Assembly: GCA_015709595.1 (NCBI GenBank)
Contig: CP054178.1
Span: 124,001-188,000 of the forward strand
DNA: 64,000 bases
Direction: 5' to 3'
From: Phycisphaeraceae bacterium
GTDB lineage: Bacteria > Planctomycetota > Phycisphaerae > Phycisphaerales > SM1A02
Below are positions 1 through 64,000 of the stretch, one piece after another. Each line of letters opens with the position of its first letter. Position 1 is the first letter of the stretch. Position numbers and translations under genes: made by a program. Under the pieces are notes generated by a model, which searched no databases, was not told the origin of the DNA, and saw only the letters and a list, made by a program, of their open reading frames with translations.

Positions 1-101
1 TTGCACCGCTCTCGCCCGCGGTCATGGTGAATGCGGCCGCCCGGACTTGGGCGACTCGCGCCAGGCCGGTTCGGCCCAACCTGAAGATCGGAGATGGACC
101 C

Positions 102-773
102 ATGAAGCGCATGCTGCTTTCGGGCGCGATCGGTGCGCTCACCCTCACCGGCTCCGCCCACGCGGACCTCCTGGAAATCGGGCTGTTCTGGAACGTGGGC
201 CAGGGGCAGATCCACTACGAGGGCGCCTTCCGCGACTACATCACCTCGGAACGCACGGGCAACACCGGGCAGTACACCGTCATTCACATCGCGCTCGAAG
301 ACATCCTGCGGTCGGTCGGCGCTCATGCCATCGCCGCCCTGCACATCGTGGACTCCGGCAACAACATTTACACCTCCACGCCGGGTGCGGACATCGACTG
401 GGTGCGCTTCAACGGTCTGAGTAGTGATGTCACGTACTCCTACGATGGCCCGACGCCCACCCACCGCGCCGAGACTCCAGGGCAGCTGGCTCAGCGCGTG
501 GCCAATCTCGACTGGGGACAGAACGGCGGCGGCAACCTCCCCAGCATGCAGTTCGTGTCGCTGGGTCGCTACGGCACGCTCACCGCCACCCTTGCCGAAC
601 CGCATCGCATCTTCGGCAACCGGGGTTTCCAGCCGTTGACGCTTGACCTTTCAGAGGCGGGCAACAGCGAGAGCTTCTACATCTATGCCGAGAATCTGAC
701 CTTTCCCGGCCCCGGATCGCTGGTCTGCCTCGCAATGGGGCTGGCCGCGCCATCACGGCGCCGCCGCGACTGA
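102..773 (+). CDS. secreted protein with PEP-CTERM-like C-terminal tail
   Basis: The 223-residue protein starts with a Sec signal peptide (MKRM, a hydrophobic run, and a likely cut after the SAHA sequence near residue 21). It ends in PGPGS, a short hydrophobic stretch and an Arg-rich SRRRRD tail. That tail resembles the PEP-CTERM-type sorting signal found on many secreted planctomycete proteins. The middle is an unrecognised, probably beta-rich extracellular domain. ATG 102 is preferred over an upstream GTG at 24 because the signal peptide begins there and a GGAG lies at 90-93. The function is unknown; sorting to the cell surface is inferred from the two ends only. Confidence 0.72.
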   Translation: MKRMLLSGAIGALTLTGSAHADLLEIGLFWNVGQGQIHYEGAFRDYITSERTGNTGQYTVIHIALEDILRSVGAHAIAALHIVDSGNNIYTSTPGADIDWVRFNGLSSDVTYSYDGPTPTHRAETPGQLAQRVANLDWGQNGGGNLPSMQFVSLGRYGTLTATLAEPHRIFGNRGFQPLTLDLSEAGNSESFYIYAENLTFPGPGSLVCLAMGLAAPSRRRRD

Positions 774-784
774 GTCCGTGGAAC

Positions 785-1570
785 TCACGCCGGAATCGTG
801 ATGCCGAAGAAGCGCTCGACGTTCCGATCGGTGACGCGCTCAAACTCGTCGGGGTCCATGCCGCGCCTCGCCGCGATGAACCGCGCCGTGTGAACCACGA
901 ACTTCGGCTCACAGGGAAAGACGCTGCGATGCGGCGCGGGCGAGAGGAATGGCGCATCCGTCTCCACCATGATGCGGTCAAGCGGGGTGATCGCAGCCGC
1001 CTCCGCCACCTCGGGGGCGCTTTTGAAGGTCACCACGCCGGTGTAGCTGATCCATGCCCCGAAATCCAGCACGTTCCGCGCGTCCTGCACGCTTCCCGTG
1101 AAGCAGTGGAACACGAACCGCGACGGATCAAGGCCGGACGCGCGGAACACCGGCAGCAATGCGTCGAACGACTTGCGGCAGTGAACGACGATCGGCTTCA
1201 CCAGCCCTTCCGATGCACAGGACCGGATGAACGCGAGCTGCTCCTCCAGCACGCGCCGCTGAAGGTCGCGCGGCGGATGGTCGTAGTGATGATCCAGTCC
1301 CAGCTCGCCCCACGCCACGCACTTCGGATCACGGGCGACGCGCTTCAGATCGTCCCAGTTGCGCGGCTCGTGCGCATGAAGGGGATGCACCCCCGCGCTG
1401 CACCAGACGTTCGGGAACCGGCGGGCGATGGCCAGGTTCACCGAAGCGTTGGCGGTGGTGGTGGAGATGGTCACCATGCCGCGCACGCCATCGGCCCGCG
1501 CGTCGGCGATCACGCGGTCCACGCGACCTTCGAACACGTCGAAGGCGAGATGGCAGTGAGAGTCGAACAT
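785..1570 (-). CDS. tatD: TatD-family metal-dependent hydrolase / DNase
   Basis: The 261-residue length is normal for TatD. Family features are visible: the N-terminal metal-binding HxH (H5, H7), the acidic residue in GELGLDHH (E89), H130, H155, and the ETDAP motif at 203-207. TatD proteins are cytoplasmic TIM-barrel hydrolases with 3'-exonuclease activity. The reading frame stays open upstream to 1744, but ATG 1570 puts the HxH at the proper N-terminus. The added upstream part is low-complexity sequence holding two AGTGCTG repeats. No Shine-Dalgarno or -10 motif is evident just before the start. It ends 11 bases from the convergent PEP-CTERM-like gene. Confidence 0.9.
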   Translation of the reverse strand: MFDSHCHLAFDVFEGRVDRVIADARADGVRGMVTISTTTANASVNLAIARRFPNVWCSAGVHPLHAHEPRNWDDLKRVARDPKCVAWGELGLDHHYDHPPRDLQRRVLEEQLAFIRSCASEGLVKPIVVHCRKSFDALLPVFRASGLDPSRFVFHCFTGSVQDARNVLDFGAWISYTGVVTFKSAPEVAEAAAITPLDRIMVETDAPFLSPAPHRSVFPCEPKFVVHTARFIAARRGMDPDEFERVTDRNVERFFGITIPA

Positions 1571-1580
1571 GGAGGAAGAG

Positions 1581-1612
1581 AGTGCTGAGTGCTGCGTCGA
1601 GGAAGTTCGAGG
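1581..1612. repeat. heptad-phased repeat remnant
   Basis: Two direct copies of AGTGCTG (1581-1594) are followed by degenerate seven-base steps (gaagttc, gaggttc). The block sits in the leader of tatD. The same heptamer occurs in five perfect copies at 59990-60024. Confidence 0.5.
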
Positions 1613-1661
1613 TTCCGCATCTCCGTCGTTCTGAAGCCACGTGGCTCCGTCGCCCACCGCC

Positions 1662-4259
1662 CTACGCCACACCACCCCCCGGCGCTGTCGAGCCGCTTGC
1701 CTGCGGCGTGAAGAGCTGATCCAGTTCGCCGAACGATGTGACACCGATGACCTTGTTGACCACTTCGGCGGAGCGCATCAACCGGCCGATGTTGGCCAGC
1801 GACTGCAGGTGCTTCTCCGGCGGCAGGTCGGCGGGGCTGAGGAGCACGAGCATCATCCGAACGGGTCGGCTGATGCGCGGCAGCGTCAGCCCCTGGGGAC
1901 ACGTGGCCAGGAAGAAGGTGGGGCTTGATACATGCGTCACGTGGGCGTGGAGCAGCGCGACGCCGGGGCTCATTTCCGTGGAGTACTCGTTGGCGTTGCG
2001 GATCAGCGCGTCGCGCACCTCGCGCAGGGCGGCGGGAAGGGTGCGGAAATGCGGCCTCAGCACGTGCTCGAGCGCCTGATCGAACGGCATGGCCGAGACG
2101 CCCAACGCCACGCGCTCGGGCGCCAGAAGTCCGGATGTGCCGGGAATGGCCGCCGATGCCGCGGCCCGGGCTTCGGAGGACTGCTCCGATCCGTAGAACA
2201 CGATGAGATTCGTACCGGGGAACTCCGCCGCCAGCCGTTGCGGCAGTCGATCCAGCTCCGGCGTCCACGCCAGGCGACCTTCTCGGGTGCTCATCAGCAC
2301 GATCAGATCATCCGTCTCGATCATCGACTGGAGGCGCGGCACGACGTTGGAAAGCGGACTGACGGGCGTGAAGGTGGTCGCCACCTGGGGCTTGATGGCG
2401 CCGATGCGCGGCTGAAGGTGCTTGATCTCCGAATCCGCCGCCGCCACCACCAGTTTCGCGCCCAGGCGGCTGGTCATGAGTTTCACGGTGCGGGCCGCCT
2501 CGCCGAACCCGTGCTCGCGCTCGAGGAATCGCGGCACCACCATGATGACCCGGCGGGTGGTGTTGAGCGGCGTCTGCAGGCGACAGAGCAGGAAGGTCTG
2601 CGGGTTGCTCTCCAGCAGCTGGTCGATGACGCTGCCGAAGATCATCCGTCTCGCTGACGGCTCGCCCGACCAGCCGATCACCACGGTGCTGATCCGAAGC
2701 TCGACGATGGCCCGCGACACGCCGTTGGCGATGCTGGTGTCGACCCGCGTCACGGCATGCACCGGTACGCCGGCCGCCGAGGCATGGGTGACCGCGTAGC
2801 CGAGCATGCGCTCTCCGGCGGCCACCTTGGCGGCCACGTCTCCACCCTCGAAGGCCACGGTCAGCGGGTAGAGCGGCTCGGTGGAGTTCTGCCGCCGGAT
2901 CGCGATGGCCGTCTCCATGAGCAGGGTCGCGGACTGCGGATTGGCCAGCGGAATGAGGATGCGCAGCAGATTCTGGCCCGGTTCGCTCGGCGCCGCCTGC
3001 TCGTCGATGGCGACGCGGCGCCCGAAGTGATCGACCACCCACGGACCGAGGATGCACGTGACGAGAATCATCATCACCGCGCCGTTGAGCACCTTTTCAT
3101 CAAACAGGCCGATGCGGTATCCCACGAACACCGCGGCGAGCGTCGCCGCCGCCTGCGGAACGCTCAGCCCGAACATCACCTGCCCCTCGGCCGACGAGAA
3201 TCCGAGCACCCTGCCTGAGATGACCGCCGCGAGAAACTTCGTGACGACGACGGCGACCACCATCGACCCCGATACCAGCCACGCCTCCGGACCCGCAACC
3301 AGAATCTTCAGGTCAACGATCATGCCGACCGACAGCAGGAAGCACGGCACGAAGATCGCCTCGCCCGTGAAGTGGATGCGGTTCATCAACACGCTCTGCG
3401 CCGGGATGAGCCGGTTGAGCGCCAACCCCGCGAGGAACACGCCGATGATCGCCTCCAGGCCCGCAGCCATCGCCAGTCCGGCGCACCCGAAGGCCACCAC
3501 CATGACAAAGACGTACTCCGTCGGCCCGCGCTCCGTCTGACTCCGGAAGAACCATCGACCGATCCGCGGCACCACGAGCAGGCAGATGGCGACGAACAGG
3601 GTCGTCGAGATTCCGAAGCGAGCCCAGAATCCGACGGACAACTCGCCGGTCGAATACGCCGCGATGATCGCCAGCACCAGCAGGGCCAGCGTGTCGGTGA
3701 TGATCGTCCCGCCGACGGCGGCGCTCACGGCGCGGTTTCTCACCAGCCCAAGCCGGGCCGCCACGGGATACGACACCAGCGTGTGGCTGGCGAACATGCT
3801 CGCCAGTAGAATCGCCGCCGGCCAGTTGTAATCGAGCAGCGTCAGCGCCATCACCGTGCCCAGCACCTGCGGCACCGCGAAGGTCAGCAAGCCGAACACC
3901 AGACTGTTGTTGCGATGGCGGAAGAGATCATCCAGGTCGATCTCAATGCCGGCCAGGAACATGATGTACAGCAGGCCGACCGTTCCCAGCAGCACGATCG
4001 TGGCGTCGCGCTCAAGGAGGCCCAAACCGTGGGGTCCGACGATCATGCCCGCCACCAGCAGACCGATGATCCCGGGCAGTTTGAGCCGCGACATGAAGAA
4101 TGGAGCGATCAGAATCAGCGCCATCACCAGCGCGAACACCAGCACCGGGTCGGTGAGCGGCAGTTTCGCTCCGACGGCCGACGCGATCGACTCCGCCGCC
4201 TCCGCGGCCTGCTCCAGGGCGCTGTCGCCGGGCGGGATGGTCGCTGTCAGAAGGTTCAT
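1662..4259 (-). CDS. CPA2 cation/proton antiporter with USP and PTS EIIA-like domains
   Basis: An 865-residue membrane protein. Residues about 40-420 form a Na+/H+ exchanger (CPA2) core with roughly twelve hydrophobic segments, including the IDLDDLFRHR loop and a segment with TDTLALL. Residues about 430-690 look like two universal-stress-protein-type domains. The last ~140 residues resemble a PTS EIIA type-2 domain: a GVALLHAH motif places a His at 771, where the EIIA phosphohistidine would be, and MMLVLLSPADLP with HLQSLANIGRLMRS follows. Likely role: monovalent cation/proton exchange in the inner membrane, with cytoplasmic sensing domains. Substrate and direction cannot be read from sequence. 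It is monocistronic, divergent from 4443-5159. Confidence 0.87.
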   Translation of the reverse strand: MNLLTATIPPGDSALEQAAEAAESIASAVGAKLPLTDPVLVFALVMALILIAPFFMSRLKLPGIIGLLVAGMIVGPHGLGLLERDATIVLLGTVGLLYIMFLAGIEIDLDDLFRHRNNSLVFGLLTFAVPQVLGTVMALTLLDYNWPAAILLASMFASHTLVSYPVAARLGLVRNRAVSAAVGGTIITDTLALLVLAIIAAYSTGELSVGFWARFGISTTLFVAICLLVVPRIGRWFFRSQTERGPTEYVFVMVVAFGCAGLAMAAGLEAIIGVFLAGLALNRLIPAQSVLMNRIHFTGEAIFVPCFLLSVGMIVDLKILVAGPEAWLVSGSMVVAVVVTKFLAAVISGRVLGFSSAEGQVMFGLSVPQAAATLAAVFVGYRIGLFDEKVLNGAVMMILVTCILGPWVVDHFGRRVAIDEQAAPSEPGQNLLRILIPLANPQSATLLMETAIAIRRQNSTEPLYPLTVAFEGGDVAAKVAAGERMLGYAVTHASAAGVPVHAVTRVDTSIANGVSRAIVELRISTVVIGWSGEPSARRMIFGSVIDQLLESNPQTFLLCRLQTPLNTTRRVIMVVPRFLEREHGFGEAARTVKLMTSRLGAKLVVAAADSEIKHLQPRIGAIKPQVATTFTPVSPLSNVVPRLQSMIETDDLIVLMSTREGRLAWTPELDRLPQRLAAEFPGTNLIVFYGSEQSSEARAAASAAIPGTSGLLAPERVALGVSAMPFDQALEHVLRPHFRTLPAALREVRDALIRNANEYSTEMSPGVALLHAHVTHVSSPTFFLATCPQGLTLPRISRPVRMMLVLLSPADLPPEKHLQSLANIGRLMRSAEVVNKVIGVTSFGELDQLFTPQASGSTAPGGGVA

Positions 4260-4430
4260 GCGTCACGCCATCGCCCCGGCGGCGCACTCATCGCCATGCC
4301 CATTCGGGGCCAGTCTCCGCCGCCTCGCTCGCCGGGGGCGGCAGAGAATAGCACTTCCCGCCCCGACCGTCGAAGCGCGTGATGTCCCGCCTCGGCATCG
4401 ATCGGACACGCGGGCGGCTCATGCGCCGGC

Positions 4431-4436
4431 TACGCT
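4431..4436 (+). promoter_or_regulatory. putative leaderless -10 (TACGCT)
   Basis: TACGCT ends six bases before ATG 4443, so transcription would begin at or next to the start codon. It belongs to the TAnnnT set described in the findings. Confidence 0.5.
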
Positions 4437-4442
4437 CCCGTG

Positions 4443-5159
4443 ATGACATGGCTCGGACCCGCCATCATGGGCTGCGCTTCGGCACCCGCGGTCATCTGGG
4501 CGACCTCTCGACTGTTCGGCGCGCTTCGCCCGTGGCGACTGGCGCGAGCCGGCCATCGGCTGGGGTTGTCCCCCATCGATCAATGCGCCTTCGACCCGGC
4601 CACGCACTTCGCCGATGACGCCACTCTCGGCCTGCGCAGCGCGGTGCGGACCGTCATGCTGCGGGGCGAACTCGCGGGACGCCGCCTCGTGGTCTACGAG
4701 CAGGTCCACGAGGTGATGGTGAACAATCGGTCGCGGCGAGTCATGCATCGAGTCATCGTCATGGAGGCGCCGGACTGGCCGGTGGTGACGATCGAACCAC
4801 GCCGATCAGGAAGGTCGTTCCGCCGATCTGATCAGGCGCTTCGACTGGATGATGGTCGCTTCAATCGCCGCTGTCGCGTCTCCGCCGTGGATGACGACTT
4901 CGCCATCTACCTGCTGTCGCCTGCCGTGCAGGTCAACCTGCTTCAGGATCGGCGCCGAGCACACTGGCGTCTCGGCGGCGGATTCATCGCCCGTGCGGAA
5001 TCCGGCCCGCTGCGGCCGTGCGACGCGAAGCGTCTGATCAGCGCTGTCGCGGGCCTCATCGACGCACTGCCCGACGCTCTGCGCGACGAAGCCCGCAGCC
5101 CTGGCAACACCTCGGCCGATCCGCCGGAGCGCATCCGAGCACGAGAGCAATGCGTATGA
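4443..5159 (+). CDS. hypothetical protein
   Basis: A 238-residue protein not assigned to a family. It starts with a hydrophobic segment (residues 1-22, possibly a membrane anchor), followed by a soluble alpha/beta part. The middle has VVTIEPRR, then a F-N-R-R-C-R-V stretch with A-I-Y-L-L-S-P shortly after. This pattern is seen in uncharacterised membrane-anchored bacterial proteins, but I cannot name one with confidence. ATG 4443 is chosen over the adjoining GTG 4440 because TACGCT lies exactly six bases upstream, matching other genes in this window. Divergent from the CPA2 antiporter gene. Confidence 0.6.
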   Translation: MTWLGPAIMGCASAPAVIWATSRLFGALRPWRLARAGHRLGLSPIDQCAFDPATHFADDATLGLRSAVRTVMLRGELAGRRLVVYEQVHEVMVNNRSRRVMHRVIVMEAPDWPVVTIEPRRSGRSFRRSDQALRLDDGRFNRRCRVSAVDDDFAIYLLSPAVQVNLLQDRRRAHWRLGGGFIARAESGPLRPCDAKRLISAVAGLIDALPDALRDEARSPGNTSADPPERIRAREQCV

Positions 5160-5261
5160 GTGTTCAGTTTGAAGGAATACGCCGCGTCATCGCGCGGCGC
5201 CTGGACATGGCCGAGCGATGGAGCACGGCGGCGGCCTGCGGATGAAGAACGGCACGCTGCC

Positions 5262-6341
5262 TTATCGCCCCGACCGGTCCATCCCCGGCGGGCTGATGCG
5301 GCCCGAGGCATCGAGCGTTCTGCTGCGCACATCCTCCACCACGCCTTCCTCGTTGATGTAGATCTCCAGCGGCGAGATGTAGTCCCAACGCCGATCATCC
5401 GGCAGTTCCACCCACTGGCAGCTCGGACAGATCAGCGGCTTGTGCAGCAGATCCTGGCTGACGACGATGGCGTCCTTCTCCAGGGGAATCTTGATCGCCA
5501 CAACCACGCGGTCGGTGATCTCCTTCGAGTACTTCTCATCGAACAGGGCGTGACAGTCCGGGCAGGTCTGGCGATAAAGGATCCATACCTGCTTCCCGCC
5601 GTTGTAGAGAGCGTGGTCAATGTTCAGCGCCCTGGCCAGCGGCGTCTCGTCAATGGGATGGCCCTTCCAGAAGTGCGGCTGCTGCTCGTGCCAGGGCACA
5701 TGCCGCTCGTCGCTGGGCGGGATGGGATTCGTCCCCAGCGCCAGTCCGATGGCCGCCCACACCACGCAGGCCACCACCGCCCATTTGGGCGTGCCCCCCA
5801 CGCGGCCAGACGCCTGCTCCACGGACCCACGAGCACCCTCCGCGCGCCTGGCCCTTCCCGGGCGGAGGAGCGTCGCGCCCAGCGCCAGAGCGGCGTCAAT
5901 GAGAAGCATCACGCCTGGTGGAATGGGAAAGCGACCACCAAAGCAGCCGCAGTCCCCGCCGAACGCCGCCGCCCAGTACGTCACGCCGCGCACCGAAGCG
6001 TGGTGGACAATCTCCGCCAGCAACACGAAGCAGAACACGGACATGATGACGATGGCCGCCAGCCGCGCGAACCGGGCGATCAGCAGCATCACCCCCACCG
6101 CCACGAACTCCACGCACAGAATCGCGCGCAGAATGACCATCAACGTGTCCTCGGCGGCCATCACGTCGCGCGTGTTCTCGCTCACCACGTGCTGAATCCA
6201 CGTAGGCAGACGGCCGGGATCGGCGGCGGTGTACTTGGCCAGCGCGCCCAGCAGCACCCACAACGGGATTACCAGCCGCACGAGCGCGGCGTCGAGAATC
6301 CCTCGAATGGAAGCGGCGGCGGACGGTGGGGAGTCAGACAT
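5262..6341 (-). CDS. MauE/DoxX-like membrane protein with C-terminal thioredoxin-like domain
   Basis: A 359-residue protein. Residues about 15-160 carry four hydrophobic segments and a CGCFG motif at 131-135, typical of MauE-like membrane proteins that handle thiol electrons. A further hydrophobic segment lies at about 186-204. The C-terminal part holds two CxxC pairs, CPDC at 260-263 and CPSC at 305-308, in a thioredoxin-like context (VWILYRQTCPDC). I infer a membrane thiol-redox protein. The fold of the C-terminal part is an inference from the CxxC placement only. The start was set at ATG 6341; the frame continues upstream only as antisense to lpxB. Confidence 0.7.
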   Translation of the reverse strand: MSDSPPSAAASIRGILDAALVRLVIPLWVLLGALAKYTAADPGRLPTWIQHVVSENTRDVMAAEDTLMVILRAILCVEFVAVGVMLLIARFARLAAIVIMSVFCFVLLAEIVHHASVRGVTYWAAAFGGDCGCFGGRFPIPPGVMLLIDAALALGATLLRPGRARRAEGARGSVEQASGRVGGTPKWAVVACVVWAAIGLALGTNPIPPSDERHVPWHEQQPHFWKGHPIDETPLARALNIDHALYNGGKQVWILYRQTCPDCHALFDEKYSKEITDRVVVAIKIPLEKDAIVVSQDLLHKPLICPSCQWVELPDDRRWDYISPLEIYINEEGVVEDVRSRTLDASGRISPPGMDRSGR

Positions 6342-6500
6342 GCGTCGATGCTCGCGGAAGTTTCGCCAACTGTACGCCCCACGGGCGCGGGAGGATCGGG
6401 CGCGGTTCGAGGGATGGAAGATGCCGCTGGACAGCGCAGAGCGTCGATCGGTGTCGTATCGTACGGCCACGTTCCCACCCGTCAGCCGCCAGCCAACCAG

Positions 6501-7679
6501 ATGCCCCCCGTGAGCACCGCCGCCAGCCCAACCCGTCCGATCGTGCTGTTCACCGCCTTTGAACCCAGCGGTGACTCCCACGCCGCTCCGGTGATCCGCG
6601 CGCTGAAGCGGCTGGCGCCCGAACTGGACATCTACGCATGGGGCGGACCGAAGATGGAGCAGGCCGGGGCGACGATTGTCGAAAAGAGCGTGGATGACGC
6701 GGCCATGGGGCTGGGGGCGATCGGCAAGGCGCGGGCGGTGAAGAAGCAGATCGGCCGCATCAAGCGCTGGGCGAAACAGGCGAGGGTGGTGGTCCATGTG
6801 CCGGTGGATTCGCCGGCCTCAAACTTTCCCATCTGCCGCATCCTGCGAAAGCAGGGAGCCAGAACCGTGCATCTGGTGGCGCCGCAGATCTGGGCGTGGG
6901 GCGGCTGGCGCATCGGCAAACTCCGCCGCCGGACGGATGGAATCCTCTGCCTGCTGCCCTTCGAGGAGAAGTGGTTCAACGATCGGGGCGTGCCGGCGAC
7001 CTTCATCGGCCACCCGGCGATCAACCGCGCGCTGGATGAACAGGAACTCCATCGTCAGGCGGGCATGCTGCCGCAGGCCGCGCCGCGGCTGGCGATCTTC
7101 CCCGGCTCGCGCACGCACGAGGTCAAGAAGAACGTCGGCCTGCTCTTCGCGGCCTTCCGCGACCTGAAGACGCGGCACGCCGACCTGTGCGGCCTGGTGG
7201 TGGCCGCCCGGCCCGCCCTGGGTCAGATCATGCGCAAGAAGTTCGCCGTGCTGCCCACGGGGCTGCACATCGTGAACATCGACCCCGACGTGGCGGTGCA
7301 TTGGTGCGACTTCGCGCTGACGGTGTCGGGCACCATGTCGCTGGACATCGCGCGGCAGCACAAGCCGATGGTGGGCGTCTACAGGGTGGGGTGGTTCGCC
7401 AAGGCGCTCTCGCTGGTGATGCTGCGGACGAAGCACCGCCTGCTGCCCAACATCATCGCGGGCCGGCGCATCGTGCCGGAGTTCGTTCCCTACGCGGGGG
7501 GTCCCGGCAGGATTGTGAAGGCCGTGTCGCCGTTCCTGGAAGATACCGCACTGGGAGCGAAACAGCGGGCCGACCTGAAGCAGATGCTGGCGGCGTTCGC
7601 CGACAAACGCCCGGCGGAGGAGGGCGCGGCCCTCATCCTTCGCGTGCTGAGGGGGCAGCCGTTCCGGGCGGAGAAGTGA
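6501..7679 (+). CDS. lpxB: lipid-A-disaccharide synthase
   Basis: The 392-residue length is normal for LpxB, a GT-B glycosyltransferase joining UDP-2,3-diacylglucosamine to lipid X on the inner face of the inner membrane. Seen: an N-terminal AFEPSGDSHA (the family's GE-SGD region), LVAPQIWAWG, a LLPFEEKWF stretch, FPGSRTHEV in the second domain, and VSGTMSLDIA near the nucleotide-sugar site. ATG 6501 is used; GTG 6510 is possible. Together with lpxI at 53596-54465 it indicates a lipid A pathway and a true outer membrane. No other lpx gene is adjacent. The 159-base region before it is shared with the divergent MauE-like gene. Confidence 0.92.
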   Translation: MPPVSTAASPTRPIVLFTAFEPSGDSHAAPVIRALKRLAPELDIYAWGGPKMEQAGATIVEKSVDDAAMGLGAIGKARAVKKQIGRIKRWAKQARVVVHVPVDSPASNFPICRILRKQGARTVHLVAPQIWAWGGWRIGKLRRRTDGILCLLPFEEKWFNDRGVPATFIGHPAINRALDEQELHRQAGMLPQAAPRLAIFPGSRTHEVKKNVGLLFAAFRDLKTRHADLCGLVVAARPALGQIMRKKFAVLPTGLHIVNIDPDVAVHWCDFALTVSGTMSLDIARQHKPMVGVYRVGWFAKALSLVMLRTKHRLLPNIIAGRRIVPEFVPYAGGPGRIVKAVSPFLEDTALGAKQRADLKQMLAAFADKRPAEEGAALILRVLRGQPFRAEK

Positions 7680-7746
7680 GTCCGCCGATGGACGCGGATG
7701 AAGCAGGTGAACGACGGCATGGGCGTCAGGGCGTTGACGCTTCGAG

Positions 7747-7752
7747 TATGAT
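7747..7752 (+). promoter_or_regulatory. putative leaderless -10 (TATGAT)
   Basis: TATGAT ends seven bases before ATG 7760. It supports 7760 as the start rather than the in-frame ATGs at 7748 and 7751, which lie inside the hexamer. Confidence 0.5.
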
Positions 7753-7759
7753 GCGCAGC

Positions 7760-8299
7760 ATGCGCCAGTTCATTGCCGCGTCATGCGTCGCGCTTCTGCT
7801 GGTCACGAGTGGATGCGCCTCGACCACCGCCGCATCATCGAGCGATTCCGCCGGCGAATCGAGCATCATGTCGGTCTCCGGGGAGGCCGTGCAGGAAGGA
7901 ACATCCGCCATGCGACTCGGCAATTTCTCAGTCAGTCTGGCCGTCAAGGATCTGAACGCCTCGCGCGAGTTCTACGAAAAGCTGGGCTTCCGCGTGTTCG
8001 GCGGCGACGCCTCCGGGGGCTGGCTCATCCTGCAGAACGAGTCCAGCACCATCGGATTGTTCCAGGGCATGTTCGAGAAGAACATCCTCACCTTCAACCC
8101 CGGCTGGGACAGGGCGGCCAACATGCTGCCGGACTTCGACGATGTGCGCGACATCCAGCGTGAACTGATCCGGCGCGGCATCACGCCCGTCACGCCCGCC
8201 GATGAATCCACCACCGGCCCGGCGGCCCTGGTCATCGTCGATCCGGACGGCAACCCCATCCTCATCGACCAGCACGTGCCCAGGCCGGGCGCGAAGTGA
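7760..8299 (+). CDS. lipoprotein with VOC (glyoxalase/bleomycin-resistance) domain
   Basis: A 179-residue protein with a lipoprotein signal: MRQFIAAS, a hydrophobic core, and Cys19 after VTSG. After a Ser-rich spacer, residues about 50-175 form a VOC domain, starting NFSVSLAVKDLNASREFYEKLGF and closing with VIVDPDGNPILIDQH. VOC proteins are usually cytoplasmic metal-dependent enzymes or binding proteins, so an exported lipidated version is unusual. Ligand and reaction are unknown; metal residues cannot be assigned safely. ATG 7760 is chosen because it gives a clean signal and has TATGAT seven bases upstream. Confidence 0.75.
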   Translation: MRQFIAASCVALLLVTSGCASTTAASSSDSAGESSIMSVSGEAVQEGTSAMRLGNFSVSLAVKDLNASREFYEKLGFRVFGGDASGGWLILQNESSTIGLFQGMFEKNILTFNPGWDRAANMLPDFDDVRDIQRELIRRGITPVTPADESTTGPAALVIVDPDGNPILIDQHVPRPGAK

Positions 8300-8343
8300 G
8301 CCGGGGCGGCTGGTCATTGCCGAGTGATGCTGTTGAACCCCGC

Positions 8344-9789
8344 TCAGTACATCAGCCGCGCCGGGTTCTCCAGTTGGCCGATGATGTCCTGCAGGAAGGC
8401 GATCTCCTGCCCGCCATCCGCGATGCGGTGATCGAAGGAGTGCGAGAGGGGCATGATGAAGCGTGGCTGAATCACCGGCGGGACGCCGGCGCCGCTGGGA
8501 GATCCGCCCACCACCCAAGGCATCCACCGCGTTCTCCCCACCGCCAGCACCGCGCACTGGCCCGGCGCGATGATGGGCGTGGAGTAATGCGACCCGCCGA
8601 ACGCCCCGGCGTTGGAGATGGTGTACGTGCCGCCGCGCGTGTCGGCCACGCTGAAGGATGCGGCGCGGGCTTTCTCGATGATGGCATCCAGTGCATCGGC
8701 GATCTGAATCACCGAGAGCCGGTCGGCGTCGCGGATCACCGGGGCCACCAGGCCGCGCTCGGTGTGGACGCCCACGGCGACGTGGATATATCGCCTGTAG
8801 ACGATCGCCTGCTTCTCAGCGTCGAACACCGCGTTGAACACGGGATGGCGCGAAAGCGCCTGCGCCACCGCCCGTACGATGAACGCCAGCATGGTGAGCT
8901 TGCGATGGCCGTTGGCGGGCGAAGGATAACCCTTGCGCAGCGCCTCGAGGTCGGTGACATCCGCATCGTCCGAGTCCGTCACATGCGGAATCGTCGTCCA
9001 CGACTGCGTCATGTTGGCGGCGATGGTCTTGCGCGCCTGGCTGACGGGCACGATGCGGATCGGCCCGTGCGCGTCCGCCGCATCATCGCCGGGGGGAATC
9101 GTCATGGCGGCAGGCGCGATTGAAGACGTTGGCGCACCCACTCTTCCTTGGGGAGAGGGCGGGCGTGCGGGTCGTGACCATGTCGCCTGTGCTGTCGCGG
9201 CCTCCGTTGAGGCGGGCGCACCGCTCCCAGCCGCCGCCCGCTCGACATCCTCGCGCGTCACGCGCCCGTTGGGGCCGGAGCCCTGAATCGCGTTGAGGTC
9301 GATGCCCAGCTCCCGCGCCAGTTTGCGCGTGGCGGGCGAGGCGGGCACATGCCTCCCTGAAATCCCCTCACGACCGCCATGAGACGCCATGGATGACGAC
9401 ACGCGCGGCTCGATCATCGCGGTTTCCGAGCCAGGGACGTCCCCCGTGGCCGCGGTGCCCCGTGCAACCGCACCCGCGACGGGTCGCCCGGCCGCAATGC
9501 CGCCGCTCGCCCGTGCTTCTGCACCTCCGTGCGCCGGCTCTCTCTCGCCCCCGCTCGCCTTGCGCCACGTCACCATGACATCCCCCACGTGAGCGAGCTG
9601 GCCCTCTTTCACATGCCACTGCTCGATGACACCCGTGAACGGGGCGCGGATTTCGACCGCCGCCTTGTCAGTCTCGACCTCCATGAACGGGGCGTCTTCT
9701 CTCACGAAGTCGCCGACCTTGGCGTGCAGACGGATGATCTGCCCTTCGTGAACGCCTTCGCCAAGATCAGGGAGCTTGAAATCAGGCAT
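8344..9789 (-). CDS. 2-oxoacid dehydrogenase dihydrolipoamide acyltransferase (E2)
   Basis: A 481-residue protein with full E2 architecture: an N-terminal lipoyl domain with the lipoylation motif ETDKA (K42); a Gly/Ala/Pro-rich linker; a peripheral-subunit-binding domain around 150-190 (ASPATRKLARELG, then GPNGRVTREDV); a second linker; and the catalytic domain ending with HSFDHRIADG, whose active-site His is 454. It transfers acyl groups from E1-bound thiamine diphosphate to CoA in a cytoplasmic complex. The specific substrate (pyruvate, branched-chain or 2-oxoglutarate) is not decided by sequence alone. No E1 or E3 gene is adjacent, so the partners must lie outside the window. Confidence 0.92.
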   Translation of the reverse strand: MPDFKLPDLGEGVHEGQIIRLHAKVGDFVREDAPFMEVETDKAAVEIRAPFTGVIEQWHVKEGQLAHVGDVMVTWRKASGGEREPAHGGAEARASGGIAAGRPVAGAVARGTAATGDVPGSETAMIEPRVSSSMASHGGREGISGRHVPASPATRKLARELGIDLNAIQGSGPNGRVTREDVERAAAGSGAPASTEAATAQATWSRPARPPSPQGRVGAPTSSIAPAAMTIPPGDDAADAHGPIRIVPVSQARKTIAANMTQSWTTIPHVTDSDDADVTDLEALRKGYPSPANGHRKLTMLAFIVRAVAQALSRHPVFNAVFDAEKQAIVYRRYIHVAVGVHTERGLVAPVIRDADRLSVIQIADALDAIIEKARAASFSVADTRGGTYTISNAGAFGGSHYSTPIIAPGQCAVLAVGRTRWMPWVVGGSPSGAGVPPVIQPRFIMPLSHSFDHRIADGGQEIAFLQDIIGQLENPARLMY

Positions 9790-10126
9790 GGCCGGTGATG
9801 CCTCTCAAAGACGGGCGAAACGGGAATTGGATGATAGTGTCTCCCGCGAGTCTGTGCAGTGGAGGATCGCGGGATCGCTCCGCCGTCTCCGAACGCTCAT
9901 CCACGCAGAACCCTGGTGGCCACAGGATGCTGCAGAAGCCACTCGACACGATGGACTGGACGAGGCGAAAGCCATGCCGGCGGCGGATCGGCTCGTCGCC
10001 CGGCACGATGGAATACATGATCCCGGCAATGCCGGGTCGCTTCAAGGCCATGACAGGCCACAACCACAGGCCCCCGGGGCAGCCCGTGGCCGACGGTGCT
10101 CGGCACGTATCGATATCAAGAAAGAG
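9790..10126. other. gene-free stretch between E2 and tRNA-Glu
   Basis: I see no convincing gene in these 337 bases. One perfect six-base-pair stem (CCCGGC/GCCGGG around an AAT loop, 10022-10036) is present without a U-tract, so it is not a typical terminator. A minus-strand frame runs through the region but its product has no recognisable features. The stretch should hold the promoters of the E2 gene. Confidence 0.4.
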
Positions 10127-10201
10127 CGTCCCCAAGGGGATTTGAACCCCTGTCTTCACCGTGAAAGGGTGACGTCCTGGACCGGGCTAGACGATGGGGA
10201 C
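10127..10201 (-). tRNA. tRNA-Glu (anticodon UUC)
   Basis: The reverse complement folds as a standard cloverleaf. The acceptor stem GTCCCCA pairs with TGGGGAC, the anticodon stem CACC/GGTG encloses the loop CTTTCAC with TTC as anticodon, and the T arm contains GGTTCAAATCC. The discriminator base is G and no CCA is encoded. Confidence 0.95.
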
Positions 10202-10340
10202 GAGGGTTCGATCGTAGGCGCGCGGCGAAGACCCGCCAACGGAGCGGCGATGTTCGCCAAGGCGAACTCGTTCACAGTCTCCATGCACGCCGGTCCATCA
10301 TCCAAGATTGCCAAGATGGCTCCGGAAGAGGAGGAAACAT

Positions 10341-10368
10341 CGACAACCGACAACCGATGGCCACGGGA
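10341..10368. repeat. heptad-phased repeat (CGACAAC type)
   Basis: Two copies of CGACAAC followed by two related seven-base steps (cgatggc, cacggga), in the 195-base gap between tRNA-Glu and nuoB. Same periodicity as the repeats near 19.9, 44 and 60 kb. Confidence 0.45.
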
Positions 10369-10396
10369 TCATCGGCGCCTTTGGCGTCGCGACCGC

Positions 10397-10966
<570 letters not shown>

Positions 10967-11092
10967 GCATCACTCCTGAATGCCTCGCACCGCGATGCGC
11001 CGTACGGCGCCGGGGGCTTCGGACCGACAATCGTAGTGGTCGGAGCGACGATGGGCCAGTATCGGATTCGGAGTCCCCCGACCCGGCATGCG

Positions 11093-11488
11093 TCATGCGG
11101 CAAGCCGCTCCAGCTCGTCGGCGGACTTCACGATCGTGTAGAGCCGCTCCAGGCGCATCATGCGGAAGAGCTGGGCCACGTCGGGGCGCAGCCCCAGGAG
11201 CACGGACCTGGCCCCCTGCTGGGTGGCCTGGTTGCGAAGATCGATGCACATCCCCAGCCCCATGCTGCTGACGAACGACACGTCGCTGAGGTCGATGACC
11301 AGCATCCTGGCCTCGCGCCCGGCACGGCGCATGATTTCGCGCACTTCCTCAAGGATGATCGGCGCCTCGCGCTGACCGATGGATGGACCGACCGGCCGCA
11401 CCAGCAGCATCCCCCGCTTCAGCTCCGTCGCGACGTACTGACGACGACCGGGTTCCGAAGGTGGACGAGGATCGGGTGTGAGTTGCAT
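11093..11488 (-). CDS. STAS-domain protein (anti-sigma-factor antagonist type)
   Basis: A 131-residue protein whose residues about 20-125 match a STAS domain. MLVIDLSDVSFVSSMGLGMCIDL contains the Asp-Ser pattern with phosphorylatable-type S74/S75, followed by a VLLGL strand. Such proteins act in partner-switching pathways, binding an anti-sigma/kinase protein when unphosphorylated. No RsbW-type kinase or phosphatase is adjacent, so the partner is unknown. ATG 11488 is used; the frame stays open upstream to 11590 but that part is Pro/Arg-rich and not STAS-like. The 126-base gap before nuoB suggests separate transcription. Confidence 0.8.
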   Translation of the reverse strand: MQLTPDPRPPSEPGRRQYVATELKRGMLLVRPVGPSIGQREAPIILEEVREIMRRAGREARMLVIDLSDVSFVSSMGLGMCIDLRNQATQQGARSVLLGLRPDVAQLFRMMRLERLYTIVKSADELERLAA

Positions 11489-11602
11489 GGCCGATGATGA
11501 ATCGGCTGGTTTCGACGATGACTGGCCGCGCAGGCGCGGCGCCGGGCGGAGGGCCAGCCGCACAAATGGCAGGGGTTCGCCGGCCCGCATGGGCGATGAC
11601 CG

Positions 11603-12862
11603 CTAATCTCGCATGTCGGGCAGCCGTCCGGCCGTCAGACGCTGCTCGCCGGAGGCCAGATGGATGCCCGGCGCCAGAGGCCCCGACTGGTCGGGAGGCA
11701 CGAACAGGTACCCGCCTCGCGCCACGATCGAGCCGTCGGGTTCCTGCCTCCAGGAGGTGCGGAGCCATGCTCTGGGCATGTCCGGGAGCGACCAGAGTCG
11801 CTCGTCTCGAAGATTCAGCCCCCGCACCGCCGCGGTGGGGCGTCGCCTCTCGCCATCGACCGTCTCACCGCCGACCACCACGATCAGCCCATCCCGCTCG
11901 AACACCGCGGGACGGGCGATGCCGCCTTCGATGCCAAGCCGTGGACCGGGCAGGATCGCCAGCGTTCCCGGGTTCAGGAACCATGTCGCATCACTGCTGC
12001 GACCTGTCGCGGGGTCGATACCGCCGACCACGAACACGCGACCATCCGACAGCCGCGAGACGCCCGGCTCGTGGAGATGCAACTCCCAGGGCGTGGCCCA
12101 CACCTCGGATCGACGACGCTCGTCCACTTCGTCGGGGCGGATGATCTCGATCGTTCCCCGATCGTCGCCGCCGATGACAAGGATGTCACCCCCCGGCAGA
12201 GCGATCGAAGCGTGCCCCTGCCTGGCGTGGCGCAGCGGGATCCGATCCACCCATTTCAGCAAGGCGCCGTCGAAGATGCGGACCGCGTCGCGCCACACCA
12301 CCGCGACGCGGCCGCCCGGCAGCGGGTGGGCGGTATGACCGAACATCGGCTCGTCAATCGCCTCCGCCTCGGTGCTTCCGGCACTGAAGGGGTCGAGCAC
12401 TTCGCAGGCGTCGAGCGCGCGCAGCGTCCCGCCCAGCGTGCCTTGTACGCCTCCGACGATCAGGTATCGACCATCGCCCAGGGGCGTCGCGGTGTGCCCC
12501 GCACGCGACTCCAGCATCTGCGAACCGATCGGCTGCCACCCATTCCGCCGGTCCATGATCTGAATCGCCACCGTCGTCTCCAGACGCTGCGTGAAACCGC
12601 CAAGCACCGCCAGTCCGGATCGTCCGGCGACGACCGCGCCATCAAAGACGGGCAGCACCATGCGATCGTCAGTGGTCGTCCACCGCCCCCAGTGAGGCGG
12701 CGGCGCCGACGGTGATTCCGGCGGTTCCGCGAATGTCTGACGGTCCGGTTGCCCGGCTTCGCCGATCATGCCAGACGAAAGCGGTTCACGCACCACCCAT
12801 GGCGGCAGGTGCACGCCCACGAGCGTCAGGCCGATCGCCATGCTGTGCCAGCGGCGTCTCAT
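11603..12862 (-). CDS. kelch-type beta-propeller protein
   Basis: A 419-residue protein with a probable N-terminal signal (MRRRWHSMAIGLTLVGVHL). The body shows repeated kelch blades, each with a G-G pair after a hydrophobic strand: LAVLGGF, YLIVGGV, ILVIGGD, VFVVGGI, IVVVGGE, together with H-T-A or S-R repeats. This is a secreted beta-propeller of the kelch/galactose-oxidase-like class. No catalytic residues can be assigned, so a binding role is likely. It starts head-to-head with the HExxH protein at 12845, overlapping it by 18 bases if both starts are right. Confidence 0.75.
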   Translation of the reverse strand: MRRRWHSMAIGLTLVGVHLPPWVVREPLSSGMIGEAGQPDRQTFAEPPESPSAPPPHWGRWTTTDDRMVLPVFDGAVVAGRSGLAVLGGFTQRLETTVAIQIMDRRNGWQPIGSQMLESRAGHTATPLGDGRYLIVGGVQGTLGGTLRALDACEVLDPFSAGSTEAEAIDEPMFGHTAHPLPGGRVAVVWRDAVRIFDGALLKWVDRIPLRHARQGHASIALPGGDILVIGGDDRGTIEIIRPDEVDERRRSEVWATPWELHLHEPGVSRLSDGRVFVVGGIDPATGRSSDATWFLNPGTLAILPGPRLGIEGGIARPAVFERDGLIVVVGGETVDGERRRPTAAVRGLNLRDERLWSLPDMPRAWLRTSWRQEPDGSIVARGGYLFVPPDQSGPLAPGIHLASGEQRLTAGRLPDMRD

Positions 12863-14143
12863 GCCATTGTCCTGATCGTCTGCCTGTGGCTCGAAGCGCC
12901 CGGTGCGATTGCGCCATCGCGTATGACGCCATCAAGCGGCACGGAAGATCGACACGCTCCCTCCCTGATATCGGACGATCCCCGCACCGAGTTGACTCCC
13001 TCGTGGGCGCGGTCGAACGCGCTGCCGGTGGATTCCCCCGCGCTCCTGGAAACGCTGCAATGGCTGCCGGAACGGTTCGCGCGGTACGAGACAACCCGCT
13101 ACATCACCCTGTCCGACGCCGATCCGGACTGGGTTCGAACGCAGACGACGCATCTTGAGCGGGCGCACCAGCAGTTCCTGCGGTTCTGCCGTCGTCTCGG
13201 CCTGCAACCGGGACCGCTGCGTCACAAGCTCGTGTGCGTGATCTTCGCGTCGCGGCTGGAGTATCGAACCTTCGCGCGGGAGCGGGACGGCGTCGCCGAT
13301 CCCTCGATCGCGGGCTACTACGCGCCCGCCGCCGATCGGATCGTCTTCTACGACCCGTGCGACAGCCCCGGCGCGGCGGAGGCGCACGCCGCGCTGCGCC
13401 GATTGTCCGAACAGGTCTCCCTGCTGGAAGAATCGGCGCGTCGGTGCGAACGGTTCGGACCATCGGATGAATCACGCCGGTTCCGGAACGAACTGAGCGA
13501 ACGACGGGCGCAGCTCCACGAAGCACGACGCCAGTTTCAGCACCGGCTCGACCGGGCCGCGGCGGCCACCGTGGTTCACGAAGCCGTGCATCAACTCGCC
13601 TTCCACACCGGCGTCCAGTCGCCGTACGTGCAGTATCCGCTCTGGATCAGCGAAGGCCTGGCTACCGCGTTCGAGACTGAATCACCCGAGAACGCCTTTG
13701 GTCCCGATCACGAGTACGCCAGCCGACGGCAGGGCTTCGAGCGGACCCTGCGCGCCGGGCATGTGATGCCGGTGGCGACGTTGGCGACGCTCACCATGCT
13801 GCCCGGCGGCGGACCAGATTCGTCGGCAAGGCCGACCAGCGCGCCCCCCGATGAACCCCCGGATGACGACGCGGTACGGCTTCTCTACCACCAGAGCTAC
13901 GCGCTGGTCACGTGGCTTGCCCGGTACCGGCGGACCGAACTCAGACGGTACCTTGACGCCATGCTTCTCGAGCCGCCGGGCCGACCGACGCGCGAGCGGC
14001 ACCTTGCCATCTTCACCGAATGCTTCGGCGACCCCGTGAAACTGGAGGCCTCCTGGCTTCGGTACGAGCAGGAACGTGCCGGGATGATGCGAGCCGACCA
14101 CATCAACCCCATGCGAGATCAACCCGACATCGCCGCCGAGTGA
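12845..14143 (+). CDS. secreted HExxH metallopeptidase-like protein (DUF1570-type)
   Basis: From GTG 12845 the protein has 432 residues and a short signal-like N-terminus (hydrophobic residues 8-23). It carries a zincin motif VVHEAVHQLAFHTG (H245, E246, H249), followed by PLWISEGLATAFE, where the Glu would be a third ligand. This is the layout of the DUF1570/peptidase-MA-like proteins frequent in planctomycetes. A coiled-coil-like stretch lies at about 185-235. The start is uncertain: the frame stays open to 12749 and neither start has a good ribosome-binding site. Proteolysis is inferred from the motif; the substrate is unknown. Confidence 0.72.
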   Translation: MPAASHAIVLIVCLWLEAPGAIAPSRMTPSSGTEDRHAPSLISDDPRTELTPSWARSNALPVDSPALLETLQWLPERFARYETTRYITLSDADPDWVRTQTTHLERAHQQFLRFCRRLGLQPGPLRHKLVCVIFASRLEYRTFARERDGVADPSIAGYYAPAADRIVFYDPCDSPGAAEAHAALRRLSEQVSLLEESARRCERFGPSDESRRFRNELSERRAQLHEARRQFQHRLDRAAAATVVHEAVHQLAFHTGVQSPYVQYPLWISEGLATAFETESPENAFGPDHEYASRRQGFERTLRAGHVMPVATLATLTMLPGGGPDSSARPTSAPPDEPPDDDAVRLLYHQSYALVTWLARYRRTELRRYLDAMLLEPPGRPTRERHLAIFTECFGDPVKLEASWLRYEQERAGMMRADHINPMRDQPDIAAE

Positions 14144-14168
14144 ACCGGACGCACGCCTCGTCAAGCGG

Positions 14169-15407
14169 TCAATCCGCCGCGTGCGGCAGCGTGTCCGGAT
14201 CGTGCCAGAGCGATTCATCCAGCCGCTCGACCTGGATCACCGGCCAGTCGTGCTTGACCTCGATCTCCGCGGTCGGTGGTTCGGACGGGAAGAGTTCATC
14301 CACCTGCGCCGCCAAGCCGCGCAGCGACGACGTGGTTCGCCGAAGTTCCGCGGCGATGCGCTCACGAGCCGCCCGCGTGATGCCGGCCACGCGCTGCGCC
14401 GCCAGCACGCCGTCGCCATCCAGCAGCAGAGGTCGCCAGGGTTCGAGGGCGCTCAGCGCCTGCCTGGCGCGCTCCTCCACCTGCCCAAGCCGCGCCACGT
14501 CGCCATCAAGGGCGTCGAAACGCCACATCTGTTCGGCCACATCAATCGCCCGTCGCTCGCACACTTCCGCACTCTCGAGCATGCGCTGACGCAGGGTGGC
14601 CATGCGCAGCTCCACCGAATCGACCTGCTCCTCGCCGTCCACGAGTGCCCTGCTCAGCCGGTCACCGACGACCGTCGCCCGCGCCAGCAGCGACCGCATC
14701 TCCTCGATCGCCGCGGAGAATGAGCCGGCGCTGGCGGCGCCTTCGGCAATGTCATCCAGCGCATCGGCCGCGCCTTCGGCGCGTTCGACGGCGGCATGCA
14801 CCCGCGCTTCGACCTGCTCCAGCCGCTGCCGATGCGCGGTAATGGCTTCTTCGCGGGCGGCCAGTGACGACATCGCCCGAGCCAGGGCCTCGCTCACGCG
14901 CGATTCGACCTGCGCATCGATCGCTTCAAGCGCCGCCTGGACGCGTGCTTCAACGACCTGGGCGACGCGCGCTTCAACCGCCGCCAGGTCGTTGACCAGC
15001 TGCACCCGGCGTTCGGCGTCCGAAATCAGCCCTTCGATGCGGTCGATCTGCGCCTGGGAGGCCTTGAGCAGCCGCGCCCCCAGGTTCAGCCGTTCCTGCA
15101 ATTGACGCGCCGCCGCCGCCGAATCCGCCTCGGCTCGGCCCGCGGCCTCCAGCGCGTCGCGGAGCCGCTGCTCCTCCCGTGACGATCGCTCCACCAGCAT
15201 GCGCAGCGTCTGGATCGTCCGCTCCAGGGCGGGCCTGTCGATCACGCGCGGTGCGGGCGTCGGATTGGCGTCATGCATGGCCTGACCGCCTCGATCAATC
15301 GCCGCGGCGACATCCTGCGGCGACACGCTCACCACCCGTCGCGGGCCGGAATCCATCGAACCGGATCGCTCAGGGCGGTCGCCAAGCGTGGCAGGCGAAG
15401 CGGTCAT
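14169..15407 (-). CDS. long coiled-coil protein of unknown function
   Basis: A 412-residue protein that is mostly helical. Residues about 60-320 are rich in Ala, Glu, Arg and Leu with heptad-like spacing, including VEARVAQVVEARVQAALEA and LEQVEARVHAAVERAE. There is no transmembrane segment and no enzymatic motif. The C-terminal ~30 residues are acidic (KHDWPVIQVERLDESLWHD) and may be a docking tail. ATG 15407 is chosen because the upstream extension is Arg-rich and lies over a pair of hairpins. The function is unknown; a structural or scaffold role is only a guess. It follows the BrkB-like gene in the same direction. Confidence 0.65.
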   Translation of the reverse strand: MTASPATLGDRPERSGSMDSGPRRVVSVSPQDVAAAIDRGGQAMHDANPTPAPRVIDRPALERTIQTLRMLVERSSREEQRLRDALEAAGRAEADSAAAARQLQERLNLGARLLKASQAQIDRIEGLISDAERRVQLVNDLAAVEARVAQVVEARVQAALEAIDAQVESRVSEALARAMSSLAAREEAITAHRQRLEQVEARVHAAVERAEGAADALDDIAEGAASAGSFSAAIEEMRSLLARATVVGDRLSRALVDGEEQVDSVELRMATLRQRMLESAEVCERRAIDVAEQMWRFDALDGDVARLGQVEERARQALSALEPWRPLLLDGDGVLAAQRVAGITRAARERIAAELRRTTSSLRGLAAQVDELFPSEPPTAEIEVKHDWPVIQVERLDESLWHDPDTLPHAAD

Positions 15408-15450
15408 GGCGCGTCTCCACGTCTCCCGGAACGGCCGGCTCCGCCGACCG

Positions 15451-15505
15451 CGTCGTGCCCGTGCGGCGCACGACGGATGTCCCACGTCGCGGTGGGCCGT
15501 GGGAC
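15451..15505. other. two adjacent perfect hairpins
   Basis: CGTCGTGC (15451-15458) pairs with GCACGACG (15468-15475), and GTCCCACG (15479-15486) pairs with CGTGGGAC (15498-15505). Both stems are eight perfect base pairs, in the gap between the BrkB-like and coiled-coil genes. No U-tract follows on either strand. Confidence 0.45.
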
Positions 15506-15591
15506 GTATCGGCAAGACCGCCGATCGAGCATGAATGACGCACGGCGTCCGCCAGGCGACGCCCTGAGGGCGCCGGCGTGGGTCGCCGCCC

Positions 15592-16926
15592 CTATGACGG
15601 CCGCGGAATGGTCAGCGTCACGCCCGCCGCCTCGCGCAACTGGGCCTCGCGCAGGCGACCGATGATGGCGCCCGGCTGACTCGACTGCCCCTCGTCCACC
15701 AGCGCGAACCCGATTCGCAGGAGCCGATCGGCCGGCGCCTGCTCGGGCGGGAGCGCCAGGGCGTACGCGCCCACCGACCCCTCGACGCGATGCAGCAGGC
15801 CCTCGCGCACCAGCCGCTCCAGCATCACCTCCACCAGCGGCTCCGGCAGCGACACGGCGGCGGCGGCCTCGGGCGCGGTGGCCGGCTGGCCCTGCTGGAA
15901 TCGCTCCAGCACGTGCTGCATCAAATGCACGATGCCCGCCGGATCGACCAGCCCGGTCGGGGCCCGTCGGGTCTCCAGATCCTCCATGCGATGCGTGTCC
16001 ACCATCTGGATGGCGACCGCCACCTCCAGTCCGAACAGCACCACCAGCCACATCACGTACACCCAGAACATGAGGACGGGAATCAGTCCCAGCGACCCGT
16101 ACACCACGTTGATGGTGAAGGCGTTGGAGAAGTACACCGCCAGCAGCGACTTGCCGCCCATGAGCAGCACCGCCGTCACGAACGCGCCGCCCAGTGCCGC
16201 CCGCATGGACAGCGCGGCGTTGGGCACCAGCCGGTACACCAGCAGGATGAACACCCACGCGAAACAGAAGTTCCACGCCAGGTTCGCCAGGTTCAGCACC
16301 CAGTGCCACGCCGGCACCGAGGCGATCCAGCCGCCCACCCGATTATCCACGTATTGCGTCAGGGCGATGGCCACCGGTCCGTTGACGAGCACGAAGAAGT
16401 AGAGCGGGACGCGCCGCGTCCACGACCGCCCCGAGGGCGCGCGGCAGATCTGGTTGAAGCTGTTCTCGATCGTGACCATCAGCCCGATGGCGGCGTAGAT
16501 GATGATCGCGGCGCCGATCCAGCCGATCACGTCGAGCCGGAAGCTGGTCGCCGCCTCGACCATCGACTCGACGATCGTGTCCAGCGACCGCTGCTCGGTC
16601 GCCCCCGCGGCTGTCTCCTGCGTCAGCGAAATATCGCGCACGCCCAGCGAATCGAGCGTCCACGACACGATGCCGCGGAACATCTCCTCGCCGCGCAGGG
16701 CCTTCACCAGCACCGTGGCCACGATCAGCACCGGAATCAGCGCGAAGAAGGTGCGGAACGAGAGGGCCGCCGCCATCTGCGCCGCCCGGTCCTGGCGCAG
16801 ATTCCGCCAGCCATAGCGCCCCAGGAAGAACAGGTACCGCACCAGCCGCTCGGACGCGCTGCCGCCGCCTGTCGCCGCGGGGGCGTGGACCAGCCAGTTC
16901 ATCAGGTTGGCAAGGCGATCGCGCAT
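15592..16926 (-). CDS. YihY/BrkB-family membrane protein
   Basis: A 444-residue protein. Residues about 45-310 hold six hydrophobic segments with the family's N-terminal signature AAQMAAALSFRTFFALIPVL, and SLGLIPVLMFWVYVMWLVVLFG near the last segments. A soluble C-terminal domain (about 320-440) looks like a winged-helix-type fold (PEPLVEVMLERLVREGLLH). The family is widespread and poorly understood; older names such as ribonuclease BN are wrong for it. ATG 16926 is used because upstream codons add nothing recognisable. A GATAAT hexamer lies 13 bases upstream and may be its -10. Confidence 0.85.
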   Translation of the reverse strand: MRDRLANLMNWLVHAPAATGGGSASERLVRYLFFLGRYGWRNLRQDRAAQMAAALSFRTFFALIPVLIVATVLVKALRGEEMFRGIVSWTLDSLGVRDISLTQETAAGATEQRSLDTIVESMVEAATSFRLDVIGWIGAAIIIYAAIGLMVTIENSFNQICRAPSGRSWTRRVPLYFFVLVNGPVAIALTQYVDNRVGGWIASVPAWHWVLNLANLAWNFCFAWVFILLVYRLVPNAALSMRAALGGAFVTAVLLMGGKSLLAVYFSNAFTINVVYGSLGLIPVLMFWVYVMWLVVLFGLEVAVAIQMVDTHRMEDLETRRAPTGLVDPAGIVHLMQHVLERFQQGQPATAPEAAAAVSLPEPLVEVMLERLVREGLLHRVEGSVGAYALALPPEQAPADRLLRIGFALVDEGQSSQPGAIIGRLREAQLREAAGVTLTIPRPS

Positions 16927-17153
16927 GGTTCCCAGGAGGATTATCGACCATCCACGGACGCGGGACAATGAGGGGTTGAAGGTGGTCGGCTCTCAGTGGG
17001 GGCTGCCATCCTTGTGCCAAGGTCGGAGCGGCCGTGCGGCTCATTCCAGTGGAACAATGACCGGAGCATCACCGTCGCCGCGATGGCTCGCCCGGCTGGC
17101 ACGACTCACAGAGCCGCAGCACGCTGCAAGGGCTGACGATGACCGCCCCTCAC

Positions 17154-17159
17154 TACCAT
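17154..17159 (+). promoter_or_regulatory. putative leaderless -10 (TACCAT)
   Basis: TACCAT ends six bases before GTG 17166 and argues that miaA starts there rather than at ATG 17139, which lies upstream of the hexamer. Confidence 0.5.
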
Positions 17160-17165
17160 CCAGTC

Positions 17166-18119
17166 GTGACGCCGAATCGCCCCATTCTGCTGATCCTCGG
17201 CCCCACTGCGGGGGGCAAGACGGCCCTTTCCCTCGAACTCGCCCGGCGACTGCCCGGCGGCGGTGAATGCCTCGCCGCCGACTCCATGCAGATCTACCGG
17301 GGCATGGACATCGGCACCGCCAAGCCCACTACCGCCGAGCGGGCGGCCGTCCCCCACCACCTCATCGACATCGCCGACCCACGTGGGGGGGCATGTGGGG
17401 TGGACGGCTTCACCGTCGATGACTGGCTCGACGCCGCCGAGCACGCCATCGCCGCCATCCGCGCCCGCGGCTGCTGGCCCATCATCGTGGGGGGAACCAA
17501 CTTCTACATCAAGGCGTTCCTGGAAGGCATGTTCGAAGGCCCCCAGCCGGACCCCGCCCTGCGGCGGGAGCTGGAAGCCCTCGACCAGGCCGCCCTGCGA
17601 ACCGAACTGGAGCGCGTGGACCCCCCCGCCGCCGCCCGCATCCACCCAAACGACCGACGCCGGACCATCCGCGCACTGGAAGTATTCCGCCAGATGGGCC
17701 ATCCCATTTCGGCCCTTCAGTCGCAGTGGGATCGCGGCCGGACGCGCCCGAATGTTCGCATCATCGGGCTGGACTACCTCGCCGCCGCCATCAACCCGCG
17801 CATCAACGCCCGCGTGAAGGCGATGATGGCCGCGGGTCTGGCGGACGAAGTGAAGCGTCTCTGGCAGGCGGGCGACCTCGGCCCGCAGGCCCGCGAGGCC
17901 CTCGGCTACAAGCAGCTGATCGACTGGCTGGAAGGTCGTTGCACACTTGATGAAGCCGTCGAGCAGATCAAGATCCGCACGCGCCGCTACGCCAAGCAGC
18001 AGCGGACGTGGCTGCGGCGGTTCCGGCTGTGGCCCAACGCCCGCTGGTTCGAGGTGACCGACCCGGACGCCGGGCCGCCGTTGGAGGCGATCCTGGACTG
18101 GGTGATGGAATCGGCGTGA
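17166..18119 (+). CDS. miaA: tRNA dimethylallyltransferase
   Basis: From GTG 17166 the protein has 317 residues and opens with TPNRPILLILGPTAGGKTAL, placing the P-loop at 12-19 as in other MiaA enzymes. Further family motifs are ADSMQIYRGMDIGTAKP, IIVGGTNFYIKAFLEG, and RYAKQQRTWLRRF near the C-terminus. MiaA transfers a dimethylallyl group to N6 of A37 in tRNAs reading UNN codons. Start choice: ATG 17139 adds nine residues, but a TACCAT hexamer six bases before GTG 17166 matches the leaderless pattern in this window. It is followed by a convergent lipoprotein gene. Confidence 0.93.
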   Translation: MTPNRPILLILGPTAGGKTALSLELARRLPGGGECLAADSMQIYRGMDIGTAKPTTAERAAVPHHLIDIADPRGGACGVDGFTVDDWLDAAEHAIAAIRARGCWPIIVGGTNFYIKAFLEGMFEGPQPDPALRRELEALDQAALRTELERVDPPAAARIHPNDRRRTIRALEVFRQMGHPISALQSQWDRGRTRPNVRIIGLDYLAAAINPRINARVKAMMAAGLADEVKRLWQAGDLGPQAREALGYKQLIDWLEGRCTLDEAVEQIKIRTRRYAKQQRTWLRRFRLWPNARWFEVTDPDAGPPLEAILDWVMESA

Positions 18120-18198
18120 CCGTCTACCGTGGCGCCGCCGTCCCGTCGTACACAATCGGGGATGTACGTTACGGGGGGGCGAAATGCGCGAGCACGGC

Positions 18199-18588
18199 TT
18201 ACAGGTCGTCTTCCATGTTCTCCATCGCCGGGGCGATGATGGCCAGAAGTTCGGGCTTCGCCATCAACCGCTGCTGCGCGGCGAAGATGGATTGCATGGC
18301 CTCGCCCATCTCCTTCTCGAACATCTTGGCGATGCGCTGCTCGGTGGCGGCGTCAATGGGCGGAACTTCCTTGGCACGGCGCCCGCACTCCTGCATCTTG
18401 GCCCGAACCGCTTCGATCCTGGGCACGGCGGCCTTGGCGCTGGCCTCATCCGTGATGCCCGTGAGGATGGACGCCATCTCCTTCATGTTGGCGACCATGT
18501 CCTTGCTGACCGCCTCGGCGGAGTCTCCGCCGCAACCGACGAGAAGAGAAGCGAGCAGCAGGGTGACGGCGAAGGTTGCGTATCTCAT
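18199..18588 (-). CDS. small lipoprotein of unknown function
   Basis: A 129-residue protein with a clear lipobox: MRYATFAVTLLLASLLVGC, Cys19, then GGD. The mature part is helical and Met/Glu/Ala-rich (SKDMVANMKEMASILTG; TEQRIAKMFEKEMGEAMQSIF), probably a small helical bundle. Small secreted proteins of this type are common in planctomycetes, but I recognise no specific family. It is convergent with miaA and monocistronic. The 261 bases between its start and 18850 hold no recognisable gene. Confidence 0.72.
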   Translation of the reverse strand: MRYATFAVTLLLASLLVGCGGDSAEAVSKDMVANMKEMASILTGITDEASAKAAVPRIEAVRAKMQECGRRAKEVPPIDAATEQRIAKMFEKEMGEAMQSIFAAQQRLMAKPELLAIIAPAMENMEDDL

Positions 18589-18849
18589 CGAAGACCCGGA
18601 TCCTTTCGTTGGTGGTTGCGGCAGGCGGCGTGCCGGACATGGCGTTCGAGCACGCTATCGGGCGGCATCGTACGCCGGCCGGAGGCGAACGCCACGACTG
18701 GAGCGACGATCTCACACCTGTCGGCGATGGACACCGGCGCGTCTTGATCCGCGGCGTCACGCGTTCCCGTTGCGTCCTCTCAACTGCACGACATGCGCGA
18801 GTTCCGGTGGCTTGCCTTCGCCGCCTGACAAAGCCAACGATCACCCCGC

Positions 18850-19155
18850 ATGATCCGCGTCTCGATCCCCTTCCACCTGCGCACGCTCGCCGGTTTGACC
18901 GGCGATGGCGATGTGCTGGTGGAAGTCGCAGGGCCGGTGACGATCGCCGCCGTGCTGGAGGCGCTGGAGCAGCGGCATCCCATGCTGCGGGGCACGATCC
19001 GCGATCACGGCACGCTGGCGCGGCGGCCGTTCATCCGCTTCTTCGCCTGCGGGAAGGACCTTTCACACGACCCGCCTGAAGAGACGCAGCTTCCCGAGCC
19101 GGTGGCGGCGGGGCACGAGCCGTTCCTGGTGGTGGGAGCCATCGCGGGGGGCTGA
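18850..19155 (+). CDS. MoaD/ThiS-like ubiquitin-fold sulfur carrier
   Basis: A 101-residue protein of beta-grasp type. It starts [14 protein letters not shown], continues [19 protein letters not shown], and ends GAIAGG with a C-terminal Gly-Gly, the end that is thiocarboxylated or adenylated in sulfur carriers. MoaD serves molybdopterin synthase and ThiS serves thiazole synthesis; related carriers serve tRNA thiolation or cysteine synthesis. No moaE, moeB, thiF or thiG gene is adjacent, so the pathway is open. It is slightly longer than typical MoaD (about 80). The start ATG lacks a strong ribosome-binding site. Confidence 0.75.
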
Positions 19156-19304
19156 TCGAGGGCGCCGTGATGCAGCGCCACGAGTGGCCGAGCGACCCCA
19201 GCGCCGTGGCGCGCTACGCTGCAGCGGGAGTCCTGCCTGGTGTTCAGCCGCTCGCGCGCGGGGCGCGGGCAACCTGGCGGACATCGCCGTGCTGGAGATC
19301 AATC

Positions 19305-19670
19305 ATGTCCTATGTTGACGGATTCGTGCTGGTGGTGCCCAGGAAGAACCTCGCCGCGTATCGCCGAATGGCGAAGAAGGCGTGCCGCGTGTGGATGGAC
19401 CACGGCGCGATGGAGTACCGCGAGTGCGTGGGAGATGACCTGAAGGTCAAGGGAATGGTGACCTTCCCTGCGATGGCCAAGTGCAAGCCCTCGGAGACGG
19501 TGGTCTTCGCGTGGATCACGTACCGTTCTCGCAAGCACCGCGACGCCGTGAACGCCAAGGTGATGAAGGATCCGCGACTGGCGGCCATGATGCCGACCGA
19601 TGCGAAGAAGATGCCCTTCGACTGCTCCCGAATGGCCTACGGCGGGTTCAAGACCATCGTGTCCAGTTGA
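19305..19670 (+). CDS. DUF1428 family protein
   Basis: A 121-residue protein matching the DUF1428 pattern: MSYVDGFVLVVPRKNLAAYRRMAKKACRVWMDHGAMEYRECVGDD, then ETVVFAWITYRSRKHRDAVNAKVMKDPR and a closing MPFDCSRMAYGGFKTIV. The family has a dimeric alpha/beta-barrel-like fold and no established reaction. ATG 19305 has a GGAG about ten bases upstream; the open frame upstream to 19167 does not resemble the family. Length and ends are complete. It precedes the tRNA-Ser gene in the same direction and probably ends its own transcript. Confidence 0.85.
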   Translation: MSYVDGFVLVVPRKNLAAYRRMAKKACRVWMDHGAMEYRECVGDDLKVKGMVTFPAMAKCKPSETVVFAWITYRSRKHRDAVNAKVMKDPRLAAMMPTDAKKMPFDCSRMAYGGFKTIVSS

Positions 19671-19731
19671 TCCGCCGCCCGGCCGAAGAGGCGACGGATT
19701 CGGGCACGCGGCCTATGCTTCCGGTCCTGAA

Positions 19732-19820
19732 GGACAGGTGTCCGAGCGGCTGAAGGAGCGGCACTGGAAATGCCGTATGCGGGGTTTCCTGCATCGTGGG
19801 TTCGAATCCCACCCTGTCCG
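19732..19820 (+). tRNA. tRNA-Ser (anticodon GGA)
   Basis: A class II tRNA of 89 bases. The acceptor stem GGACAGG pairs with CCTGTCC, the anticodon loop CTGGAAA sits between GGCA and TGCC with anticodon GGA, a long variable arm (TATGCGGGGTTTCCTGCAT) follows, and the T arm has GGTTCGAATCC. The discriminator is G; CCA is not encoded. Confidence 0.95.
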
Positions 19821-19870
19821 CTGGCGGAGAAGGGTTGAGGGGTGAGCCACCAGGGATCAGCGGATCCTTT

Positions 19871-19905
19871 CGGCTGTTGGCTGGCGGCTCATGGCTGGTG
19901 GTTTG
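19871..19905. repeat. heptad-phased repeat between tRNA genes
   Basis: Five seven-base steps of the form (C/T)GGCT(G/C)N lie between tRNA-Ser and tRNA-Pro: cggctgt, tggctgg, cggctca, tggctgg, tggtttg. A weak hairpin (AGGGATC/GATCCTT, 19852-19869) precedes it and could end the tRNA-Ser transcript. Confidence 0.5.
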
Positions 19906-19912
19906 CACATCA

Positions 19913-19987
19913 CGGGCTGTAGCGCAGCTTGGTTAGCGCGTCTGACTGGGGGTCAGAAGGTCGGAGGTTCGAATCCTCTCAGCCCGA
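19913..19987 (+). tRNA. tRNA-Pro (anticodon GGG)
   Basis: Standard cloverleaf: acceptor CGGGCTG/CAGCCCG, D arm GCGCAGCTTGGTTAGCGC, anticodon stem TCTGA/TCAGA around CTGGGGG with anticodon GGG, and T arm GGTTCGAATCC. The discriminator is A; no CCA is encoded. Confidence 0.95.
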
Positions 19988-20069
19988 TTTCACAGGCCGC
20001 CAACGGCGGCCACACTGTCGCGGGGTGCCCTTCCATATCTGCCTGGCGTTGGCCTTCGTGACGTGCTCC

Positions 20070-21122
20070 ATGACCAATCCAGCCGCGGCCGTTCAGCGAC
20101 TGGCCGACGTTCGTACCCGGCTGATCGACGCCGAGGCCGACGCAGTCCACACCGCCCTCGTCGAGTGGCTGGGGCGTTCGGGCGTGGAGCGGAATCTGCA
20201 CGCCGCGCTGGACCGATTCGAAGGGCGCATGCGCGACGTGGAGAGCGGTGCGTGCATCGTTCGCACCTTCTGCCCCGAGTTGGCATCATCAGTCCAGTCG
20301 GGCGATGTGCTGCCGCGCGTGATCGATCTGCCCGGCGGCGAATCGGCGCTGGCCCGCATCCGCTTTCGGGCGGATGGCAACAACGTTCGATTCATCGCGG
20401 TGGAGGCGATGACGTTCGCGCCCCGCACGACGGAAGAGGTCGATGGGCTCCTCGCCGGGCTTCAGCAGGCATTCGCACCGTTCCAGCCGCGGCGCGTGCG
20501 GGTTTACGTGCATGGCGGGGCGCGGGGCGAGGGTGCGGGCGTAATGAGCGCGATTCCGGCGCACCCGCGGGCGACGGCATACAAGCGACTGCTCGCCGCG
20601 CCGCTGGTGATGTTGCAAGAGCGGGCGGCGACGCTTGCCAGCGATGATGCGAGCGAAGGCGGTGGCGGAATCCCGACCGTGACGGTGGCGCCACCGACCA
20701 CCTTCGACTTCTACGACGACTACGCTCGGCGCTACGAGCAGTTCTGGCGTGAGCGGCCCGACCTGAAGCACCTGGTTCGATGCGAGACGCTGGATGATCT
20801 CATGTCCTTCCATGCCGCGGGCGGATTGCGGCTGGTGTTGATCGGCGGCGAGATTGCCGGCGTGATGGCCGCCTCTCCGGGCGTGGAGCACGGGCTGCGC
20901 GGCTGGTGGATGCGCGAGCGATTCCTCTACGACACGCATCGCGGCCAGGGGCTCGGCGCCGCCGCGCTGGCGGCATTTCTGCGATCACTGCCGAGCAGGC
21001 CCCACGACCTGCTGTACGGCACGATCGCGCCGAAGAATCAACCGTCCATGCGATCGGCCCTCGCGCTGGGGCGCGTGGACGTGGGTGGGTTGTGGTGGAT
21101 CGAGCTGCCCCATGCGCGTTGA
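20070..21122 (+). CDS. GNAT-type acetyltransferase domain protein
   Basis: A 350-residue protein. The N-terminal ~200 residues are unrecognised. The C-terminal part shows the GNAT pattern: LVLIGGEIAGVMAAS, then RERFLYDTHRGQGLGAAALAAFLRSLP, with the acetyl-CoA pyrophosphate loop RGQGLG near residue 291. Such enzymes move acyl groups from CoA to amines; the substrate is unknown. The start is uncertain: ATG 20070 is used, but GTG 20025 would add a short hydrophobic stretch. The last 11 bases overlap the next gene, whose ATG is at 21112, so the two are probably translated together. Confidence 0.68.
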   Translation: MTNPAAAVQRLADVRTRLIDAEADAVHTALVEWLGRSGVERNLHAALDRFEGRMRDVESGACIVRTFCPELASSVQSGDVLPRVIDLPGGESALARIRFRADGNNVRFIAVEAMTFAPRTTEEVDGLLAGLQQAFAPFQPRRVRVYVHGGARGEGAGVMSAIPAHPRATAYKRLLAAPLVMLQERAATLASDDASEGGGGIPTVTVAPPTTFDFYDDYARRYEQFWRERPDLKHLVRCETLDDLMSFHAAGGLRLVLIGGEIAGVMAASPGVEHGLRGWWMRERFLYDTHRGQGLGAAALAAFLRSLPSRPHDLLYGTIAPKNQPSMRSALALGRVDVGGLWWIELPHAR

Positions 21123-21378
21123 CCGCTGCGTCTGCCATAACCTGACATTCGAGTCGCTCAAATCGATCCGCGACCGCGAGGATCTGGACTTTGAGGGTCT
21201 GCGCGCCCGCACGCGCTGCGCCACCGGCTGCCGTCTCTGCGAGCCGTATATCCGGCTGATGATTGAATCGGGCCGGACCGCGTTTCCAGTCCTGAGCGAC
21301 GGAGAAGTGCGTGACATCATGGCGCGTTCGAGGGCGCGAACTGCGCCGCCTGACGCGCCGGGTGCGAATCACCGTTGA
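21112..21378 (+). CDS. BFD-like [2Fe-2S] protein
   Basis: An 88-residue protein with Cys spacing like bacterioferritin-associated ferredoxin: C6-x-C8 at the N-terminus (RVDRCVCHN) and C40-x2-C43 in ATGCRLCEPYI. An extra Cys lies at 36. Fer2_BFD domains bind a [2Fe-2S] cluster and pass electrons to bacterioferritin or act inside larger enzymes. There is no bacterioferritin gene nearby. The C-terminal ~35 residues are not part of the fold. It overlaps the GNAT gene by 11 bases; the pair probably forms a two-gene operon. Confidence 0.75.
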   Translation: MRVDRCVCHNLTFESLKSIRDREDLDFEGLRARTRCATGCRLCEPYIRLMIESGRTAFPVLSDGEVRDIMARSRARTAPPDAPGANHR

Positions 21379-21479
21379 TTGTCGGGACCGGAGTGAGCAT
21401 CCACGACGCGGAGTATGGCGCTACGCTCGTCCGACCTTAGCCACATCAGCAACTCCACTCAGCCCCGCGGGGAGCTCAC

Positions 21480-21995
21480 ATGATTGACTATGTCCGCACC
21501 ATGCTCATCAGCCAGTTCGAGGCGGCCCTGTGCATGATGGACCAGTGCATCCGCGCCTGTCCGCCTGAGCACTGGGAAGGGAAGATCGCCAACGGCACCT
21601 TCCGCTGGGCCGCGTACCACACGCTGTTCTGGGTTGACCTCTATCTCTCGCCGGGCGACGAGGACGCCTTTGAGCTGCGCGACCTGCATCGTCGCGGCGG
21701 GGACGAGCGACTGCCCGGCGCCTGCGTGGGGCTGAGCAAGGAGGAAACGATCGACTATCTGGCGATCTGCCGCCGGAAGATGCTCGACACGCTGGCGACG
21801 GAAACGACGGAATCTCTCCAGCGACCGTGCGCGATTCCGTGGCGGAAGTTTTCTCGCGGCGAACTGCATCTCTATAACCTGCGTCACGTGCAGCACCACG
21901 CCGGTCAGATGAGCGCGTACCTTCGACGGGTTGACCCCGCCCTGAGCGATCACAAGCAACTGCCGTGGATCGGTGCGGGCTGGCGCTCACGCTGA
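21480..21995 (+). CDS. DinB-family protein
   Basis: A 171-residue four-helix-bundle protein. Candidate metal ligands of the DinB/YfiT fold are visible: H47 in WAAYHTLFW, and H136 and H140 in NLRHVQHHAGQMSAYLRR. Members are metal-binding and often act as thiol-dependent transferases; the substrate here is unknown. ATG 21480 has a GGGGAG about six bases upstream. Its last nine bases overlap, tail to tail, with the end of rsmE on the other strand. Confidence 0.83.
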   Translation: MIDYVRTMLISQFEAALCMMDQCIRACPPEHWEGKIANGTFRWAAYHTLFWVDLYLSPGDEDAFELRDLHRRGGDERLPGACVGLSKEETIDYLAICRRKMLDTLATETTESLQRPCAIPWRKFSRGELHLYNLRHVQHHAGQMSAYLRRVDPALSDHKQLPWIGAGWRSR

Positions 21996-22736
21996 GGATC
22001 GCATCGAGGCGCCGGTGAGGGCGGCGGCAATCGCCAGCATCGCCGCAGCGGCGGTTTCGATGCGCAGCACGTACTCGCCGAGCGTGACGGGGCGTGCGCC
22101 GGCCTCGGTCACCGCGCCGATCTCCGCACCCGTGAAACCACCTTCGGGGCCGACGAGGCAGAGAATCGACCCGGGCTTTGACGCCGATGCGCCGCTGATC
22201 ACGTGCGCCATCGGTTCGCCGCGCTGATCCGCGAGCAGCACCGGGATTCCCGCGGCGACGCCGGCACGAGCGACTTCCGCCGGCGCCGCCCCCGCGTGGA
22301 TGGCGGGCAACCACGCGCGCTGACATTGCTTGCAGGATTCGATGGTGATCCGCCGCCACTTGTCCGCTGCGTCATCGCGGCGGGGCGGACGGCCGCGCTC
22401 GCAGTGCAGCGGAGTGAAGTCGGTCATGCCCAGCTGGGTGGCCATGTCGAGCATCACGGCGAGACGCTCGCCTGTCGGCAGCGCGGAGGCCAGGTGGAGA
22501 CACGCGAGTGGAGCGGGGCGATGCTCGATCGATTCGACCTGCACTGCGACGCGGCGCGAACCAGCCCCACCCTGCAGAACGGTGGCGATCGCAACGCTGC
22601 CCGCGCCATCGAACAATCGCACCGACTCGTGCGGGCGCAGACGGCGCGAGGCGGCGTGGGCCGCTTCGCGACGGTCCAGCACGAACGTGCCCGGCGCGGC
22701 CGGAAGCGCCTCGGAGTAGAACCAGTGGATCGTCAT
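21987..22736 (-). CDS. rsmE: 16S rRNA m3U1498 methyltransferase
   Basis: A 249-residue SPOUT methyltransferase. The C-terminal knot motifs are intact: GPEGGFT at 196-202 and LGEYVLRIETAAAAML from 219, which bind S-adenosylmethionine. A PUA-like N-terminal domain (residues 1-75) contacts rRNA. RsmE methylates N3 of U1498 in the decoding region. Its start overlaps the end of rsmJ by four bases (22733-22736), so it is the last gene of a translationally coupled minus-strand operon. Confidence 0.93.
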   Translation of the reverse strand: MTIHWFYSEALPAAPGTFVLDRREAAHAASRRLRPHESVRLFDGAGSVAIATVLQGGAGSRRVAVQVESIEHRPAPLACLHLASALPTGERLAVMLDMATQLGMTDFTPLHCERGRPPRRDDAADKWRRITIESCKQCQRAWLPAIHAGAAPAEVARAGVAAGIPVLLADQRGEPMAHVISGASASKPGSILCLVGPEGGFTGAEIGAVTEAGARPVTLGEYVLRIETAAAAMLAIAAALTGASMRSSA

Positions 22737-23413
22737 GCGTCGTGCCCGTCACGCCGGCTGGTCATGTACACATCGTACCGCACGAGTTTGCTTCGAATGG
22801 CGAACGACGGATCGGGCGCGAGCGGCGGCGCATCGTCCGATCGCTTGACCACCACGCGCTCACGGGCGACGCCGCGGGCAATTTCGAACAGAGATGCCGC
22901 GTCGAGATCATCACCCACCGCGGCGCGGACGAGACGGATGGCCTTCTTCGAAAGCGCCGACTTCGACTTGTGCGGGAACATCGGATCGAGGTACACCGCG
23001 TCCGGCGGCGGGCGGAGCGTCGGCAGGATGGCGTGGGCGTCGCCCTGGCGCAGTTCGAGCCGCCCATCCAGCCGCAGATTGACGGCGGGGTTGGTTCGAA
23101 CGCGATCAAGTTCTTCCGCGAGCAATGGGAACAGCAGAGGCGAGCGCTCGACCGCGATCACGCGGAAGCCCGACATCGCCAGCAGAAACGCATCCCGCCC
23201 CAGCCCGGCGGTGGCGTCCGCGATCGTCCCGACCCGCTCGCCGAAAGCGCGGCGGAGGGGATCGCGTTTCGGCAGCCCTGCGGGGGTCAATCGCCTGAGC
23301 AGGTCATCGAAGCAGGGGGTGACGCCTCGCTCCGGCGGCGTCTCCGCGTCGCACAGCGCGAGCACGCCGTCGGCGCGGCGCACCAGGCGCATGTGATTCG
23401 GCGGTTCGCTCAT
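22733..23413 (-). CDS. rsmJ: 16S rRNA m2G1516 methyltransferase
   Basis: A 226-residue Rossmann methyltransferase of the RsmJ family. Seen: DATAGLGRDAFLLA at 66-79 (SAM motif I), ERSPLLFPLL with the acidic ribose ligand, and YLDPMFPHKSKSALSKK from 141, the catalytic DPMFP motif. RsmJ makes N2-methylguanosine 1516 of 16S rRNA, close to the rsmE target. Both ends overlap neighbours by four bases: the upstream YkgJ-like gene at 23410-23413 and rsmE at 22733-22736. Confidence 0.92.
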   Translation of the reverse strand: MSEPPNHMRLVRRADGVLALCDAETPPERGVTPCFDDLLRRLTPAGLPKRDPLRRAFGERVGTIADATAGLGRDAFLLAMSGFRVIAVERSPLLFPLLAEELDRVRTNPAVNLRLDGRLELRQGDAHAILPTLRPPPDAVYLDPMFPHKSKSALSKKAIRLVRAAVGDDLDAASLFEIARGVARERVVVKRSDDAPPLAPDPSFAIRSKLVRYDVYMTSRRDGHDA

Positions 23414-24072
23414 GAGCGCCCCACCTGAACGAGTCGCGAAGGCGGCGGTTCATCCCGCACGACCACGCGTGAGGCCAGCGCCGGGGCGGCCAGAGTCAGA
23501 CGCCGCAGCAATAAACGCCACTCCGCAAACTCGTAGGGGATCGAGCGCGCCGTGTGCAGGTCGGCGATCTTTCGATGAGCATGCTCGAACAGATCCTGCT
23601 GCCACTCCCGCGCAGCAGGATCGCAGAAGTAGACGCGGCAGCCCATCGGGCGGATGGCGTGAACCGTGCAGCGGCCGCGCGAGAGGAACGGGCAGTCGCC
23701 GCGCGCCTGGGCAGCGTCGATCACCTGCACCGAAAGAGTCGTCGCAACCGATGCGCGATCCGGCGGAGGAGGCGTTTCCGCCCGTTCCGACACGTCAACC
23801 GAGGCCGCACCGGGGTCCGCTCCACCGCGTGTCTCGATGGCGGCTTGACGCAGAAACCACGCCGCCTCCAGCCCTGTCACGTACAACCGATGCCCCCACT
23901 GCTCAAAGCGGCAGCAGCGCCCCGAGACGTCGCATCGAGGCCGTGCCGCCGCGGTCTCCCGCGCAATCAGATCGTGAATCGACCGAATCCCGGCGTCCAC
24001 CTCGGACAGGGCGGCTCCATCAATCCACGCGCGGGCCGCGGCGTCGCCGCGATGGATCGTCGGATCGATCAC
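23410..24072 (-). CDS. YkgJ-family cysteine-cluster protein (second copy)
   Basis: A 220-residue protein from GTG 24072. It has a Cys-cluster layout: PRCDVSGRCCRFE, then DCPFL-RGRCTVHAIRPMGCRVYFCDP, the pattern of YkgJ/Fe-S-oxidoreductase-like proteins that bind metal through Cys residues. The reaction is unknown. The start is set by a four-base GTGA overlap with the upstream gene's stop (24069-24072), although the frame is open to 24288. It is similar in plan to its upstream neighbour but clearly diverged, so they are not a recent duplication. Confidence 0.8.
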   Translation of the reverse strand: MIDPTIHRGDAAARAWIDGAALSEVDAGIRSIHDLIARETAAARPRCDVSGRCCRFEQWGHRLYVTGLEAAWFLRQAAIETRGGADPGAASVDVSERAETPPPPDRASVATTLSVQVIDAAQARGDCPFLSRGRCTVHAIRPMGCRVYFCDPAAREWQQDLFEHAHRKIADLHTARSIPYEFAEWRLLLRRLTLAAPALASRVVVRDEPPPSRLVQVGRS

Positions 24073-24560
24073 CGCGAGGCGTCCCGTTGGATGCGGATCG
24101 ACTCGATGGGCACCAGCCGCCCCGAGTCCATGCCCGGGCAGGGCGTGTGACGCTTGACGCGCTCCCAAGTCGAGCGCGAACGGAGATTCTCCGGCCAGAA
24201 TGGCCAGGTGCGGCACTGCATGGGGCGGGACTTGTAGATCGAACACACCGCCCTGCCGGGATACGTGGTCCGGTCGAGAAACACGCAATCCTGCCCGTGC
24301 TTGGTGGCGCGCTCGTTGAGCGATCGCCGGGCGCCCTCACGCCGGGTGTATTGGTCTAGGAATGTCTCCTCGGTCAGTCCCAGCTCCTCCGCCATGGCGC
24401 GGCCCTCTTCAGGCGTGAACCACACGTATCCCGGCGGCCCGGTGCAGCAGTTGCCGCATTGCGTGCAACTGAAACGGAGACCATCGGCATACCACTCCGC
24501 CGGCTCGATCGAGGCCTGGGTCGCGGGCACGTCGGGCTGGGCCGGAGAGCCGTCAGGCAT
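24069..24560 (-). CDS. YkgJ-family cysteine-cluster protein (first copy)
   Basis: A 163-residue protein. Residues 30-45 read FSCTQCGNCCTGPPG with Cys at 32, 35, 38 and 39, followed by VWFTPEEGRAMAEELGLT, then CVFLD, CSIYKSRPMQCRTWPFWP: the standard YkgJ pattern. Members bind a Zn or Fe-S site; no reaction is established. ATG 24560 overlaps the end of the upstream gene by eight bases, and its stop overlaps the next start by four, so it is internal to the operon 25542-21987. Confidence 0.87.
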   Translation of the reverse strand: MPDGSPAQPDVPATQASIEPAEWYADGLRFSCTQCGNCCTGPPGYVWFTPEEGRAMAEELGLTEETFLDQYTRREGARRSLNERATKHGQDCVFLDRTTYPGRAVCSIYKSRPMQCRTWPFWPENLRSRSTWERVKRHTPCPGMDSGRLVPIESIRIQRDASR

Positions 24561-25542
24561 CGGTCGGCTCCGTGGGCGGCTCCTCATCCCCGTGCAGGCG
24601 CACCAGATGCACCTCGGGCTTGGAGCGGCGCGGCTTCAGGTGATCCAGTTCATCGGGCCGGTCGTCGTAGGCCACGCGGCAGACCGAGTAACACTCGAAG
24701 GATGACCACTCGGGATAGTCCTGCAGGGCGGCCTCGATCAGACCCTCCAGTTCGCTGAGCGACTTGGCGCTGGCCCACACTGTCATGAACGCGGATCGGT
24801 CGTTGAGGTCGTCATGCACCAGCAGGGTGGCGTACCACAGGGTCATGCCCAGTTCACGCCCCCCGTCATCCACGTTGCGGTCGGGATCGACGTTGAGCTC
24901 CAGCCGCCAGCGGCGCCGGAGCTCAAGGATCACGTCGTCCAGCGTCGGCAGCGTCTCCTCGGACGTGTCCAGCACCGGACGGATGGTGGCGTCGTGCGGA
25001 TGCGTCGGATCGGCGGCCGGCCAGGTTTCCTCCACCTGCTCGATGTGAAGCTGGCTGAGCAGGGCCTCCACCGGCTGACGCAGATCAGGCGGCACATGGA
25101 TGGACAGCCCCTTCCACTGGTCGAGGAACACCTCGATGAACGGATCCTCGCTGTTGGCCCCGGCCCCCACGGCGCCGTCTTCGAGGAAGACCGGCTCAAA
25201 ATCCTCCCACGTCTCCAGGAACTCGGAGATGGAGATCGGTTCATCCTCGCGCCCGATGTACACGTCCACCGTGCGGTAGGCGTCGTAGGAGTCGATCTCG
25301 ATGATGGGCGACACCTGCGCCGGAAGCAGCGTGAAGGCCCGCTGAAGCAGCGGACGCAGCCGTTCATGCGACACCACGATATGAAAGGTGTAGGTGTCCG
25401 GCTCGTCGTCCTGGGCCGGGTTATAGGTCAGGGTGTACCCCTGACGCGGCGGACGGGGGTCCACCGGCTCCAATCCGAGGGGAAGGGCGTAGTCGCCCAG
25501 CCGGACTCGCTCAAGGTCTGATCTGACGCGGAGGATCGACAT
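24553..25542 (-). CDS. hypothetical protein, first gene of the rRNA-methylation operon
   Basis: A 329-residue acidic, soluble protein without signal peptide or membrane segment. I do not recognise a family. Composition alternates strands and acidic loops (PIIEIDSYDAYRTVDVYIGREDEPISISEFLE), and a repeated T-x-W-A-S / E-L-E-G-L-I-E pattern lies near the C-terminus, which ends in Pro/Glu. It leads the operon for two YkgJ-like proteins, RsmJ and RsmE. ATG 25542 has a TACACT hexamer eight bases upstream, so its mRNA is probably leaderless. Confidence 0.7.
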   Translation of the reverse strand: MSILRVRSDLERVRLGDYALPLGLEPVDPRPPRQGYTLTYNPAQDDEPDTYTFHIVVSHERLRPLLQRAFTLLPAQVSPIIEIDSYDAYRTVDVYIGREDEPISISEFLETWEDFEPVFLEDGAVGAGANSEDPFIEVFLDQWKGLSIHVPPDLRQPVEALLSQLHIEQVEETWPAADPTHPHDATIRPVLDTSEETLPTLDDVILELRRRWRLELNVDPDRNVDDGGRELGMTLWYATLLVHDDLNDRSAFMTVWASAKSLSELEGLIEAALQDYPEWSSFECYSVCRVAYDDRPDELDHLKPRRSKPEVHLVRLHGDEEPPTEPTDA

Positions 25543-25550
25543 GAATCGTC

Positions 25551-25556
25551 AGTGTA
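25551..25556 (-). promoter_or_regulatory. putative leaderless -10 (TACACT, minus strand)
   Basis: TACACT ends eight bases before ATG 25542 on the minus strand and would drive the whole 25542-21987 operon. Confidence 0.5.
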
Positions 25557-25679
25557 TTCGGGCAAGCGGGTTGCCGGTGATCGGTTCCCAGGGGTCGCGG
25601 GTGGAATCGACTGACGCCTCTTTGACGCGTCGAAGCCCTGTTCTCATTGGCGCCTCCCCCACAACCGGCCCGTTTCCTT

Positions 25680-25685
25680 TATGAT
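25680..25685 (+). promoter_or_regulatory. candidate -10 (TATGAT) for NSS transporter
   Basis: TATGAT lies 56 bases before ATG 25742, which has its own GAGGAG ribosome-binding site. This gene would therefore have a normal leader. No clear -35 was seen. Confidence 0.3.
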
Positions 25686-25741
25686 GGGCCGCGGTCGCCC
25701 GCGGGGGCGGCGAAGTCGGCTCGACTGGCGAGGAGTGCGTG

Positions 25742-27127
25742 ATGGCAGGCGACCGTGGTCATTGGGGAAGCCGCATGGGCTTCATCCTCGCAGCGGCGGG
25801 GTCGGCGATCGGGCTGGGAAACATCTGGAAGTTCCCGTACATCACCGGCGCCAACGGCGGCGGGTGGTTCGTGCTGATCTACCTCATCTGCATCGCCGTG
25901 GTGGGCCTGCCCATCATGATGGCGGAGATCTTCATCGGCCGCACGGCCCAGAAGTCGCCCGTGGGCGCCTTCCGGGCGCTGTCCGCACCACGCAGTCCGT
26001 GGATGGGCGTGGGCTGGATGGGCGTGGCGGCGGGATTCATCGTCCTGTCGTACTACAGCGTGGTGGCCGGATGGGCCATGCACTACTCGTGGCTGTCACT
26101 CACCGGCGCGCTCACCGGCGACACGCAGGAGCAGATCAACGAGACGTTCGGCGGGCTCTATACCAGCCCGGGGCTGAACCTCTTCTGGCACGCGCTCTTC
26201 ATGGGGCTGACAATCGCGATCGTGATCGGGGGCATCCGCTCGGGCCTCGAGCGCGCCAGCAAGATCCTGATGCCCCTCCTGTTCGTGTTGATGATCGTGC
26301 TGCTCGCACGGGCGACGACCATGGAAGGGTTCGGCCGGGCGGTGGACTTCGTCTTCGCGCCCAACGCCGACAAGCTCACGGCGGCGGGCGTGCTCGAGGC
26401 GCTGGGGCACTCATTCTTCACCCTGTCGCTCGGCATGGGCGCGATGATCACGTACGGCAGCTACCTGAAATCGAAGGAGGACATGGTCTCCACGTCGGTC
26501 ACCATCGGCGTGCTCGACACCATGATCGCCCTCATGGCGTGCCTCGTGCTGTATCCCATCACGTTCAGCTTCGGCATGGAGCCCGGACGGACCGTCGGGC
26601 TGGTGTTCATGAACATGCCGCTGGCCTTCGCCCAGATGCCGGGCGGGGCGATCTGGGGCACGATGTTCTTCATCCTGCTCACGTTCGCCGCCCTCACCAG
26701 CGCCATCTCCCTGCTGGAGGTGACGGTGAGCTACTTCATCGACGAGCGGGGCTGGAGCCGGACGCTGGCGACGCTGGTATGCGGGCTGGCCATCCTGTTG
26801 CTGGGCGTTCCCTCCGCACTCAGCGGCGGAACCGCGCTCTTCGGCTCGGGCTTCCAGTCGCTCACCGCGCCCCTCGGACTGGCCGAGGGCGAGGGCATGA
26901 ACTGGTTCGATTTCCTCGACTACCTCGCGAGCAACTGGCTGCTGCCTCTGGGCGGGCTGGGCATCGCGATGTTCGTGGCCTGGCGCGTGGGCGGCAAGGC
27001 CCGCGAGGAAGGGTTCAAGGCCGGCACCCGGCTCGGCAAGCTTTACTGGGGCTGGGTGTTTCTGCTTCGATTCATCGTGCCCATCGGCGTGCTGGGCGTG
27101 TTCCTGCACGCCATCGGCGTGATCTGA
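25742..27127 (+). CDS. neurotransmitter:sodium symporter (NSS/SNF) family transporter
   Basis: A 461-residue membrane protein with about twelve hydrophobic segments. The NSS signature is at the N-terminus: RMGFILAAAGSAIGLGNIWKFPYITGANGGGWFVL, whose unwound first segment (AGSAIGLGN) binds Na+ and substrate. Family members bring in amino acids or similar solutes with Na+. The substrate cannot be set from sequence. ATG 25742 is taken (GTG 25739 is adjacent), with GAGGAG seven to twelve bases upstream. The AGCS transporter gene follows after 32 bases, so both are probably one transcript. Confidence 0.92.
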   Translation: MAGDRGHWGSRMGFILAAAGSAIGLGNIWKFPYITGANGGGWFVLIYLICIAVVGLPIMMAEIFIGRTAQKSPVGAFRALSAPRSPWMGVGWMGVAAGFIVLSYYSVVAGWAMHYSWLSLTGALTGDTQEQINETFGGLYTSPGLNLFWHALFMGLTIAIVIGGIRSGLERASKILMPLLFVLMIVLLARATTMEGFGRAVDFVFAPNADKLTAAGVLEALGHSFFTLSLGMGAMITYGSYLKSKEDMVSTSVTIGVLDTMIALMACLVLYPITFSFGMEPGRTVGLVFMNMPLAFAQMPGGAIWGTMFFILLTFAALTSAISLLEVTVSYFIDERGWSRTLATLVCGLAILLLGVPSALSGGTALFGSGFQSLTAPLGLAEGEGMNWFDFLDYLASNWLLPLGGLGIAMFVAWRVGGKAREEGFKAGTRLGKLYWGWVFLLRFIVPIGVLGVFLHAIGVI

Positions 27128-27159
27128 CCTGACCGACGATTCACTCCCCGGAGCGACGC

Positions 27160-28962
27160 ATGGACCGGCTGATCCAACTTTATCACGACTACGTGCCTGA
27201 GTTCACGGACAACATCCTGTGGGGGACGCACACGTTCATCGTGCTGCTTGGCGTGGGCCTGCTCTTCACCATCTGGAGCAAGTTCATCCAGTATCGAGCG
27301 CTGACCCACGGCGTCACCGTCATCCGCGGCAAGTACGACGACAAGAAGGATCCCGGCGCCATCAACCACTTCCAGGCCCTCTCCGCCGCCCTCTCGGCGA
27401 CCGTCGGTCTCGGCAACATCGGCGGCGTGGCGGTCGCCGTGGCCGTGGGCGGACCGGGGGCGGTCTTCTGGATGTGGGTCGTGGGCTTCCTCGGCATGGC
27501 CATCAAGAGCGTCGAAGTGACGCTGGCCATGCTGCACCGCGACGTGAGCGACCCGGAGAACCCTCACGGCGGGGCCATGTTCGTCATCAAGCGCGGCTGG
27601 GGCGACAAGGTGGGCGGGGCGGCCAAGCCCATCGCCTTCATCATCGGCGCCATCTTCGTCGTCACACTGCTCATCTCCACCATGACGGGCGGCAACATGT
27701 TCCAGGTGTGGAACGTGTCACGCATCACCAACGAGTACTTTGGCATCGACACCCGCATCACCGGCATCGTGCTGGCCTCGCTGACGGCCCTGGTCATCAT
27801 CGGCGGCATCAAGCGCATCGGCGCGGTCGCCGGGCGACTGGTCCCGCTGATGTGCGGCATGTACCTGCTCGGCGGCATCGTGGTGCTGGTGGTCAAGGCC
27901 GCCAACATTCCTGAACTGCTCTGGTACATCGTGCGCGACGCCTTCAACCCGCACGAGGCCACCGGCGCGTTCCTCGGCGCCACCGCGTGGTTCGGGCTGA
28001 CCACCGGCCTGAGACGGGCGCTTTTCTCCAACGAGGCGGGTCAGGGCTCCTCACCCATCGCCCACTCCGCCGCCAAGACCGATGAACCCGTCCGCGAAGG
28101 CGTGGTGGCCGGGCTCGAACCCTTCATCGACACCTGCCTGGTCTGCACACTCACCGCGCTGGTAATTCTCTCCACGGGCACATGGAACCGGGAGGCGGTC
28201 GGCGAGTTCAAGGGCGACGTGATCATCGCCCAGGTGCAGAACGACGCCGGGCAGACCGTGACGGCGGTGCAGGCCTCCACCTCGCTCGACGCACTGCCCA
28301 AGCTGCCCGCACCGGACAACTGGTACGACGGCAACCGCTTCTTCCTGCTGGGAGAAGTCGATCAGATCGCCGCCAACACCGGCACCAACCGGGTGCGCGT
28401 GGGCGGGCGGCTGGTCACAGGCGACACCGACGCCGATGGAGACGGACTCAAGGATCTCGTGATCGCCTGGGACACGCCCCCCGACGGGGTGCGTCTGCTC
28501 AACAAGGGCGTCTACCGCGACATCGTGGGAGCGCCTCTCACCGGACATGCCTTTGACCGCGCTATTCCCGGGCTGGGCAAGTACCTCGTCACGATGGTCT
28601 GCTGGCTTTTCGCCTTCTCCACCATGATCTCGTGGTCCTACTACGGCGAGCAGGGGGTGGTCTTCCTGTTCGGCAAGAAGCTGGCTGGCGGGGCGGTGCT
28701 CCTCTACAAGCTCATCTTCTGCGCCCTGGCGATCGTGGCCAGTTGGCCCGGCTTCCTCGAGACGGATGCGCAGCTGGGCCTGCTGGCCGACCTTGGCACG
28801 GGCGTGATGCTCTTCGCCAACGTGCCCATCATCGTGTTCATGGGATACCAGTCGATGCGGGCGTTCAACGACTATTTCAGTCGTCTGCGACGGGGCGAGA
28901 TGGAGCCCCCCCATCAGGCCCCGCCCATGGCGGACGTCATCGAGGGCCGGGACGTGAAGTGA
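27160..28962 (+). CDS. sodium:alanine symporter (AGCS) family transporter with extra soluble insert
   Basis: A 600-residue transporter of the alanine/glycine:cation symporter family. Seen: FQALSAALSATVGLGNIGGVAVAVAVGGPGAVFWMWVVGFLG and FSNEAGQGSSPIAHSAAKTDEPVREG. The usual length is 450-550. The excess is a hydrophilic insert at about residues 338-466 between two membrane segments, containing a DTDADGDGLKD run that looks like a Ca-binding (EF-hand/dockerin-like) loop. The insert probably faces the periplasm. ATG 27160 is preceded by GGAG. A hairpin terminator follows at 29008-29038, closing a two-gene NSS-AGCS unit. Confidence 0.9.
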   Translation: MDRLIQLYHDYVPEFTDNILWGTHTFIVLLGVGLLFTIWSKFIQYRALTHGVTVIRGKYDDKKDPGAINHFQALSAALSATVGLGNIGGVAVAVAVGGPGAVFWMWVVGFLGMAIKSVEVTLAMLHRDVSDPENPHGGAMFVIKRGWGDKVGGAAKPIAFIIGAIFVVTLLISTMTGGNMFQVWNVSRITNEYFGIDTRITGIVLASLTALVIIGGIKRIGAVAGRLVPLMCGMYLLGGIVVLVVKAANIPELLWYIVRDAFNPHEATGAFLGATAWFGLTTGLRRALFSNEAGQGSSPIAHSAAKTDEPVREGVVAGLEPFIDTCLVCTLTALVILSTGTWNREAVGEFKGDVIIAQVQNDAGQTVTAVQASTSLDALPKLPAPDNWYDGNRFFLLGEVDQIAANTGTNRVRVGGRLVTGDTDADGDGLKDLVIAWDTPPDGVRLLNKGVYRDIVGAPLTGHAFDRAIPGLGKYLVTMVCWLFAFSTMISWSYYGEQGVVFLFGKKLAGGAVLLYKLIFCALAIVASWPGFLETDAQLGLLADLGTGVMLFANVPIIVFMGYQSMRAFNDYFSRLRRGEMEPPHQAPPMADVIEGRDVK

Positions 28963-29007
28963 CGCCCTGACGGCCTTCGACGACGGCGACAAGCACGAAA
29001 TCACTCC

Positions 29008-29038
29008 AAAGCCCGCGGTTTTCGGACCGCGGGCTTTT
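29008..29038 (+). terminator. rho-independent terminator after AGCS gene
   Basis: Nine-base-pair stem GCCCGCGGT/ACCGCGGGC (29011-29019 and 29026-29034) with a six-base loop, AAA before it and TTTT after it. Confidence 0.85.
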
Positions 29039-29130
29039 GCCATCCCCTCGCTTCGACCGATCCTGTAGGGGGCGTCGGACGTATGGATCGCCTGACTCAT
29101 CGGGCGCGAGCCCTGCACCAGGGGAGAGAC

Positions 29131-30939
29131 ATGTCCCTCGAAGCGTGGATCACCATCGCGGTTGTCGTGGGCGTACTGCTGGGGCTGGCGTTGACGCGCA
29201 TCGCCGCCGATCTCATCATGCTCGCCGCGCTCACGGCGCTGATGGCGATTGACGCCATCGTGCCGGGCGTGACGATCTTCGACAAGCCGGTGGATGGCAT
29301 TCTCGGCTTCGCCAACGAGGGCGTGCTGACCGTGGGCGTGCTGTTCGCGGTGGCGGCGGGGCTGCGCGAGACGGGCGGCATGGCCATGCTGGTGCAGCGT
29401 GTGCTGGGCATGCCCAAGTCGCTGGCGGCGGCCCAGGCGCGCATGATGCTCCCCACCGCGGGCATGAGCGCGTTCATGAACAACACGCCGCTCGTGGCCA
29501 TGATGATGCCCGTCGTCATTGACTGGTCCAAGAAGCTCCGCCAGCCCGCCTCGAAACTCCTGCTGCCGCTCTCCTACGCAGCCATCCTGGGAGGCGTCTG
29601 CACGCTGATCGGCACCAGCACCAACCTCGTGGTGCATGGACTGATGATCGAGCACGAGCGTGCCTCGGGCGTGGCGCGGCCCGTCGGGCTTCACATGTTC
29701 GACATCACCTGGGTGGGCGTGCCCTGCGCCCTGGCGGGGCTGGTCTACATCCTCATCGCCAGCAAGTGGCTGCTGCCGGACCGCACGCCCGCCGTCAGCA
29801 GCACCGGCGATCCGCGCGAATACACCGTCGAGATGATGGTGGAGGAAGGCAGCGCCTTGGTCGGCAAGACCATCGAGCAGGCGGGTCTGCGGCAGTTGCC
29901 GGGGTTATTTCTCATCGAGATCGAACGGGCCGGCGAGGTGCTTCCCGCCGTCGCTCCGCAGACCACGCTGCTGGCCAACGATCGACTGGTCTTCGCGGGC
30001 ATGGTGGATGCGGTGGTGGACCTGCAGAAGATCCGGGGGCTGCGTCCCGCCACCAACCAGGTGTTCAAGCTGGATTCGCCGCGGGCCATTCGATGTCTGA
30101 TCGAAGTCGTGGTATCCAACACCTGCCGCGTCGCAGGCCAGTCGATCCGCGATGGCAAGTTCCGCACCGTGTACAACGCCGCCGTCATCGCCGCCGCCCG
30201 CAATGGCGAGCGGCTGCGCGGCAAGATCGGCGACATCGTGCTGCGCCCCGGCGACACGCTGCTGCTCGAGGCGCACCCCTCCTTCTTCGAGCAGCACCGC
30301 AACTCGCGCGACTTCTACCTGGCCAACCGGCTGCCGGGCTCCAACCCGCCCCGGCACGAGAAGGCGTGGGTGGCCATCGGCATCCTCGCGGGCATGGTGG
30401 TGGCGGCGTCGCTGGGGCTGAGCATGCTCATCGCCGCGCTCCTGGCCGGCGGCCTGATGGTGCTGACGCGCTGCGTCAACGCCTCCACCGCCCGCCGCGC
30501 CGTGGACTGGCAGATTCTGCTCGTCATCGGCGCAGCGCTGGGCATCGGCAAGGCGATGGAATCGTCCGGCGCGGCGGAGGCCATCGTGAGCGTCTTCAGC
30601 GGCATCGGAGGCGACAGTCCGTGGCTGGCGCTCCTTGTCATCTACCTGCTGACCTTGTTCTTTACCGAAGTCATGACCAACAACGCCGCCGCCGCCCTGA
30701 TGTTCCCCATCGCCACGGCGACCGCCGAGAAACTCGGCGTGAGCGGCATGCCCTACTACATCGGCATCATGATCGCGGCCTCCTGCGCCTTCGCCACCCC
30801 CATCGGCTACCAGACCAACCTGATGGTCTACGGTCCCGGCGGATACCGATTCACCGACTACCTGCGCTTCGGCGGTGGGCTCAACCTCGTGGTCGCCGTT
30901 GTCGCCCTGGCGCTGATTCCGCTCATCTACAGGTTCTGA
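29131..30939 (+). CDS. SLC13-type permease with two TrkA-C (RCK_C) domains
   Basis: A 602-residue protein. Membrane segments at about 5-215 and 415-600 flank a soluble middle (about 225-400) holding two RCK_C domains (VEEGSALVGKTIEQAGLRQLPGLFLIEIER; NTCRVAGQSIRDGKFRTVYNAAVIAAARNGERL). The transporter core has SAFMNNTPLVAMMMPVV and TNNAAAALMFPIA, the paired SNT/TNN-type motifs of DASS carriers, and GTSTNLVVHG. Members move anions such as sulfate or dicarboxylates with Na+; the substrate is unresolved. ATG 29131 has GGGGAGA just upstream; the upstream frame is discarded. Confidence 0.9.
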   Translation: MSLEAWITIAVVVGVLLGLALTRIAADLIMLAALTALMAIDAIVPGVTIFDKPVDGILGFANEGVLTVGVLFAVAAGLRETGGMAMLVQRVLGMPKSLAAAQARMMLPTAGMSAFMNNTPLVAMMMPVVIDWSKKLRQPASKLLLPLSYAAILGGVCTLIGTSTNLVVHGLMIEHERASGVARPVGLHMFDITWVGVPCALAGLVYILIASKWLLPDRTPAVSSTGDPREYTVEMMVEEGSALVGKTIEQAGLRQLPGLFLIEIERAGEVLPAVAPQTTLLANDRLVFAGMVDAVVDLQKIRGLRPATNQVFKLDSPRAIRCLIEVVVSNTCRVAGQSIRDGKFRTVYNAAVIAAARNGERLRGKIGDIVLRPGDTLLLEAHPSFFEQHRNSRDFYLANRLPGSNPPRHEKAWVAIGILAGMVVAASLGLSMLIAALLAGGLMVLTRCVNASTARRAVDWQILLVIGAALGIGKAMESSGAAEAIVSVFSGIGGDSPWLALLVIYLLTLFFTEVMTNNAAAALMFPIATATAEKLGVSGMPYYIGIMIAASCAFATPIGYQTNLMVYGPGGYRFTDYLRFGGGLNLVVAVVALALIPLIYRF

Positions 30940-30968
30940 CACCGCCGCGAGCGGCGCCGCATGGACCG

Positions 30969-30974
30969 TACCAT
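30969..30974 (+). promoter_or_regulatory. putative leaderless -10 (TACCAT)
   Basis: TACCAT ends six bases before ATG 30981, in the 41-base gap after the SLC13 gene. Confidence 0.5.
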
Positions 30975-30980
30975 CCTGCG

Positions 30981-31619
30981 ATGTGGTCGGTCGCTGACAT
31001 CGCGGACGCCTTGATTGACGGCCTGGCCCGCGCTGAAGCCCGGTTGACCGAGGAGCACGCCATCTATGGGCTGGACGCCCTAGATGAACTGGGTCTGCAC
31101 CCGGTGATCGAGCAGGCCTTTCGGGAGGCGGGATTCGGCGTGCATCGCGAACAGCGCTATCCCGCCGACCGCATCCTCGCACGCTTCAGCGAGGGCCAGC
31201 GATGCGACTTCGTGCTCACGCCGGACGGCTGCGGCCTGCGTGAGCCGGACCGTCCCCCCACGCTCTTCGACCCGCCCGATGCCGTGCCGCTGGACGAGGC
31301 CTTCTGGCTGGAGATCAAGACCGCCAGACAGTTCACGACCGACGGCCCCAACCCGCGATACACCACTGAGATGCTCTCGGTATCGCGGGCGGATGTCTCC
31401 AAGTTGAGCAGGGACAGGCACATCCTGCACGCCGGGCTGGGGCTGGCGGCGTTCGTCGAGGATCAGCGCGTGGCGGACAATGATTTGAGCGTGTGGTACG
31501 AGCGCGCCGTGGCCAGAGGGCTGCCGATTGGCTTTCCCAGCATGCGATTGACGCCCATCACCAATCGCCTGGGCAACGGATTGTGCGCCATCGCCATCTG
31601 TCCGGTCAACCATCTGTAG
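30981..31619 (+). CDS. hypothetical protein, possible PD-(D/E)XK-fold
   Basis: A 212-residue soluble protein. The middle has QRCDFVLTPDG (an acidic residue after a strand) and, about 35 residues later, FWLEIKTARQF with an E-I-K triad. This spacing is what PD-(D/E)XK nuclease-like proteins show, but the rest is unrecognised. A closing segment (RLTPITNRLGNGLCAIAICPV) looks like a buried strand. There is no partner methylase, so a restriction role is not supported. ATG 30981 has TACCAT six bases upstream, which suggests it is transcribed on its own. Confidence 0.6.
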   Translation: MWSVADIADALIDGLARAEARLTEEHAIYGLDALDELGLHPVIEQAFREAGFGVHREQRYPADRILARFSEGQRCDFVLTPDGCGLREPDRPPTLFDPPDAVPLDEAFWLEIKTARQFTTDGPNPRYTTEMLSVSRADVSKLSRDRHILHAGLGLAAFVEDQRVADNDLSVWYERAVARGLPIGFPSMRLTPITNRLGNGLCAIAICPVNHL

Positions 31620-31670
31620 GAATCATCCGGCCGGCCAAGAATACGTCTCCCGTGCCGATCGTTCCTGTGG

Positions 31671-31676
31671 TAGCAT
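31671..31676 (+). promoter_or_regulatory. candidate extended -10 (TGG-TAGCAT)
   Basis: TGG followed by TAGCAT lies 35 bases before ATG 31712, which carries its own GAGGAGG site. This would be a leadered promoter for the thioredoxin gene. Confidence 0.35.
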
Positions 31677-31711
31677 TCCGGGCACTCACTTTTCCACGAG
31701 GAGGCAGGTCC

Positions 31712-32809
31712 ATGCGAATCAATCGAACTGGAACGATCGTGCTGGGCGGCACCTTGCTGGCGGTCGCTCCGTGCTGGGCACAGGGAGCCCGCACCGACAC
31801 ACCGACCGCGGCCCGCGCCGCTTCGGTCGCCGGTGACCCCGCCAAGGTGCTGGCCGAACTCGAGGCCCACGAGGCCCTCAAGCCCGGTCCGCAGCCGCGC
31901 ACCACGGAAGCCGAGGCGTACGCCGTCTGGGCGTCGCAGAACAGCTTCTACAACACCAAGCGGGCCAAGCTCATCGGCGACCTGTGGCGGGCTGACCCCA
32001 AAGCCCCGCAACTCAAGGAGCTCATGACCTTCCGCTGGCAGAACGCCGCCATGCTGCGCGGTGTGGACGTGACCGGCGAGATCGAGGCCTTCGCCAAGCA
32101 CCACCCGGACGCTTCAGAGGCGGTGCAGACCGGCCGCTTCATTCTCGCCAGCAACGCGATCAACGCCTGGCGCACCGACGGCGCCAAGGCCGAGGCGGCC
32201 CTCAACGACTTCCTGAAGGCCTACCCGGATGATCCGCGCGGCGCCACCCTGCTGGCCAACGCCGCCCGGCTGGCGGGCGATGAGGAGAAGGCGCTGGGCT
32301 TCAACAAGCGCCTCGCCTCCGAGTACGCCAACACCGACGCGGGCCGCCGCGCCCTCGGCCAGATCCGCCAGGCGGAAGGCGTGGGCAAGACCTTCGAGCT
32401 GGCCTTCACCGACCACCTGACGGGCAAGCCCATCTCGATGGACGAACTGCGCGGCAAGGTGGTGGTGATCGACTTCTGGGCCACGTGGTGCGGGCCGTGC
32501 ATCGCCGAGATGCCCAAGATGAAGGAGCTGTACGCCAAGTACAAGGATCAGGGCGTGGAGTTCATCGGCGTGTCGCTCGACCAGCCCGCCGACCGAGGCG
32601 GCGATAAGGCCCTGACCAAGTACTGCGAGGAGAACGGCATCACCTGGCCCCAGTACTATCAGGGCAACTACTGGCAGAGCGAGTTTTCTGTCAGCTGGGG
32701 CATCAACGCCATTCCCGCCCTCTTCATCGTGGACAAGGAAGGCAAGCTTCACTCCACCAAGGCCCGCGGCCAGCTGGAGCGAATGATTCCCGAACTGCTC
32801 GCCAAGTGA
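31712..32809 (+). CDS. exported TlpA/ResA-like thiol-disulfide protein
   Basis: A 365-residue protein with a signal peptide (MRINRTGTIVLGGTLLAVAPCWAQG). Residues about 30-230 are an Ala-rich helical domain, possibly TPR-like. Residues about 230-365 form a thioredoxin fold: GKVVVIDFWATWCGPCIAEMPKMKELY with the redox pair WCGPC near 257-261, and the cis-Pro in INAIPALFIVD. It probably acts in the periplasm on disulfides or cytochrome maturation. A GAGGAGG lies before ATG 31712 and a strong hairpin follows the stop, so it is monocistronic. Confidence 0.9.
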   Translation: MRINRTGTIVLGGTLLAVAPCWAQGARTDTPTAARAASVAGDPAKVLAELEAHEALKPGPQPRTTEAEAYAVWASQNSFYNTKRAKLIGDLWRADPKAPQLKELMTFRWQNAAMLRGVDVTGEIEAFAKHHPDASEAVQTGRFILASNAINAWRTDGAKAEAALNDFLKAYPDDPRGATLLANAARLAGDEEKALGFNKRLASEYANTDAGRRALGQIRQAEGVGKTFELAFTDHLTGKPISMDELRGKVVVIDFWATWCGPCIAEMPKMKELYAKYKDQGVEFIGVSLDQPADRGGDKALTKYCEENGITWPQYYQGNYWQSEFSVSWGINAIPALFIVDKEGKLHSTKARGQLERMIPELLAK

Positions 32810-32839
32810 CCCGGCGACGCTCCTGACCATCAACCCACG

Positions 32840-32875
32840 AGCCGCGGGAGAGTCGCTCTCCCGCGGCTTTCGTTT
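32840..32875 (+). terminator. rho-independent terminator after thioredoxin gene
   Basis: Twelve-base-pair stem GCCGCGGGAGAG/CTCTCCCGCGGC (32841-32852 and 32856-32867) around a three-base loop, followed by TTTCGTTT. Confidence 0.85.
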
Positions 32876-32933
32876 GGACGGACTATCAGGGGGGAGAAGG
32901 TGCGGTGGAAGCCGCGCCCCAGCCGCCGTCCCA

Positions 32934-34445
32934 TCAATGCACCTTCCGCAGCCGCGCGGGGGGGATGCCCAGCTGTGAGCGGTACTTCACCACGGTGCGG
33001 CGGGCGAGCTCCACGCCGCGCTTCTTGAGTTCGGCGGCCAGGGCGTCGTCGCTGAGCGGCCTGGACTTATCCTCGCCGTCGATGATCTCCTTGAGCATCG
33101 CCCGCACCGCCTGCCACGACATCTCTTCGCCCGAGTCGGTGGTGGCCCCGCCGGAGAAGAACCCGCGCAGCGCCACCATGCCGCGCGGCGTCTGCAGCCA
33201 CTTGTCCGCCACGGCGCGACTGACGGTCGCGACGTGAATGCCCAGTTGATCCGCCACCTCGGTCATGGGCAGGGGCTTGAGGTGCGCCGGACCGTAGTCG
33301 AAGTAGTCGCGCTGGCGCGACAGCACCACGTTCACCACGCGCAGCAGCGTGTTCTTTCGCTGGTTGATGGCGTCGATGAGCCAGCTGGCGCTGCGGATGC
33401 CGTTCTGGGCGAACTCCCGCGTCTGCTTGTCCAGCGTCTTGTCGGTCGCCAGACGCTCCGCCTCGGTGGAGATGCGCAGCACGGGCAGGATGCCGTCCGC
33501 CAGACGGGCCACGTAGGTGTCGGTGGATTCCTCGTACTCGATGATGACGTCCGGGATGATCGGCTGGGCGTCCACGGGGACCAGGTCGCGGCCAGGGTGA
33601 AGGTTCAGCCGACGCATCAGCCCCATGGCGTGACGGATGCGCTCCATCGTCAGACCGGACTTCTGCTCGATGCGCGGCAGGCGGTTCTGGATGAGGTCGT
33701 CGAAGTGGTGCTGCAGCAGCGTGGCCACGTCGGCCCACTCGCCGGGATCGGTCAGATCGTCGCTGAGGCGATCGACCTGCAGCAGCAGACATTCACGCTG
33801 GTTGCGGGCGGCGATGCCGGGCGGGTCGAGGTTGGATTGCAACTCCGCCAGCGCCTCTTCCAGCAGTTCCCGCGACATGCTGACGCCCTGAAACATCGGC
33901 TGCCGCTCGAGGATGGTGTCGAGATCCGTCGAGAGGAACCCGTCATCGTTGATGTGCTGGATGAGCAGACGCCCCGCCGCGTGAATCTCGTCGCTCACGT
34001 CGATGAATGTCCACTGCTGCAGCAGCTGCTCGGTCAGCCCCTCGCCTCGGGCGGCGTGGTTGGCCATGGCGTCCATCTTGCCGTCGCGCTCACCGGCGTG
34101 CCGGGCGGGCGAGTACATGTCGCCCACGTACTCGTTCTCGGCGGCCTCGGCGTAGCTGGATTCGAACTCGTTGAGTCGCTCGAACTCGTGGGAGTCGCCC
34201 ACGATCAACTCGCTCTCGCGCGCGTCGGTTTCGGGTTCCTGCTCCGGCTCCGCGACGGACTCGGCGCTCTCCGCGTCCGGCTCGTCCGTCGCCTGCTCCA
34301 GCGCGATGTTGGATTCCAGCTCCTGCTCGATGCGTTCCTGCAGCTCCATGAGCGGCATCTGCAGAATCTCCATGGACTGGATCATCCGGGGCGCCAGCTT
34401 CATCTGCTGGCTGAGGCGCATCTGTTGGCTGGCGTCGAATCGCAT
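32934..34445 (-). CDS. rpoN: RNA polymerase sigma-54 factor
   Basis: A 503-residue sigma-54. Region I is Gln/Leu-rich (MRFDASQQMRLSQQMKLAPRMIQSMEILQMPLMELQERIEQELESN), followed by an acidic linker, the core-binding domain, and the C-terminal RpoN box ARRTVVKYR at about 481-489. It directs transcription from -24/-12 promoters with ATP-dependent activators; no such activator is in this window. ATG 34445 fits region I; the longer frame to 34520 adds unrelated residues. It lies 131 bases downstream of recR in the same direction. Confidence 0.95.
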   Translation of the reverse strand: MRFDASQQMRLSQQMKLAPRMIQSMEILQMPLMELQERIEQELESNIALEQATDEPDAESAESVAEPEQEPETDARESELIVGDSHEFERLNEFESSYAEAAENEYVGDMYSPARHAGERDGKMDAMANHAARGEGLTEQLLQQWTFIDVSDEIHAAGRLLIQHINDDGFLSTDLDTILERQPMFQGVSMSRELLEEALAELQSNLDPPGIAARNQRECLLLQVDRLSDDLTDPGEWADVATLLQHHFDDLIQNRLPRIEQKSGLTMERIRHAMGLMRRLNLHPGRDLVPVDAQPIIPDVIIEYEESTDTYVARLADGILPVLRISTEAERLATDKTLDKQTREFAQNGIRSASWLIDAINQRKNTLLRVVNVVLSRQRDYFDYGPAHLKPLPMTEVADQLGIHVATVSRAVADKWLQTPRGMVALRGFFSGGATTDSGEEMSWQAVRAMLKEIIDGEDKSRPLSDDALAAELKKRGVELARRTVVKYRSQLGIPPARLRKVH

Positions 34446-34576
34446 GGCGAGTCGGTGCTTCGGTGACTCCAGAATCCTGACGGCGTCCGCCCGACCGCGC
34501 GGCCGGGCGTGAATCTCCACCTCGCCATCTTATCGACGATGCGGCAGGCCGAGCGGGAAGAACCACGGTCAATCGC

Positions 34577-35239
34577 TCAGGGCATCTGCTGCCGACCCTG
34601 AATCGCGTCGCCCAGCACGGCCCGGTTGGCGTATTCGAGCTGCGAGCCGGTGGGCAGTCCGCGGGCCAGCCGTGACACCGCCACGCCACGGCGGCGCAGG
34701 TCTTCGGCGATGTGCATGGCCGTGCCGTCGCCTTCAAGATCCGGATTCAGGCCGAGGATCACTTCGCGCACCGCCTCGCCCCTCGCGTTGCTGGCGGGGT
34801 CATCCACGCGATGGAGCAGTGCTTCGAGCGTGATGTCCCGCGGTCCCACGCCGGCCAGCGGATCAAGACGGCCCATCAGCACGTGGTACACGCCCCGGTA
34901 CATGCCTGTCTGTTCCAGCGCGATCAGATCGCGCGGCTGCTCGACGACCAGGATGGTCGCCGCGTCGCGCCGCGGGTCGGCGCAGATCGGACATGGGTCC
35001 GCGTCGGTCAGGTTGTAGCAGATCGAACAATGGCGGACATTCTTCTTCACGTCCGTCACCGCATGGGCCAGGCGCAGGGCCTCGTCCGAGGGCGACTTGA
35101 GAACGTGAAACGCCAGACGCTCCGCCGTGCGCCGTCCGATGCCCGGCAGCGAGGCGAAGGCCTGGATGAGCCGGTTGACCGCCTCGGGGTAGGGACCAGG
35201 TTCGTTGGGGCGACGGGCGATGAGCGGACTCCCTTGCAC
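34577..35239 (-). CDS. recR: recombination mediator protein RecR
   Basis: A 220-residue RecR. Seen: the helix-hairpin-helix LPGIGRRTAERLAFHVL at 31-47, a four-Cys zinc finger HCSICYNLTDADPCPIC (C71, C74, C83, C86), and a Toprim domain with VVEQPRDLIALEQTG and GLNPDLEGD. With RecF and RecO it loads RecA on gapped DNA. It starts 10 bases after ybaB and completes the dnaX-ybaB-recR order common in bacteria. The N-terminal ~15 residues are an extension. Confidence 0.95.
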   Translation of the reverse strand: MQGSPLIARRPNEPGPYPEAVNRLIQAFASLPGIGRRTAERLAFHVLKSPSDEALRLAHAVTDVKKNVRHCSICYNLTDADPCPICADPRRDAATILVVEQPRDLIALEQTGMYRGVYHVLMGRLDPLAGVGPRDITLEALLHRVDDPASNARGEAVREVILGLNPDLEGDGTAMHIAEDLRRRGVAVSRLARGLPTGSQLEYANRAVLGDAIQGRQQMP

Positions 35240-35249
35240 ATCCGGTCGG

Positions 35250-35624
35250 TCAGAGCAGCTCCCCCAGACCGCCCGGCGGCAGGGGAAGCCCCAGTTCCTG
35301 CGCGGCGCGGGCCAGCTCCTCGGCGGCGCGCTGCTGGGCCTTCTCCAGCGCCGCGTTCACCGCGCCGACGATCAACTCCTGCGCCAGCGCGCGGTCATCG
35401 GCGTTCGACGGGTCCGCCAGTGCCGCCATGAGCGCCGGGTCCACCTCGATCGAGACGACGCGCAGCTTGCCGGTCGCGGTGGCCCTGACCACGCCGCCGC
35501 CCGTGTCGGCGGAGACACGCAGGTCTCCCAGCTTGGAGCGGACCTCCTCCAGCCGCGCCTTGATCCGGGGCAGATCCTTCATCAGCCCCGCCATGCCCGT
35601 GAGATTGCGAAGCGCATCAAACAT
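35250..35624 (-). CDS. ybaB: YbaB/EbfC nucleoid-associated protein
   Basis: A 124-residue protein with MFDALRNLTGMAGLMKDLPRIKARLEEVRSKLGDLRV, then GGGVVRATATGKLRVVSIEVDPALM and a helical end AALEKAQQRAAEEL. This is the standard YbaB pattern. The family forms DNA-binding dimers. ATG 35624 overlaps the dnaX stop by eight bases, so translation is probably coupled; recR starts 10 bases after its stop. Confidence 0.92.
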   Translation of the reverse strand: MFDALRNLTGMAGLMKDLPRIKARLEEVRSKLGDLRVSADTGGGVVRATATGKLRVVSIEVDPALMAALADPSNADDRALAQELIVGAVNAALEKAQQRAAEELARAAQELGLPLPPGGLGELL

Positions 35625-37212
35625 GTTCACTCCCGGAAGCAGCGTCGGACGCCCCCGCGCCCATGACACGATCGTCGTGCTGGGTCGTGCCGCGATGGTC
35701 ATCGATATTCTCCACATCGCTCTGAACGCTGACGATCTCGGCGTTGAACAGCGTTCTCACCCTGGCGACGATCGGATGGGAGGCGAGGGCATCGACCTCC
35801 GCGCGACTGCCTCGCCCGGTTGGCTTGATCTCGCCGGCGGCGACAGGCCCGGCGCCGGCTGGCGTGACCGTCGCCGGAGCCGTTGACGCCATCGGTGCGC
35901 GGGTGACTCCGACGGAGCGGCTGATGAGCGTGGTGGAGGCCGGGTCCGTCGGGCGACCGAATGACGCCGGCCCCGCGGGCGTCAGCCCCGCGTCATCGGA
36001 CTTTTTTTTTTCGACGCCCGCGGCGCCGGCCCCCCCTGCCGTGCTCCCCTTGACCGACCCCTGCAGGAGCGCGGGGATTGACGCCAGCCGCTCCGTGAGC
36101 GCCAGGCGCACGATGACCGCGTCGAACAGCGCTCGGGGGGTGGAGGAGGCCTTGACCGACCGCGAGGTCGTCTCACACAGGGCGATCATGTGAACCACGG
36201 CTGGCAGGTCGAATCGCTCGGCATGACGCTCGGCGGCTTCTCTCGCGTCGCCGAAGAGTTCGACGAGCTCCGAGTCCTTGCCGCACGCCGCGATGACCAT
36301 GACGTTGCGCAGATGCTCGGCGAGGGTCTCCAGGGCCTGCTCGATGGAGGTTCCCCGCGCCAGCAGGTCGCTGGCGGCTGTCAGCGCGGCCCTGGGATCG
36401 CCCGCCGCCATACCGTCCACCAGGGCGGCGACCAGCGCGTGGTCGGGCGTGCCCAGCGTGGCCTGCAGCACGTCCTCGGTCACCCGTCCGTCGCCGGCGG
36501 CGATGAGCCGGTCGAGCAGACTCAGCCCGTCGCGCATCGAACCGTTGGCCAGCCGCGCCACTTCGAGCACGGCCTTGGGCTCCGCCTCGATCGATTCCTT
36601 CTCCAGCACCTCGCGCAGGTGGGCGGCGATCTTGGCGGCGGGGATGTTGCGGAAGTCGAAGCGCTGGCAGCGCGACTGAATCGTCGCGGGCACCCTGTGC
36701 GATTCAGTGGTGCACAGGATGAACTTGACGTGGCTGGGCGGCTCCTCCATCACCTTCAGCAGGGCGTTGAAGGCCTGAGGCGTGAGCATGTGGACTTCGT
36801 CGATGATGTAGATCTTGTACGGACAGCGGGCGGGGCGCAGCCCGGCGTTGGCGATCAGGTCGCGCACCTCATCAATGCCGCGGTTGCTGGCGCCGTCGAT
36901 CTCGATCACATCAATGTCGTCGCCCCGCAGGATGGCGGCGGCGATGGCGTCCTTCTCTCGGAGCGAATCGTTGACGTTGAGCGTCTTGGCGAAGATGCGG
37001 GCCATCGAGGTCTTGCCCACGCCGCGCGTGCCCGTGAAGAGATAGGCATGGGCGGTGCGGCCGCGGTCAATGGCGTTGCGCAGGGTGGTGGCGATGGCTT
37101 CCTGGCCGACGATCTCCTCGAAGCAGGTGGAGCGGTACCGCCGCGCGAGCACCGTGTAGGCGCCCGTCTGCTTGGTTTCGACGGCGTCCATTCCGGGAAG
37201 GAGCGTGGTCAT
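35617..37212 (-). CDS. dnaX: DNA polymerase III subunits gamma and tau
   Basis: The 531-residue tau form of the clamp-loader ATPase. Walker A GTRGVGKTS is at 61-69, Walker B is IIDEVHML, and the sensor region is in SHVKFILCTTESHRVPATIQSRCQRF. The zinc module that normally carries four Cys between Walker A and IDGASNRG is replaced by a Cys-free stretch (NVNDSLREKDAIAAAILRG). A run of ten A at codons 401-404, with a stem-loop five bases downstream, would give a gamma form of about 406 residues by frameshifting. MM starts at 37215 and 37212 are equivalent. SRP RNA lies just upstream; ybaB overlaps downstream. Confidence 0.95.
   Translation of the reverse strand: MTTLLPGMDAVETKQTGAYTVLARRYRSTCFEEIVGQEAIATTLRNAIDRGRTAHAYLFTGTRGVGKTSMARIFAKTLNVNDSLREKDAIAAAILRGDDIDVIEIDGASNRGIDEVRDLIANAGLRPARCPYKIYIIDEVHMLTPQAFNALLKVMEEPPSHVKFILCTTESHRVPATIQSRCQRFDFRNIPAAKIAAHLREVLEKESIEAEPKAVLEVARLANGSMRDGLSLLDRLIAAGDGRVTEDVLQATLGTPDHALVAALVDGMAAGDPRAALTAASDLLARGTSIEQALETLAEHLRNVMVIAACGKDSELVELFGDAREAAERHAERFDLPAVVHMIALCETTSRSVKASSTPRALFDAVIVRLALTERLASIPALLQGSVKGSTAGGAGAAGVEKKKSDDAGLTPAGPASFGRPTDPASTTLISRSVGVTRAPMASTAPATVTPAGAGPVAAGEIKPTGRGSRAEVDALASHPIVARVRTLFNAEIVSVQSDVENIDDHRGTTQHDDRVMGAGASDAASGSEHV
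35961..36011 (-). promoter_or_regulatory. putative programmed frameshift site in dnaX
   Basis: On the coding strand, ten A (36011-36002) are read GAA AAA AAA AAG, which contains the slippery A AAA AAG in the zero frame. A five-base spacer is followed by an inverted repeat ATGACGC/GCGTCAT (35996-35990 and 35967-35961). Shifting -1, or gaining one A, reaches TGA after V-R. Losing one A reaches TGA after S-P-M-T-R-G. Confidence 0.65.
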
Positions 37213-37261
37213 CATGCACCCGTGGCCGGGGGAGGGGCGGACGCCCCGGCATCCCGTGGCC

Positions 37262-37390
37262 CGGCGGCGCGGATGACGACCAGGTAACCGAAGGCCCGGA
37301 CGACGACGCTTATGGCTGCTGCGGTCAAGCCCTGACCAGGTTCGCGAGCCATCCGTCCACCGGCCCCGGTCGTCATCCGACGCCGCGGGG
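37262..37390 (-). ncRNA. ffs: bacterial small signal recognition particle RNA
   Basis: The minus strand has the SRP domain IV pattern GGTCAGG (37337-37331) and AGCAGCC (37320-37314) followed by ATAAG. The flanks close a long hairpin: eleven perfect base pairs GGATGACGACC/GGTCGTCATCC, then, after a single-base bulge, GCGGCG/CGCCGC. Its place just upstream of dnaX matches the scr-dnaX-yaaK-recR order of Bacillus. The apex reads GG-GCUUGA-CC rather than a GGAA tetraloop. The ends are approximate. Confidence 0.85.
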
Positions 37391-37447
37391 TCCACAAGAT
37401 CACACGATCCCGCGGGGCTGACATCCTATCGCGCCCGACGCCCGTGG

Positions 37448-37453
37448 TACACT
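37448..37453 (+). promoter_or_regulatory. putative leaderless extended -10 (TGG-TACACT)
   Basis: TGG followed by TACACT ends six bases before ATG 37460, placing the expected transcription start at the A of the start codon. Confidence 0.55.
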
Positions 37454-37459
37454 GGTGGC

Positions 37460-38767
37460 ATGACGGATGATCTTCAACCCGGCGCCGAACCCCTGGATTC
37501 CGCGCAGGCCGCCGGTTCGGCCGCTCCGGCGCTTCGGGCCGGGTATCAATCGGTCGGCGATCGATTGGAGCAGGAGAAGCGGTCGGTCCGCATTCTCATG
37601 CGGGTGGTGCGCTTCCTGTTCCTCGTGATGCTCGTCACGGTCACCACGCTGACCGTGGGCAGCCGCACCGATCGGGTGGAGGAGTTCACGCCCGCCACGG
37701 TCATCGCCATCGTGCTGAGCACGCTGGCGGTGGGCGTGATCGTGCTGGCGGTGGACTACCTCACTCCCAACAAGCGCCTGGCGTCCACGGTGGCGGTGTA
37801 TCTGGGCATCTGCGTTGGCCTGCTGGGCGCGCTGGCGGTGGCCAAGCTCATCGACGTCATCGCCCAGGCGTGGGGATTGCTCGGGGCCCAGACGCAGCCC
37901 AATCCATACATCGAACTGGCCAAGGTCGTGATCGGCATCGTGCTGTGCTACCTGGCGGTGTCGTTCGTGCTGACCACCAAGGACGACTTCCGGCTGGTCA
38001 TCCCGTACGTCGAGTTCGCCAAGCAGGTGCGTGGCACGCGGCCCATGGTGCTTGACACCAGCGTGCTGATCGACGGACGCATCGAGGCCATGGTGCAGTC
38101 GGGCTTCGTGGACGCCCCGCTGGTCATTCCGCTGTTCGTGGTGGAGGAGCTGCAGGCGCTCAGCGACAGCAGCGACCGGCTCAAACGCGCCCGTGGACGA
38201 CGCGGGCTGGATGTGATCGCGCGGCTTCAGTCGCAGGGCAACGTGGATGTGTCGATCGAGAGCTTCGACGTGCCGGGCCACGCGGTGGACAAGAAACTCG
38301 TTGATCTGGCCAACCTTCAGCAGATGCGCATCCTCACGACGGACTTCAACCTGGTGAAGGTGGCCCGCATCAACGGCGCTACGGCGCTGAATCTGAACGA
38401 CCTGGCCGCCGGGCTCAAGACCGCCGTCGTGCCGGGCGAAGTGATGCACGTGGACATCGTGAAGCGAGGCGAGAACGAAGGCCAGGGCGTCGGCTACATG
38501 CCCGACGGCACCATGGTCGTCGTGGAGCAGGCCATCGAGCACCTCGGCCACGGCGTGGACGTGGTGGTCACCAACTCGGTGCAGACCAGCGCCGGACGGC
38601 TGGTGTTCGCGCGCGTGGCGCGTCTCGACGACATGCAGGCGGAAACCGAAGCCCGCGTGGAGGATTCCGCCGCCGGAGCCGCTCGCGCCGCGACCGCCCA
38701 ACCGCGTTACACCGGTCCGGTTCGTCGGGAGAACCCGGTCAACCCGCGCCGAAATCCGCGCCGCTGA
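37460..38767 (+). CDS. membrane protein with PIN and TRAM domains
   Basis: A 435-residue protein like Bacillus YacL. It has a charged N-terminus, four hydrophobic segments at about 45-180, then a PIN domain (about 193-310) with the acidic site residues in MVLDTSVLIDGR, VVEELQAL and ILTTDFNLVKVA, and a C-terminal TRAM domain (about 315-390, VVPGEVMHVDIVKRGENEGQGVGYMPDGTMVVVE). A PIN nuclease anchored at the membrane is the expected function; its RNA target is unknown. The C-terminal ~45 residues are basic and disordered. It is divergent from the SRP RNA-dnaX unit. Confidence 0.9.
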   Translation: MTDDLQPGAEPLDSAQAAGSAAPALRAGYQSVGDRLEQEKRSVRILMRVVRFLFLVMLVTVTTLTVGSRTDRVEEFTPATVIAIVLSTLAVGVIVLAVDYLTPNKRLASTVAVYLGICVGLLGALAVAKLIDVIAQAWGLLGAQTQPNPYIELAKVVIGIVLCYLAVSFVLTTKDDFRLVIPYVEFAKQVRGTRPMVLDTSVLIDGRIEAMVQSGFVDAPLVIPLFVVEELQALSDSSDRLKRARGRRGLDVIARLQSQGNVDVSIESFDVPGHAVDKKLVDLANLQQMRILTTDFNLVKVARINGATALNLNDLAAGLKTAVVPGEVMHVDIVKRGENEGQGVGYMPDGTMVVVEQAIEHLGHGVDVVVTNSVQTSAGRLVFARVARLDDMQAETEARVEDSAAGAARAATAQPRYTGPVRRENPVNPRRNPRR

Positions 38768-38804
38768 GGACCGGGGTCGGTCCCGTCGCCCGGCGACGCG
38801 CGGT

Positions 38805-40172
38805 TCACACCACCGATCCATGCGCCATGAACGTCGGCGGCAGGGCCAGCGCGTAGTCCACGCACTGCCGCATCACGTCGTACGAGCTCAGCCCGTACCA
38901 GAACACCACCCACGTGTCGGTGCGGTAGCAGCCCTGCGACTGCTGGAAGTACCATCCGTTGATGGGGTTGTTGGCCCGCGAGCGCCAGAACATGCGCGGC
39001 ACGTCACGCCGCATGCGGCTCCAGATCGAGGCGCCAAGTCCCAGCCCCTGGGCTTCCTGCGTCACGGCGAACTTGTCAAGGTACAGGACCTCCGGCGTGG
39101 GGCTTTCCTTCGTCACGATCGCCGCTCCGCGGTACGAATCGGTCAGGTACAGCCGATCCAGCGGCTTGGTGGCGAAATAGTCGGGCGTGAGCGGACGCTG
39201 AAAGCACGTCTCCAGCAGGGTCCGCAGCCGGGCCACGTCGATCTCGGCGAACGAGTCGAACCGCTTCACCCGCTCGCCCCTTCGCACGAGCGTGCCCGAA
39301 CCCATGTGCGTGAAGAGCTCCTTGGCCAGCCGATCGGGCGAGGTGATCGACACGCTGGTGGTATCGGGCAGCCGGTCGAGCAGGGCCTTCACTTCCTGCA
39401 TCTTCAGCCGCATCCCGCCGCTCACCCACGGCTGAGCCATCAGGGTGTCGTAGTCCTCCGCCAGGTTGACGGCGGGGATGATCCGCTCCTTGTCATCCAG
39501 CAGCCCGCCCGTAGGCGTGAGAAAAATGATCTTGTGCGGCTGCACCGCGATGGCCAGCTCACGGGCCGCCACATCGGCGTTGATGTTGAGAATCTGGCCG
39601 CTCGCGGTCTCGCCCAGGCACGCGATGATCGGCAGGTGCCCGGCGCGGATGCACGCCTCCACGGGGTCCAGGTGAACGCGCGTCACCTCCCCCACCAGGC
39701 CGTACCTGTCCATGTCGAGCGCTCGGGCCTCGAAGACGCCCGACGTGATCGGCCGCGCCCGCGTGCCCAGCGACTCCAGCTCCTCCACCAGGCGCAGGTT
39801 GACGCGCTGGAACGTCCGCCGCGCGTGCTCCAGAATCTGCGGCGTCGTGACCCGCAGCCCGTCCACGCGGGTGGACTCGATGCCTTCCTGCTTCAGCGCG
39901 GCATCGAGCTGCTCGCCCGCGCCGTGGACGACGATCGGCGTCAGCCCCACCTGGTGCAGGAAGGTCAGCGCCGAGGCCAGAGCATCCAGATGATCCTCGA
40001 TCACGCCCCCGCCCACCTTGATGACGGCGAACCGCTGCCGATCCACACTGGCGTACTGCTTGAGGTACTGGTCCACCTCGCGAGCGCTGCCCAGGTTGGT
40101 CAGCAGCCGGGCGATGATGCCCTTCGTGGAGCGGTGCGGCGATGGGGCGAGTTCTGTTGAAAGTGTGGTCAT
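38805..40172 (-). CDS. argB: fused acetylglutamate kinase and N-acetylglutamate synthase
   Basis: A 455-residue protein. The N-terminal ~290 residues are an amino-acid kinase of the ArgB type: FAVIKVGGGVIEDHLDALASALTFLHQVGLTPIVVHGAG and ILNINADVAARELAIA. The C-terminal ~150 form a GNAT domain: YLTDSYRGAAIVTKE, LDKFAVTQEAQGLGLGASIWSRM and FWRSRANNPINGWYFQQSQGC. This matches the bifunctional NAGS/NAGK enzymes of Xanthomonas and relatives, carrying out the first two steps of arginine synthesis. An arginine-feedback site in the kinase part would be expected from the family. No other arg gene is adjacent. No convincing ribosome-binding site precedes ATG 40172. Confidence 0.9.
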   Translation of the reverse strand: MTTLSTELAPSPHRSTKGIIARLLTNLGSAREVDQYLKQYASVDRQRFAVIKVGGGVIEDHLDALASALTFLHQVGLTPIVVHGAGEQLDAALKQEGIESTRVDGLRVTTPQILEHARRTFQRVNLRLVEELESLGTRARPITSGVFEARALDMDRYGLVGEVTRVHLDPVEACIRAGHLPIIACLGETASGQILNINADVAARELAIAVQPHKIIFLTPTGGLLDDKERIIPAVNLAEDYDTLMAQPWVSGGMRLKMQEVKALLDRLPDTTSVSITSPDRLAKELFTHMGSGTLVRRGERVKRFDSFAEIDVARLRTLLETCFQRPLTPDYFATKPLDRLYLTDSYRGAAIVTKESPTPEVLYLDKFAVTQEAQGLGLGASIWSRMRRDVPRMFWRSRANNPINGWYFQQSQGCYRTDTWVVFWYGLSSYDVMRQCVDYALALPPTFMAHGSVV

Positions 40173-40411
40173 GTGGAGAGAGGTGTTTCAACACGTGAGC
40201 GACGCAAGAACAACACGGAACGGAAGTGATTGTTCCGGAATCCGGAGCCACGATTCTACGACCGGATCGGACCGCCATGTCACGATCGTTCGTGCCTCCA
40301 TGCGGACGATCTTCCCAAGCCGATCGTTGGCCACGCGCGCCGCTTACCCACGACTCGTTCCACCCCCGCACATCCCTCGGTTGTTGAACTCAACGAATAC
40401 CACGATGACGA

Positions 40412-41230
40412 TCACCCGCCCTGCAGTTCCTTCAGTTTCGCCAGCACTTCCGCCGCGTGTCCGGCCGGGTTGACGGCGGGCCAGTGGTGCGCCACCCGTC
40501 CCTCCGGGTCGATCAGGAACGTGCAGCGGACCAGGCGTCCGCGGCCGCCCTCTTCCGCGGGCGGAACCCACGCTCCATACTGCTTCATCATCTCGCGGGC
40601 GGGGTCGCTGAGCAGGTCCACCGCCAGCGAGCACTTCTCGCGGAACGCGCGGTGGCTCGCGGTGCTGTCAGCGCTCACGCCGAACACCGACGCACCCGCG
40701 TCGGTGAAGCGGGGCAGCAGATCGGTGAACTCCCTGCCCTCGACGGTGCAGCCGGGGGTGTCATCCTTGGGGTAGAAGTAAAGCACCACCCAGCGCCCCG
40801 CCAGGGAATCCAGCGCGACCAGCCGGTCATCCTGATCCGGCGCCGCGAAGAACGGCGCGGCCAAGCCCGCCCATCGGCCATCCGCGGGCGGGTAGATCGG
40901 AACCGGCGGTTCGGCCGGCGGCATGACGGGCGGCGTGCTCGTCTGACCACTCCCCGAGGCGCTTCCGCCTGCTTGACCTCCGTTGACGTTTCCCCCGCCG
41001 GGTTGACCGGTCCCTGCGCCACTCTCTCCTGTCTCCCCTCCTCCCACGGTCGCTCCGCTTCCATCGCCGGGCGAGCCGCCGACGGGCGCGGGCTGGTTCG
41101 CCCCTGCCCCCCCGCTGCCACCCCCTCCCGCAGGCGCCTGCGGCTTGCAACCGGTCATCATCAGCACACCGGCCAGTCCGGCGATCACCAACGCACGAGG
41201 CAACGAGGCATGGAGGATTGATTTGAGCAT
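40412..41230 (-). CDS. lipoprotein peroxiredoxin (Bcp/AhpC-TSA type)
   Basis: A 272-residue protein. Residues 1-28 are a lipoprotein signal with lipobox LMMTGC (C28). Residues about 31-105 are a Gly/Ser/Thr-rich linker, and about 120-272 a Bcp-type peroxiredoxin: WVVLYFYPKDDTPGCTVEGREF with peroxidatic Cys161, then VFGVSADSTASHRAFREK. The resolving Cys five residues on, seen in many Bcp proteins, is absent, so it is probably a 1-Cys form or uses another Cys such as C187 or C222. ATG 41230 has AAGGAG upstream. Bcp proteins are normally cytoplasmic, so export is notable. Confidence 0.87.
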   Translation of the reverse strand: MLKSILHASLPRALVIAGLAGVLMMTGCKPQAPAGGGGSGGAGANQPAPVGGSPGDGSGATVGGGETGESGAGTGQPGGGNVNGGQAGGSASGSGQTSTPPVMPPAEPPVPIYPPADGRWAGLAAPFFAAPDQDDRLVALDSLAGRWVVLYFYPKDDTPGCTVEGREFTDLLPRFTDAGASVFGVSADSTASHRAFREKCSLAVDLLSDPAREMMKQYGAWVPPAEEGGRGRLVRCTFLIDPEGRVAHHWPAVNPAGHAAEVLAKLKELQGG

Positions 41231-41391
41231 GGCGGCTCCTTGCTTTGGCGTGATTCTACGCCGAACTGAGGAGCGGCTGGGCCGAATCAATGGATCGAGT
41301 ACCCGGCGTCTGAGCACTTCTTTGTTGATGATTCGCATGGTGCTCCTGCCCATTCACCTCTTCGATGTCCCTTCGCCGATGAAAACGGGTC

Positions 41392-42582
41392 ATGCTGCGC
41401 CCAGGTCAGGGTCTGGTCATCTTCGCCGTCGCCCTCCTCATCTTCGGGGTGGTGATGGTCAACTCGGCGGGTCTGTCGGTGCAGGAGGCCGACGGCATCA
41501 CACTGTCGCGCGTGCTGACCAGCCGGCCCATGATCTACGCCCTGCTGGCCGGGGCGATGCTGGCGATCGGGGCATGCGTGCCGGTCAGGCGGATCTTCAC
41601 GGCCCGAGGGCTGGCGTCGCCGATCCCGTGGCTCACGCTGGCCACGCTGGTGTTGCTGCTGGCGGTCTACCTGCCGGGCTTGTCGCGCGAGATGAACGGC
41701 TCGAAGCGCTGGCTCAACCTGGGCGGCGTCTCCTTCCAGCCCAGCGAGTTCGCCAAGTGGACGCTTATCATCCTGCTGGCGTGGCACGGGGCCAAGCGGG
41801 CCGCGGTGATGCACCGGCTGACCAGCGGCTTTCTTCCGGGGGTCTTCCTCATCGGGCTGGTCTGCCTGCTGATCGGCGTGCATGACCTGGGCACGGCGGT
41901 GCTGGTGGGCCTGGTGGGCATGGCCATGCTGGTGGCGGCGGGCGTGCGCTGGTGGCAGGCGGGGATGCTCGTGCCTGTGGGGGCGGCGGCGTTCACCGCG
42001 GCGGTCATCCACAGCCCCTACCGCATCAACCGCCTGCTGGCCTATGTCAACCCCTTTGATGACCCGCAGGGCATCGGCTACCACGTCATCCAGTCGATGT
42101 CCGCCGTCTCCGGGGGCGGGCTGGCGGGCCGCGGGTTGGGCAACGGGGTGCGCAAGTTCGGCTACCTGCCGGAAGACACCACCGACTTCATCTTCGCCAT
42201 CATCTGCGAGGAGCTGGGCATCTTCGGCGCGGCCCTGGTGCTGTTTCTATACGGCGGGCTGGTGGTGTGCGGCCTGCTGGTGGCGCGGCGCGTCTCCCAC
42301 CCTTTCCTGCGTCTCGTGGCCCTTGGGGTGGTGCTCACGATCGGCCTGCAGGCGGCGATCAACATCGCCGTGGTGACGGGCGTCGCCCCGACCAAGGGCA
42401 TCGCCCTGCCGCTGCTGAGCCACGGCGGCACCGGCTGGGCGCTCACGGCCTTCTCAATCGGGCTGCTGGTGTCAATGGATCGGCGCGTTCGCGAAGAAGA
42501 AGAGGCCGAGGCATCGGGGCATCAAGGCATTGAGGGGCAGGAAGACGACGACGAGGCGATCCTGCCCGCGGGGGTGATGTGA
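41392..42582 (+). CDS. ftsW: peptidoglycan glycosyltransferase FtsW
   Basis: A 396-residue SEDS protein with about ten membrane segments. Motifs: SREMNGSKRWLNLGGVSFQPSEFAKWTLIILLAW, then RLLAYVNPFDDPQGIGYHVIQSMSAVSGGGLAGRGLGNG, YLPEDTTDFIFAIICEELG and GLALPLLSHGGTGW-like TKGIALPLLSHGGTGW. SEDS proteins polymerise lipid II. FtsW is favoured over RodA because murG follows. An acidic C-terminal tail (EEEEAEASGHQ) is cytoplasmic. No ribosome-binding site is obvious before ATG 41392. Confidence 0.93.
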   Translation: MLRPGQGLVIFAVALLIFGVVMVNSAGLSVQEADGITLSRVLTSRPMIYALLAGAMLAIGACVPVRRIFTARGLASPIPWLTLATLVLLLAVYLPGLSREMNGSKRWLNLGGVSFQPSEFAKWTLIILLAWHGAKRAAVMHRLTSGFLPGVFLIGLVCLLIGVHDLGTAVLVGLVGMAMLVAAGVRWWQAGMLVPVGAAAFTAAVIHSPYRINRLLAYVNPFDDPQGIGYHVIQSMSAVSGGGLAGRGLGNGVRKFGYLPEDTTDFIFAIICEELGIFGAALVLFLYGGLVVCGLLVARRVSHPFLRLVALGVVLTIGLQAAINIAVVTGVAPTKGIALPLLSHGGTGWALTAFSIGLLVSMDRRVREEEEAEASGHQGIEGQEDDDEAILPAGVM

Positions 42583-42765
42583 GTCCGGGCGATGGGCGCA
42601 TTCTCAGGCGAACGGGATTCCGGGGCGGCTGCAACCAATCGGGCGGCGCCGAGGCGATTGCTTCCACAAGTCCGTGAAGTGTGTGATATCGTGTCTGTTG
42701 ACCCGCCGGAGCGGGCTGGCATTGCTTCAATCGGTACGGGTAGGACGGCCAATCGTGGGGCTGCG

Positions 42766-43929
42766 ATGGAGGAGGCGCGTCGTGACATTACGGGCACAGT
42801 CGTGTTCGCCGGCGGCGGCACGGGCGGGCATCTCTCGCCCGGGCTGGCCGTCTCCGAAGAACTGGCGACCCGCGCACCGGGACTGAAGCGGGTTTTCGCC
42901 TGTTCGACGCGGTCCATCGACGCCCACATGCTCGGGCCGTCAGGAGCGAACGAGCGATTCGAGCCGATCGAGGCGTCGGTATTCAGCGTACGACCCGCCG
43001 GACTGTGGCAATTCGTGCGCACCTGGCCCGGCGCGGTCAGGCAGGCGCGCGAGCTGCTGGAGCGCGAGAACGGGACGGTTGTCGTGGCGCTGGGTGGATT
43101 CGTGGCCGCGCCGGTGGTGCGGGCGGCCTGGTCGATGGGCCTCCCCTCGGTCCTGCTGAACCTGGACGTGGTGCCCGGCAAATCGAACCGGCTGGTCGCG
43201 CGATGGTGTCGCGAGGTCATCTCGACCTGCCCTACGCCGTCGCTGCCTCTCTTCGCGTCGCGCCTCATCCCCATGCCGCTGCGTCGATCGACCCTGGCGA
43301 GCACGTTCGGCGGTCGGGCGGCCTGCAGGGAGCGGCTTGGTTTCGATACACAGCCGGAAAAGCCCGTGCTGCTGGTGACCGGCGCGTCGCAGGGCGCGGC
43401 GTCGCTCAATGACCTGATGCTCCTGCTGGCGCGGGAGCACGCCGACCTGCTGCGCCCCTGGCAGGTGTACCACCTGACGGGTCACGGCCGCGAAGGCGAC
43501 ATGGCCGCCGCGTATGAGCAGGCGGGCGTCCGGGCGCGGGTGGAGCCGTTCCAGCCGTCGATGGGTCTGGCGTGGGGCTCGGCGGATCTGGCGATTTCCC
43601 GGGCCGGAGCCAACTCGGTGGCCGAGATCGCCGCCAACGCCGTGCCCACGCTCTTCCTGCCCTACCCCCACCACCGCGACCAGCACCAGCGCTTCAACGC
43701 GGCGGAACTGGTCGAGATCGGCGGCGCGGCGTGCGTGGAGGACAAGGTCGATCCCGCCGCCAACCTGCGTGAGCATGGCGATCTGCTGCGTTCACTGCTG
43801 ACCGACGCCTCTCGCCGCGCCGTCATGCGCGAAACGCTCGAGGCCAACCGCCCCGCCAACGGAGCCGCCACGATGGCGGACATCGTGGAGCGACTTGTCA
43901 CCGTCGCCCAATGCGAATCGTCGCCCTGA
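42766..43929 (+). CDS. murG: UDP-GlcNAc:undecaprenyl-pyrophosphoryl-MurNAc-pentapeptide transferase
   Basis: A 387-residue GT-B enzyme. Motifs: VVFAGGGTGGHLSPGLAVSEEL (lipid-I and membrane loop), VVALGGFVAAPVVRAAW, VLLVTGASQGAASLND, and DLAISRAGANSVAEIAA with LPYPHHRDQHQRFNA for UDP-GlcNAc. MurG makes lipid II at the inner membrane face. It follows ftsW by 183 bases, longer than usual; the frame stays open upstream to 42592 but those residues are not MurG-like. A possible TATCGT -10 lies in the gap. MurC and FtsQ/Z, normally next, are absent. Confidence 0.92.
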   Translation: MEEARRDITGTVVFAGGGTGGHLSPGLAVSEELATRAPGLKRVFACSTRSIDAHMLGPSGANERFEPIEASVFSVRPAGLWQFVRTWPGAVRQARELLERENGTVVVALGGFVAAPVVRAAWSMGLPSVLLNLDVVPGKSNRLVARWCREVISTCPTPSLPLFASRLIPMPLRRSTLASTFGGRAACRERLGFDTQPEKPVLLVTGASQGAASLNDLMLLLAREHADLLRPWQVYHLTGHGREGDMAAAYEQAGVRARVEPFQPSMGLAWGSADLAISRAGANSVAEIAANAVPTLFLPYPHHRDQHQRFNAAELVEIGGAACVEDKVDPAANLREHGDLLRSLLTDASRRAVMRETLEANRPANGAATMADIVERLVTVAQCESSP

Positions 43930-44002
43930 GTCGCGGCATCAGCCGACGGGATGCGTTTCCAGCCGCGATGGAGCAACGGCGGAACAAGGGAAGGCAAGGA
44001 GA

Positions 44003-44051
44003 GGCAGCCCGTGCCGGCAACCTGCCAGCGGCAACCGATAACCGACGTTCG
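44003..44051. repeat. heptad-phased repeat (GCAACCG type)
   Basis: Seven consecutive seven-base steps around GCAACCT, GCAACCG and ATAACCG lie in the 242-base gap after murG. I see no gene in that gap. Confidence 0.45.
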
Positions 44052-44156
44052 ACCACCTCATTCGGATCTGTGCGGACTGTACGGGATGCAACGTCACGCC
44101 CGGATCGAGTTCTCGGAAGCATGGTGATGAGAGGCCGATCGCCGTCCATCCTGTGC

Positions 44157-44162
44157 TAGACT
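44157..44162 (+). promoter_or_regulatory. putative leaderless extended -10 (TGC-TAGACT)
   Basis: TGC followed by TAGACT ends nine bases before ATG 44172. Confidence 0.5.
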
Positions 44163-44171
44163 TCAGTCACG

Positions 44172-44912
44172 ATGCCCGCTGTTTCGACCATTCTGCACGC
44201 GGCCGCCGGGGGAGATGTGGCGCGGGTGATTGTCGTGGCATCCAACGGCGCGGCCCCGGACGAACTGCTGCACGGCGCCCGCGACGTGGGAGCCGAGATC
44301 GTGGTCACGGGTGACCTGCTGTGGGCCTTTTCCGATGCCGCCCTGGCGGGGCGACTGGAGGCCATTCGCAGCGCCTGGGGGCTCGCCAACGCGGGGCGGA
44401 CCGTGATCGTGGGCGTCGAGCCGGTCAACGAAGAGGATTGGCGAGAGTTGGAGCAGGCCAAGGCCGCCTTTCTGCCGGAGGCGGCGCTGCTGCGGTGGGC
44501 GGGAGTGAGCGGCCAGCCGTCAACAGGCAGCCGTCAGGGGGAGGAAAACAGAACCGCGGAAGAACGCAAGAACGACGGCATGCGGGCGGAAGTGGCGGGG
44601 GTTGCGATCGAAGAACCCGGGACTCGGAACCTGCCGGCATCCGGCACTCAGCACCCGGCGCTCAGCACTCCGCTCACCGCATCCGCTGCGACTCAATCCC
44701 TTGTTGAACTGGTCGCTCTATCCCCGCCTGCCCTGCGACTGGCGCACAAGGCCGCGGAATCGGATGCGGCCATTCCGCGTGAACAGGAGGATGCCGACGA
44801 CGAGCGCCCCACGCTGACGCGCGAGGAACTGGCGATGCTGCTGGGGCCGTTGGACGACGACGGTGCGGGCACCACGCTCCCGGCAGGGGCGCGATCCGGG
44901 GGTGGAACATGA
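44172..44912 (+). CDS. unknown protein with repeat-expanded linker, coupled to diguanylate cyclase
   Basis: A 246-residue protein. Residues 1-115 look folded (ARVIVVASNGAAPDELLHGARDVGAEIVVTGDLLW...). Residues about 116-185 are a disordered linker encoded largely by seven-base repeats (44514-44534 and 44613-44696). The C-terminal ~35 residues, with RPTLTREELAMLLGPLDDD, resemble the short L-(S/T)-x-E-E-L-x-x-L-L docking motif at the N-terminus of FliM, but no flagellar gene is near. It overlaps the next gene by ATGA (44909-44912), so the product probably works with the diguanylate cyclase. The family is not recognised. Confidence 0.62.
   Translation: MPAVSTILHAAAGGDVARVIVVASNGAAPDELLHGARDVGAEIVVTGDLLWAFSDAALAGRLEAIRSAWGLANAGRTVIVGVEPVNEEDWRELEQAKAAFLPEAALLRWAGVSGQPSTGSRQGEENRTAEERKNDGMRAEVAGVAIEEPGTRNLPASGTQHPALSTPLTASAATQSLVELVALSPPALRLAHKAAESDAAIPREQEDADDERPTLTREELAMLLGPLDDDGAGTTLPAGARSGGGT
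44514..44534 (+). repeat. in-gene heptad repeat, first block
   Basis: CAGCCGT, CAACAGG, CAGCCGT: three seven-base steps inside the linker-coding part of 44172-44912. Confidence 0.45.
44613..44696 (+). repeat. in-gene heptad repeat, second block
   Basis: Twelve consecutive seven-base steps alternating GAACCCG/CCGGCAC/TCAGCAC-like units, inside the linker-coding region. Its TCAGCAC units are the complement of the GTGCTGA phase of the repeat at 59990-60024. Confidence 0.55.
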
Positions 44913-46441
44913 ATCCCGCGGCGCCGCAGCATCGGGCCAGTCGCGGCCGAGTGGTGGCGGTTCACCGCGCGCCGATCTTTGACGAATCGCTGACGGCCCC
45001 CTCCGACGGCGTGATCCACGTGCAGACGCTCTTTCAGGCCGTGGGCGAGGTGGCGCGGTCGAGTGCCCGGGAACCGGTCGATGCGGTGCTGATTCATGCG
45101 CCGCTGGCGAATCGTCCGCTCGACCTGGTGCTCAGTTCCATCCAGCGTCTCGATCCGTCGGTGATGGTCTTTCTGGTCGTCGAGCCGGATGACGTGAGAT
45201 CGGCCGAGCAGGCGCGGGCGAGCGGGTTCGACGGGGTGCTGCAGGCCCCCGTGAGCGTTGAAGCGCTGGAGGCGGCGCTGATCGGCGAGGTGACGCCCCC
45301 TGCCGATGAGGAGGAGGAGCATCCACTCGACGAACGCCTCCCGCCATCGGCCGTCATCCGCAAGACGGAAGCCGTCGAGATCGCGGCATCGCCCGATGCA
45401 CCCCGCGGGGACGCCGGAGCCGGGAGCCGCCAGCCATCCGCCGCGGGTCCGGCGCAGGTGGATGCTTCGACCATCGCTCCGCACGAGGCCACGCAGGCGC
45501 CGGACCGACCTGCTGGTCACGGCTCCGTCATCGCGCCTGCCGCCCATCGGCTCGGCGACGTTGACATGGTCGAGACCATCCTGCGAGACCCGGACGCCGC
45601 GGTGGAAACAGCCGTCCGACTGATTCAACAGGAGACCGGCTGGACCGATGTCCGGCTTCTCCCCGGCGACGAGGCGAGCCCATTCGAACAGAACCGACCC
45701 GGCGCGGTCACGGCTGCCGCCTTGCGAGTCCGTTTCGGGTCGGACGACCATGGCGTGCTCTCCTGTCCGGGCGCCGAGGCCGCGGCGCTCGAGGCGTGGG
45801 CGGCATGGCTGGCGCGATGGCTGTCGCTGGCCAAGGCCCAGCGGACGCTGTGCGCCCTGGCGTACTCCGATCCCCTGACGGGTGCGTGGAACCGTCGTTT
45901 CTTCGACGAATTCATGCCGCAGGCGATCGAGCACGCGCGAGCCAAGCGGCGGACGCTGGTGGTCATGGTCTTCGACGTGGACGACCTCAAGTCGTTCAAC
46001 GATCGTCACGGACACGACGCCGGCGACCGCGTATTGCGCGAATGCGTGCGCCTGCTGCAATCGGTCATTCGCAAGGGCGACCGGGTGTGCCGCATCGGAG
46101 GCGATGAGTTCGTCGTGGTCTTTGCGGACGAGGAGCCGCCGCGGCGCGCCGGTTCGACGCCGGTGGAATCGGTGGAGGTGATCGCGCGGCGCTTCCAGGA
46201 CGCCATCTGCGCCGCCCGGCTGCCCGCGCTGGGGGATGGTCCCTGCGCGGGGCTGAGCGTGTCCGCTGGGCTGGCCACGTTCCCGTGGGACGCGTCCGAC
46301 GCCGAGTCGCTGCTGCGCGTCGCCGACCTTCGGGCTCTCGAGTCCAAGCGGCGCGGCAAGAACGCCCTGACGATCGGACCCTGCCCGGAGTCTGATGAAC
46401 CCCCCGCCGGTTCCGCGCCGAATCCTGCCGTCGAGCGGTGA
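44909..46441 (+). CDS. diguanylate cyclase (GGDEF) with N-terminal receiver-like domain
   Basis: A 510-residue protein. Residues about 10-130 look like a response-receiver-type fold (VDAVLIHAPLANRPLDLVLSSIQRLDPSVMVFLVVEPDD) without a clear phospho-Asp. A linker follows with seven-base repeats at DNA level (45416-45443), then a GAF-like segment (about 215-310). The C-terminal GGDEF domain has DPLTGAWNRRFFDEF, FDVDDLKSFNDRHGH and an intact GGDEF at about 397-401, so cyclic di-GMP synthesis from two GTP is expected. It is translationally coupled to the upstream unknown protein. It ends directly against the convergent LOG-family gene. Confidence 0.87.
   Translation: MNPAAPQHRASRGRVVAVHRAPIFDESLTAPSDGVIHVQTLFQAVGEVARSSAREPVDAVLIHAPLANRPLDLVLSSIQRLDPSVMVFLVVEPDDVRSAEQARASGFDGVLQAPVSVEALEAALIGEVTPPADEEEEHPLDERLPPSAVIRKTEAVEIAASPDAPRGDAGAGSRQPSAAGPAQVDASTIAPHEATQAPDRPAGHGSVIAPAAHRLGDVDMVETILRDPDAAVETAVRLIQQETGWTDVRLLPGDEASPFEQNRPGAVTAAALRVRFGSDDHGVLSCPGAEAAALEAWAAWLARWLSLAKAQRTLCALAYSDPLTGAWNRRFFDEFMPQAIEHARAKRRTLVVMVFDVDDLKSFNDRHGHDAGDRVLRECVRLLQSVIRKGDRVCRIGGDEFVVVFADEEPPRRAGSTPVESVEVIARRFQDAICAARLPALGDGPCAGLSVSAGLATFPWDASDAESLLRVADLRALESKRRGKNALTIGPCPESDEPPAGSAPNPAVER
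45416..45443 (+). repeat. heptad repeat in linker of GGDEF gene
   Basis: GGAGCCG twice, then CCAGCCA and TCCGCCG: four seven-base steps in a linker-coding region. Confidence 0.4.
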
Positions 46442-47485
46442 TCAGCCGAGCGTGTTGAGCCGGTCGATGAACGCCCGCACCAGGCCGAACTTGCGCCGGT
46501 TGTGGTGGAAGACCAGGCGCGGCAGCTCCATGTGATCGGTTTCGCCCGACAGCGGGCCGGATCGCTCGATTCGCCCCGATCCAAGCAGCGGCGTGAACTC
46601 ATCATTGAGCCGCGTCAGCAGATCATCGGAAACCGGCTGGTTGAGCCGCACCACGAAGAGTTCCTTGACGTAGCGGCTGGAGTGATAGACGCGGTAGAAG
46701 CGGCAGACGTGCTGCACCGCATCATCCACGTCGCTGGCGATGTGATACAGCCCGGGATCCTCCGGGCTGATCCAGCCATTGTGACGCAGGTTGCCGAGGA
46801 TGTAGTCGTTCCAGTTGCGCCAGTACCTGCCGCCGGCGCCTTCCACCAGCACGATGGGAATCAGGTTGCTCTTGCCGGTCTGCACCAGCGTCAGGGCTTC
46901 GAAGAGTTCATCCTGGGTTCCGAAGCCGCCGGGGAAGGCCGCCACCGCGTCAGAGTGGCTCATGAACATGAGTTTGCGGGTGAAGAAGTAGCGGAAGTTG
47001 ACCAGTTTCGGATCGCCGGCGATCACGGTGTTGGCGGTGGTTTCAAAAGGCAGACGGATCGACAGCCCGAAGCTGGCCTCGCGCTGCGGACCTTCGTGCC
47101 CGGCCTTCATGATGCCGTCACCCGCCCCGGTGATGCACATCCACTGACGGCGCGCCATCGCCGCGCTGAAGGCGCGGGCGGCGAGGTAGTCGGGATGATC
47201 GGGTGGCGTGCGGGCCGAACCGAACACGCTGATCTTGCGCGTGCCGCGGTACTCGTTGAAGACGCGGTAGGCGTAGCGCATCTCCTTGAGCGCGCGGTTG
47301 AGCAGCTTCACCTGCCCGGTATCGTGCCCGTCCGGAATGAGCTTGAGGCAGGTCTGCACCAGCTCGACGATCATGCGCCCGTCGGCATCGTCGGTTCGGC
47401 CCCCCACCATCGAGACCAGCCGCTCGATCTCCTCGATAGTCACCGGGTCATCCACCCTCCGGGGGGGTTGGGGTGAGTCGTGCAT
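46442..47485 (-). CDS. LOG-family nucleotide hydrolase-like protein
   Basis: A 347-residue protein with the LOG core: ISVFGSARTPPDHPDYLAARAFS, MCITGAGDGIMKAGHEG, and PGGFGTQDELFEALTLVQTG at 185-204 containing the PGGxGTxxE motif. LOG proteins cleave nucleoside 5'-monophosphates (cytokinin type) or related substrates; the old name lysine decarboxylase is wrong. Extra ~70-residue N-terminal and ~100-residue C-terminal parts make it longer than plant-type LOG and put it in the large bacterial subgroup. The start has GGGAG upstream. It is tail-to-tail with the GGDEF gene. Confidence 0.85.
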   Translation of the reverse strand: MHDSPQPPRRVDDPVTIEEIERLVSMVGGRTDDADGRMIVELVQTCLKLIPDGHDTGQVKLLNRALKEMRYAYRVFNEYRGTRKISVFGSARTPPDHPDYLAARAFSAAMARRQWMCITGAGDGIMKAGHEGPQREASFGLSIRLPFETTANTVIAGDPKLVNFRYFFTRKLMFMSHSDAVAAFPGGFGTQDELFEALTLVQTGKSNLIPIVLVEGAGGRYWRNWNDYILGNLRHNGWISPEDPGLYHIASDVDDAVQHVCRFYRVYHSSRYVKELFVVRLNQPVSDDLLTRLNDEFTPLLGSGRIERSGPLSGETDHMELPRLVFHHNRRKFGLVRAFIDRLNTLG

Positions 47486-47507
47486 CAGTCGCTCCCTGTG
47501 TGAACCA

Positions 47508-50500
47508 TCATTGGCTGTTCGGCGCGTTCGAGACGGGCCGCAGCGCCGGGGCCGCCCGATGCCCGGATGACCTGTCCAGCCCGAGCAGGCCCGACAGCGC
47601 CGGGATTGGCACCAGCCGGGCGCGCGTGCCGGTGATGGGGCCGGTCACCTGGATGGCGTAAATCTGATCGGTGATGAAACCGACGATTTCGCTCAATCCG
47701 GGCACCGCACCTCGCCCCCGCCCGCGAAGGCGCAGGTCCACCACAAGGTCGTCCAGCGTCATGATCCCGCTGCCGGAAAGAAGGAGTGAATCGCTCTCGA
47801 AGAGAATGTGCTCCACCACCGCCACGTCGCCCTCGATGTACGCCGATGCCTCGGCATAGTTGAGCGAAGCGTTGAGCGGCAGCATCAGCTGCGAAAGCTG
47901 CAGCAGCGGCATGGTGATCGGGTTCCGAGCCAGTGTCCCGTCGAAGACGCGAAGCGACGCCGTGCCTCGCCGCGACGCCGGATCCCCTCGCATGCCGCTC
48001 ATCGACAGTCCGGCGAAAACCATGCCTTCGGGGCCTCCCGCGGCTCGCCCACCACCATTGGCGCCGTGGGTCGGCCCGGACGCGGATTCGGCCCGCTCCG
48101 CCAGCGCCCTGAGGTCGACTCCCACGGCGGTGGCGTCGAGCATGTACCAGCCTGGCTCCGCCGGGAAGCCGGGAAGCCGCCCCTCCCCGACCTGGAGCCG
48201 CACGTCCGCCGTGACCACGCCGCCAGCCAGATCGGCTCGGAAATCGGAGATCCGCAGCGCGTCGCCGGTCTCGTTCAGGTGAACGCGGGTCCGCAGGTTG
48301 GCGAGCAGTCGCTCCTTGGCCACGGCGCGATCGGCGTGAACATCCAGCACAAGACGCAACGGCTGGCCGGGATTGGACTCCACGGCGGCGTCGATCCGCC
48401 CATCCACGTTGGAAAAGAGCAGTCCCGCATCCAGCGTCGCCCCTCGCACCACGATCGGCCCGGTCATGGACACGCTCCACGGCGCGGCCGTCGCGCCCTC
48501 TCGTGCAGCGTGGAGCCGCACGCCATCCAGTTCAACCGCCTCGCCGAACGTGAGGGCGATCGACTGGAACGCGTCCTTCACCCCCTGCGGCAGGAACGCC
48601 AGAATCTCACCGCCATCTCCGCGCCCACGGTAGCGAATGTTCAGGTCCAGCAGCGTGCGGTCGTCGCGCATGGCGGCGTCGCCGGTCACGTCGAAGGTCG
48701 CGCCGCTGGCCAGCGTGCCCCGCGCATCGTGCAGCACCAGTCCCAGGGCGTCCGCCTCGATGGCGCTGCCAGGGTCGAAGGTCATGCGCAGCCGCTCGCC
48801 GCTCACCGTGGCCTCCATCGTGACGGGGCGGATGACCGCGCGGGCTTCCGGCGGATTCCCCGGGGAAATGGCGGCCTCGAAGGAAGCATCGAACACTCCG
48901 GCGGGGTCGTAGGACTCGTAGGTCTCGATCAGAGACTGGCGCCCCAGCACGCGCAGCACCTCCACGGGCCACACGGATTCGAACCGCGCGCCCGTGACCG
49001 TTCCATCGACGCGAAGCGTGGCCTGCCGGTCGTTCAGCCCGTACGCGCCGTGCAGCCGCAGCAGGCCGTCCGGTTCGCCGCGGTCCAGCACCTCGAGCGC
49101 CAGATCGGTGAACTCGATGCGGCTTGAGCCGAGCGTGACCGACGCCCTTTCGCCCGTGCCGCGCAGGCGAAGCGTCTGCTCGCCCAGGTGCAGCGCCACG
49201 TCGCGCGGCTTGACCGAAAGCGCCAGCGGCGACAGCACGCCGCCTTCCGAACGGTACCGCAGTGAGGCGTCGAACATCCCCTCCGGGCGGTAGCGCTGCC
49301 AGAAGGCCGTGGCGGCTTCCGCTCCTTCGCCGGGAAACAGGTTGAGCAGGTACTCCTCCAGCGCGAAGCCGGTGAAATCCACGTCCAGATCGATCGCCTC
49401 GCCGCCCTGAGCCGTGGCGTTGCGCACCTCGCCCTGCACCGTCACGCGACCCTCGCCGCGACGACCCGTCATGCCGGGGTGAGCGATGGCGATGCCGCGA
49501 CGCGAGATGGTCATCGACCCGGCCACCTGGTCCAGCGAGAAGCCGGTCGGCCAGAACAGCCCAAGCCCGCGCATGGCTCTGGTCAGCTCCTCGCGCGGCT
49601 CGGCTCGCGCGCCATCCACCACGGCGTCGATCGACCAATCCACCTCGCCCGCCTCATCCACGCCGATGCGGGCCACGTAGCGGAAAATGCCTTCCAGACC
49701 GGCGGCCTCGATCATCCGTCCGACGCGGGAGATGGCGCCGGCCTCGTCCTCCCGCGCTTCGTTGGACCCGAACGGAATGGCCGCCAGCAGCGCCGGATTG
49801 AGCACGTCGTCAATGACCCCGATCGTCAGGTCGGGCGCGATGCGCACGCCGCCTTCGGGCTTGCCGGGCGTGCGAATGTCTCCATTGACCAGCACCTGCC
49901 CACCCCCTGCCGCTACGCCCAGCCAGTCGCGCACGCGAGCGCCGTCCCGTTCAAGAACGAGTTCGCCGCGATGGATGCGGAATGGATACGGGAACCGGTC
50001 GAACATCAGGCCAACGTCATGCAGGGTGATGACGCCCGTGGTGTGCGTCGCCTGCCCTCGCCCTTCCTCGCGGTCGATGCTCAACTCCAGGTCCACCGTG
50101 CCGCCCAGATGAAAATCACGCATGGAGCGAAGCCGCTCCAGCGCCGCCAGCCGCCGGGCGATCTGCACATCCAGCGCGGCGACGGCCTCGCCATCCGCCA
50201 ACGGCAGCGTCCGCTGGCGCTCCGCCTCCTGCACGAATGCGACGGTGGACGCCTCGGCGCGGGCCACCTGCTCGTCGCCGGGCAGCACACCCGCCTGCGC
50301 GAGCCGCTGGTACGAGGGTTCATGCAGCAGCGCGTCGATGATGCGCTGATACTGCTCGCTCATCGCTTCGCGCAGGGCGTCATCAACCGGCAGGCCCTTG
50401 CCGCTCACGCGCAGCCGCACGCGCGGCCACTTGGTCAGCGGCTCCACCACGCCTCCCAGCGAGACCGTCCCCCCGCGCGGCCCGGACCCAATGAGGGAGA

Positions 50501-51956
50501 GCACCTCGATGCGGTCACCTTCGAAGACGATCTCGGCGGTCACGTTCTCCAGCGGATAGGGGAACTTGACGTAGGCGCCGCTGGCCTCGGTCATCTTGGC
50601 ATGACCGCTGGTGCGCAGCGGCTGAGGCACTCGAGTTCCCGCCGCATCCGACGGCGCGGCGGCCCGCGTCACGTGCACGCCCGTGTTCAGCACGCAGGTT
50701 CTGGCGTTGAACAGCCGCAGCACCTCGGCCACCACCTGCGGCAGCTCCACGGTGCCGGCCCCGCCCCCCGCCTCGACCAGCCGGAAGTCGTCGAGCGAGA
50801 GCGTGAGATCGAGCTCGGCGAACTCCGCCACTTCCAGCGCCCACTGCTCGCGGTCATCCCACGAGATGGCGGGAATGCCGCCGATGGTTCCATTGATGCG
50901 GTACGGCACCGCCGCGCTGTCGCTCGGGGCGAGGTTGCCCGCCACCACGCCTCGCAGGTCGCTCAGCCGAAGCGTCTCGCCATTCAGGTCAATGCGTCCC
51001 GCATCCACCCGCAGCCGGGGAAGCCCCTCGATGGGCGTCACCTCGCCCGCCCGGTAGCGGGCCCAGATGACCTCCGGCGGCAGCGGAATGGTGATGCCGA
51101 TGTCCTCCACCGCGATCCATGCATGCGCGGGCGCTCCCGGCTCAAATCGCACCCCCGCATCGCGCACACGACCATCGAGCTCCAGCCGGTCCCACCACGA
51201 CCGCACCACCAGCGGCGTCAGCGACTTCATCCGCTGGTCCAGCGTCAACCCGCTGATCCGCCCGTCCAGCGCGAAGTTGCTGACGTTGACCCGCCCGCGA
51301 ATGGCGAATCCGCCGTTCGGCAGGACCGCGCCCCTCTCGTCCCGCTCCTCGATGTCGTAGTTGTACCACTCCGACCCCGCCTGCGCGTGAATGCTGCCGG
51401 AGATCGGCATCGACCCGGTCGGCCGCCACCGATCGCCATCGTGCGTGCCCATTTCAAGGCGGCCTCGGACGAGTTCGACAATCAGTCCCGGAATCGGAGT
51501 GTCGGCCCCGGAGTCGTCGGTCTTCGCCCCCAGCGAACTGAAGTTGAAGCGACCGGCCTGGTCCTCATCCTCGCTGATGCGGAGCACCGCGTCCTGGAAC
51601 TGGATCGTGGCCGTGTCGATCGTTCCGCCGATCAGCGCCAGCAGGTCGGTGCTGATCTCGGTGCGCGGCACGAACAGCACTCGTCCCGCGTCGCCACCCA
51701 CGTCGGGCGATCGGATCTCCAGGTTCTCCAGCACCACGCGCTGAAAGCCGCGCACTCGCACCGCGCCGATGCTCACTTCGCCGCCAAGCCCCTTCGACAA
51801 CTGCGAAGCGATGATGGGCGAGAGCACGAACGACCGCGTCATCACCCAGGCGGCGACGACCAGCAGCGCCACGATCACGCCGAGCGCAATGACCGCCCGG
51901 CGGGTCCACCACCTCAGCCGTGCCCCGGATTGGGTGCGTTGATCGCGCTCCGTCAT
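47508..51956 (-). CDS. AsmA/TamB-like large inner-membrane-anchored protein
   Basis: A 1482-residue protein. One N-terminal membrane anchor lies at about 22-42 (AVIALGVIVALLVVAAWVMTR), followed by SFVLSPIIASQLSKGLGGEVSIGAVRVRGFQRVVLENLEIRSPD, the AsmA-like start. The rest is a long periplasmic beta-rich repeat with many D-G-R / L-x-G-x-V strands and an AsmA-type C-terminal region (MTLDDLVVDLRLRGRGRG, IQVTGPITGTRARLVPIPAL). AsmA-like proteins form bridges that carry phospholipids toward the outer membrane. This fits the lipid A genes in the window. A TAGAAT lies about 28 bases upstream. LOG follows 22 bases after its stop, so the two may be co-transcribed. Confidence 0.83.
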   Translation of the reverse strand: MTERDQRTQSGARLRWWTRRAVIALGVIVALLVVAAWVMTRSFVLSPIIASQLSKGLGGEVSIGAVRVRGFQRVVLENLEIRSPDVGGDAGRVLFVPRTEISTDLLALIGGTIDTATIQFQDAVLRISEDEDQAGRFNFSSLGAKTDDSGADTPIPGLIVELVRGRLEMGTHDGDRWRPTGSMPISGSIHAQAGSEWYNYDIEERDERGAVLPNGGFAIRGRVNVSNFALDGRISGLTLDQRMKSLTPLVVRSWWDRLELDGRVRDAGVRFEPGAPAHAWIAVEDIGITIPLPPEVIWARYRAGEVTPIEGLPRLRVDAGRIDLNGETLRLSDLRGVVAGNLAPSDSAAVPYRINGTIGGIPAISWDDREQWALEVAEFAELDLTLSLDDFRLVEAGGGAGTVELPQVVAEVLRLFNARTCVLNTGVHVTRAAAPSDAAGTRVPQPLRTSGHAKMTEASGAYVKFPYPLENVTAEIVFEGDRIEVLSLIGSGPRGGTVSLGGVVEPLTKWPRVRLRVSGKGLPVDDALREAMSEQYQRIIDALLHEPSYQRLAQAGVLPGDEQVARAEASTVAFVQEAERQRTLPLADGEAVAALDVQIARRLAALERLRSMRDFHLGGTVDLELSIDREEGRGQATHTTGVITLHDVGLMFDRFPYPFRIHRGELVLERDGARVRDWLGVAAGGGQVLVNGDIRTPGKPEGGVRIAPDLTIGVIDDVLNPALLAAIPFGSNEAREDEAGAISRVGRMIEAAGLEGIFRYVARIGVDEAGEVDWSIDAVVDGARAEPREELTRAMRGLGLFWPTGFSLDQVAGSMTISRRGIAIAHPGMTGRRGEGRVTVQGEVRNATAQGGEAIDLDVDFTGFALEEYLLNLFPGEGAEAATAFWQRYRPEGMFDASLRYRSEGGVLSPLALSVKPRDVALHLGEQTLRLRGTGERASVTLGSSRIEFTDLALEVLDRGEPDGLLRLHGAYGLNDRQATLRVDGTVTGARFESVWPVEVLRVLGRQSLIETYESYDPAGVFDASFEAAISPGNPPEARAVIRPVTMEATVSGERLRMTFDPGSAIEADALGLVLHDARGTLASGATFDVTGDAAMRDDRTLLDLNIRYRGRGDGGEILAFLPQGVKDAFQSIALTFGEAVELDGVRLHAAREGATAAPWSVSMTGPIVVRGATLDAGLLFSNVDGRIDAAVESNPGQPLRLVLDVHADRAVAKERLLANLRTRVHLNETGDALRISDFRADLAGGVVTADVRLQVGEGRLPGFPAEPGWYMLDATAVGVDLRALAERAESASGPTHGANGGGRAAGGPEGMVFAGLSMSGMRGDPASRRGTASLRVFDGTLARNPITMPLLQLSQLMLPLNASLNYAEASAYIEGDVAVVEHILFESDSLLLSGSGIMTLDDLVVDLRLRGRGRGAVPGLSEIVGFITDQIYAIQVTGPITGTRARLVPIPALSGLLGLDRSSGHRAAPALRPVSNAPNSQ

Positions 51957-52069
51957 GCGATTCCCTGAACCCGCACGGGTCGGGATTCTATGATCCCGCG
52001 TCCCACTCGACCCTTCCGCGCCGGGCCCATGGGTCCGGCGGCGTCGTCCACGCCGCGAACACCGGACGC

Positions 52070-52681
52070 TCACCCGCGCCCCTTCGGCCTCCATTCCACG
52101 TCCCCCACGCCATGCAGTGCGTTGGCGCGGCGGGCCAGGGCGAAGAGCAGGTCGCTCAGCCGGTTGAGCAGAACCAATCCCTGCGGGTTGATCGGCTGCA
52201 GCCGCGACAGCGCGAGCGTCCGCCGCTCCGCCCGGCGGCAGATGGTCCGCGCCAGGTGCAGACGGGCGGCCAGTTCCGATCCGCCCGGCAGGACGAACGC
52301 CCGCATCGGCGCATTGACGCCATCCACCTCGTCAATCCACGCCTCCGCCTCAGCCACGTCCGCGGCGTCGATGCGGGCGATCTTGCCCTCGTGCGGCGAA
52401 CCGATGGGCGTGGCCAGGTCCGCCCCCAGGTCGAACAGCCGCGACTGCACCTGCCGCAGAATCTCGCCCAGACGCCTCATCCCTGTCCCGACTTCACCAC
52501 TTGCCGCAACCGGCTGGCGCGGTTCGATGGCGCCGAGGCAGGAGGCCGCCGCCAGTCCGACGGCGGCGTTGAGTTCATCCACGTCGCCGTAGGCCTCGAC
52601 GCGAGGGTCGTCCTTGCCCACGCGCGGGCCGCCGAAGAGTCCCGTGCTGCCGTCATCGCCCGTGCGGGTGTAGAGTTTCAT
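52070..52681 (-). CDS. PduO-type ATP:cob(I)alamin adenosyltransferase
   Basis: A 203-residue helical enzyme. N-terminal MKLYTRTGDDGSTGLFGGPRVGKDDPRVEAYGDVDELNAAVG is the ATP-binding signature of PduO-type ATRs. FVLPGGSELAARLHLARTICRRAERRTLAL carries the conserved Arg-rich helix, and NRLSDLLFALARRAN closes the fold. It makes adenosylcobalamin in the cytoplasm. ATG 52681 has TATCCT six bases upstream, marking a probable leaderless start. No cobalamin riboswitch or cob gene is adjacent. Confidence 0.93.
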   Translation of the reverse strand: MKLYTRTGDDGSTGLFGGPRVGKDDPRVEAYGDVDELNAAVGLAAASCLGAIEPRQPVAASGEVGTGMRRLGEILRQVQSRLFDLGADLATPIGSPHEGKIARIDAADVAEAEAWIDEVDGVNAPMRAFVLPGGSELAARLHLARTICRRAERRTLALSRLQPINPQGLVLLNRLSDLLFALARRANALHGVGDVEWRPKGRG

Positions 52682-52687
52682 GCCCCA

Positions 52688-52693
52688 AGGATA
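52688..52693 (-). promoter_or_regulatory. putative leaderless -10 (TATCCT, minus strand)
   Basis: TATCCT ends six bases before ATG 52681 on the minus strand. Confidence 0.5.
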
Positions 52694-52804
52694 CAAGCCC
52701 CCCGCACCCGTTACCCGAAACCCCGATCGAGCCGATCACAGTAGAACCGGGGGAGCCCGCGAGTCGTAGACGAGGCGGCCTGCCCCCGCCGTGGAGAACC
52801 ATCG

Positions 52805-53176
52805 ATGAACCGGACGATCGTCACCGCCTGCCTGCTCGTCGCCTGCTGCCTGCCCGTGGGCGGATGCCTGCTGGCGACCTCGAACTCAACATACGAGACG
52901 GGGCGGCTCGTGTCGTCCAACACGCTGTCTCGCGTGGAAATCGGCAAAACCACCGAATCGTGGCTCATCGGCACGCTGGGCGAGCCATCCTCTCGCTCCA
53001 CCGTGAGCGAGGCGAACCCCAGGGTGGAGATTCTGCGCTACGACTACACCAGGCGGGAAGAGTCGGGCGGGGCGCTCTTCCTCATCTTCGCCGGCTCCTC
53101 GACCAGAAGCACCACCAACAGCACGTGGTTCGAGGTCACGGACGGCGTGGTGACCAGCCACGGCACGGACAAATAA
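52805..53176 (+). CDS. small lipoprotein, BamE/SmpA-like
   Basis: A 123-residue protein with a lipoprotein signal (MNRTIVTACLLVACCLPVGGC; Cys21). The mature part has VEIGKTTESWLIGTLGEPSSRSTVSE, the I-x-x-G-x-T...L-G-x-P pattern of SmpA/OmlA (BamE) domains, then a beta sheet with a closing FEVTDGVVTSHG. BamE is a lipoprotein of the outer-membrane assembly machine; whether this copy has that role or is a related small lipoprotein is open. A GGAG precedes ATG 52805. It is divergent from the adenosyltransferase gene. Confidence 0.68.
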   Translation: MNRTIVTACLLVACCLPVGGCLLATSNSTYETGRLVSSNTLSRVEIGKTTESWLIGTLGEPSSRSTVSEANPRVEILRYDYTRREESGGALFLIFAGSSTRSTTNSTWFEVTDGVVTSHGTDK

Positions 53177-53346
53177 CTGAGGCAACGGCGTTCAGCAATC
53201 CTGACGAGTCCGTGCCCATGCGGCATCGCCACCCATTCACTTCGTCCGGCATCCCGACAGGCCCCAGGCACGTCCGGCGGAACGAGGCGCGAAACGATGT
53301 GAGAAGATGCCGCGTCCTTCTCGACAGATGGTTCGTCGGTCTGATC

Positions 53347-53511
53347 TGCCGGAAACTGGACCTTGCCTGTTCCCGCGGGGAGCTGCCCTGATCCCGGCGC
53401 GGACAGACCCGCTCCCGTTCGGAACTGACCGGACGCCGCGGGCGCCAGACCGGACCCCGATGGGAACAGGTCTGTTGAAAGAGGGAACTCTGAGGAAGGG
53501 CGCAGGAACTT
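53347..53511. repeat. array of degenerate 21-bp tandem repeats
   Basis: Six contiguous 21-base units run from 53347 to 53472 (starts at 53347, 53368, 53389, 53410, 53431, 53452), followed by an 18-base and another 21-base unit to 53511. Several units contain a dyad of the form TTCCCG-NN-CGGGAA. The array lies in the 419-base convergent gap 53177-53595; outside it I see no gene in that gap. Confidence 0.65.
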
Positions 53512-53595
53512 GGCTCGACGCGCGACTCGATCGACCCGGCGACACGGCGCCCGAGCGCGTCCGGACCACCCCGTGCCGATGCACGGCGGCATGCC

Positions 53596-54465
53596 TCAGA
53601 CCCCCTCCACGCCGACCAGCGCGATCCCCCGCTCCTCCGCCGCGGCCAGCACGGCGGGTTTCTCGACGAGAATCACGCGCCCCGCGCCGACCGCGATGCA
53701 GCCCCCCCCGCCGCGCGCCACGGCCTCGATGGTCTGCACGCCGATGGTCGGCACGTCGGCCCGCATGTCGTGGCGCGTGCTGGCGGTCTTGAGAAGCGTC
53801 CAACCCTTCGCCCGGCACAGTTCGCCAGCGCGCTCGATCAGGCGATCCGTGCCCTCGATGGCTTCCACGGCGATCACGTCCCGGTCACGCACGGCGATGG
53901 ATTGGCCAATGTCCAGCTCCACGACCTGCCTGAGCAGCGGCCAGCCGAAGGCGATGTCCCGCTGCTGGGCGGCGGTGGGCTGACGGCGGGTCATCACGCC
54001 GGGGGTGGCCAGGTGGTCGGGGATGTAGGTGGTGGAATCCATGAGCGTGATGCCGCCGCGGGCCAGTTCCTCCGCCACGGCCCGCAGCACGGCGGCGTTG
54101 CGTCGGTCGTGGCGCAGGTGACGATACCACACGACGGCGGCGCGCAGGTCGGGGATCTGGCGGAAGAGGCGCAGCGGGTCGTGCATGCGCTCCTTCTTCA
54201 CGCCGCCCACCATGACGGCACGGGTGATGCCCCAGCGGCGGAGCAGCCGCATCCACTGGCCCAGGCGCACCCAGCCGGCCGAGCGGAAGTCATCGCAGAC
54301 CTCGGGCAGTTCGGGGTCGTACTGACCGGCCAGCCCCACGCAGGAGACGCGGGCGCCGGCGGCTTTCATGCCCCTGGCGATGAGGATGGGCAGCCGCCCC
54401 TGACCGGCGATGAGGCCGAGGCGGGGGGGTGGATTGGGCGACGGAATGGAGTCCGAAGTGTTCAC
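53596..54465 (-). CDS. lpxI: UDP-2,3-diacylglucosamine pyrophosphatase LpxI (DUF1009)
   Basis: A 289-residue protein. Seen: PRLGLIAGQGRLPILIARGMKAAGARV at the N-terminus, AVMVGGVKKERMHDPLRL, ITLMDSTTYIPDHLATPGVMTRRQPT, VVELDIGQSIAVRDRDVIAVEAIEGTDRLI, and RADVPTIGVQTIEAVARGGGGCIAVGAGRVILVEKPAVLAAA at the C-terminus. This is the LpxI pattern known from Caulobacter. It hydrolyses UDP-2,3-diacylglucosamine to lipid X, the substrate that LpxB (6501-7679) uses. Start: GTG 54465 (54468 also possible). The Lrp gene ends 83 bases upstream in the same direction. Confidence 0.9.
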   Translation of the reverse strand: MNTSDSIPSPNPPPRLGLIAGQGRLPILIARGMKAAGARVSCVGLAGQYDPELPEVCDDFRSAGWVRLGQWMRLLRRWGITRAVMVGGVKKERMHDPLRLFRQIPDLRAAVVWYRHLRHDRRNAAVLRAVAEELARGGITLMDSTTYIPDHLATPGVMTRRQPTAAQQRDIAFGWPLLRQVVELDIGQSIAVRDRDVIAVEAIEGTDRLIERAGELCRAKGWTLLKTASTRHDMRADVPTIGVQTIEAVARGGGGCIAVGAGRVILVEKPAVLAAAEERGIALVGVEGV

Positions 54466-54548
54466 CACGCAGGCGCATCGAATTTGCAACCGCCGTCTTT
54501 CCGTGATCTCCGCGTCGGCGACGGCGAAACGGTGTTTCAGAATCGCCG

Positions 54549-55052
54549 CTATTTCAGCCGCATCGACTCCAGCGACACGCACGGTGAGTCCTTCACCTCG
54601 CTGAGCACGAAACTGGTCCGCAGTTTCCCGATACCGGGCACGGCGGCGAGTTTGCGGCTGACGAACTGCTCGTAGTGAGCCATGTCCTCCACCCGCACCT
54701 TCAGGATGAAGTCCTCGTCCCCGGCGCAGTACCAGCACGACTGCACCTCGTCGAGAGCGGTCAACTGGCGGCGGGCCTCCTCCAGCACCGCGGCGCTGTG
54801 CTCCTTGATGCTGATGTGGACGATTGCCGCGATCGACTGGTTCAGGCGCACCGGGTCGAGCAGGGCCGCGTAGCCCTTGATGACGCCCTGCGACTCGAGC
54901 TTCTTCACGCGCTCCAGCGTGCTGGGCGGGCTGATGCCCACGCGCTCGGCGAGCATGGAGTTGGTGATCCGCGCGTTGCCCTGCAACTCGCGCAGAATCG
55001 CCCGGTCGATGGCGTCGAACTTCACCGGTCTGGCCGCGGCCTGCCTGGGCAT
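54549..55052 (-). CDS. Lrp/AsnC-family transcription regulator
   Basis: A 167-residue protein. Winged-helix HTH at about 12-60: DAIDRAILRELQGNARITNSMLAERVGISPPSTLERVKKLESQGVIKGY. The RAM ligand domain follows at about 70-155 (IVHISIKEHSAAVLEEARRQLTALDEVQSCWYCAGDEDFILKVRVEDMAHYEQFV). Such regulators sense amino acids as octamers. The target may include lpxI downstream or a distant gene; sequence does not decide. TACGAT ends nine bases before ATG 55052. Confidence 0.92.
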   Translation of the reverse strand: MPRQAAARPVKFDAIDRAILRELQGNARITNSMLAERVGISPPSTLERVKKLESQGVIKGYAALLDPVRLNQSIAAIVHISIKEHSAAVLEEARRQLTALDEVQSCWYCAGDEDFILKVRVEDMAHYEQFVSRKLAAVPGIGKLRTSFVLSEVKDSPCVSLESMRLK

Positions 55053-55061
55053 ATGGTGGTG

Positions 55062-55067
55062 ATCGTA
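55062..55067 (-). promoter_or_regulatory. putative leaderless -10 (TACGAT, minus strand)
   Basis: TACGAT ends nine bases before ATG 55052 on the minus strand. Confidence 0.45.
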
Positions 55068-55188
55068 GGCGGCGAGGGCGGACCATTGATCCGCCCGCTC
55101 CAGTCAGCCAGGGCGGCCACATGATCGTGCGGTCCCGCGCCGGCGCCTGATCCCCCCACCACGCCCCACCACCCCGTCACCACCACCC

Positions 55189-56328
55189 TCAGTTCCGCAC
55201 TCGCCAGATTACCTGGTCCTGCCGCGCCTGCCAGATGGGGGCGATGGTGAACGCCAGGGCGTTGTACTGCAGCAGAACGCGCATGTTCCCCGTGCCGTCC
55301 TCGATGAACCGGCCGGGGTTGGCGGCGACGATCACATCCGTCACGATGTCCGTGGTGGGCAGCGTGCGCGAGTTGAGCACCTCGTACTGGCTGGTGTCGT
55401 AGTTGAAGGCCATGAGTCGCTGGAAGATGTTGTTCACGCTGGCGTGCGACTCCACGCGAATCAGCAGTTCGGCGGGCGACTGGATCGGCGACTGCCCGCG
55501 CACCTCGATCTGCACCGGTGGTACGGCGGAAGTGCGGAACACGTCGGGGCGCGTCACCACCCGCAAGTCGTCGCTGAGGAACAGGTCGCTGAGAACGCCT
55601 GACACCGGCAGTCCGCGCACGCGGGTGAATGACTCGGGAGTCACCACCACCTCGCCCGGCGTGTAGTCCACGATCAGCACCGGACGGTTCTCCGGCACGG
55701 GGTTCTCCCGGCTGTCGAACCGCTTGGCGGTCACGCTGACGGCCTCGTTGCCGATGAGCACCCAGCCGAAGTTGGCGGCGGGATTGTCCAGCCAGCCCTG
55801 CACGTCCCCCACCATGCCGGATGTGCTGCCCCAGGTGTACGGGCCGAACTGATCGACGACGGCCATGGCGCTGGGTGCGGCCACGAAATCGCCCCCCGGC
55901 CCGCCCCAGAACTGCGTGTCAAAGAACGTGTGCCGCCACGTAGCGTCGCCCGCTTCGGCGGGCGCGCCCGAGCCCTCGTTGCCGAAGGCGTCCGAAGCGC
56001 CCTCTCCCCAGTTGCTGACGACGCGATGAAGCGTCATCTCCTGCGGTCCCGAGATCGTCATCGACATGTTCAGACGCAGCGTCACGCTGTTGATCGTCGC
56101 GCCGGGCGGAATCGCCCCGGCCACATCGAACGCCAGCAGCGCCCTGCGCACGCTGTTCTGAACCTGCGCGGTGCGGCCCGCAAAGAGATGCTGCCCCGCC
56201 CCGTTGCTCCACAACCCGTCAGGATCCTGATACAGCGTGTTGTCCTTCATCGGCGTCAGCTGCACCTGGTCGGCGTGAACCGCCCCGCCAGCCACGATCA
56301 CCAACACCACGACAGCGAAGCACTTCAT
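55189..56328 (-). CDS. secreted DNRLRE-domain protein
   Basis: A 379-residue protein with a signal peptide (MKCFAVVVLVIVAGGAVHADQ). Residues about 20-220 match the DNRLRE-type beta-sandwich: DNTLYQDPDGLWSNGAGQHLFAGRT, RRALLAFDVAGAIPPGATINSVTLRLNMS, ending in NRPVLIVDYTPGEV. The C-terminal ~150 residues are another beta-rich module. These domains are probably carbohydrate- or surface-binding and are common in secreted planctomycete proteins. No PEP-CTERM tail is present here. ATG 56328 has GGAGG/GGAG upstream. Confidence 0.8.
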   Translation of the reverse strand: MKCFAVVVLVIVAGGAVHADQVQLTPMKDNTLYQDPDGLWSNGAGQHLFAGRTAQVQNSVRRALLAFDVAGAIPPGATINSVTLRLNMSMTISGPQEMTLHRVVSNWGEGASDAFGNEGSGAPAEAGDATWRHTFFDTQFWGGPGGDFVAAPSAMAVVDQFGPYTWGSTSGMVGDVQGWLDNPAANFGWVLIGNEAVSVTAKRFDSRENPVPENRPVLIVDYTPGEVVVTPESFTRVRGLPVSGVLSDLFLSDDLRVVTRPDVFRTSAVPPVQIEVRGQSPIQSPAELLIRVESHASVNNIFQRLMAFNYDTSQYEVLNSRTLPTTDIVTDVIVAANPGRFIEDGTGNMRVLLQYNALAFTIAPIWQARQDQVIWRVRN

Positions 56329-56518
56329 GGCTTTTCTCCTCCACTCCACCGCCCGTCCCGGGTCGGACTGTCAGAACAGGGCGATCGCGCATCCCCCGGC
56401 ATCCGCCTCCTTCTCATGTCTTGAATCAACCAAGCACTTGCACGAATCGGCTGAATCACATGACGCCGGGATTCCTGACCCGGCTTCACGCTCGGGAACG
56501 AACCCTGATCAGGCCCCC

Positions 56519-56524
56519 TACCGT
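56519..56524 (+). promoter_or_regulatory. putative leaderless -10 (TACCGT)
   Basis: TACCGT ends seven bases before ATG 56532. A TGAGGG lies between them, so a leadered reading is also possible. Confidence 0.4.
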
Positions 56525-56531
56525 TGAGGGC

Positions 56532-57356
56532 ATGCCCCGCTCCCTGACCGATTCCGTGTTCATCATCACCGGCGCCTCGTCCGGCATCGGCGAGGCGGTC
56601 GCGCTGCAAGCCGCCGGGGCGGGGATGAACCTGGTTCTCACCGCCCGGCGGATGGATCGCCTCGAATCCGTCGCCGCGCGGGCGCGGTCCCTGGGGCGCC
56701 TGGTCGAAACGGTTCCCGGGGACGTGACGGACGAGCGCCACTCCGAACGCCTGCTCGACGCAGCCATGACCCGCTTCGGTCGCGTCGACGCCGTGCTCGC
56801 CAACGCCGGGTACGGACTGGAAACCAGCACGTTGCACATGGACCAGCCGTCATTGCGGCGGATGTTCGAGGTCAACGTCTTCGCCGGGTTCGACCTGCTC
56901 CAGCGGGCCGGGCGGCACCTGGTGGCGCAGGGCCGGGGGGGGCATCTGCTGATGTCCTCCAGTTGCGTCGCCAAGATCACCATGCCCTACTACGCCGCGT
57001 ACTGCGCCACCAAGGCGGCGCAGAACCACCTCTGCCGCGCGCTGCGGCTGGAACTGCGGCCGCACGGCATCGAAGTCTCCAGCATTCTGCCCGTCTCAAC
57101 CACCACCGAATTCCACCGCGTGGCCACCGGCGAGGACCGCGACGCTCCGGCACACACGCCCCGGCTCTTCGTGCAGACCCCGGAGCGCGTGGCCCGCGCC
57201 GTCATCCGCTGCCTGCGGCGGCCTTCGCCCGAAGTCTGGACCAGCCACACCGTACGCTTCGCCTCGGCGCTCATGACCATGTTTCCATCGCTGATGGACT
57301 GGTCGGTGCGCAAGGAGGTGGCGAAGCGGCGCGGCCGCGTGATGGGATCGGAGTAA
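56532..57356 (+). CDS. short-chain dehydrogenase/reductase
   Basis: A 274-residue classical SDR. It has the cofactor loop TGASSGIG at 13-20, NAG at 91-93 and the catalytic tetrad members S143 and Y157-x3-K161 (YCATK). Arg39-Arg40 after the second strand favours NADPH. The C-terminal ~40 residues have a hydrophobic stretch. The substrate is unknown; it resembles the broad DltE/YqjQ-like group. ATG 56532 is selected because it precedes the Rossmann strand directly. It is convergent with the peptidase gene. Confidence 0.9.
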   Translation: MPRSLTDSVFIITGASSGIGEAVALQAAGAGMNLVLTARRMDRLESVAARARSLGRLVETVPGDVTDERHSERLLDAAMTRFGRVDAVLANAGYGLETSTLHMDQPSLRRMFEVNVFAGFDLLQRAGRHLVAQGRGGHLLMSSSCVAKITMPYYAAYCATKAAQNHLCRALRLELRPHGIEVSSILPVSTTTEFHRVATGEDRDAPAHTPRLFVQTPERVARAVIRCLRRPSPEVWTSHTVRFASALMTMFPSLMDWSVRKEVAKRRGRVMGSE

Positions 57357-57429
57357 GGCACGAGGACATCAAGCGGGACACGACCGTCGGGGAGCGGGAC
57401 TCCGGCCTGCCGCCGACCTGCCGCGCCGG

Positions 57430-58686
57430 TCAGCGACGACTCGAACCACCGGCGCGACTGCTCGTCGTGTGCTTTCCTGGCAAGGGAAGCCCGACGATGG
57501 CGTGATGCTTCGCCAGCAGGTCGTCCATGCGTTCACGCATGGGCTTGATCGCGGCGCTGTCCAGCTGGGCGCAGCCGAGCAGCAGCAGGTCGATCAGGCC
57601 GTGGTAGTCGCTCACCGAGATGAACTCCGATCCCACGCGGGCGGGTCTCCTGCCGGCCTGGACGCCGTCGATATCACGCATGTTGTGATAGTTTCCCAGC
57701 GGCAGGCACACACAGGTAGAGCGGTACCCGTACGAGGAGAACGTGGTCGCCTCGCACGTGCCGCCTGGCATGAGCTTGCGCTGCCACCTGAAATCGGGGC
57801 GTGCTTTGGCGTGCTCAAGCAGGATGTCGGTCAGCCGGTTGGTCAGCGTCGGCTCGAAGACGCTCATGCGGTCGCCCACGCGCAGGATCGGCCCGGCGCC
57901 GATGGGGCTCTCGGCGAAGGAGCGTGAGTTCTCCAGGCAGATCAGCCGCGACTTCTTCGAAACGGTGCCCAACTGGCACGCGGCGATGGCGCCGACAAAG
58001 CCGATCTCCTCCGCCCGCGTGAGCAGAACTCCCACATGCTCGAATCCGGGCGCACGATGCGTGACATCCAGCACGGCCAGCGCCGCCGCCACCGCCGCCA
58101 GATCATCACACGCGTGGGTGTGGAGCAGGCCGTCGCGGATGACGGGTTTGGGCAGTTTCCACCGGGCGATGTCGCCGGGCGCGACGGACGCGCAGCGGGC
58201 TGGATGGCGCGGGGTCGCGGTGACGCGCTTGAAGGGCTGGGCGGCGGCGTCCAGCGCGGTGATGGCGGCGATGTGGCGGCGATCCGCGCGATCGAATACC
58301 TCGATGGCGGCGCCGACGAAATAGGGGTCATGCACGCCGCCCCGGAACTCCAGTTGCAGCGTGCCCCCGGGTTCAACACCGGTGACAACAAATGCGGGAT
58401 GATCGAGATGCGCGGTGATGTAGATGGGCTCGGGGCGGGCGCGGCCCGTGGCGCGCGGCTTCTTCACCCGGCCGAGGCGCGCCACCCCCTTCGGCGCGGG
58501 CGTGATGATCAGGTTGCCAGCCCGGTCGCGCTTGAGACGCAGCCCCGGCCGCTCGGCGACCCAGTTCGCGACCCAGCGAATCACCCGATCCTCCCGACCC
58601 GCGGCGGTGGGGATGGCGGTAAGAGCGAGCAGCCAGTCGAGGTGCCGGGCGCGTGTATCGGGCGTCACGGTGGGCGAAGAAGTCAT
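57430..58686 (-). CDS. M42-like metallopeptidase
   Basis: A 418-residue protein of the M42/M20 type. Metal ligands are apparent in YITAHLDHPAFV (His-x-Asp), HTHACDDLAAVAAAL (Asp), LTRAEEIGFVGA (catalytic Glu and ligand Glu) and LPLGNYHNM (His). The order H-D-EE-H is kept. M42 enzymes are cytoplasmic aminopeptidases; relatives act on other substrates, so the specificity is open. The length exceeds the ~350 typical because of inserted loops. TACAAT ends six bases before ATG 58686, which fixes the start. It is divergent from ribB. Confidence 0.82.
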   Translation of the reverse strand: MTSSPTVTPDTRARHLDWLLALTAIPTAAGREDRVIRWVANWVAERPGLRLKRDRAGNLIITPAPKGVARLGRVKKPRATGRARPEPIYITAHLDHPAFVVTGVEPGGTLQLEFRGGVHDPYFVGAAIEVFDRADRRHIAAITALDAAAQPFKRVTATPRHPARCASVAPGDIARWKLPKPVIRDGLLHTHACDDLAAVAAALAVLDVTHRAPGFEHVGVLLTRAEEIGFVGAIAACQLGTVSKKSRLICLENSRSFAESPIGAGPILRVGDRMSVFEPTLTNRLTDILLEHAKARPDFRWQRKLMPGGTCEATTFSSYGYRSTCVCLPLGNYHNMRDIDGVQAGRRPARVGSEFISVSDYHGLIDLLLLGCAQLDSAAIKPMRERMDDLLAKHHAIVGLPLPGKHTTSSRAGGSSRR

Positions 58687-58692
58687 GGGCGG

Positions 58693-58698
58693 ATTGTA
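58693..58698 (-). promoter_or_regulatory. putative leaderless -10 (TACAAT, minus strand)
   Basis: TACAAT ends six bases before ATG 58686 on the minus strand, and is the closest of the set to the TATAAT consensus. Confidence 0.55.
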
Positions 58699-58777
58699 CG
58701 GAGCGCGGAAGGCATCGAGGAATCGAAACACACCGTTCGCGGAACAGACAACACCTCTCCGCGCCGGCCCACCCGAA

Positions 58778-58783
58778 TACACT
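58778..58783 (+). promoter_or_regulatory. putative leaderless -10 (TACACT)
   Basis: TACACT ends seven bases before ATG 58791. A leaderless mRNA would leave no room for an FMN riboswitch, and none was seen. Confidence 0.5.
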
Positions 58784-58790
58784 TCCGCCC

Positions 58791-59981
58791 ATGCCATTTG
58801 CGCCCATCGAGGACATTCTGGCCGACCTGCGCGCCGGGCGGATGATCGTGCTGGTGGACAACGAGAACCGCGAGAACGAGGGCGACCTTGTCTGCGCGGG
58901 TGAACTGATCACGCCCGAAATCATCCGCTTCATGACCCGCCACACGCCCGGCTATCTCTGTCTGGCGATGACCGCCGCCGACTGCGACCGGCTGGACCTG
59001 CACCCGCAGACGGGCATCAACACATCGCTCCGCGGCACGGCGATGGCGGTATCGATTGACGGACACCCACGGCATGGCGTGGGGACGGGCATCAGCGCTT
59101 CCGACCGGGCGAAGACGGTGCGCATCGCGGTCGATCCCAACAGCCGACCGGATGACCTGGTGAGGCCGGGGCACATGGTTCCGCTGCGGGCGCGCGAGGG
59201 CGGCGTGCTGGTCCGCACCGGGCAGACCGAGGGCTCGGTGGACCTGGCGCGGCTGGCCGGCTGCCGACCCGCTGCGGTCATCAGCGAGATCAGCCGCGAT
59301 GACGGCGAAATGGCCCGGCTGCCTGAACTCGAGCAGTTCTGCGCCGCGCACGGGCTGAAGATGTGCTCGGTGGAGCAGATCATCGAGTACCGGCTGGCCC
59401 GCGAGCGATTGGTCGAACGACTGGAGCCGAAGGCCGGCACGGTGATCGAAACTCCCCAGGGGTCGTTCAACCTCATCGCCTTCCGCACGGCGATCGACCC
59501 CCTGCCTCACGTGGCCCTCACCGTGGGCGGGGTGGGCGACCTTGACGCCCTCGGCCACCCGGTGCGGATCGACGAGCCGGTGCTGGTGCGCATGCACCGG
59601 CGCGATCTGCTGGGGGACGTGTTCGAGGAACTCTCCAACCCCACGCGGCGCGATCTGCTGGCGTCGATGCGGATGATCCAGCAGGCGCGGCGCGGCGCCA
59701 TCGTCTACCTGCGGCCGGAAGGGTACGGCAACGACCTGCGCAGCCGCCTGCTTCGCCTGCAGCGACATGCAACCGATGATGTCAACACCCCCGACCTGAC
59801 GCGGCCCGAAGGCGTCGGCGGAAAGGCCCAGCCGATGGATCAGCGCGAGATCGGCGTCGGTGTGCAGATTCTGCTTGATCTGGGACTGACGAGACTGAGA
59901 ATCCTGACGAATCATCCCAAGACCCTGCCGGGCTTGCACGCCTTCGGGCTCGAGGTGGTGGAGCAGGTGGGGATCGGGTGA
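58791..59981 (+). CDS. ribB: 3,4-dihydroxy-2-butanone 4-phosphate synthase with degenerate GTP cyclohydrolase II domain
   Basis: A 396-residue RibBA-type fusion. The N-terminal ~200 residues are RibB with VDNENRENEGDLVCAGE, HTPGYLCLAMT and RPGHMVPLRAREGGVLVRTGQTEGSVDL, intact for making DHBP from ribulose 5-phosphate. The C-terminal half keeps the RibA fold (MHRRDLLGDVF, YLRPEGYGNDLR, REIGVGVQILLDLG, ILTNHPKTL) but lacks the three zinc Cys: the SEC and RCDCG positions read RRD and NPTR. GTP cyclohydrolase activity is therefore unlikely, as in the RibBX type, and a separate RibA is expected elsewhere. Confidence 0.9.
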   Translation: MPFAPIEDILADLRAGRMIVLVDNENRENEGDLVCAGELITPEIIRFMTRHTPGYLCLAMTAADCDRLDLHPQTGINTSLRGTAMAVSIDGHPRHGVGTGISASDRAKTVRIAVDPNSRPDDLVRPGHMVPLRAREGGVLVRTGQTEGSVDLARLAGCRPAAVISEISRDDGEMARLPELEQFCAAHGLKMCSVEQIIEYRLARERLVERLEPKAGTVIETPQGSFNLIAFRTAIDPLPHVALTVGGVGDLDALGHPVRIDEPVLVRMHRRDLLGDVFEELSNPTRRDLLASMRMIQQARRGAIVYLRPEGYGNDLRSRLLRLQRHATDDVNTPDLTRPEGVGGKAQPMDQREIGVGVQILLDLGLTRLRILTNHPKTLPGLHAFGLEVVEQVGIG

Positions 59982-59989
59982 GGGGAGAG

Positions 59990-60092
59990 AGTGCTGAGTG
60001 CTGAGTGCTGAGTGCTGAGTGCTGAGGTGTTGTCGCTTCTCGGTTGTCAGTTCCCGGTTTTCAGTGCTGTCGGCTGACGGCTCTCGCGCCAA
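59990..60092. repeat. heptamer repeat array
   Basis: Five perfect tandem copies of AGTGCTG (59990-60024) continue into about ten degenerate seven-base steps (CTCGGTT, GTCAGTT, CCCGGTT, CTGACGG types). Confidence 0.65.
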
Positions 60093-60129
60093 CGGTGTGG
60101 CTTGATGTCCAGTGCCTGACGCCTTCCAT

Positions 60130-60195
60130 CCGGAATCCGCCGCAGGAATCCACCCCCGGAATCCACCCCCCGGAATCCACCCCCCGGAATCTACC
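60130..60195. repeat. 13/14-bp tandem repeat (GGAATCCACCCCCC)
   Basis: About five tandem units starting with GGAATC, two of 13 bases and two of 14 bases before a degenerate last copy. Fourteen is twice the heptamer length. The array lies 40 bases before the LolA-like gene. Confidence 0.65.
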
Positions 60196-60237
60196 CTCGA
60201 CGCCGCGTGTCTTAGTGCTGGAACGGAGCACACAACC

Positions 60238-61116
60238 ATGATGTCACTGCTGCTCATCCGGTTCATGCTCACCTTCCTCGGACTGGCGATCATCGCGGCC
60301 CAGGCGTCATGGCGCGCTTCCGACCCGCCCCCCGCTGGCGGGACGGAGGTGAAGACGGAGGAGGCGGTCGTCACGGGCGACCCCGCCACCGCGGAGGAAT
60401 TGCTTGATCGCCTGGAGCAGTCGGAGAAGACGCTGGAGAACTTCGAGGCGGGCATTCACCGCCGCACGTTCGATGCGATCTTCGAGGAAACCCAGGTCTA
60501 TCTCGGCGACATCTACTTCGACGTGAATCGCGCGGGCGCGGGTCGGCGGTTCGCGATTCTCTTCAAGCGCAAGGGCACGCTGGTGGAGGCGGACGGCGCG
60601 CCCCGGATGAACCTTCGCGACCGCAACGAGCACTACATATTCGACGGCCAGTGGCTGGTGGAGAAGAACGTCGAGGACAAGCAGTTCATCAAGCGGCGCA
60701 TGGCCAGACCGGGCGAGAAATTCGACCCCCTGTCGCTGGACGGCCCCTTGCCCATGCCCTTCGGCCAACCCAAGTCGGAAGTGCTGCGGTTGTTCGACGT
60801 GGAACTGGTCCAGGCCCCGGCGGAGGATTCCTTCCTGTTCACGCAGCTGAACAATGTGTGGGGGCTTCGTCTGGCGCCGAAACCAGGCACGCGCGGCGCG
60901 GAGCAGTTCGAGACCGTCACCGTGTTCTACGATCGCGCCACGCTGCTGCCTGCGGGCATTGACGCCGTGAAGGTGGGCGGCAACCGCGACATGGTGTGGC
61001 TCTTCCGCCAGAAGCGGAACGCCGGGTTCGACGCGAAACTGGTTGATGTCTCGGAGCCCACGGAGCCGGGGTGGAAGATCGACCGGCGCGACTGGCAGGA
61101 GGAGAAGCCGAGATGA
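60238..61116 (+). CDS. LolA-like outer-membrane lipoprotein-sorting domain protein
   Basis: A 292-residue exported protein with a signal/anchor (MMSLLLIRFMLTFLGLAIIAAQA). The mature part follows the LolA plan: LLDRLEQSEKTLENFEAGIHRRTFDAIFEETQVYLGDIYFDVNRAGAGRRFAILFKR, EHYIFDGQWLVEKN, and paired strands ending VTVFYDRATLLPAGIDAVKVGGNRDMVWLF. LolA-type proteins carry lipoproteins through the periplasm; the broader fold also binds other lipids. It is longer than LolA (about 200). A GGAG lies about 12 bases upstream of ATG 60238. Tandem repeats lie just before it. Confidence 0.75.
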   Translation: MMSLLLIRFMLTFLGLAIIAAQASWRASDPPPAGGTEVKTEEAVVTGDPATAEELLDRLEQSEKTLENFEAGIHRRTFDAIFEETQVYLGDIYFDVNRAGAGRRFAILFKRKGTLVEADGAPRMNLRDRNEHYIFDGQWLVEKNVEDKQFIKRRMARPGEKFDPLSLDGPLPMPFGQPKSEVLRLFDVELVQAPAEDSFLFTQLNNVWGLRLAPKPGTRGAEQFETVTVFYDRATLLPAGIDAVKVGGNRDMVWLFRQKRNAGFDAKLVDVSEPTEPGWKIDRRDWQEEKPR

Positions 61117-61172
61117 TCGACCAGGCGCAAGGTGCCCCCCGCACCACGCCTCGGCGAGCGATCACCTCGCTT

Positions 61173-61763
61173 TCACACCCCCCGCGCCGGAAAGGTCGCC
61201 GGCTTCATCTGCCCTTCGCAGCAGGGCGTATCCAGCGTGTACTTACGATAGTTCTTCAGCGGCGGCGAGTAGATGTGCAGCGTCACCACGTCCTGCCCAG
61301 CGGGCAGGGCGTTGAGCACCTGGTGAATATCCGCGTCGGGCGAGGCGCAGATGTACCCCTCACCGGCGTGATTGACCGCGCTGCACGTCAGCAGGCCCGA
61401 CGGCGTGGGGTCGAACTGAATCTCCGTCACCGTACCCTGCACCACGCGGAAGGCGCAGCTCGAACCCTGGTGGTCGTGAATTGGCGAGCGCTGGCCGCTC
61501 TTCCAGCAGATCGCCACCAGTTCATACCACGGCGATTCCTTGATGATGTTCCGCTGGTAGCCGGAGTCGCAGAAGCGACAGGCGTCCTCGATGTCCGTGC
61601 GCGTGATGTCCAGTTCGCGCAGCAACCCGGACAGAACCGTCAGATCCGCACGGTCCTGCAACGAGTCAAGGTAGGCGAGGAGTTGGCGCAGCTTGGGGAA
61701 GCGCTCGGCAGCGCTTCCCGTGCAACAGCCGGACACATCCCGTTGAGCCGTGACGGTCTGCAT
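61173..61763 (-). CDS. cysteine dioxygenase type I
   Basis: A 196-residue cupin. Iron ligands are H96 and H98 in PIHDHQGSSC and H147 in DADIHQVLN. C103 is placed where the Cys of the Cys-Tyr cofactor lies, with Y165 or a nearby Tyr in LHIYSPPLKNY as partner. The enzyme oxidises cysteine to cysteine sulfinate. ATG 61763 has TACACT six bases upstream, which decides against the upstream ATG 61781. It is convergent with the LolA-like gene. Two Cys (C13, C14) near the N-terminus are of unknown meaning. Confidence 0.9.
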   Translation of the reverse strand: MQTVTAQRDVSGCCTGSAAERFPKLRQLLAYLDSLQDRADLTVLSGLLRELDITRTDIEDACRFCDSGYQRNIIKESPWYELVAICWKSGQRSPIHDHQGSSCAFRVVQGTVTEIQFDPTPSGLLTCSAVNHAGEGYICASPDADIHQVLNALPAGQDVVTLHIYSPPLKNYRKYTLDTPCCEGQMKPATFPARGV

Positions 61764-61769
61764 GGAGAT

Positions 61770-61775
61770 AGTGTA
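61770..61775 (-). promoter_or_regulatory. putative leaderless -10 (TACACT, minus strand)
   Basis: TACACT ends six bases before ATG 61763 on the minus strand. Confidence 0.5.
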
Positions 61776-61867
61776 CCGCACGCCGCGCCAAGTCGGAAAG
61801 GAGAAGCCGGGGAAGTTTCGTCCGGTAAACTCCCTGTCAGGGAAAATCCCTCACGGCAGGAGGCCAC

Positions 61868-64000
61868 ATGTCCCCCACCCACCTTCGGATACCCTTGACG
61901 CCCGGCGCCGCGCCGCCCCAGGCCGCCGAGCGACGATGCGCCCCGTGCCATCGGCTCCGGCCTCTCGTCGCGGCGGCCCTGATGTTCATTGCGGCGCCGG
62001 TCGTTGCTCAGCCGGAGCGCTCGACGCTGGTTCCCCCCAGGGCCGAACTCGCCGAGCCCGTCCGCAAGGCCATCGAGGCGCCTTTTCTGACCGACGAGGA
62101 GCGCAAGGATCTGCGCGTCTTTCACGGCGCGTGGGAGCCGGGCGACCTGGACACGCCGGCGCGTCGCGCCACGGTGGCCCTCAACGCCTGGGCTTTCGAT
62201 GACGAATCGCTGGCCGACCCCACGGTTCCCGCGGAGATCCGTGCCGAGGCGCTGGCCCTGGCGGGCGACGTGGAGGGGGCGCTCCGCGTGCTGGACGGCG
62301 TGCGCTCGCTGCACGCCGATCGCATCCGCGCCGAGGCGCTGGAGACGATCGGCTCGCTGGAAGCGGCCGACCAGGCGATCGAGCCGGCCGTCGCGCTGCT
62401 GCTGGCCCGCGAACTGCACGACGCCGCCGCGCTCAACGAGGGCGTGCGCTCCCTCATGGTGCGCAGCCGCCTGCGGGGCCAGCCGGCCCGTGACTACCAG
62501 ACGATGCTCGACCTGCTGGCGACGGCCCGGGAGCGCTACGACCGGCTGCACTGGCCCGTGCTGCTCACCGAGGCCCGGCTGCTGCTCGACAAGGACAACA
62601 TGCCCGAGGCGCTGGCGGTGCTGCAGCAGGCCTTGCAGCTGAACCCTCGCTGCGCCGAGGCATGGTACGAACTGGGGCTGACCTCGGTGGCCAGGTTCGA
62701 CTTCGACGGCGCCCGCGCCGCGGCCGGCGCGCTCCAGGCGCTTCATCCGGCGCACCCCCTGGCGGACCTTTTGCTGGCCGAGTCCGCCATGATCCAGAAC
62801 GACCCGGACTTGGCGCTGCAGCTCCTCGACGGCGTCCTGGCGCGATACCCCAAGCAGCGCGCCGCGCTGGCCTTGCGGTGCGCGGCCATCGCCCTCACCT
62901 ACGACGAGCCCGCGCTCGCCGAGGCACTGAGGCGACACGACGAACTCTCCCCCGGCAGCGCCCGGGCGCACTATGAAGTCGGACGCTTCCTCTCCTTCGA
63001 CCGCCAGTACGAAGCCGCCGCCGCCGCGCTCAATGAGGCCATCGCTCGCCAGCCCAAGTGGCCCGCACCGCGCATCGAACTGGGACTGCTGGAGCTCCAG
63101 TCCGGTCGCGACGCCCTGGCGCTGAGCGCCTTGCGCGACGTGCGCGAGCTGGACCGGTACAACAAGCGCGTCGCCAACTCGCTCTTCCTGCTCGAGGAGC
63201 TGATGAGCGCCTACCGGCAGGTGGAAACCGAGCATTTCATCATCCGTTACAGCCCGACCACCGAGGATCGTGTGTTCGTGGACATGATGCCCGAGACGCT
63301 GGAGCGCATCCACGCCGCCGTCGCCGGGCGTTTCGGCCACGAACCGGACCGCAAGACCATCATCGAGGTGCTGCCCAACCACCAGTGGTTCGGCGTGCGC
63401 ATCGGCGGGATGCCGTTCATCCACACCATCGCCGCCTGCACCGGCCCGGTGATCGCCATGGAGGTGCCGCGCGAAGGCCCGAGGCAACTGCACCTGGGCC
63501 CCTTTGACTGGCCGCGCGTGCTGCAGCACGAGTACACGCACACCATCACGCTCAGCCAGACGCGCAACCGCATTCCGCACTGGCTCACCGAGGCCGCCGC
63601 CGTGAGCATGGAGTTCGCCCCGCGCCGCTGGGAGACCGTGCAACTGCTCGTCAATGCCTGGCGCACCAACGAACTCTTCGACCTCGACGCCATCAACTGG
63701 GCCTTCGTGCGGCCCAGGAAACCCACCGATCGCGCCCTGGCCTACGCGCAGGGGCATTGGATGGTCGAGTTCATGAACGAACGATTCGGCGAGGAGGCGC
63801 TGGTGCGCCTACTCGCCCGCTATTTCGACGGCGAGCGCGAGCAGCAGGCCATCCCCAACGCCCTGGGCCTGTCTCGTGAGCAGTTCCATGCCGACTTCCT
63901 CGCCTGGGCCGGCGAGCAGGTGAAGACGTGGGGCTTCGATCCCCAACCGGCCTTTTCGACGCTTCTTGAAGCGGCGGGAATCGACTCCGCCGTCAGACCC
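61868..64000 (+). CDS. TPR protein with HExxH peptidase-like domain (3' end beyond window)
   Basis: The open frame runs from ATG 61868, preceded by AGGAGG, to the window end: 711 codons without a stop, so the C-terminus is missing. An N-terminal signal ends near VVAQP (about residue 48). Residues about 100-440 are Ala/Leu-rich TPR-like helices (EALAVLQQALQLNPRCAEAWYELG; YEAAAAALNEAIARQPKWPAPRIELGLLEL). Residues about 460-700 form a peptidase-MA-like domain: RQVETEHFIIRYSP, LQHEYTHTITL with HExxH at 553-557, and PHWLTEAAAVSMEF supplying a further Glu. It was not closed by a stop and so is easily missed. Confidence 0.83.
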   Translation, partial: MSPTHLRIPLTPGAAPPQAAERRCAPCHRLRPLVAAALMFIAAPVVAQPERSTLVPPRAELAEPVRKAIEAPFLTDEERKDLRVFHGAWEPGDLDTPARRATVALNAWAFDDESLADPTVPAEIRAEALALAGDVEGALRVLDGVRSLHADRIRAEALETIGSLEAADQAIEPAVALLLARELHDAAALNEGVRSLMVRSRLRGQPARDYQTMLDLLATARERYDRLHWPVLLTEARLLLDKDNMPEALAVLQQALQLNPRCAEAWYELGLTSVARFDFDGARAAAGALQALHPAHPLADLLLAESAMIQNDPDLALQLLDGVLARYPKQRAALALRCAAIALTYDEPALAEALRRHDELSPGSARAHYEVGRFLSFDRQYEAAAAALNEAIARQPKWPAPRIELGLLELQSGRDALALSALRDVRELDRYNKRVANSLFLLEELMSAYRQVETEHFIIRYSPTTEDRVFVDMMPETLERIHAAVAGRFGHEPDRKTIIEVLPNHQWFGVRIGGMPFIHTIAACTGPVIAMEVPREGPRQLHLGPFDWPRVLQHEYTHTITLSQTRNRIPHWLTEAAAVSMEFAPRRWETVQLLVNAWRTNELFDLDAINWAFVRPRKPTDRALAYAQGHWMVEFMNERFGEEALVRLLARYFDGEREQQAIPNALGLSREQFHADFLAWAGEQVKTWGFDPQPAFSTLLEAAGIDSAVRP

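Follow-up and report, generated by a model that had tools for sequence, protein, structure and literature searches.

Does the dnaX gene in this DNA make one product or two, and if two, by which device? A preliminary description of the window, as we call the whole stretch of 64,000 nt that was analysed, had noticed ten consecutive A's in the gene and proposed that they programme two DnaX proteins, a short gamma and a full-length tau. We followed up this proposal in the window, in its genome and in related genomes. The features concerned are given here in window coordinates.

34577..35239, minus strand: recR, the next downstream gene (Pfam RecR_HhH, RecR_ZnF and Toprim_4).
35250..35624, minus strand: ybaB, whose first 8 nt, from the ATG on, overlap the end of the tau frame (Pfam YbaB_DNA_bd, 9.4e-17).
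35617..37215, minus strand: dnaX in the tau reading frame, 532 aa, with ATG at 37213-37215 and TGA at 35617-35619 (translation and domain matches).
35620..36000, minus strand: tau-specific tail of 127 aa, of a short type, with end motif HPIVARVRTLFNAEIVSV (from the sequence).
35961..35996, minus strand: inverted repeat downstream of the run, arms ATGACGC (35990-35996) and GCGTCAT (35961-35967), not above composition.
35982..35984, minus strand: TGA closing the +1 frame (one lost A), predicted gamma of 410 aa ending in EKKSPMTRG.
35993..35995, minus strand: TGA closing the -1 frame (one added A or a -1 ribosomal shift), predicted gamma of 407 aa ending in EKKKVR.
36002..36011, minus (coding) strand: candidate A10 slippage run, codons GAA AAA AAA AAG (from the sequence; position conserved in the class).
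37275..37371, minus strand: small SRP RNA gene that directly precedes dnaX in the same orientation (Rfam RF00169, score 47.2 bits at a gathering cut-off of 40).

The gene is identified as dnaX, for the tau/gamma subunit of DNA polymerase III, by its match to TIGR02397 dnaX_nterm (6.6e-113, 377.6 bits, cut-off 250) and to the Pfam families PF13177, PF22608 and PF12169, which stand for the ATPase/delta' region of an AAA+ clamp-loader ATPase, its lid and gamma domain III. The top eight among the best 80 named matches listed come from Phycisphaerales and other Planctomycetota, with 55-64% identity, which makes an origin of the window in this group very probable. Tau has a computed mass of 56.1 kDa, and an end motif similar to that of its tail recurs by eye in the tails of relatives. 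The position of the small SRP RNA gene argues against a longer reading frame from a GTG at 37395.

At its other end the tau stop overlaps the ybaB start at 35617-35624 (minus strand, 8 nt), so an early stop at gamma might, through translational coupling, reduce the output of ybaB and recR. In the class, 61/151 loci have an ATGTTY start near the tau stop, and in 23 it lies at or before 3 nt past the stop.

The run of ten A's is present on the coding strand as described, and it falls where the break between clamp-loader part and tau tail had been placed: in the linker after domain III, past the end of Pfam DNA_pol3_gamma3 at residue 377. After the run, the -1 frame reads V-R-stop (2 codons) and the +1 frame S-P-M-T-R-G-stop (5 codons). 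Both early stops had thus been seen correctly, with product lengths of 406 and 409 aa that prove one residue short; either form of gamma has a computed mass of about 44 kDa. The rarity of such a run, put forward as an argument for selection, is borne out. It is the only run of at least nine A's within the 64-kb window, where shuffling gives an expectation of 0.02 matches, and the 3.84-Mb genome holds eight such sites, six of them with at least ten A's. At this rate, the chance of finding one in a 330-nt linker is 3.4e-4. Another A10 of the window's genome (L004, C1:3121089-3121098) is followed by only a few more codons of the uncharacterised open reading frame in which it lies.

We then asked what becomes of the run in relatives. 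The set of dnaX genes covers the window's family and order, its class and its phylum; with 14 duplicates removed, it amounts to 225 distinct loci. Three family- or order-level genomes were not used, one for want of a match (G013) and two for weak ones (G017 and G023); 73 loci were examined at the phylum level, among 125 genomes with a dnaX match. The class set comprises the 151 loci that hold the linker. It leaves out L028, whose contig ends before the linker, and six genomes matching dnaX (G089, G097, G111, G128, G144 and G151). Two loci are incomplete (L124 and L156) and the tail of L117 is short.

Absence of the run in relatives had been named as one of the findings that would speak against the proposal. 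Instead, 120/151 dnaX genes of the class keep an A9 or A10. Allowing that homopolymer length may be off by one in some assemblies, class linkers carry A10 in 93 cases, A9 in 27, A8 in two, A7 in 12, the heptamer G_GGA_AAA in five and no site in 12; no run is longer than ten. An A-run or G_GGA_AAA occurs in 58/60 loci of the window's order, one of these being the A8 type. Across the rest of the phylum, at least nine A's are found in 12/73 loci examined (six A9, five A10, one A11). A set of 25 loci from named Planctomycetota, spanning Phycisphaerales, Gemmata, Aporhodopirellula and Schlesneria and including 3/25 genes already in the main set, has a linker run of at least seven A's in 20, none in 4, and 1 incomplete locus; the run is A9 in Gemmata sp. 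IIL30 and A10 in Aporhodopirellula aestuarii.

In the class, the A9-A10 runs stand 28-91 aa beyond query residue 360 (quartiles 34 and 42), in a linker that, judged by reading, is otherwise very variable. Elsewhere in the same genes they are nearly absent. The N-terminal coding parts of the 225 loci (234,431 nt) contain no run of at least nine A's, the regions beyond the linker (318,655 nt) contain one A9 and one T10, and the 225 linkers contain no run of at least seven T's. Judged by these counts, the A10 run in the dnaX linker is kept by selection.

The sites fall into two kinds that differ in more than length. A9-A10 runs use all codon phases (12, 67 and 41 in phases 0, 1 and 2, n=120; 6, 60 and 27 for A10 alone), with phase 1 dominant and the distribution not random. 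Among genes that read tau in frame, 82/101 close the two remaining frames within 10 codons when a tail threshold of 39 codons is used. With a threshold of 60 codons the figure is 80/98, at least one frame staying open beyond 10 codons in 18/98; 2000 draws of random positions in the same linkers average 6.1 and never exceed 15. High GC content does not explain the pattern, because in A9-A10 genes with a linker GC of at least 0.70 the +1 frame is still closed in 21/25, against a null mean of 5.4 and maximum of 14. Folding finds no excess of downstream structure at the 120 A9-A10 sites (median z -0.11, 5/120 below -2).

In the class sample, A7 and G_GGA_AAA are confined to the window's order (12/60 and 5/60, against 0/91 elsewhere). 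All 12 A7 runs of the class read NNA AAA AAA (phase 2), the frame of a -1 ribosomal heptamer. The same lock holds in 5/5 further named Planctomycetota and in 1/2 A7 genes from the rest of the phylum, the exception being far from the usual place. G_GGA_AAA is in frame in 5/5 cases, followed by GCN TGA (L034, L038, L044, L053 and L054). The +1 frame closes within 10 codons in 105/117 A9-A10 genes (three with their tail in +1 left out) versus 1/12 A7 genes (Fisher 5.5e-9), 0/5 G_GGA_AAA genes and 1/5 A7 genes of the named Planctomycetota. Downstream folds have a median z of -1.04 at A7 (4/12 below -2) and -2.80 at G_GGA_AAA (4/5 below -2); taken together, the two differ from A9-A10 with a Mann-Whitney p of 1.2e-5. 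A Shine-Dalgarno-like core precedes 3/12 A7, 4/5 G_GGA_AAA and 21/120 A9-A10 sites; on both counts, fold and core, only some of the A7 sites resemble that of E. coli. Kinship among the loci weakens the contrast, because only 4 independent pairs stand on well-supported branches, of which 3.3 agree on average and 0 disagree (p 0.25).

This division has a simple rationale. A polymerase that adds or drops A's yields mRNAs in all three frames, and therefore every frame other than that of tau needs a stop. Ribosomal shifting at a heptamer leads to -1, which leaves the +1 frame free to stay open. The A9-A10 sites fit RNA polymerase slippage of the Thermus type, and the A7 and G_GGA_AAA sites fit -1 ribosomal frameshifting. 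By length and closed frames, the window's site is placed with the polymerase-type group.

The product encoded by the genomic frame also varies. In 8/12 A7, 5/5 G_GGA_AAA and 19/120 A9-A10 genes this frame gives gamma, and tau requires a shift. A profile search locates the tau tail of the out-of-frame A7 genes in -1 in 8/8 cases (weakly in L031, E 0.026); for L031 and L063, a rule based on the longest open frame had given a +1 tail, which the tail profile assigns to -1. For G_GGA_AAA, L034 shows a clear -1 match. The four others have no significant match in any frame, and their -1 tails stay open for 67-76 codons with a like end motif, by eye. As their frames read, tau is makeable in these five genes only via a -1 shift. 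Of the 19 out-of-frame A9-A10 genes, 16 have their tail in -1 and 3 in +1, and such an unfixed direction marks polymerase slippage by a criterion proposed in PMC3711429. Some of these 19 may be assembly errors, because among the 10 single-contig genomes listed, the 8 with A9-A10 have tau in frame in 8/8; this doubt applies less to the A7 and G_GGA_AAA genes with tau out of frame.

We mapped the devices on a quick DnaX tree (LG+G4, unrooted, 55/148 inner branches poorly supported). On it the device requires 18 changes and the A7 label 8, at least 5 of the latter on supported branches. Polymerase slippage on A9-A10 is probably the older state, judging from its spread on this unrooted tree. It seems likely that in the window's order the device changed several times between A9-A10 polymerase slippage and ribosomal -1 shifts on A_AAA_AAA or G_GGA_AAA, that the product of the genomic frame was swapped repeatedly, and that selection keeps the two-product output while transcription and translation machineries are interchangeable.

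How, then, should the window's own site be read? The preliminary description had also pointed to E. coli, whose dnaX uses a -1 ribosomal frameshift at A_AAA_AAG with an upstream Shine-Dalgarno sequence and a downstream stem-loop (PMC5009743, PMC3711429). That heptamer does lie within the window's run in the E. coli frame, and after a -1 shift the product would end within one or two codons, in a similar way to E. coli; moreover, where this order has A7 or G_GGA_AAA the sites look ribosomal, making such a device possible in the lineage. The proposed stem has both its arms, but the 55 nt that contain them fold no more stably than shuffled sequence (z 0.69, 144/200 equally stable), and by downstream structure the site ranks 74 of 120 among A9-A10 sites (z 0.29). 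The 22 nt upstream of the run hold no Shine-Dalgarno-like 4-nt core, and the +1 frame is closed as well, here as at most A9-A10 sites. In E. coli one tRNA-Lys decodes both codons, and the site depends on this (PMC5009743), which is why the tRNA-Lys(CUU) present beside tRNA-Lys(UUU) in the window's genome counts against this reading; a CUU-pattern tRNA-Lys match occurs in 11/12 genomes checked, and ARAGORN assigns 12/12 loci fetched to tRNA-Lys(CUU). Its presence also fits the outcome of an in-frame heptamer scan of class loci lacking a run of at least seven A's, which finds no A_AAA_AAG: the ribosome-type heptamers are A_AAA_AAA and G_GGA_AAA. A purely ribosomal shift of the E. coli type, with polymerase slippage absent, is therefore unlikely at the window's site. 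Somewhat better placed, though still the minority view, is that polymerase slippage and ribosome sliding make gamma jointly, an account that overlaps with the one we prefer. Ribosomes slide on AAA repeats (PMC4363877), and whatever its phase an A10 could supply a heptamer, either A-only or A_AAA_AAG, but the data do not need this addition, given the flat structure downstream of A9-A10.

Three other accounts do without a programmed site. The run might be chance, or a plain lysine-rich linker encoding EKKK that slips incidentally, and such runs do mostly encode xKKK or xKKN. Yet AAA makes up 34% of the Lys codons in the N-terminal parts of the class dnaX genes, and the window's gene has 2 AAA against 15 AAG, both AAA belonging to GAA AAA AAA AAG. 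Conservation acts at the DNA level, across phases that encode different residues, and the stops clustered in both frames would be left unexplained; on codon use and stop placement we reject this account as very improbable. No more credible is a phase-variation (contingency) tract, in which replication slippage toggles tau between cells. The run is a long coding homopolymer, and 19/120 A9-A10 genes, as assembled, do not read tau in the genomic frame. Against this, dnaX is an essential replication gene, run length is kept at 9-10 class-wide, and A7 and G_GGA_AAA could hardly act in this manner, yet the two-product layout persists with them. Finally, the plus strand could carry an antisense intrinsic terminator, with the T10 after a GC-rich hairpin. 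The inverted repeat abuts the T-run and the window's antisense hairpin has a z of -1.7, but a terminator scan gives no call and the hairpins of the 120 A9-A10 sites have a median z of -0.12, with 5 below -2; we reject this candidate, whose probability is close to nil.

We conclude that the window's A10 is very likely a programmed transcriptional slippage site, through which dnaX would give gamma and tau. That the site programmes two products finds strong support in its conservation and in the closure of both frames. The Thermus-type slippage also mentioned in the preliminary description agrees with what we see, namely closed frames on both sides, no phase lock and no stimulatory structure, whereas its E. 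coli-type reading is not supported. The window's site has the sequence features that a Thermus-type site should have: at least nine A's after domain III, stops close by in either shifted frame and a conserved run. Some observations sit less well with it. Ribosomes may slide on long A runs too, and closed frames are compatible with ribosomes; phase 1 dominates; the independent pairs are few; 12/151 class genes lack a site and 18/98 leave a frame open; and a Shine-Dalgarno-like core does precede some A9-A10 sites, though not that of the window.

By polymerase slippage, the two products would arise as follows. RNA polymerase would gain or lose A's on the A10 run, so that dnaX mRNAs would be a mixture of all three frames past it. 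Messages with 10 A's (or 10 plus or minus 3) would give tau of 532 aa, and all others would stop within 2 or 5 codons, giving gamma of 407-410 aa. Such a gamma would retain the ATPase and clamp-loader domains and be made without the tau tail; its role, like the gamma:tau ratio, is something we infer. In E. coli, the tau tail binds the polymerase.

The closest known system is Thermus thermophilus dnaX, with transcriptional slippage on an A9 (PMC1088944, PMC5009743). The window's gene shares with it a long A run on the coding strand, tau in the genomic frame and near stops in both other frames. Gamma comes from slipped mRNAs in Thermus, and we propose the same for the window's dnaX; the differences are the A10 instead of A9 and the phylum. 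Two-ORF dnaX genes were collected by Antonov et al. 2013 (PMC3711429), who count 17 fs-genes, nine with A10 and others with A9, A8 or A7. They resemble the window's relatives with tau out of frame (19 A9-A10, 8 A7 and 5 G_GGA_AAA), unlike the window's gene, where tau is in frame. The same survey proposes unfixed shift direction as a mark of transcriptional slippage and suggests this mechanism for shorter poly-A dnaX too; contrary to that suggestion, A7 and A9-A10 behave differently in the present set.

For some bacteria, among them Chlorobium phaeobacteroides, a reversed layout is described, in which the zero frame encodes gamma and tau needs a ribosomal frameshift; according to the same account, a single nucleotide can suffice to exchange the roles of the DnaX products (PMC5009743). 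The out-of-frame A7 and G_GGA_AAA relatives are of this kind, and the window's gene is not reversed. Caulobacter crescentus also has two DnaX products, as predicted here, but obtains gamma by proteolysis of tau, with no recoding (PMC5009743). Thermus A9 slippage, the E. coli heptamer, A10 two-ORF dnaX and the reversed ribosomal layout are thus already in print. Among the open-licence papers listed, we found no report of dnaX slippage in planctomycetes apart from the general survey PMC3711429, where two planctomycete species are counted and, in the parts consulted, no planctomycete dnaX is named. As far as we have seen, three things are new: class-wide conservation, the distinction of polymerase-type from ribosome-type sites, and the apparent swaps that a single order has made, repeatedly, in its device and its default product.

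According to PMC3290774, most bacteria besides E. coli, its relatives and Thermus keep no dnaX frameshift signature, and the need for gamma outside these groups had been doubtful. A class-wide signature under strong selection, surviving changes of device, argues that the short DnaX matters in this class. The relatives also offer a natural comparison in a single gene, with polymerase-slip sites in some species and matching ribosome-slip sites in others. Their sequence rules could help to call the mechanism: A9-A10, all phases and both frames closed for the polymerase type; A7 or G_GGA_AAA, phase-locked and with more structure, for the ribosome type.

Several loci outside the main pattern deserve mention. 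L052 and L105, counted among the class loci with no site, contain other in-frame heptamers. A subclade of five (L128, L138, L145, L155 and L165) has four members, all but L165, that lack the run and carry the tau tail in frame; it is a possible tau-only control group. In seven other Planctomycetota (L220, L221, L224, L225, L226, L239 and L243) the zero frame stops 29-71 aa past residue 360. They have no run of at least seven A's, and a tau-like tail lies in another frame in 5/7, so that other devices or separate tail genes may be at work. A9-A10 occurs in the dnaX linker of two Clostridia (L298 and L302), one member of Ignavibacteria (L280) and one of Bacteroidota (L282), chance being less excluded here as 3/4 of these runs lie in low-GC DNA; in both Clostridia, the long frame is not in the genomic frame.
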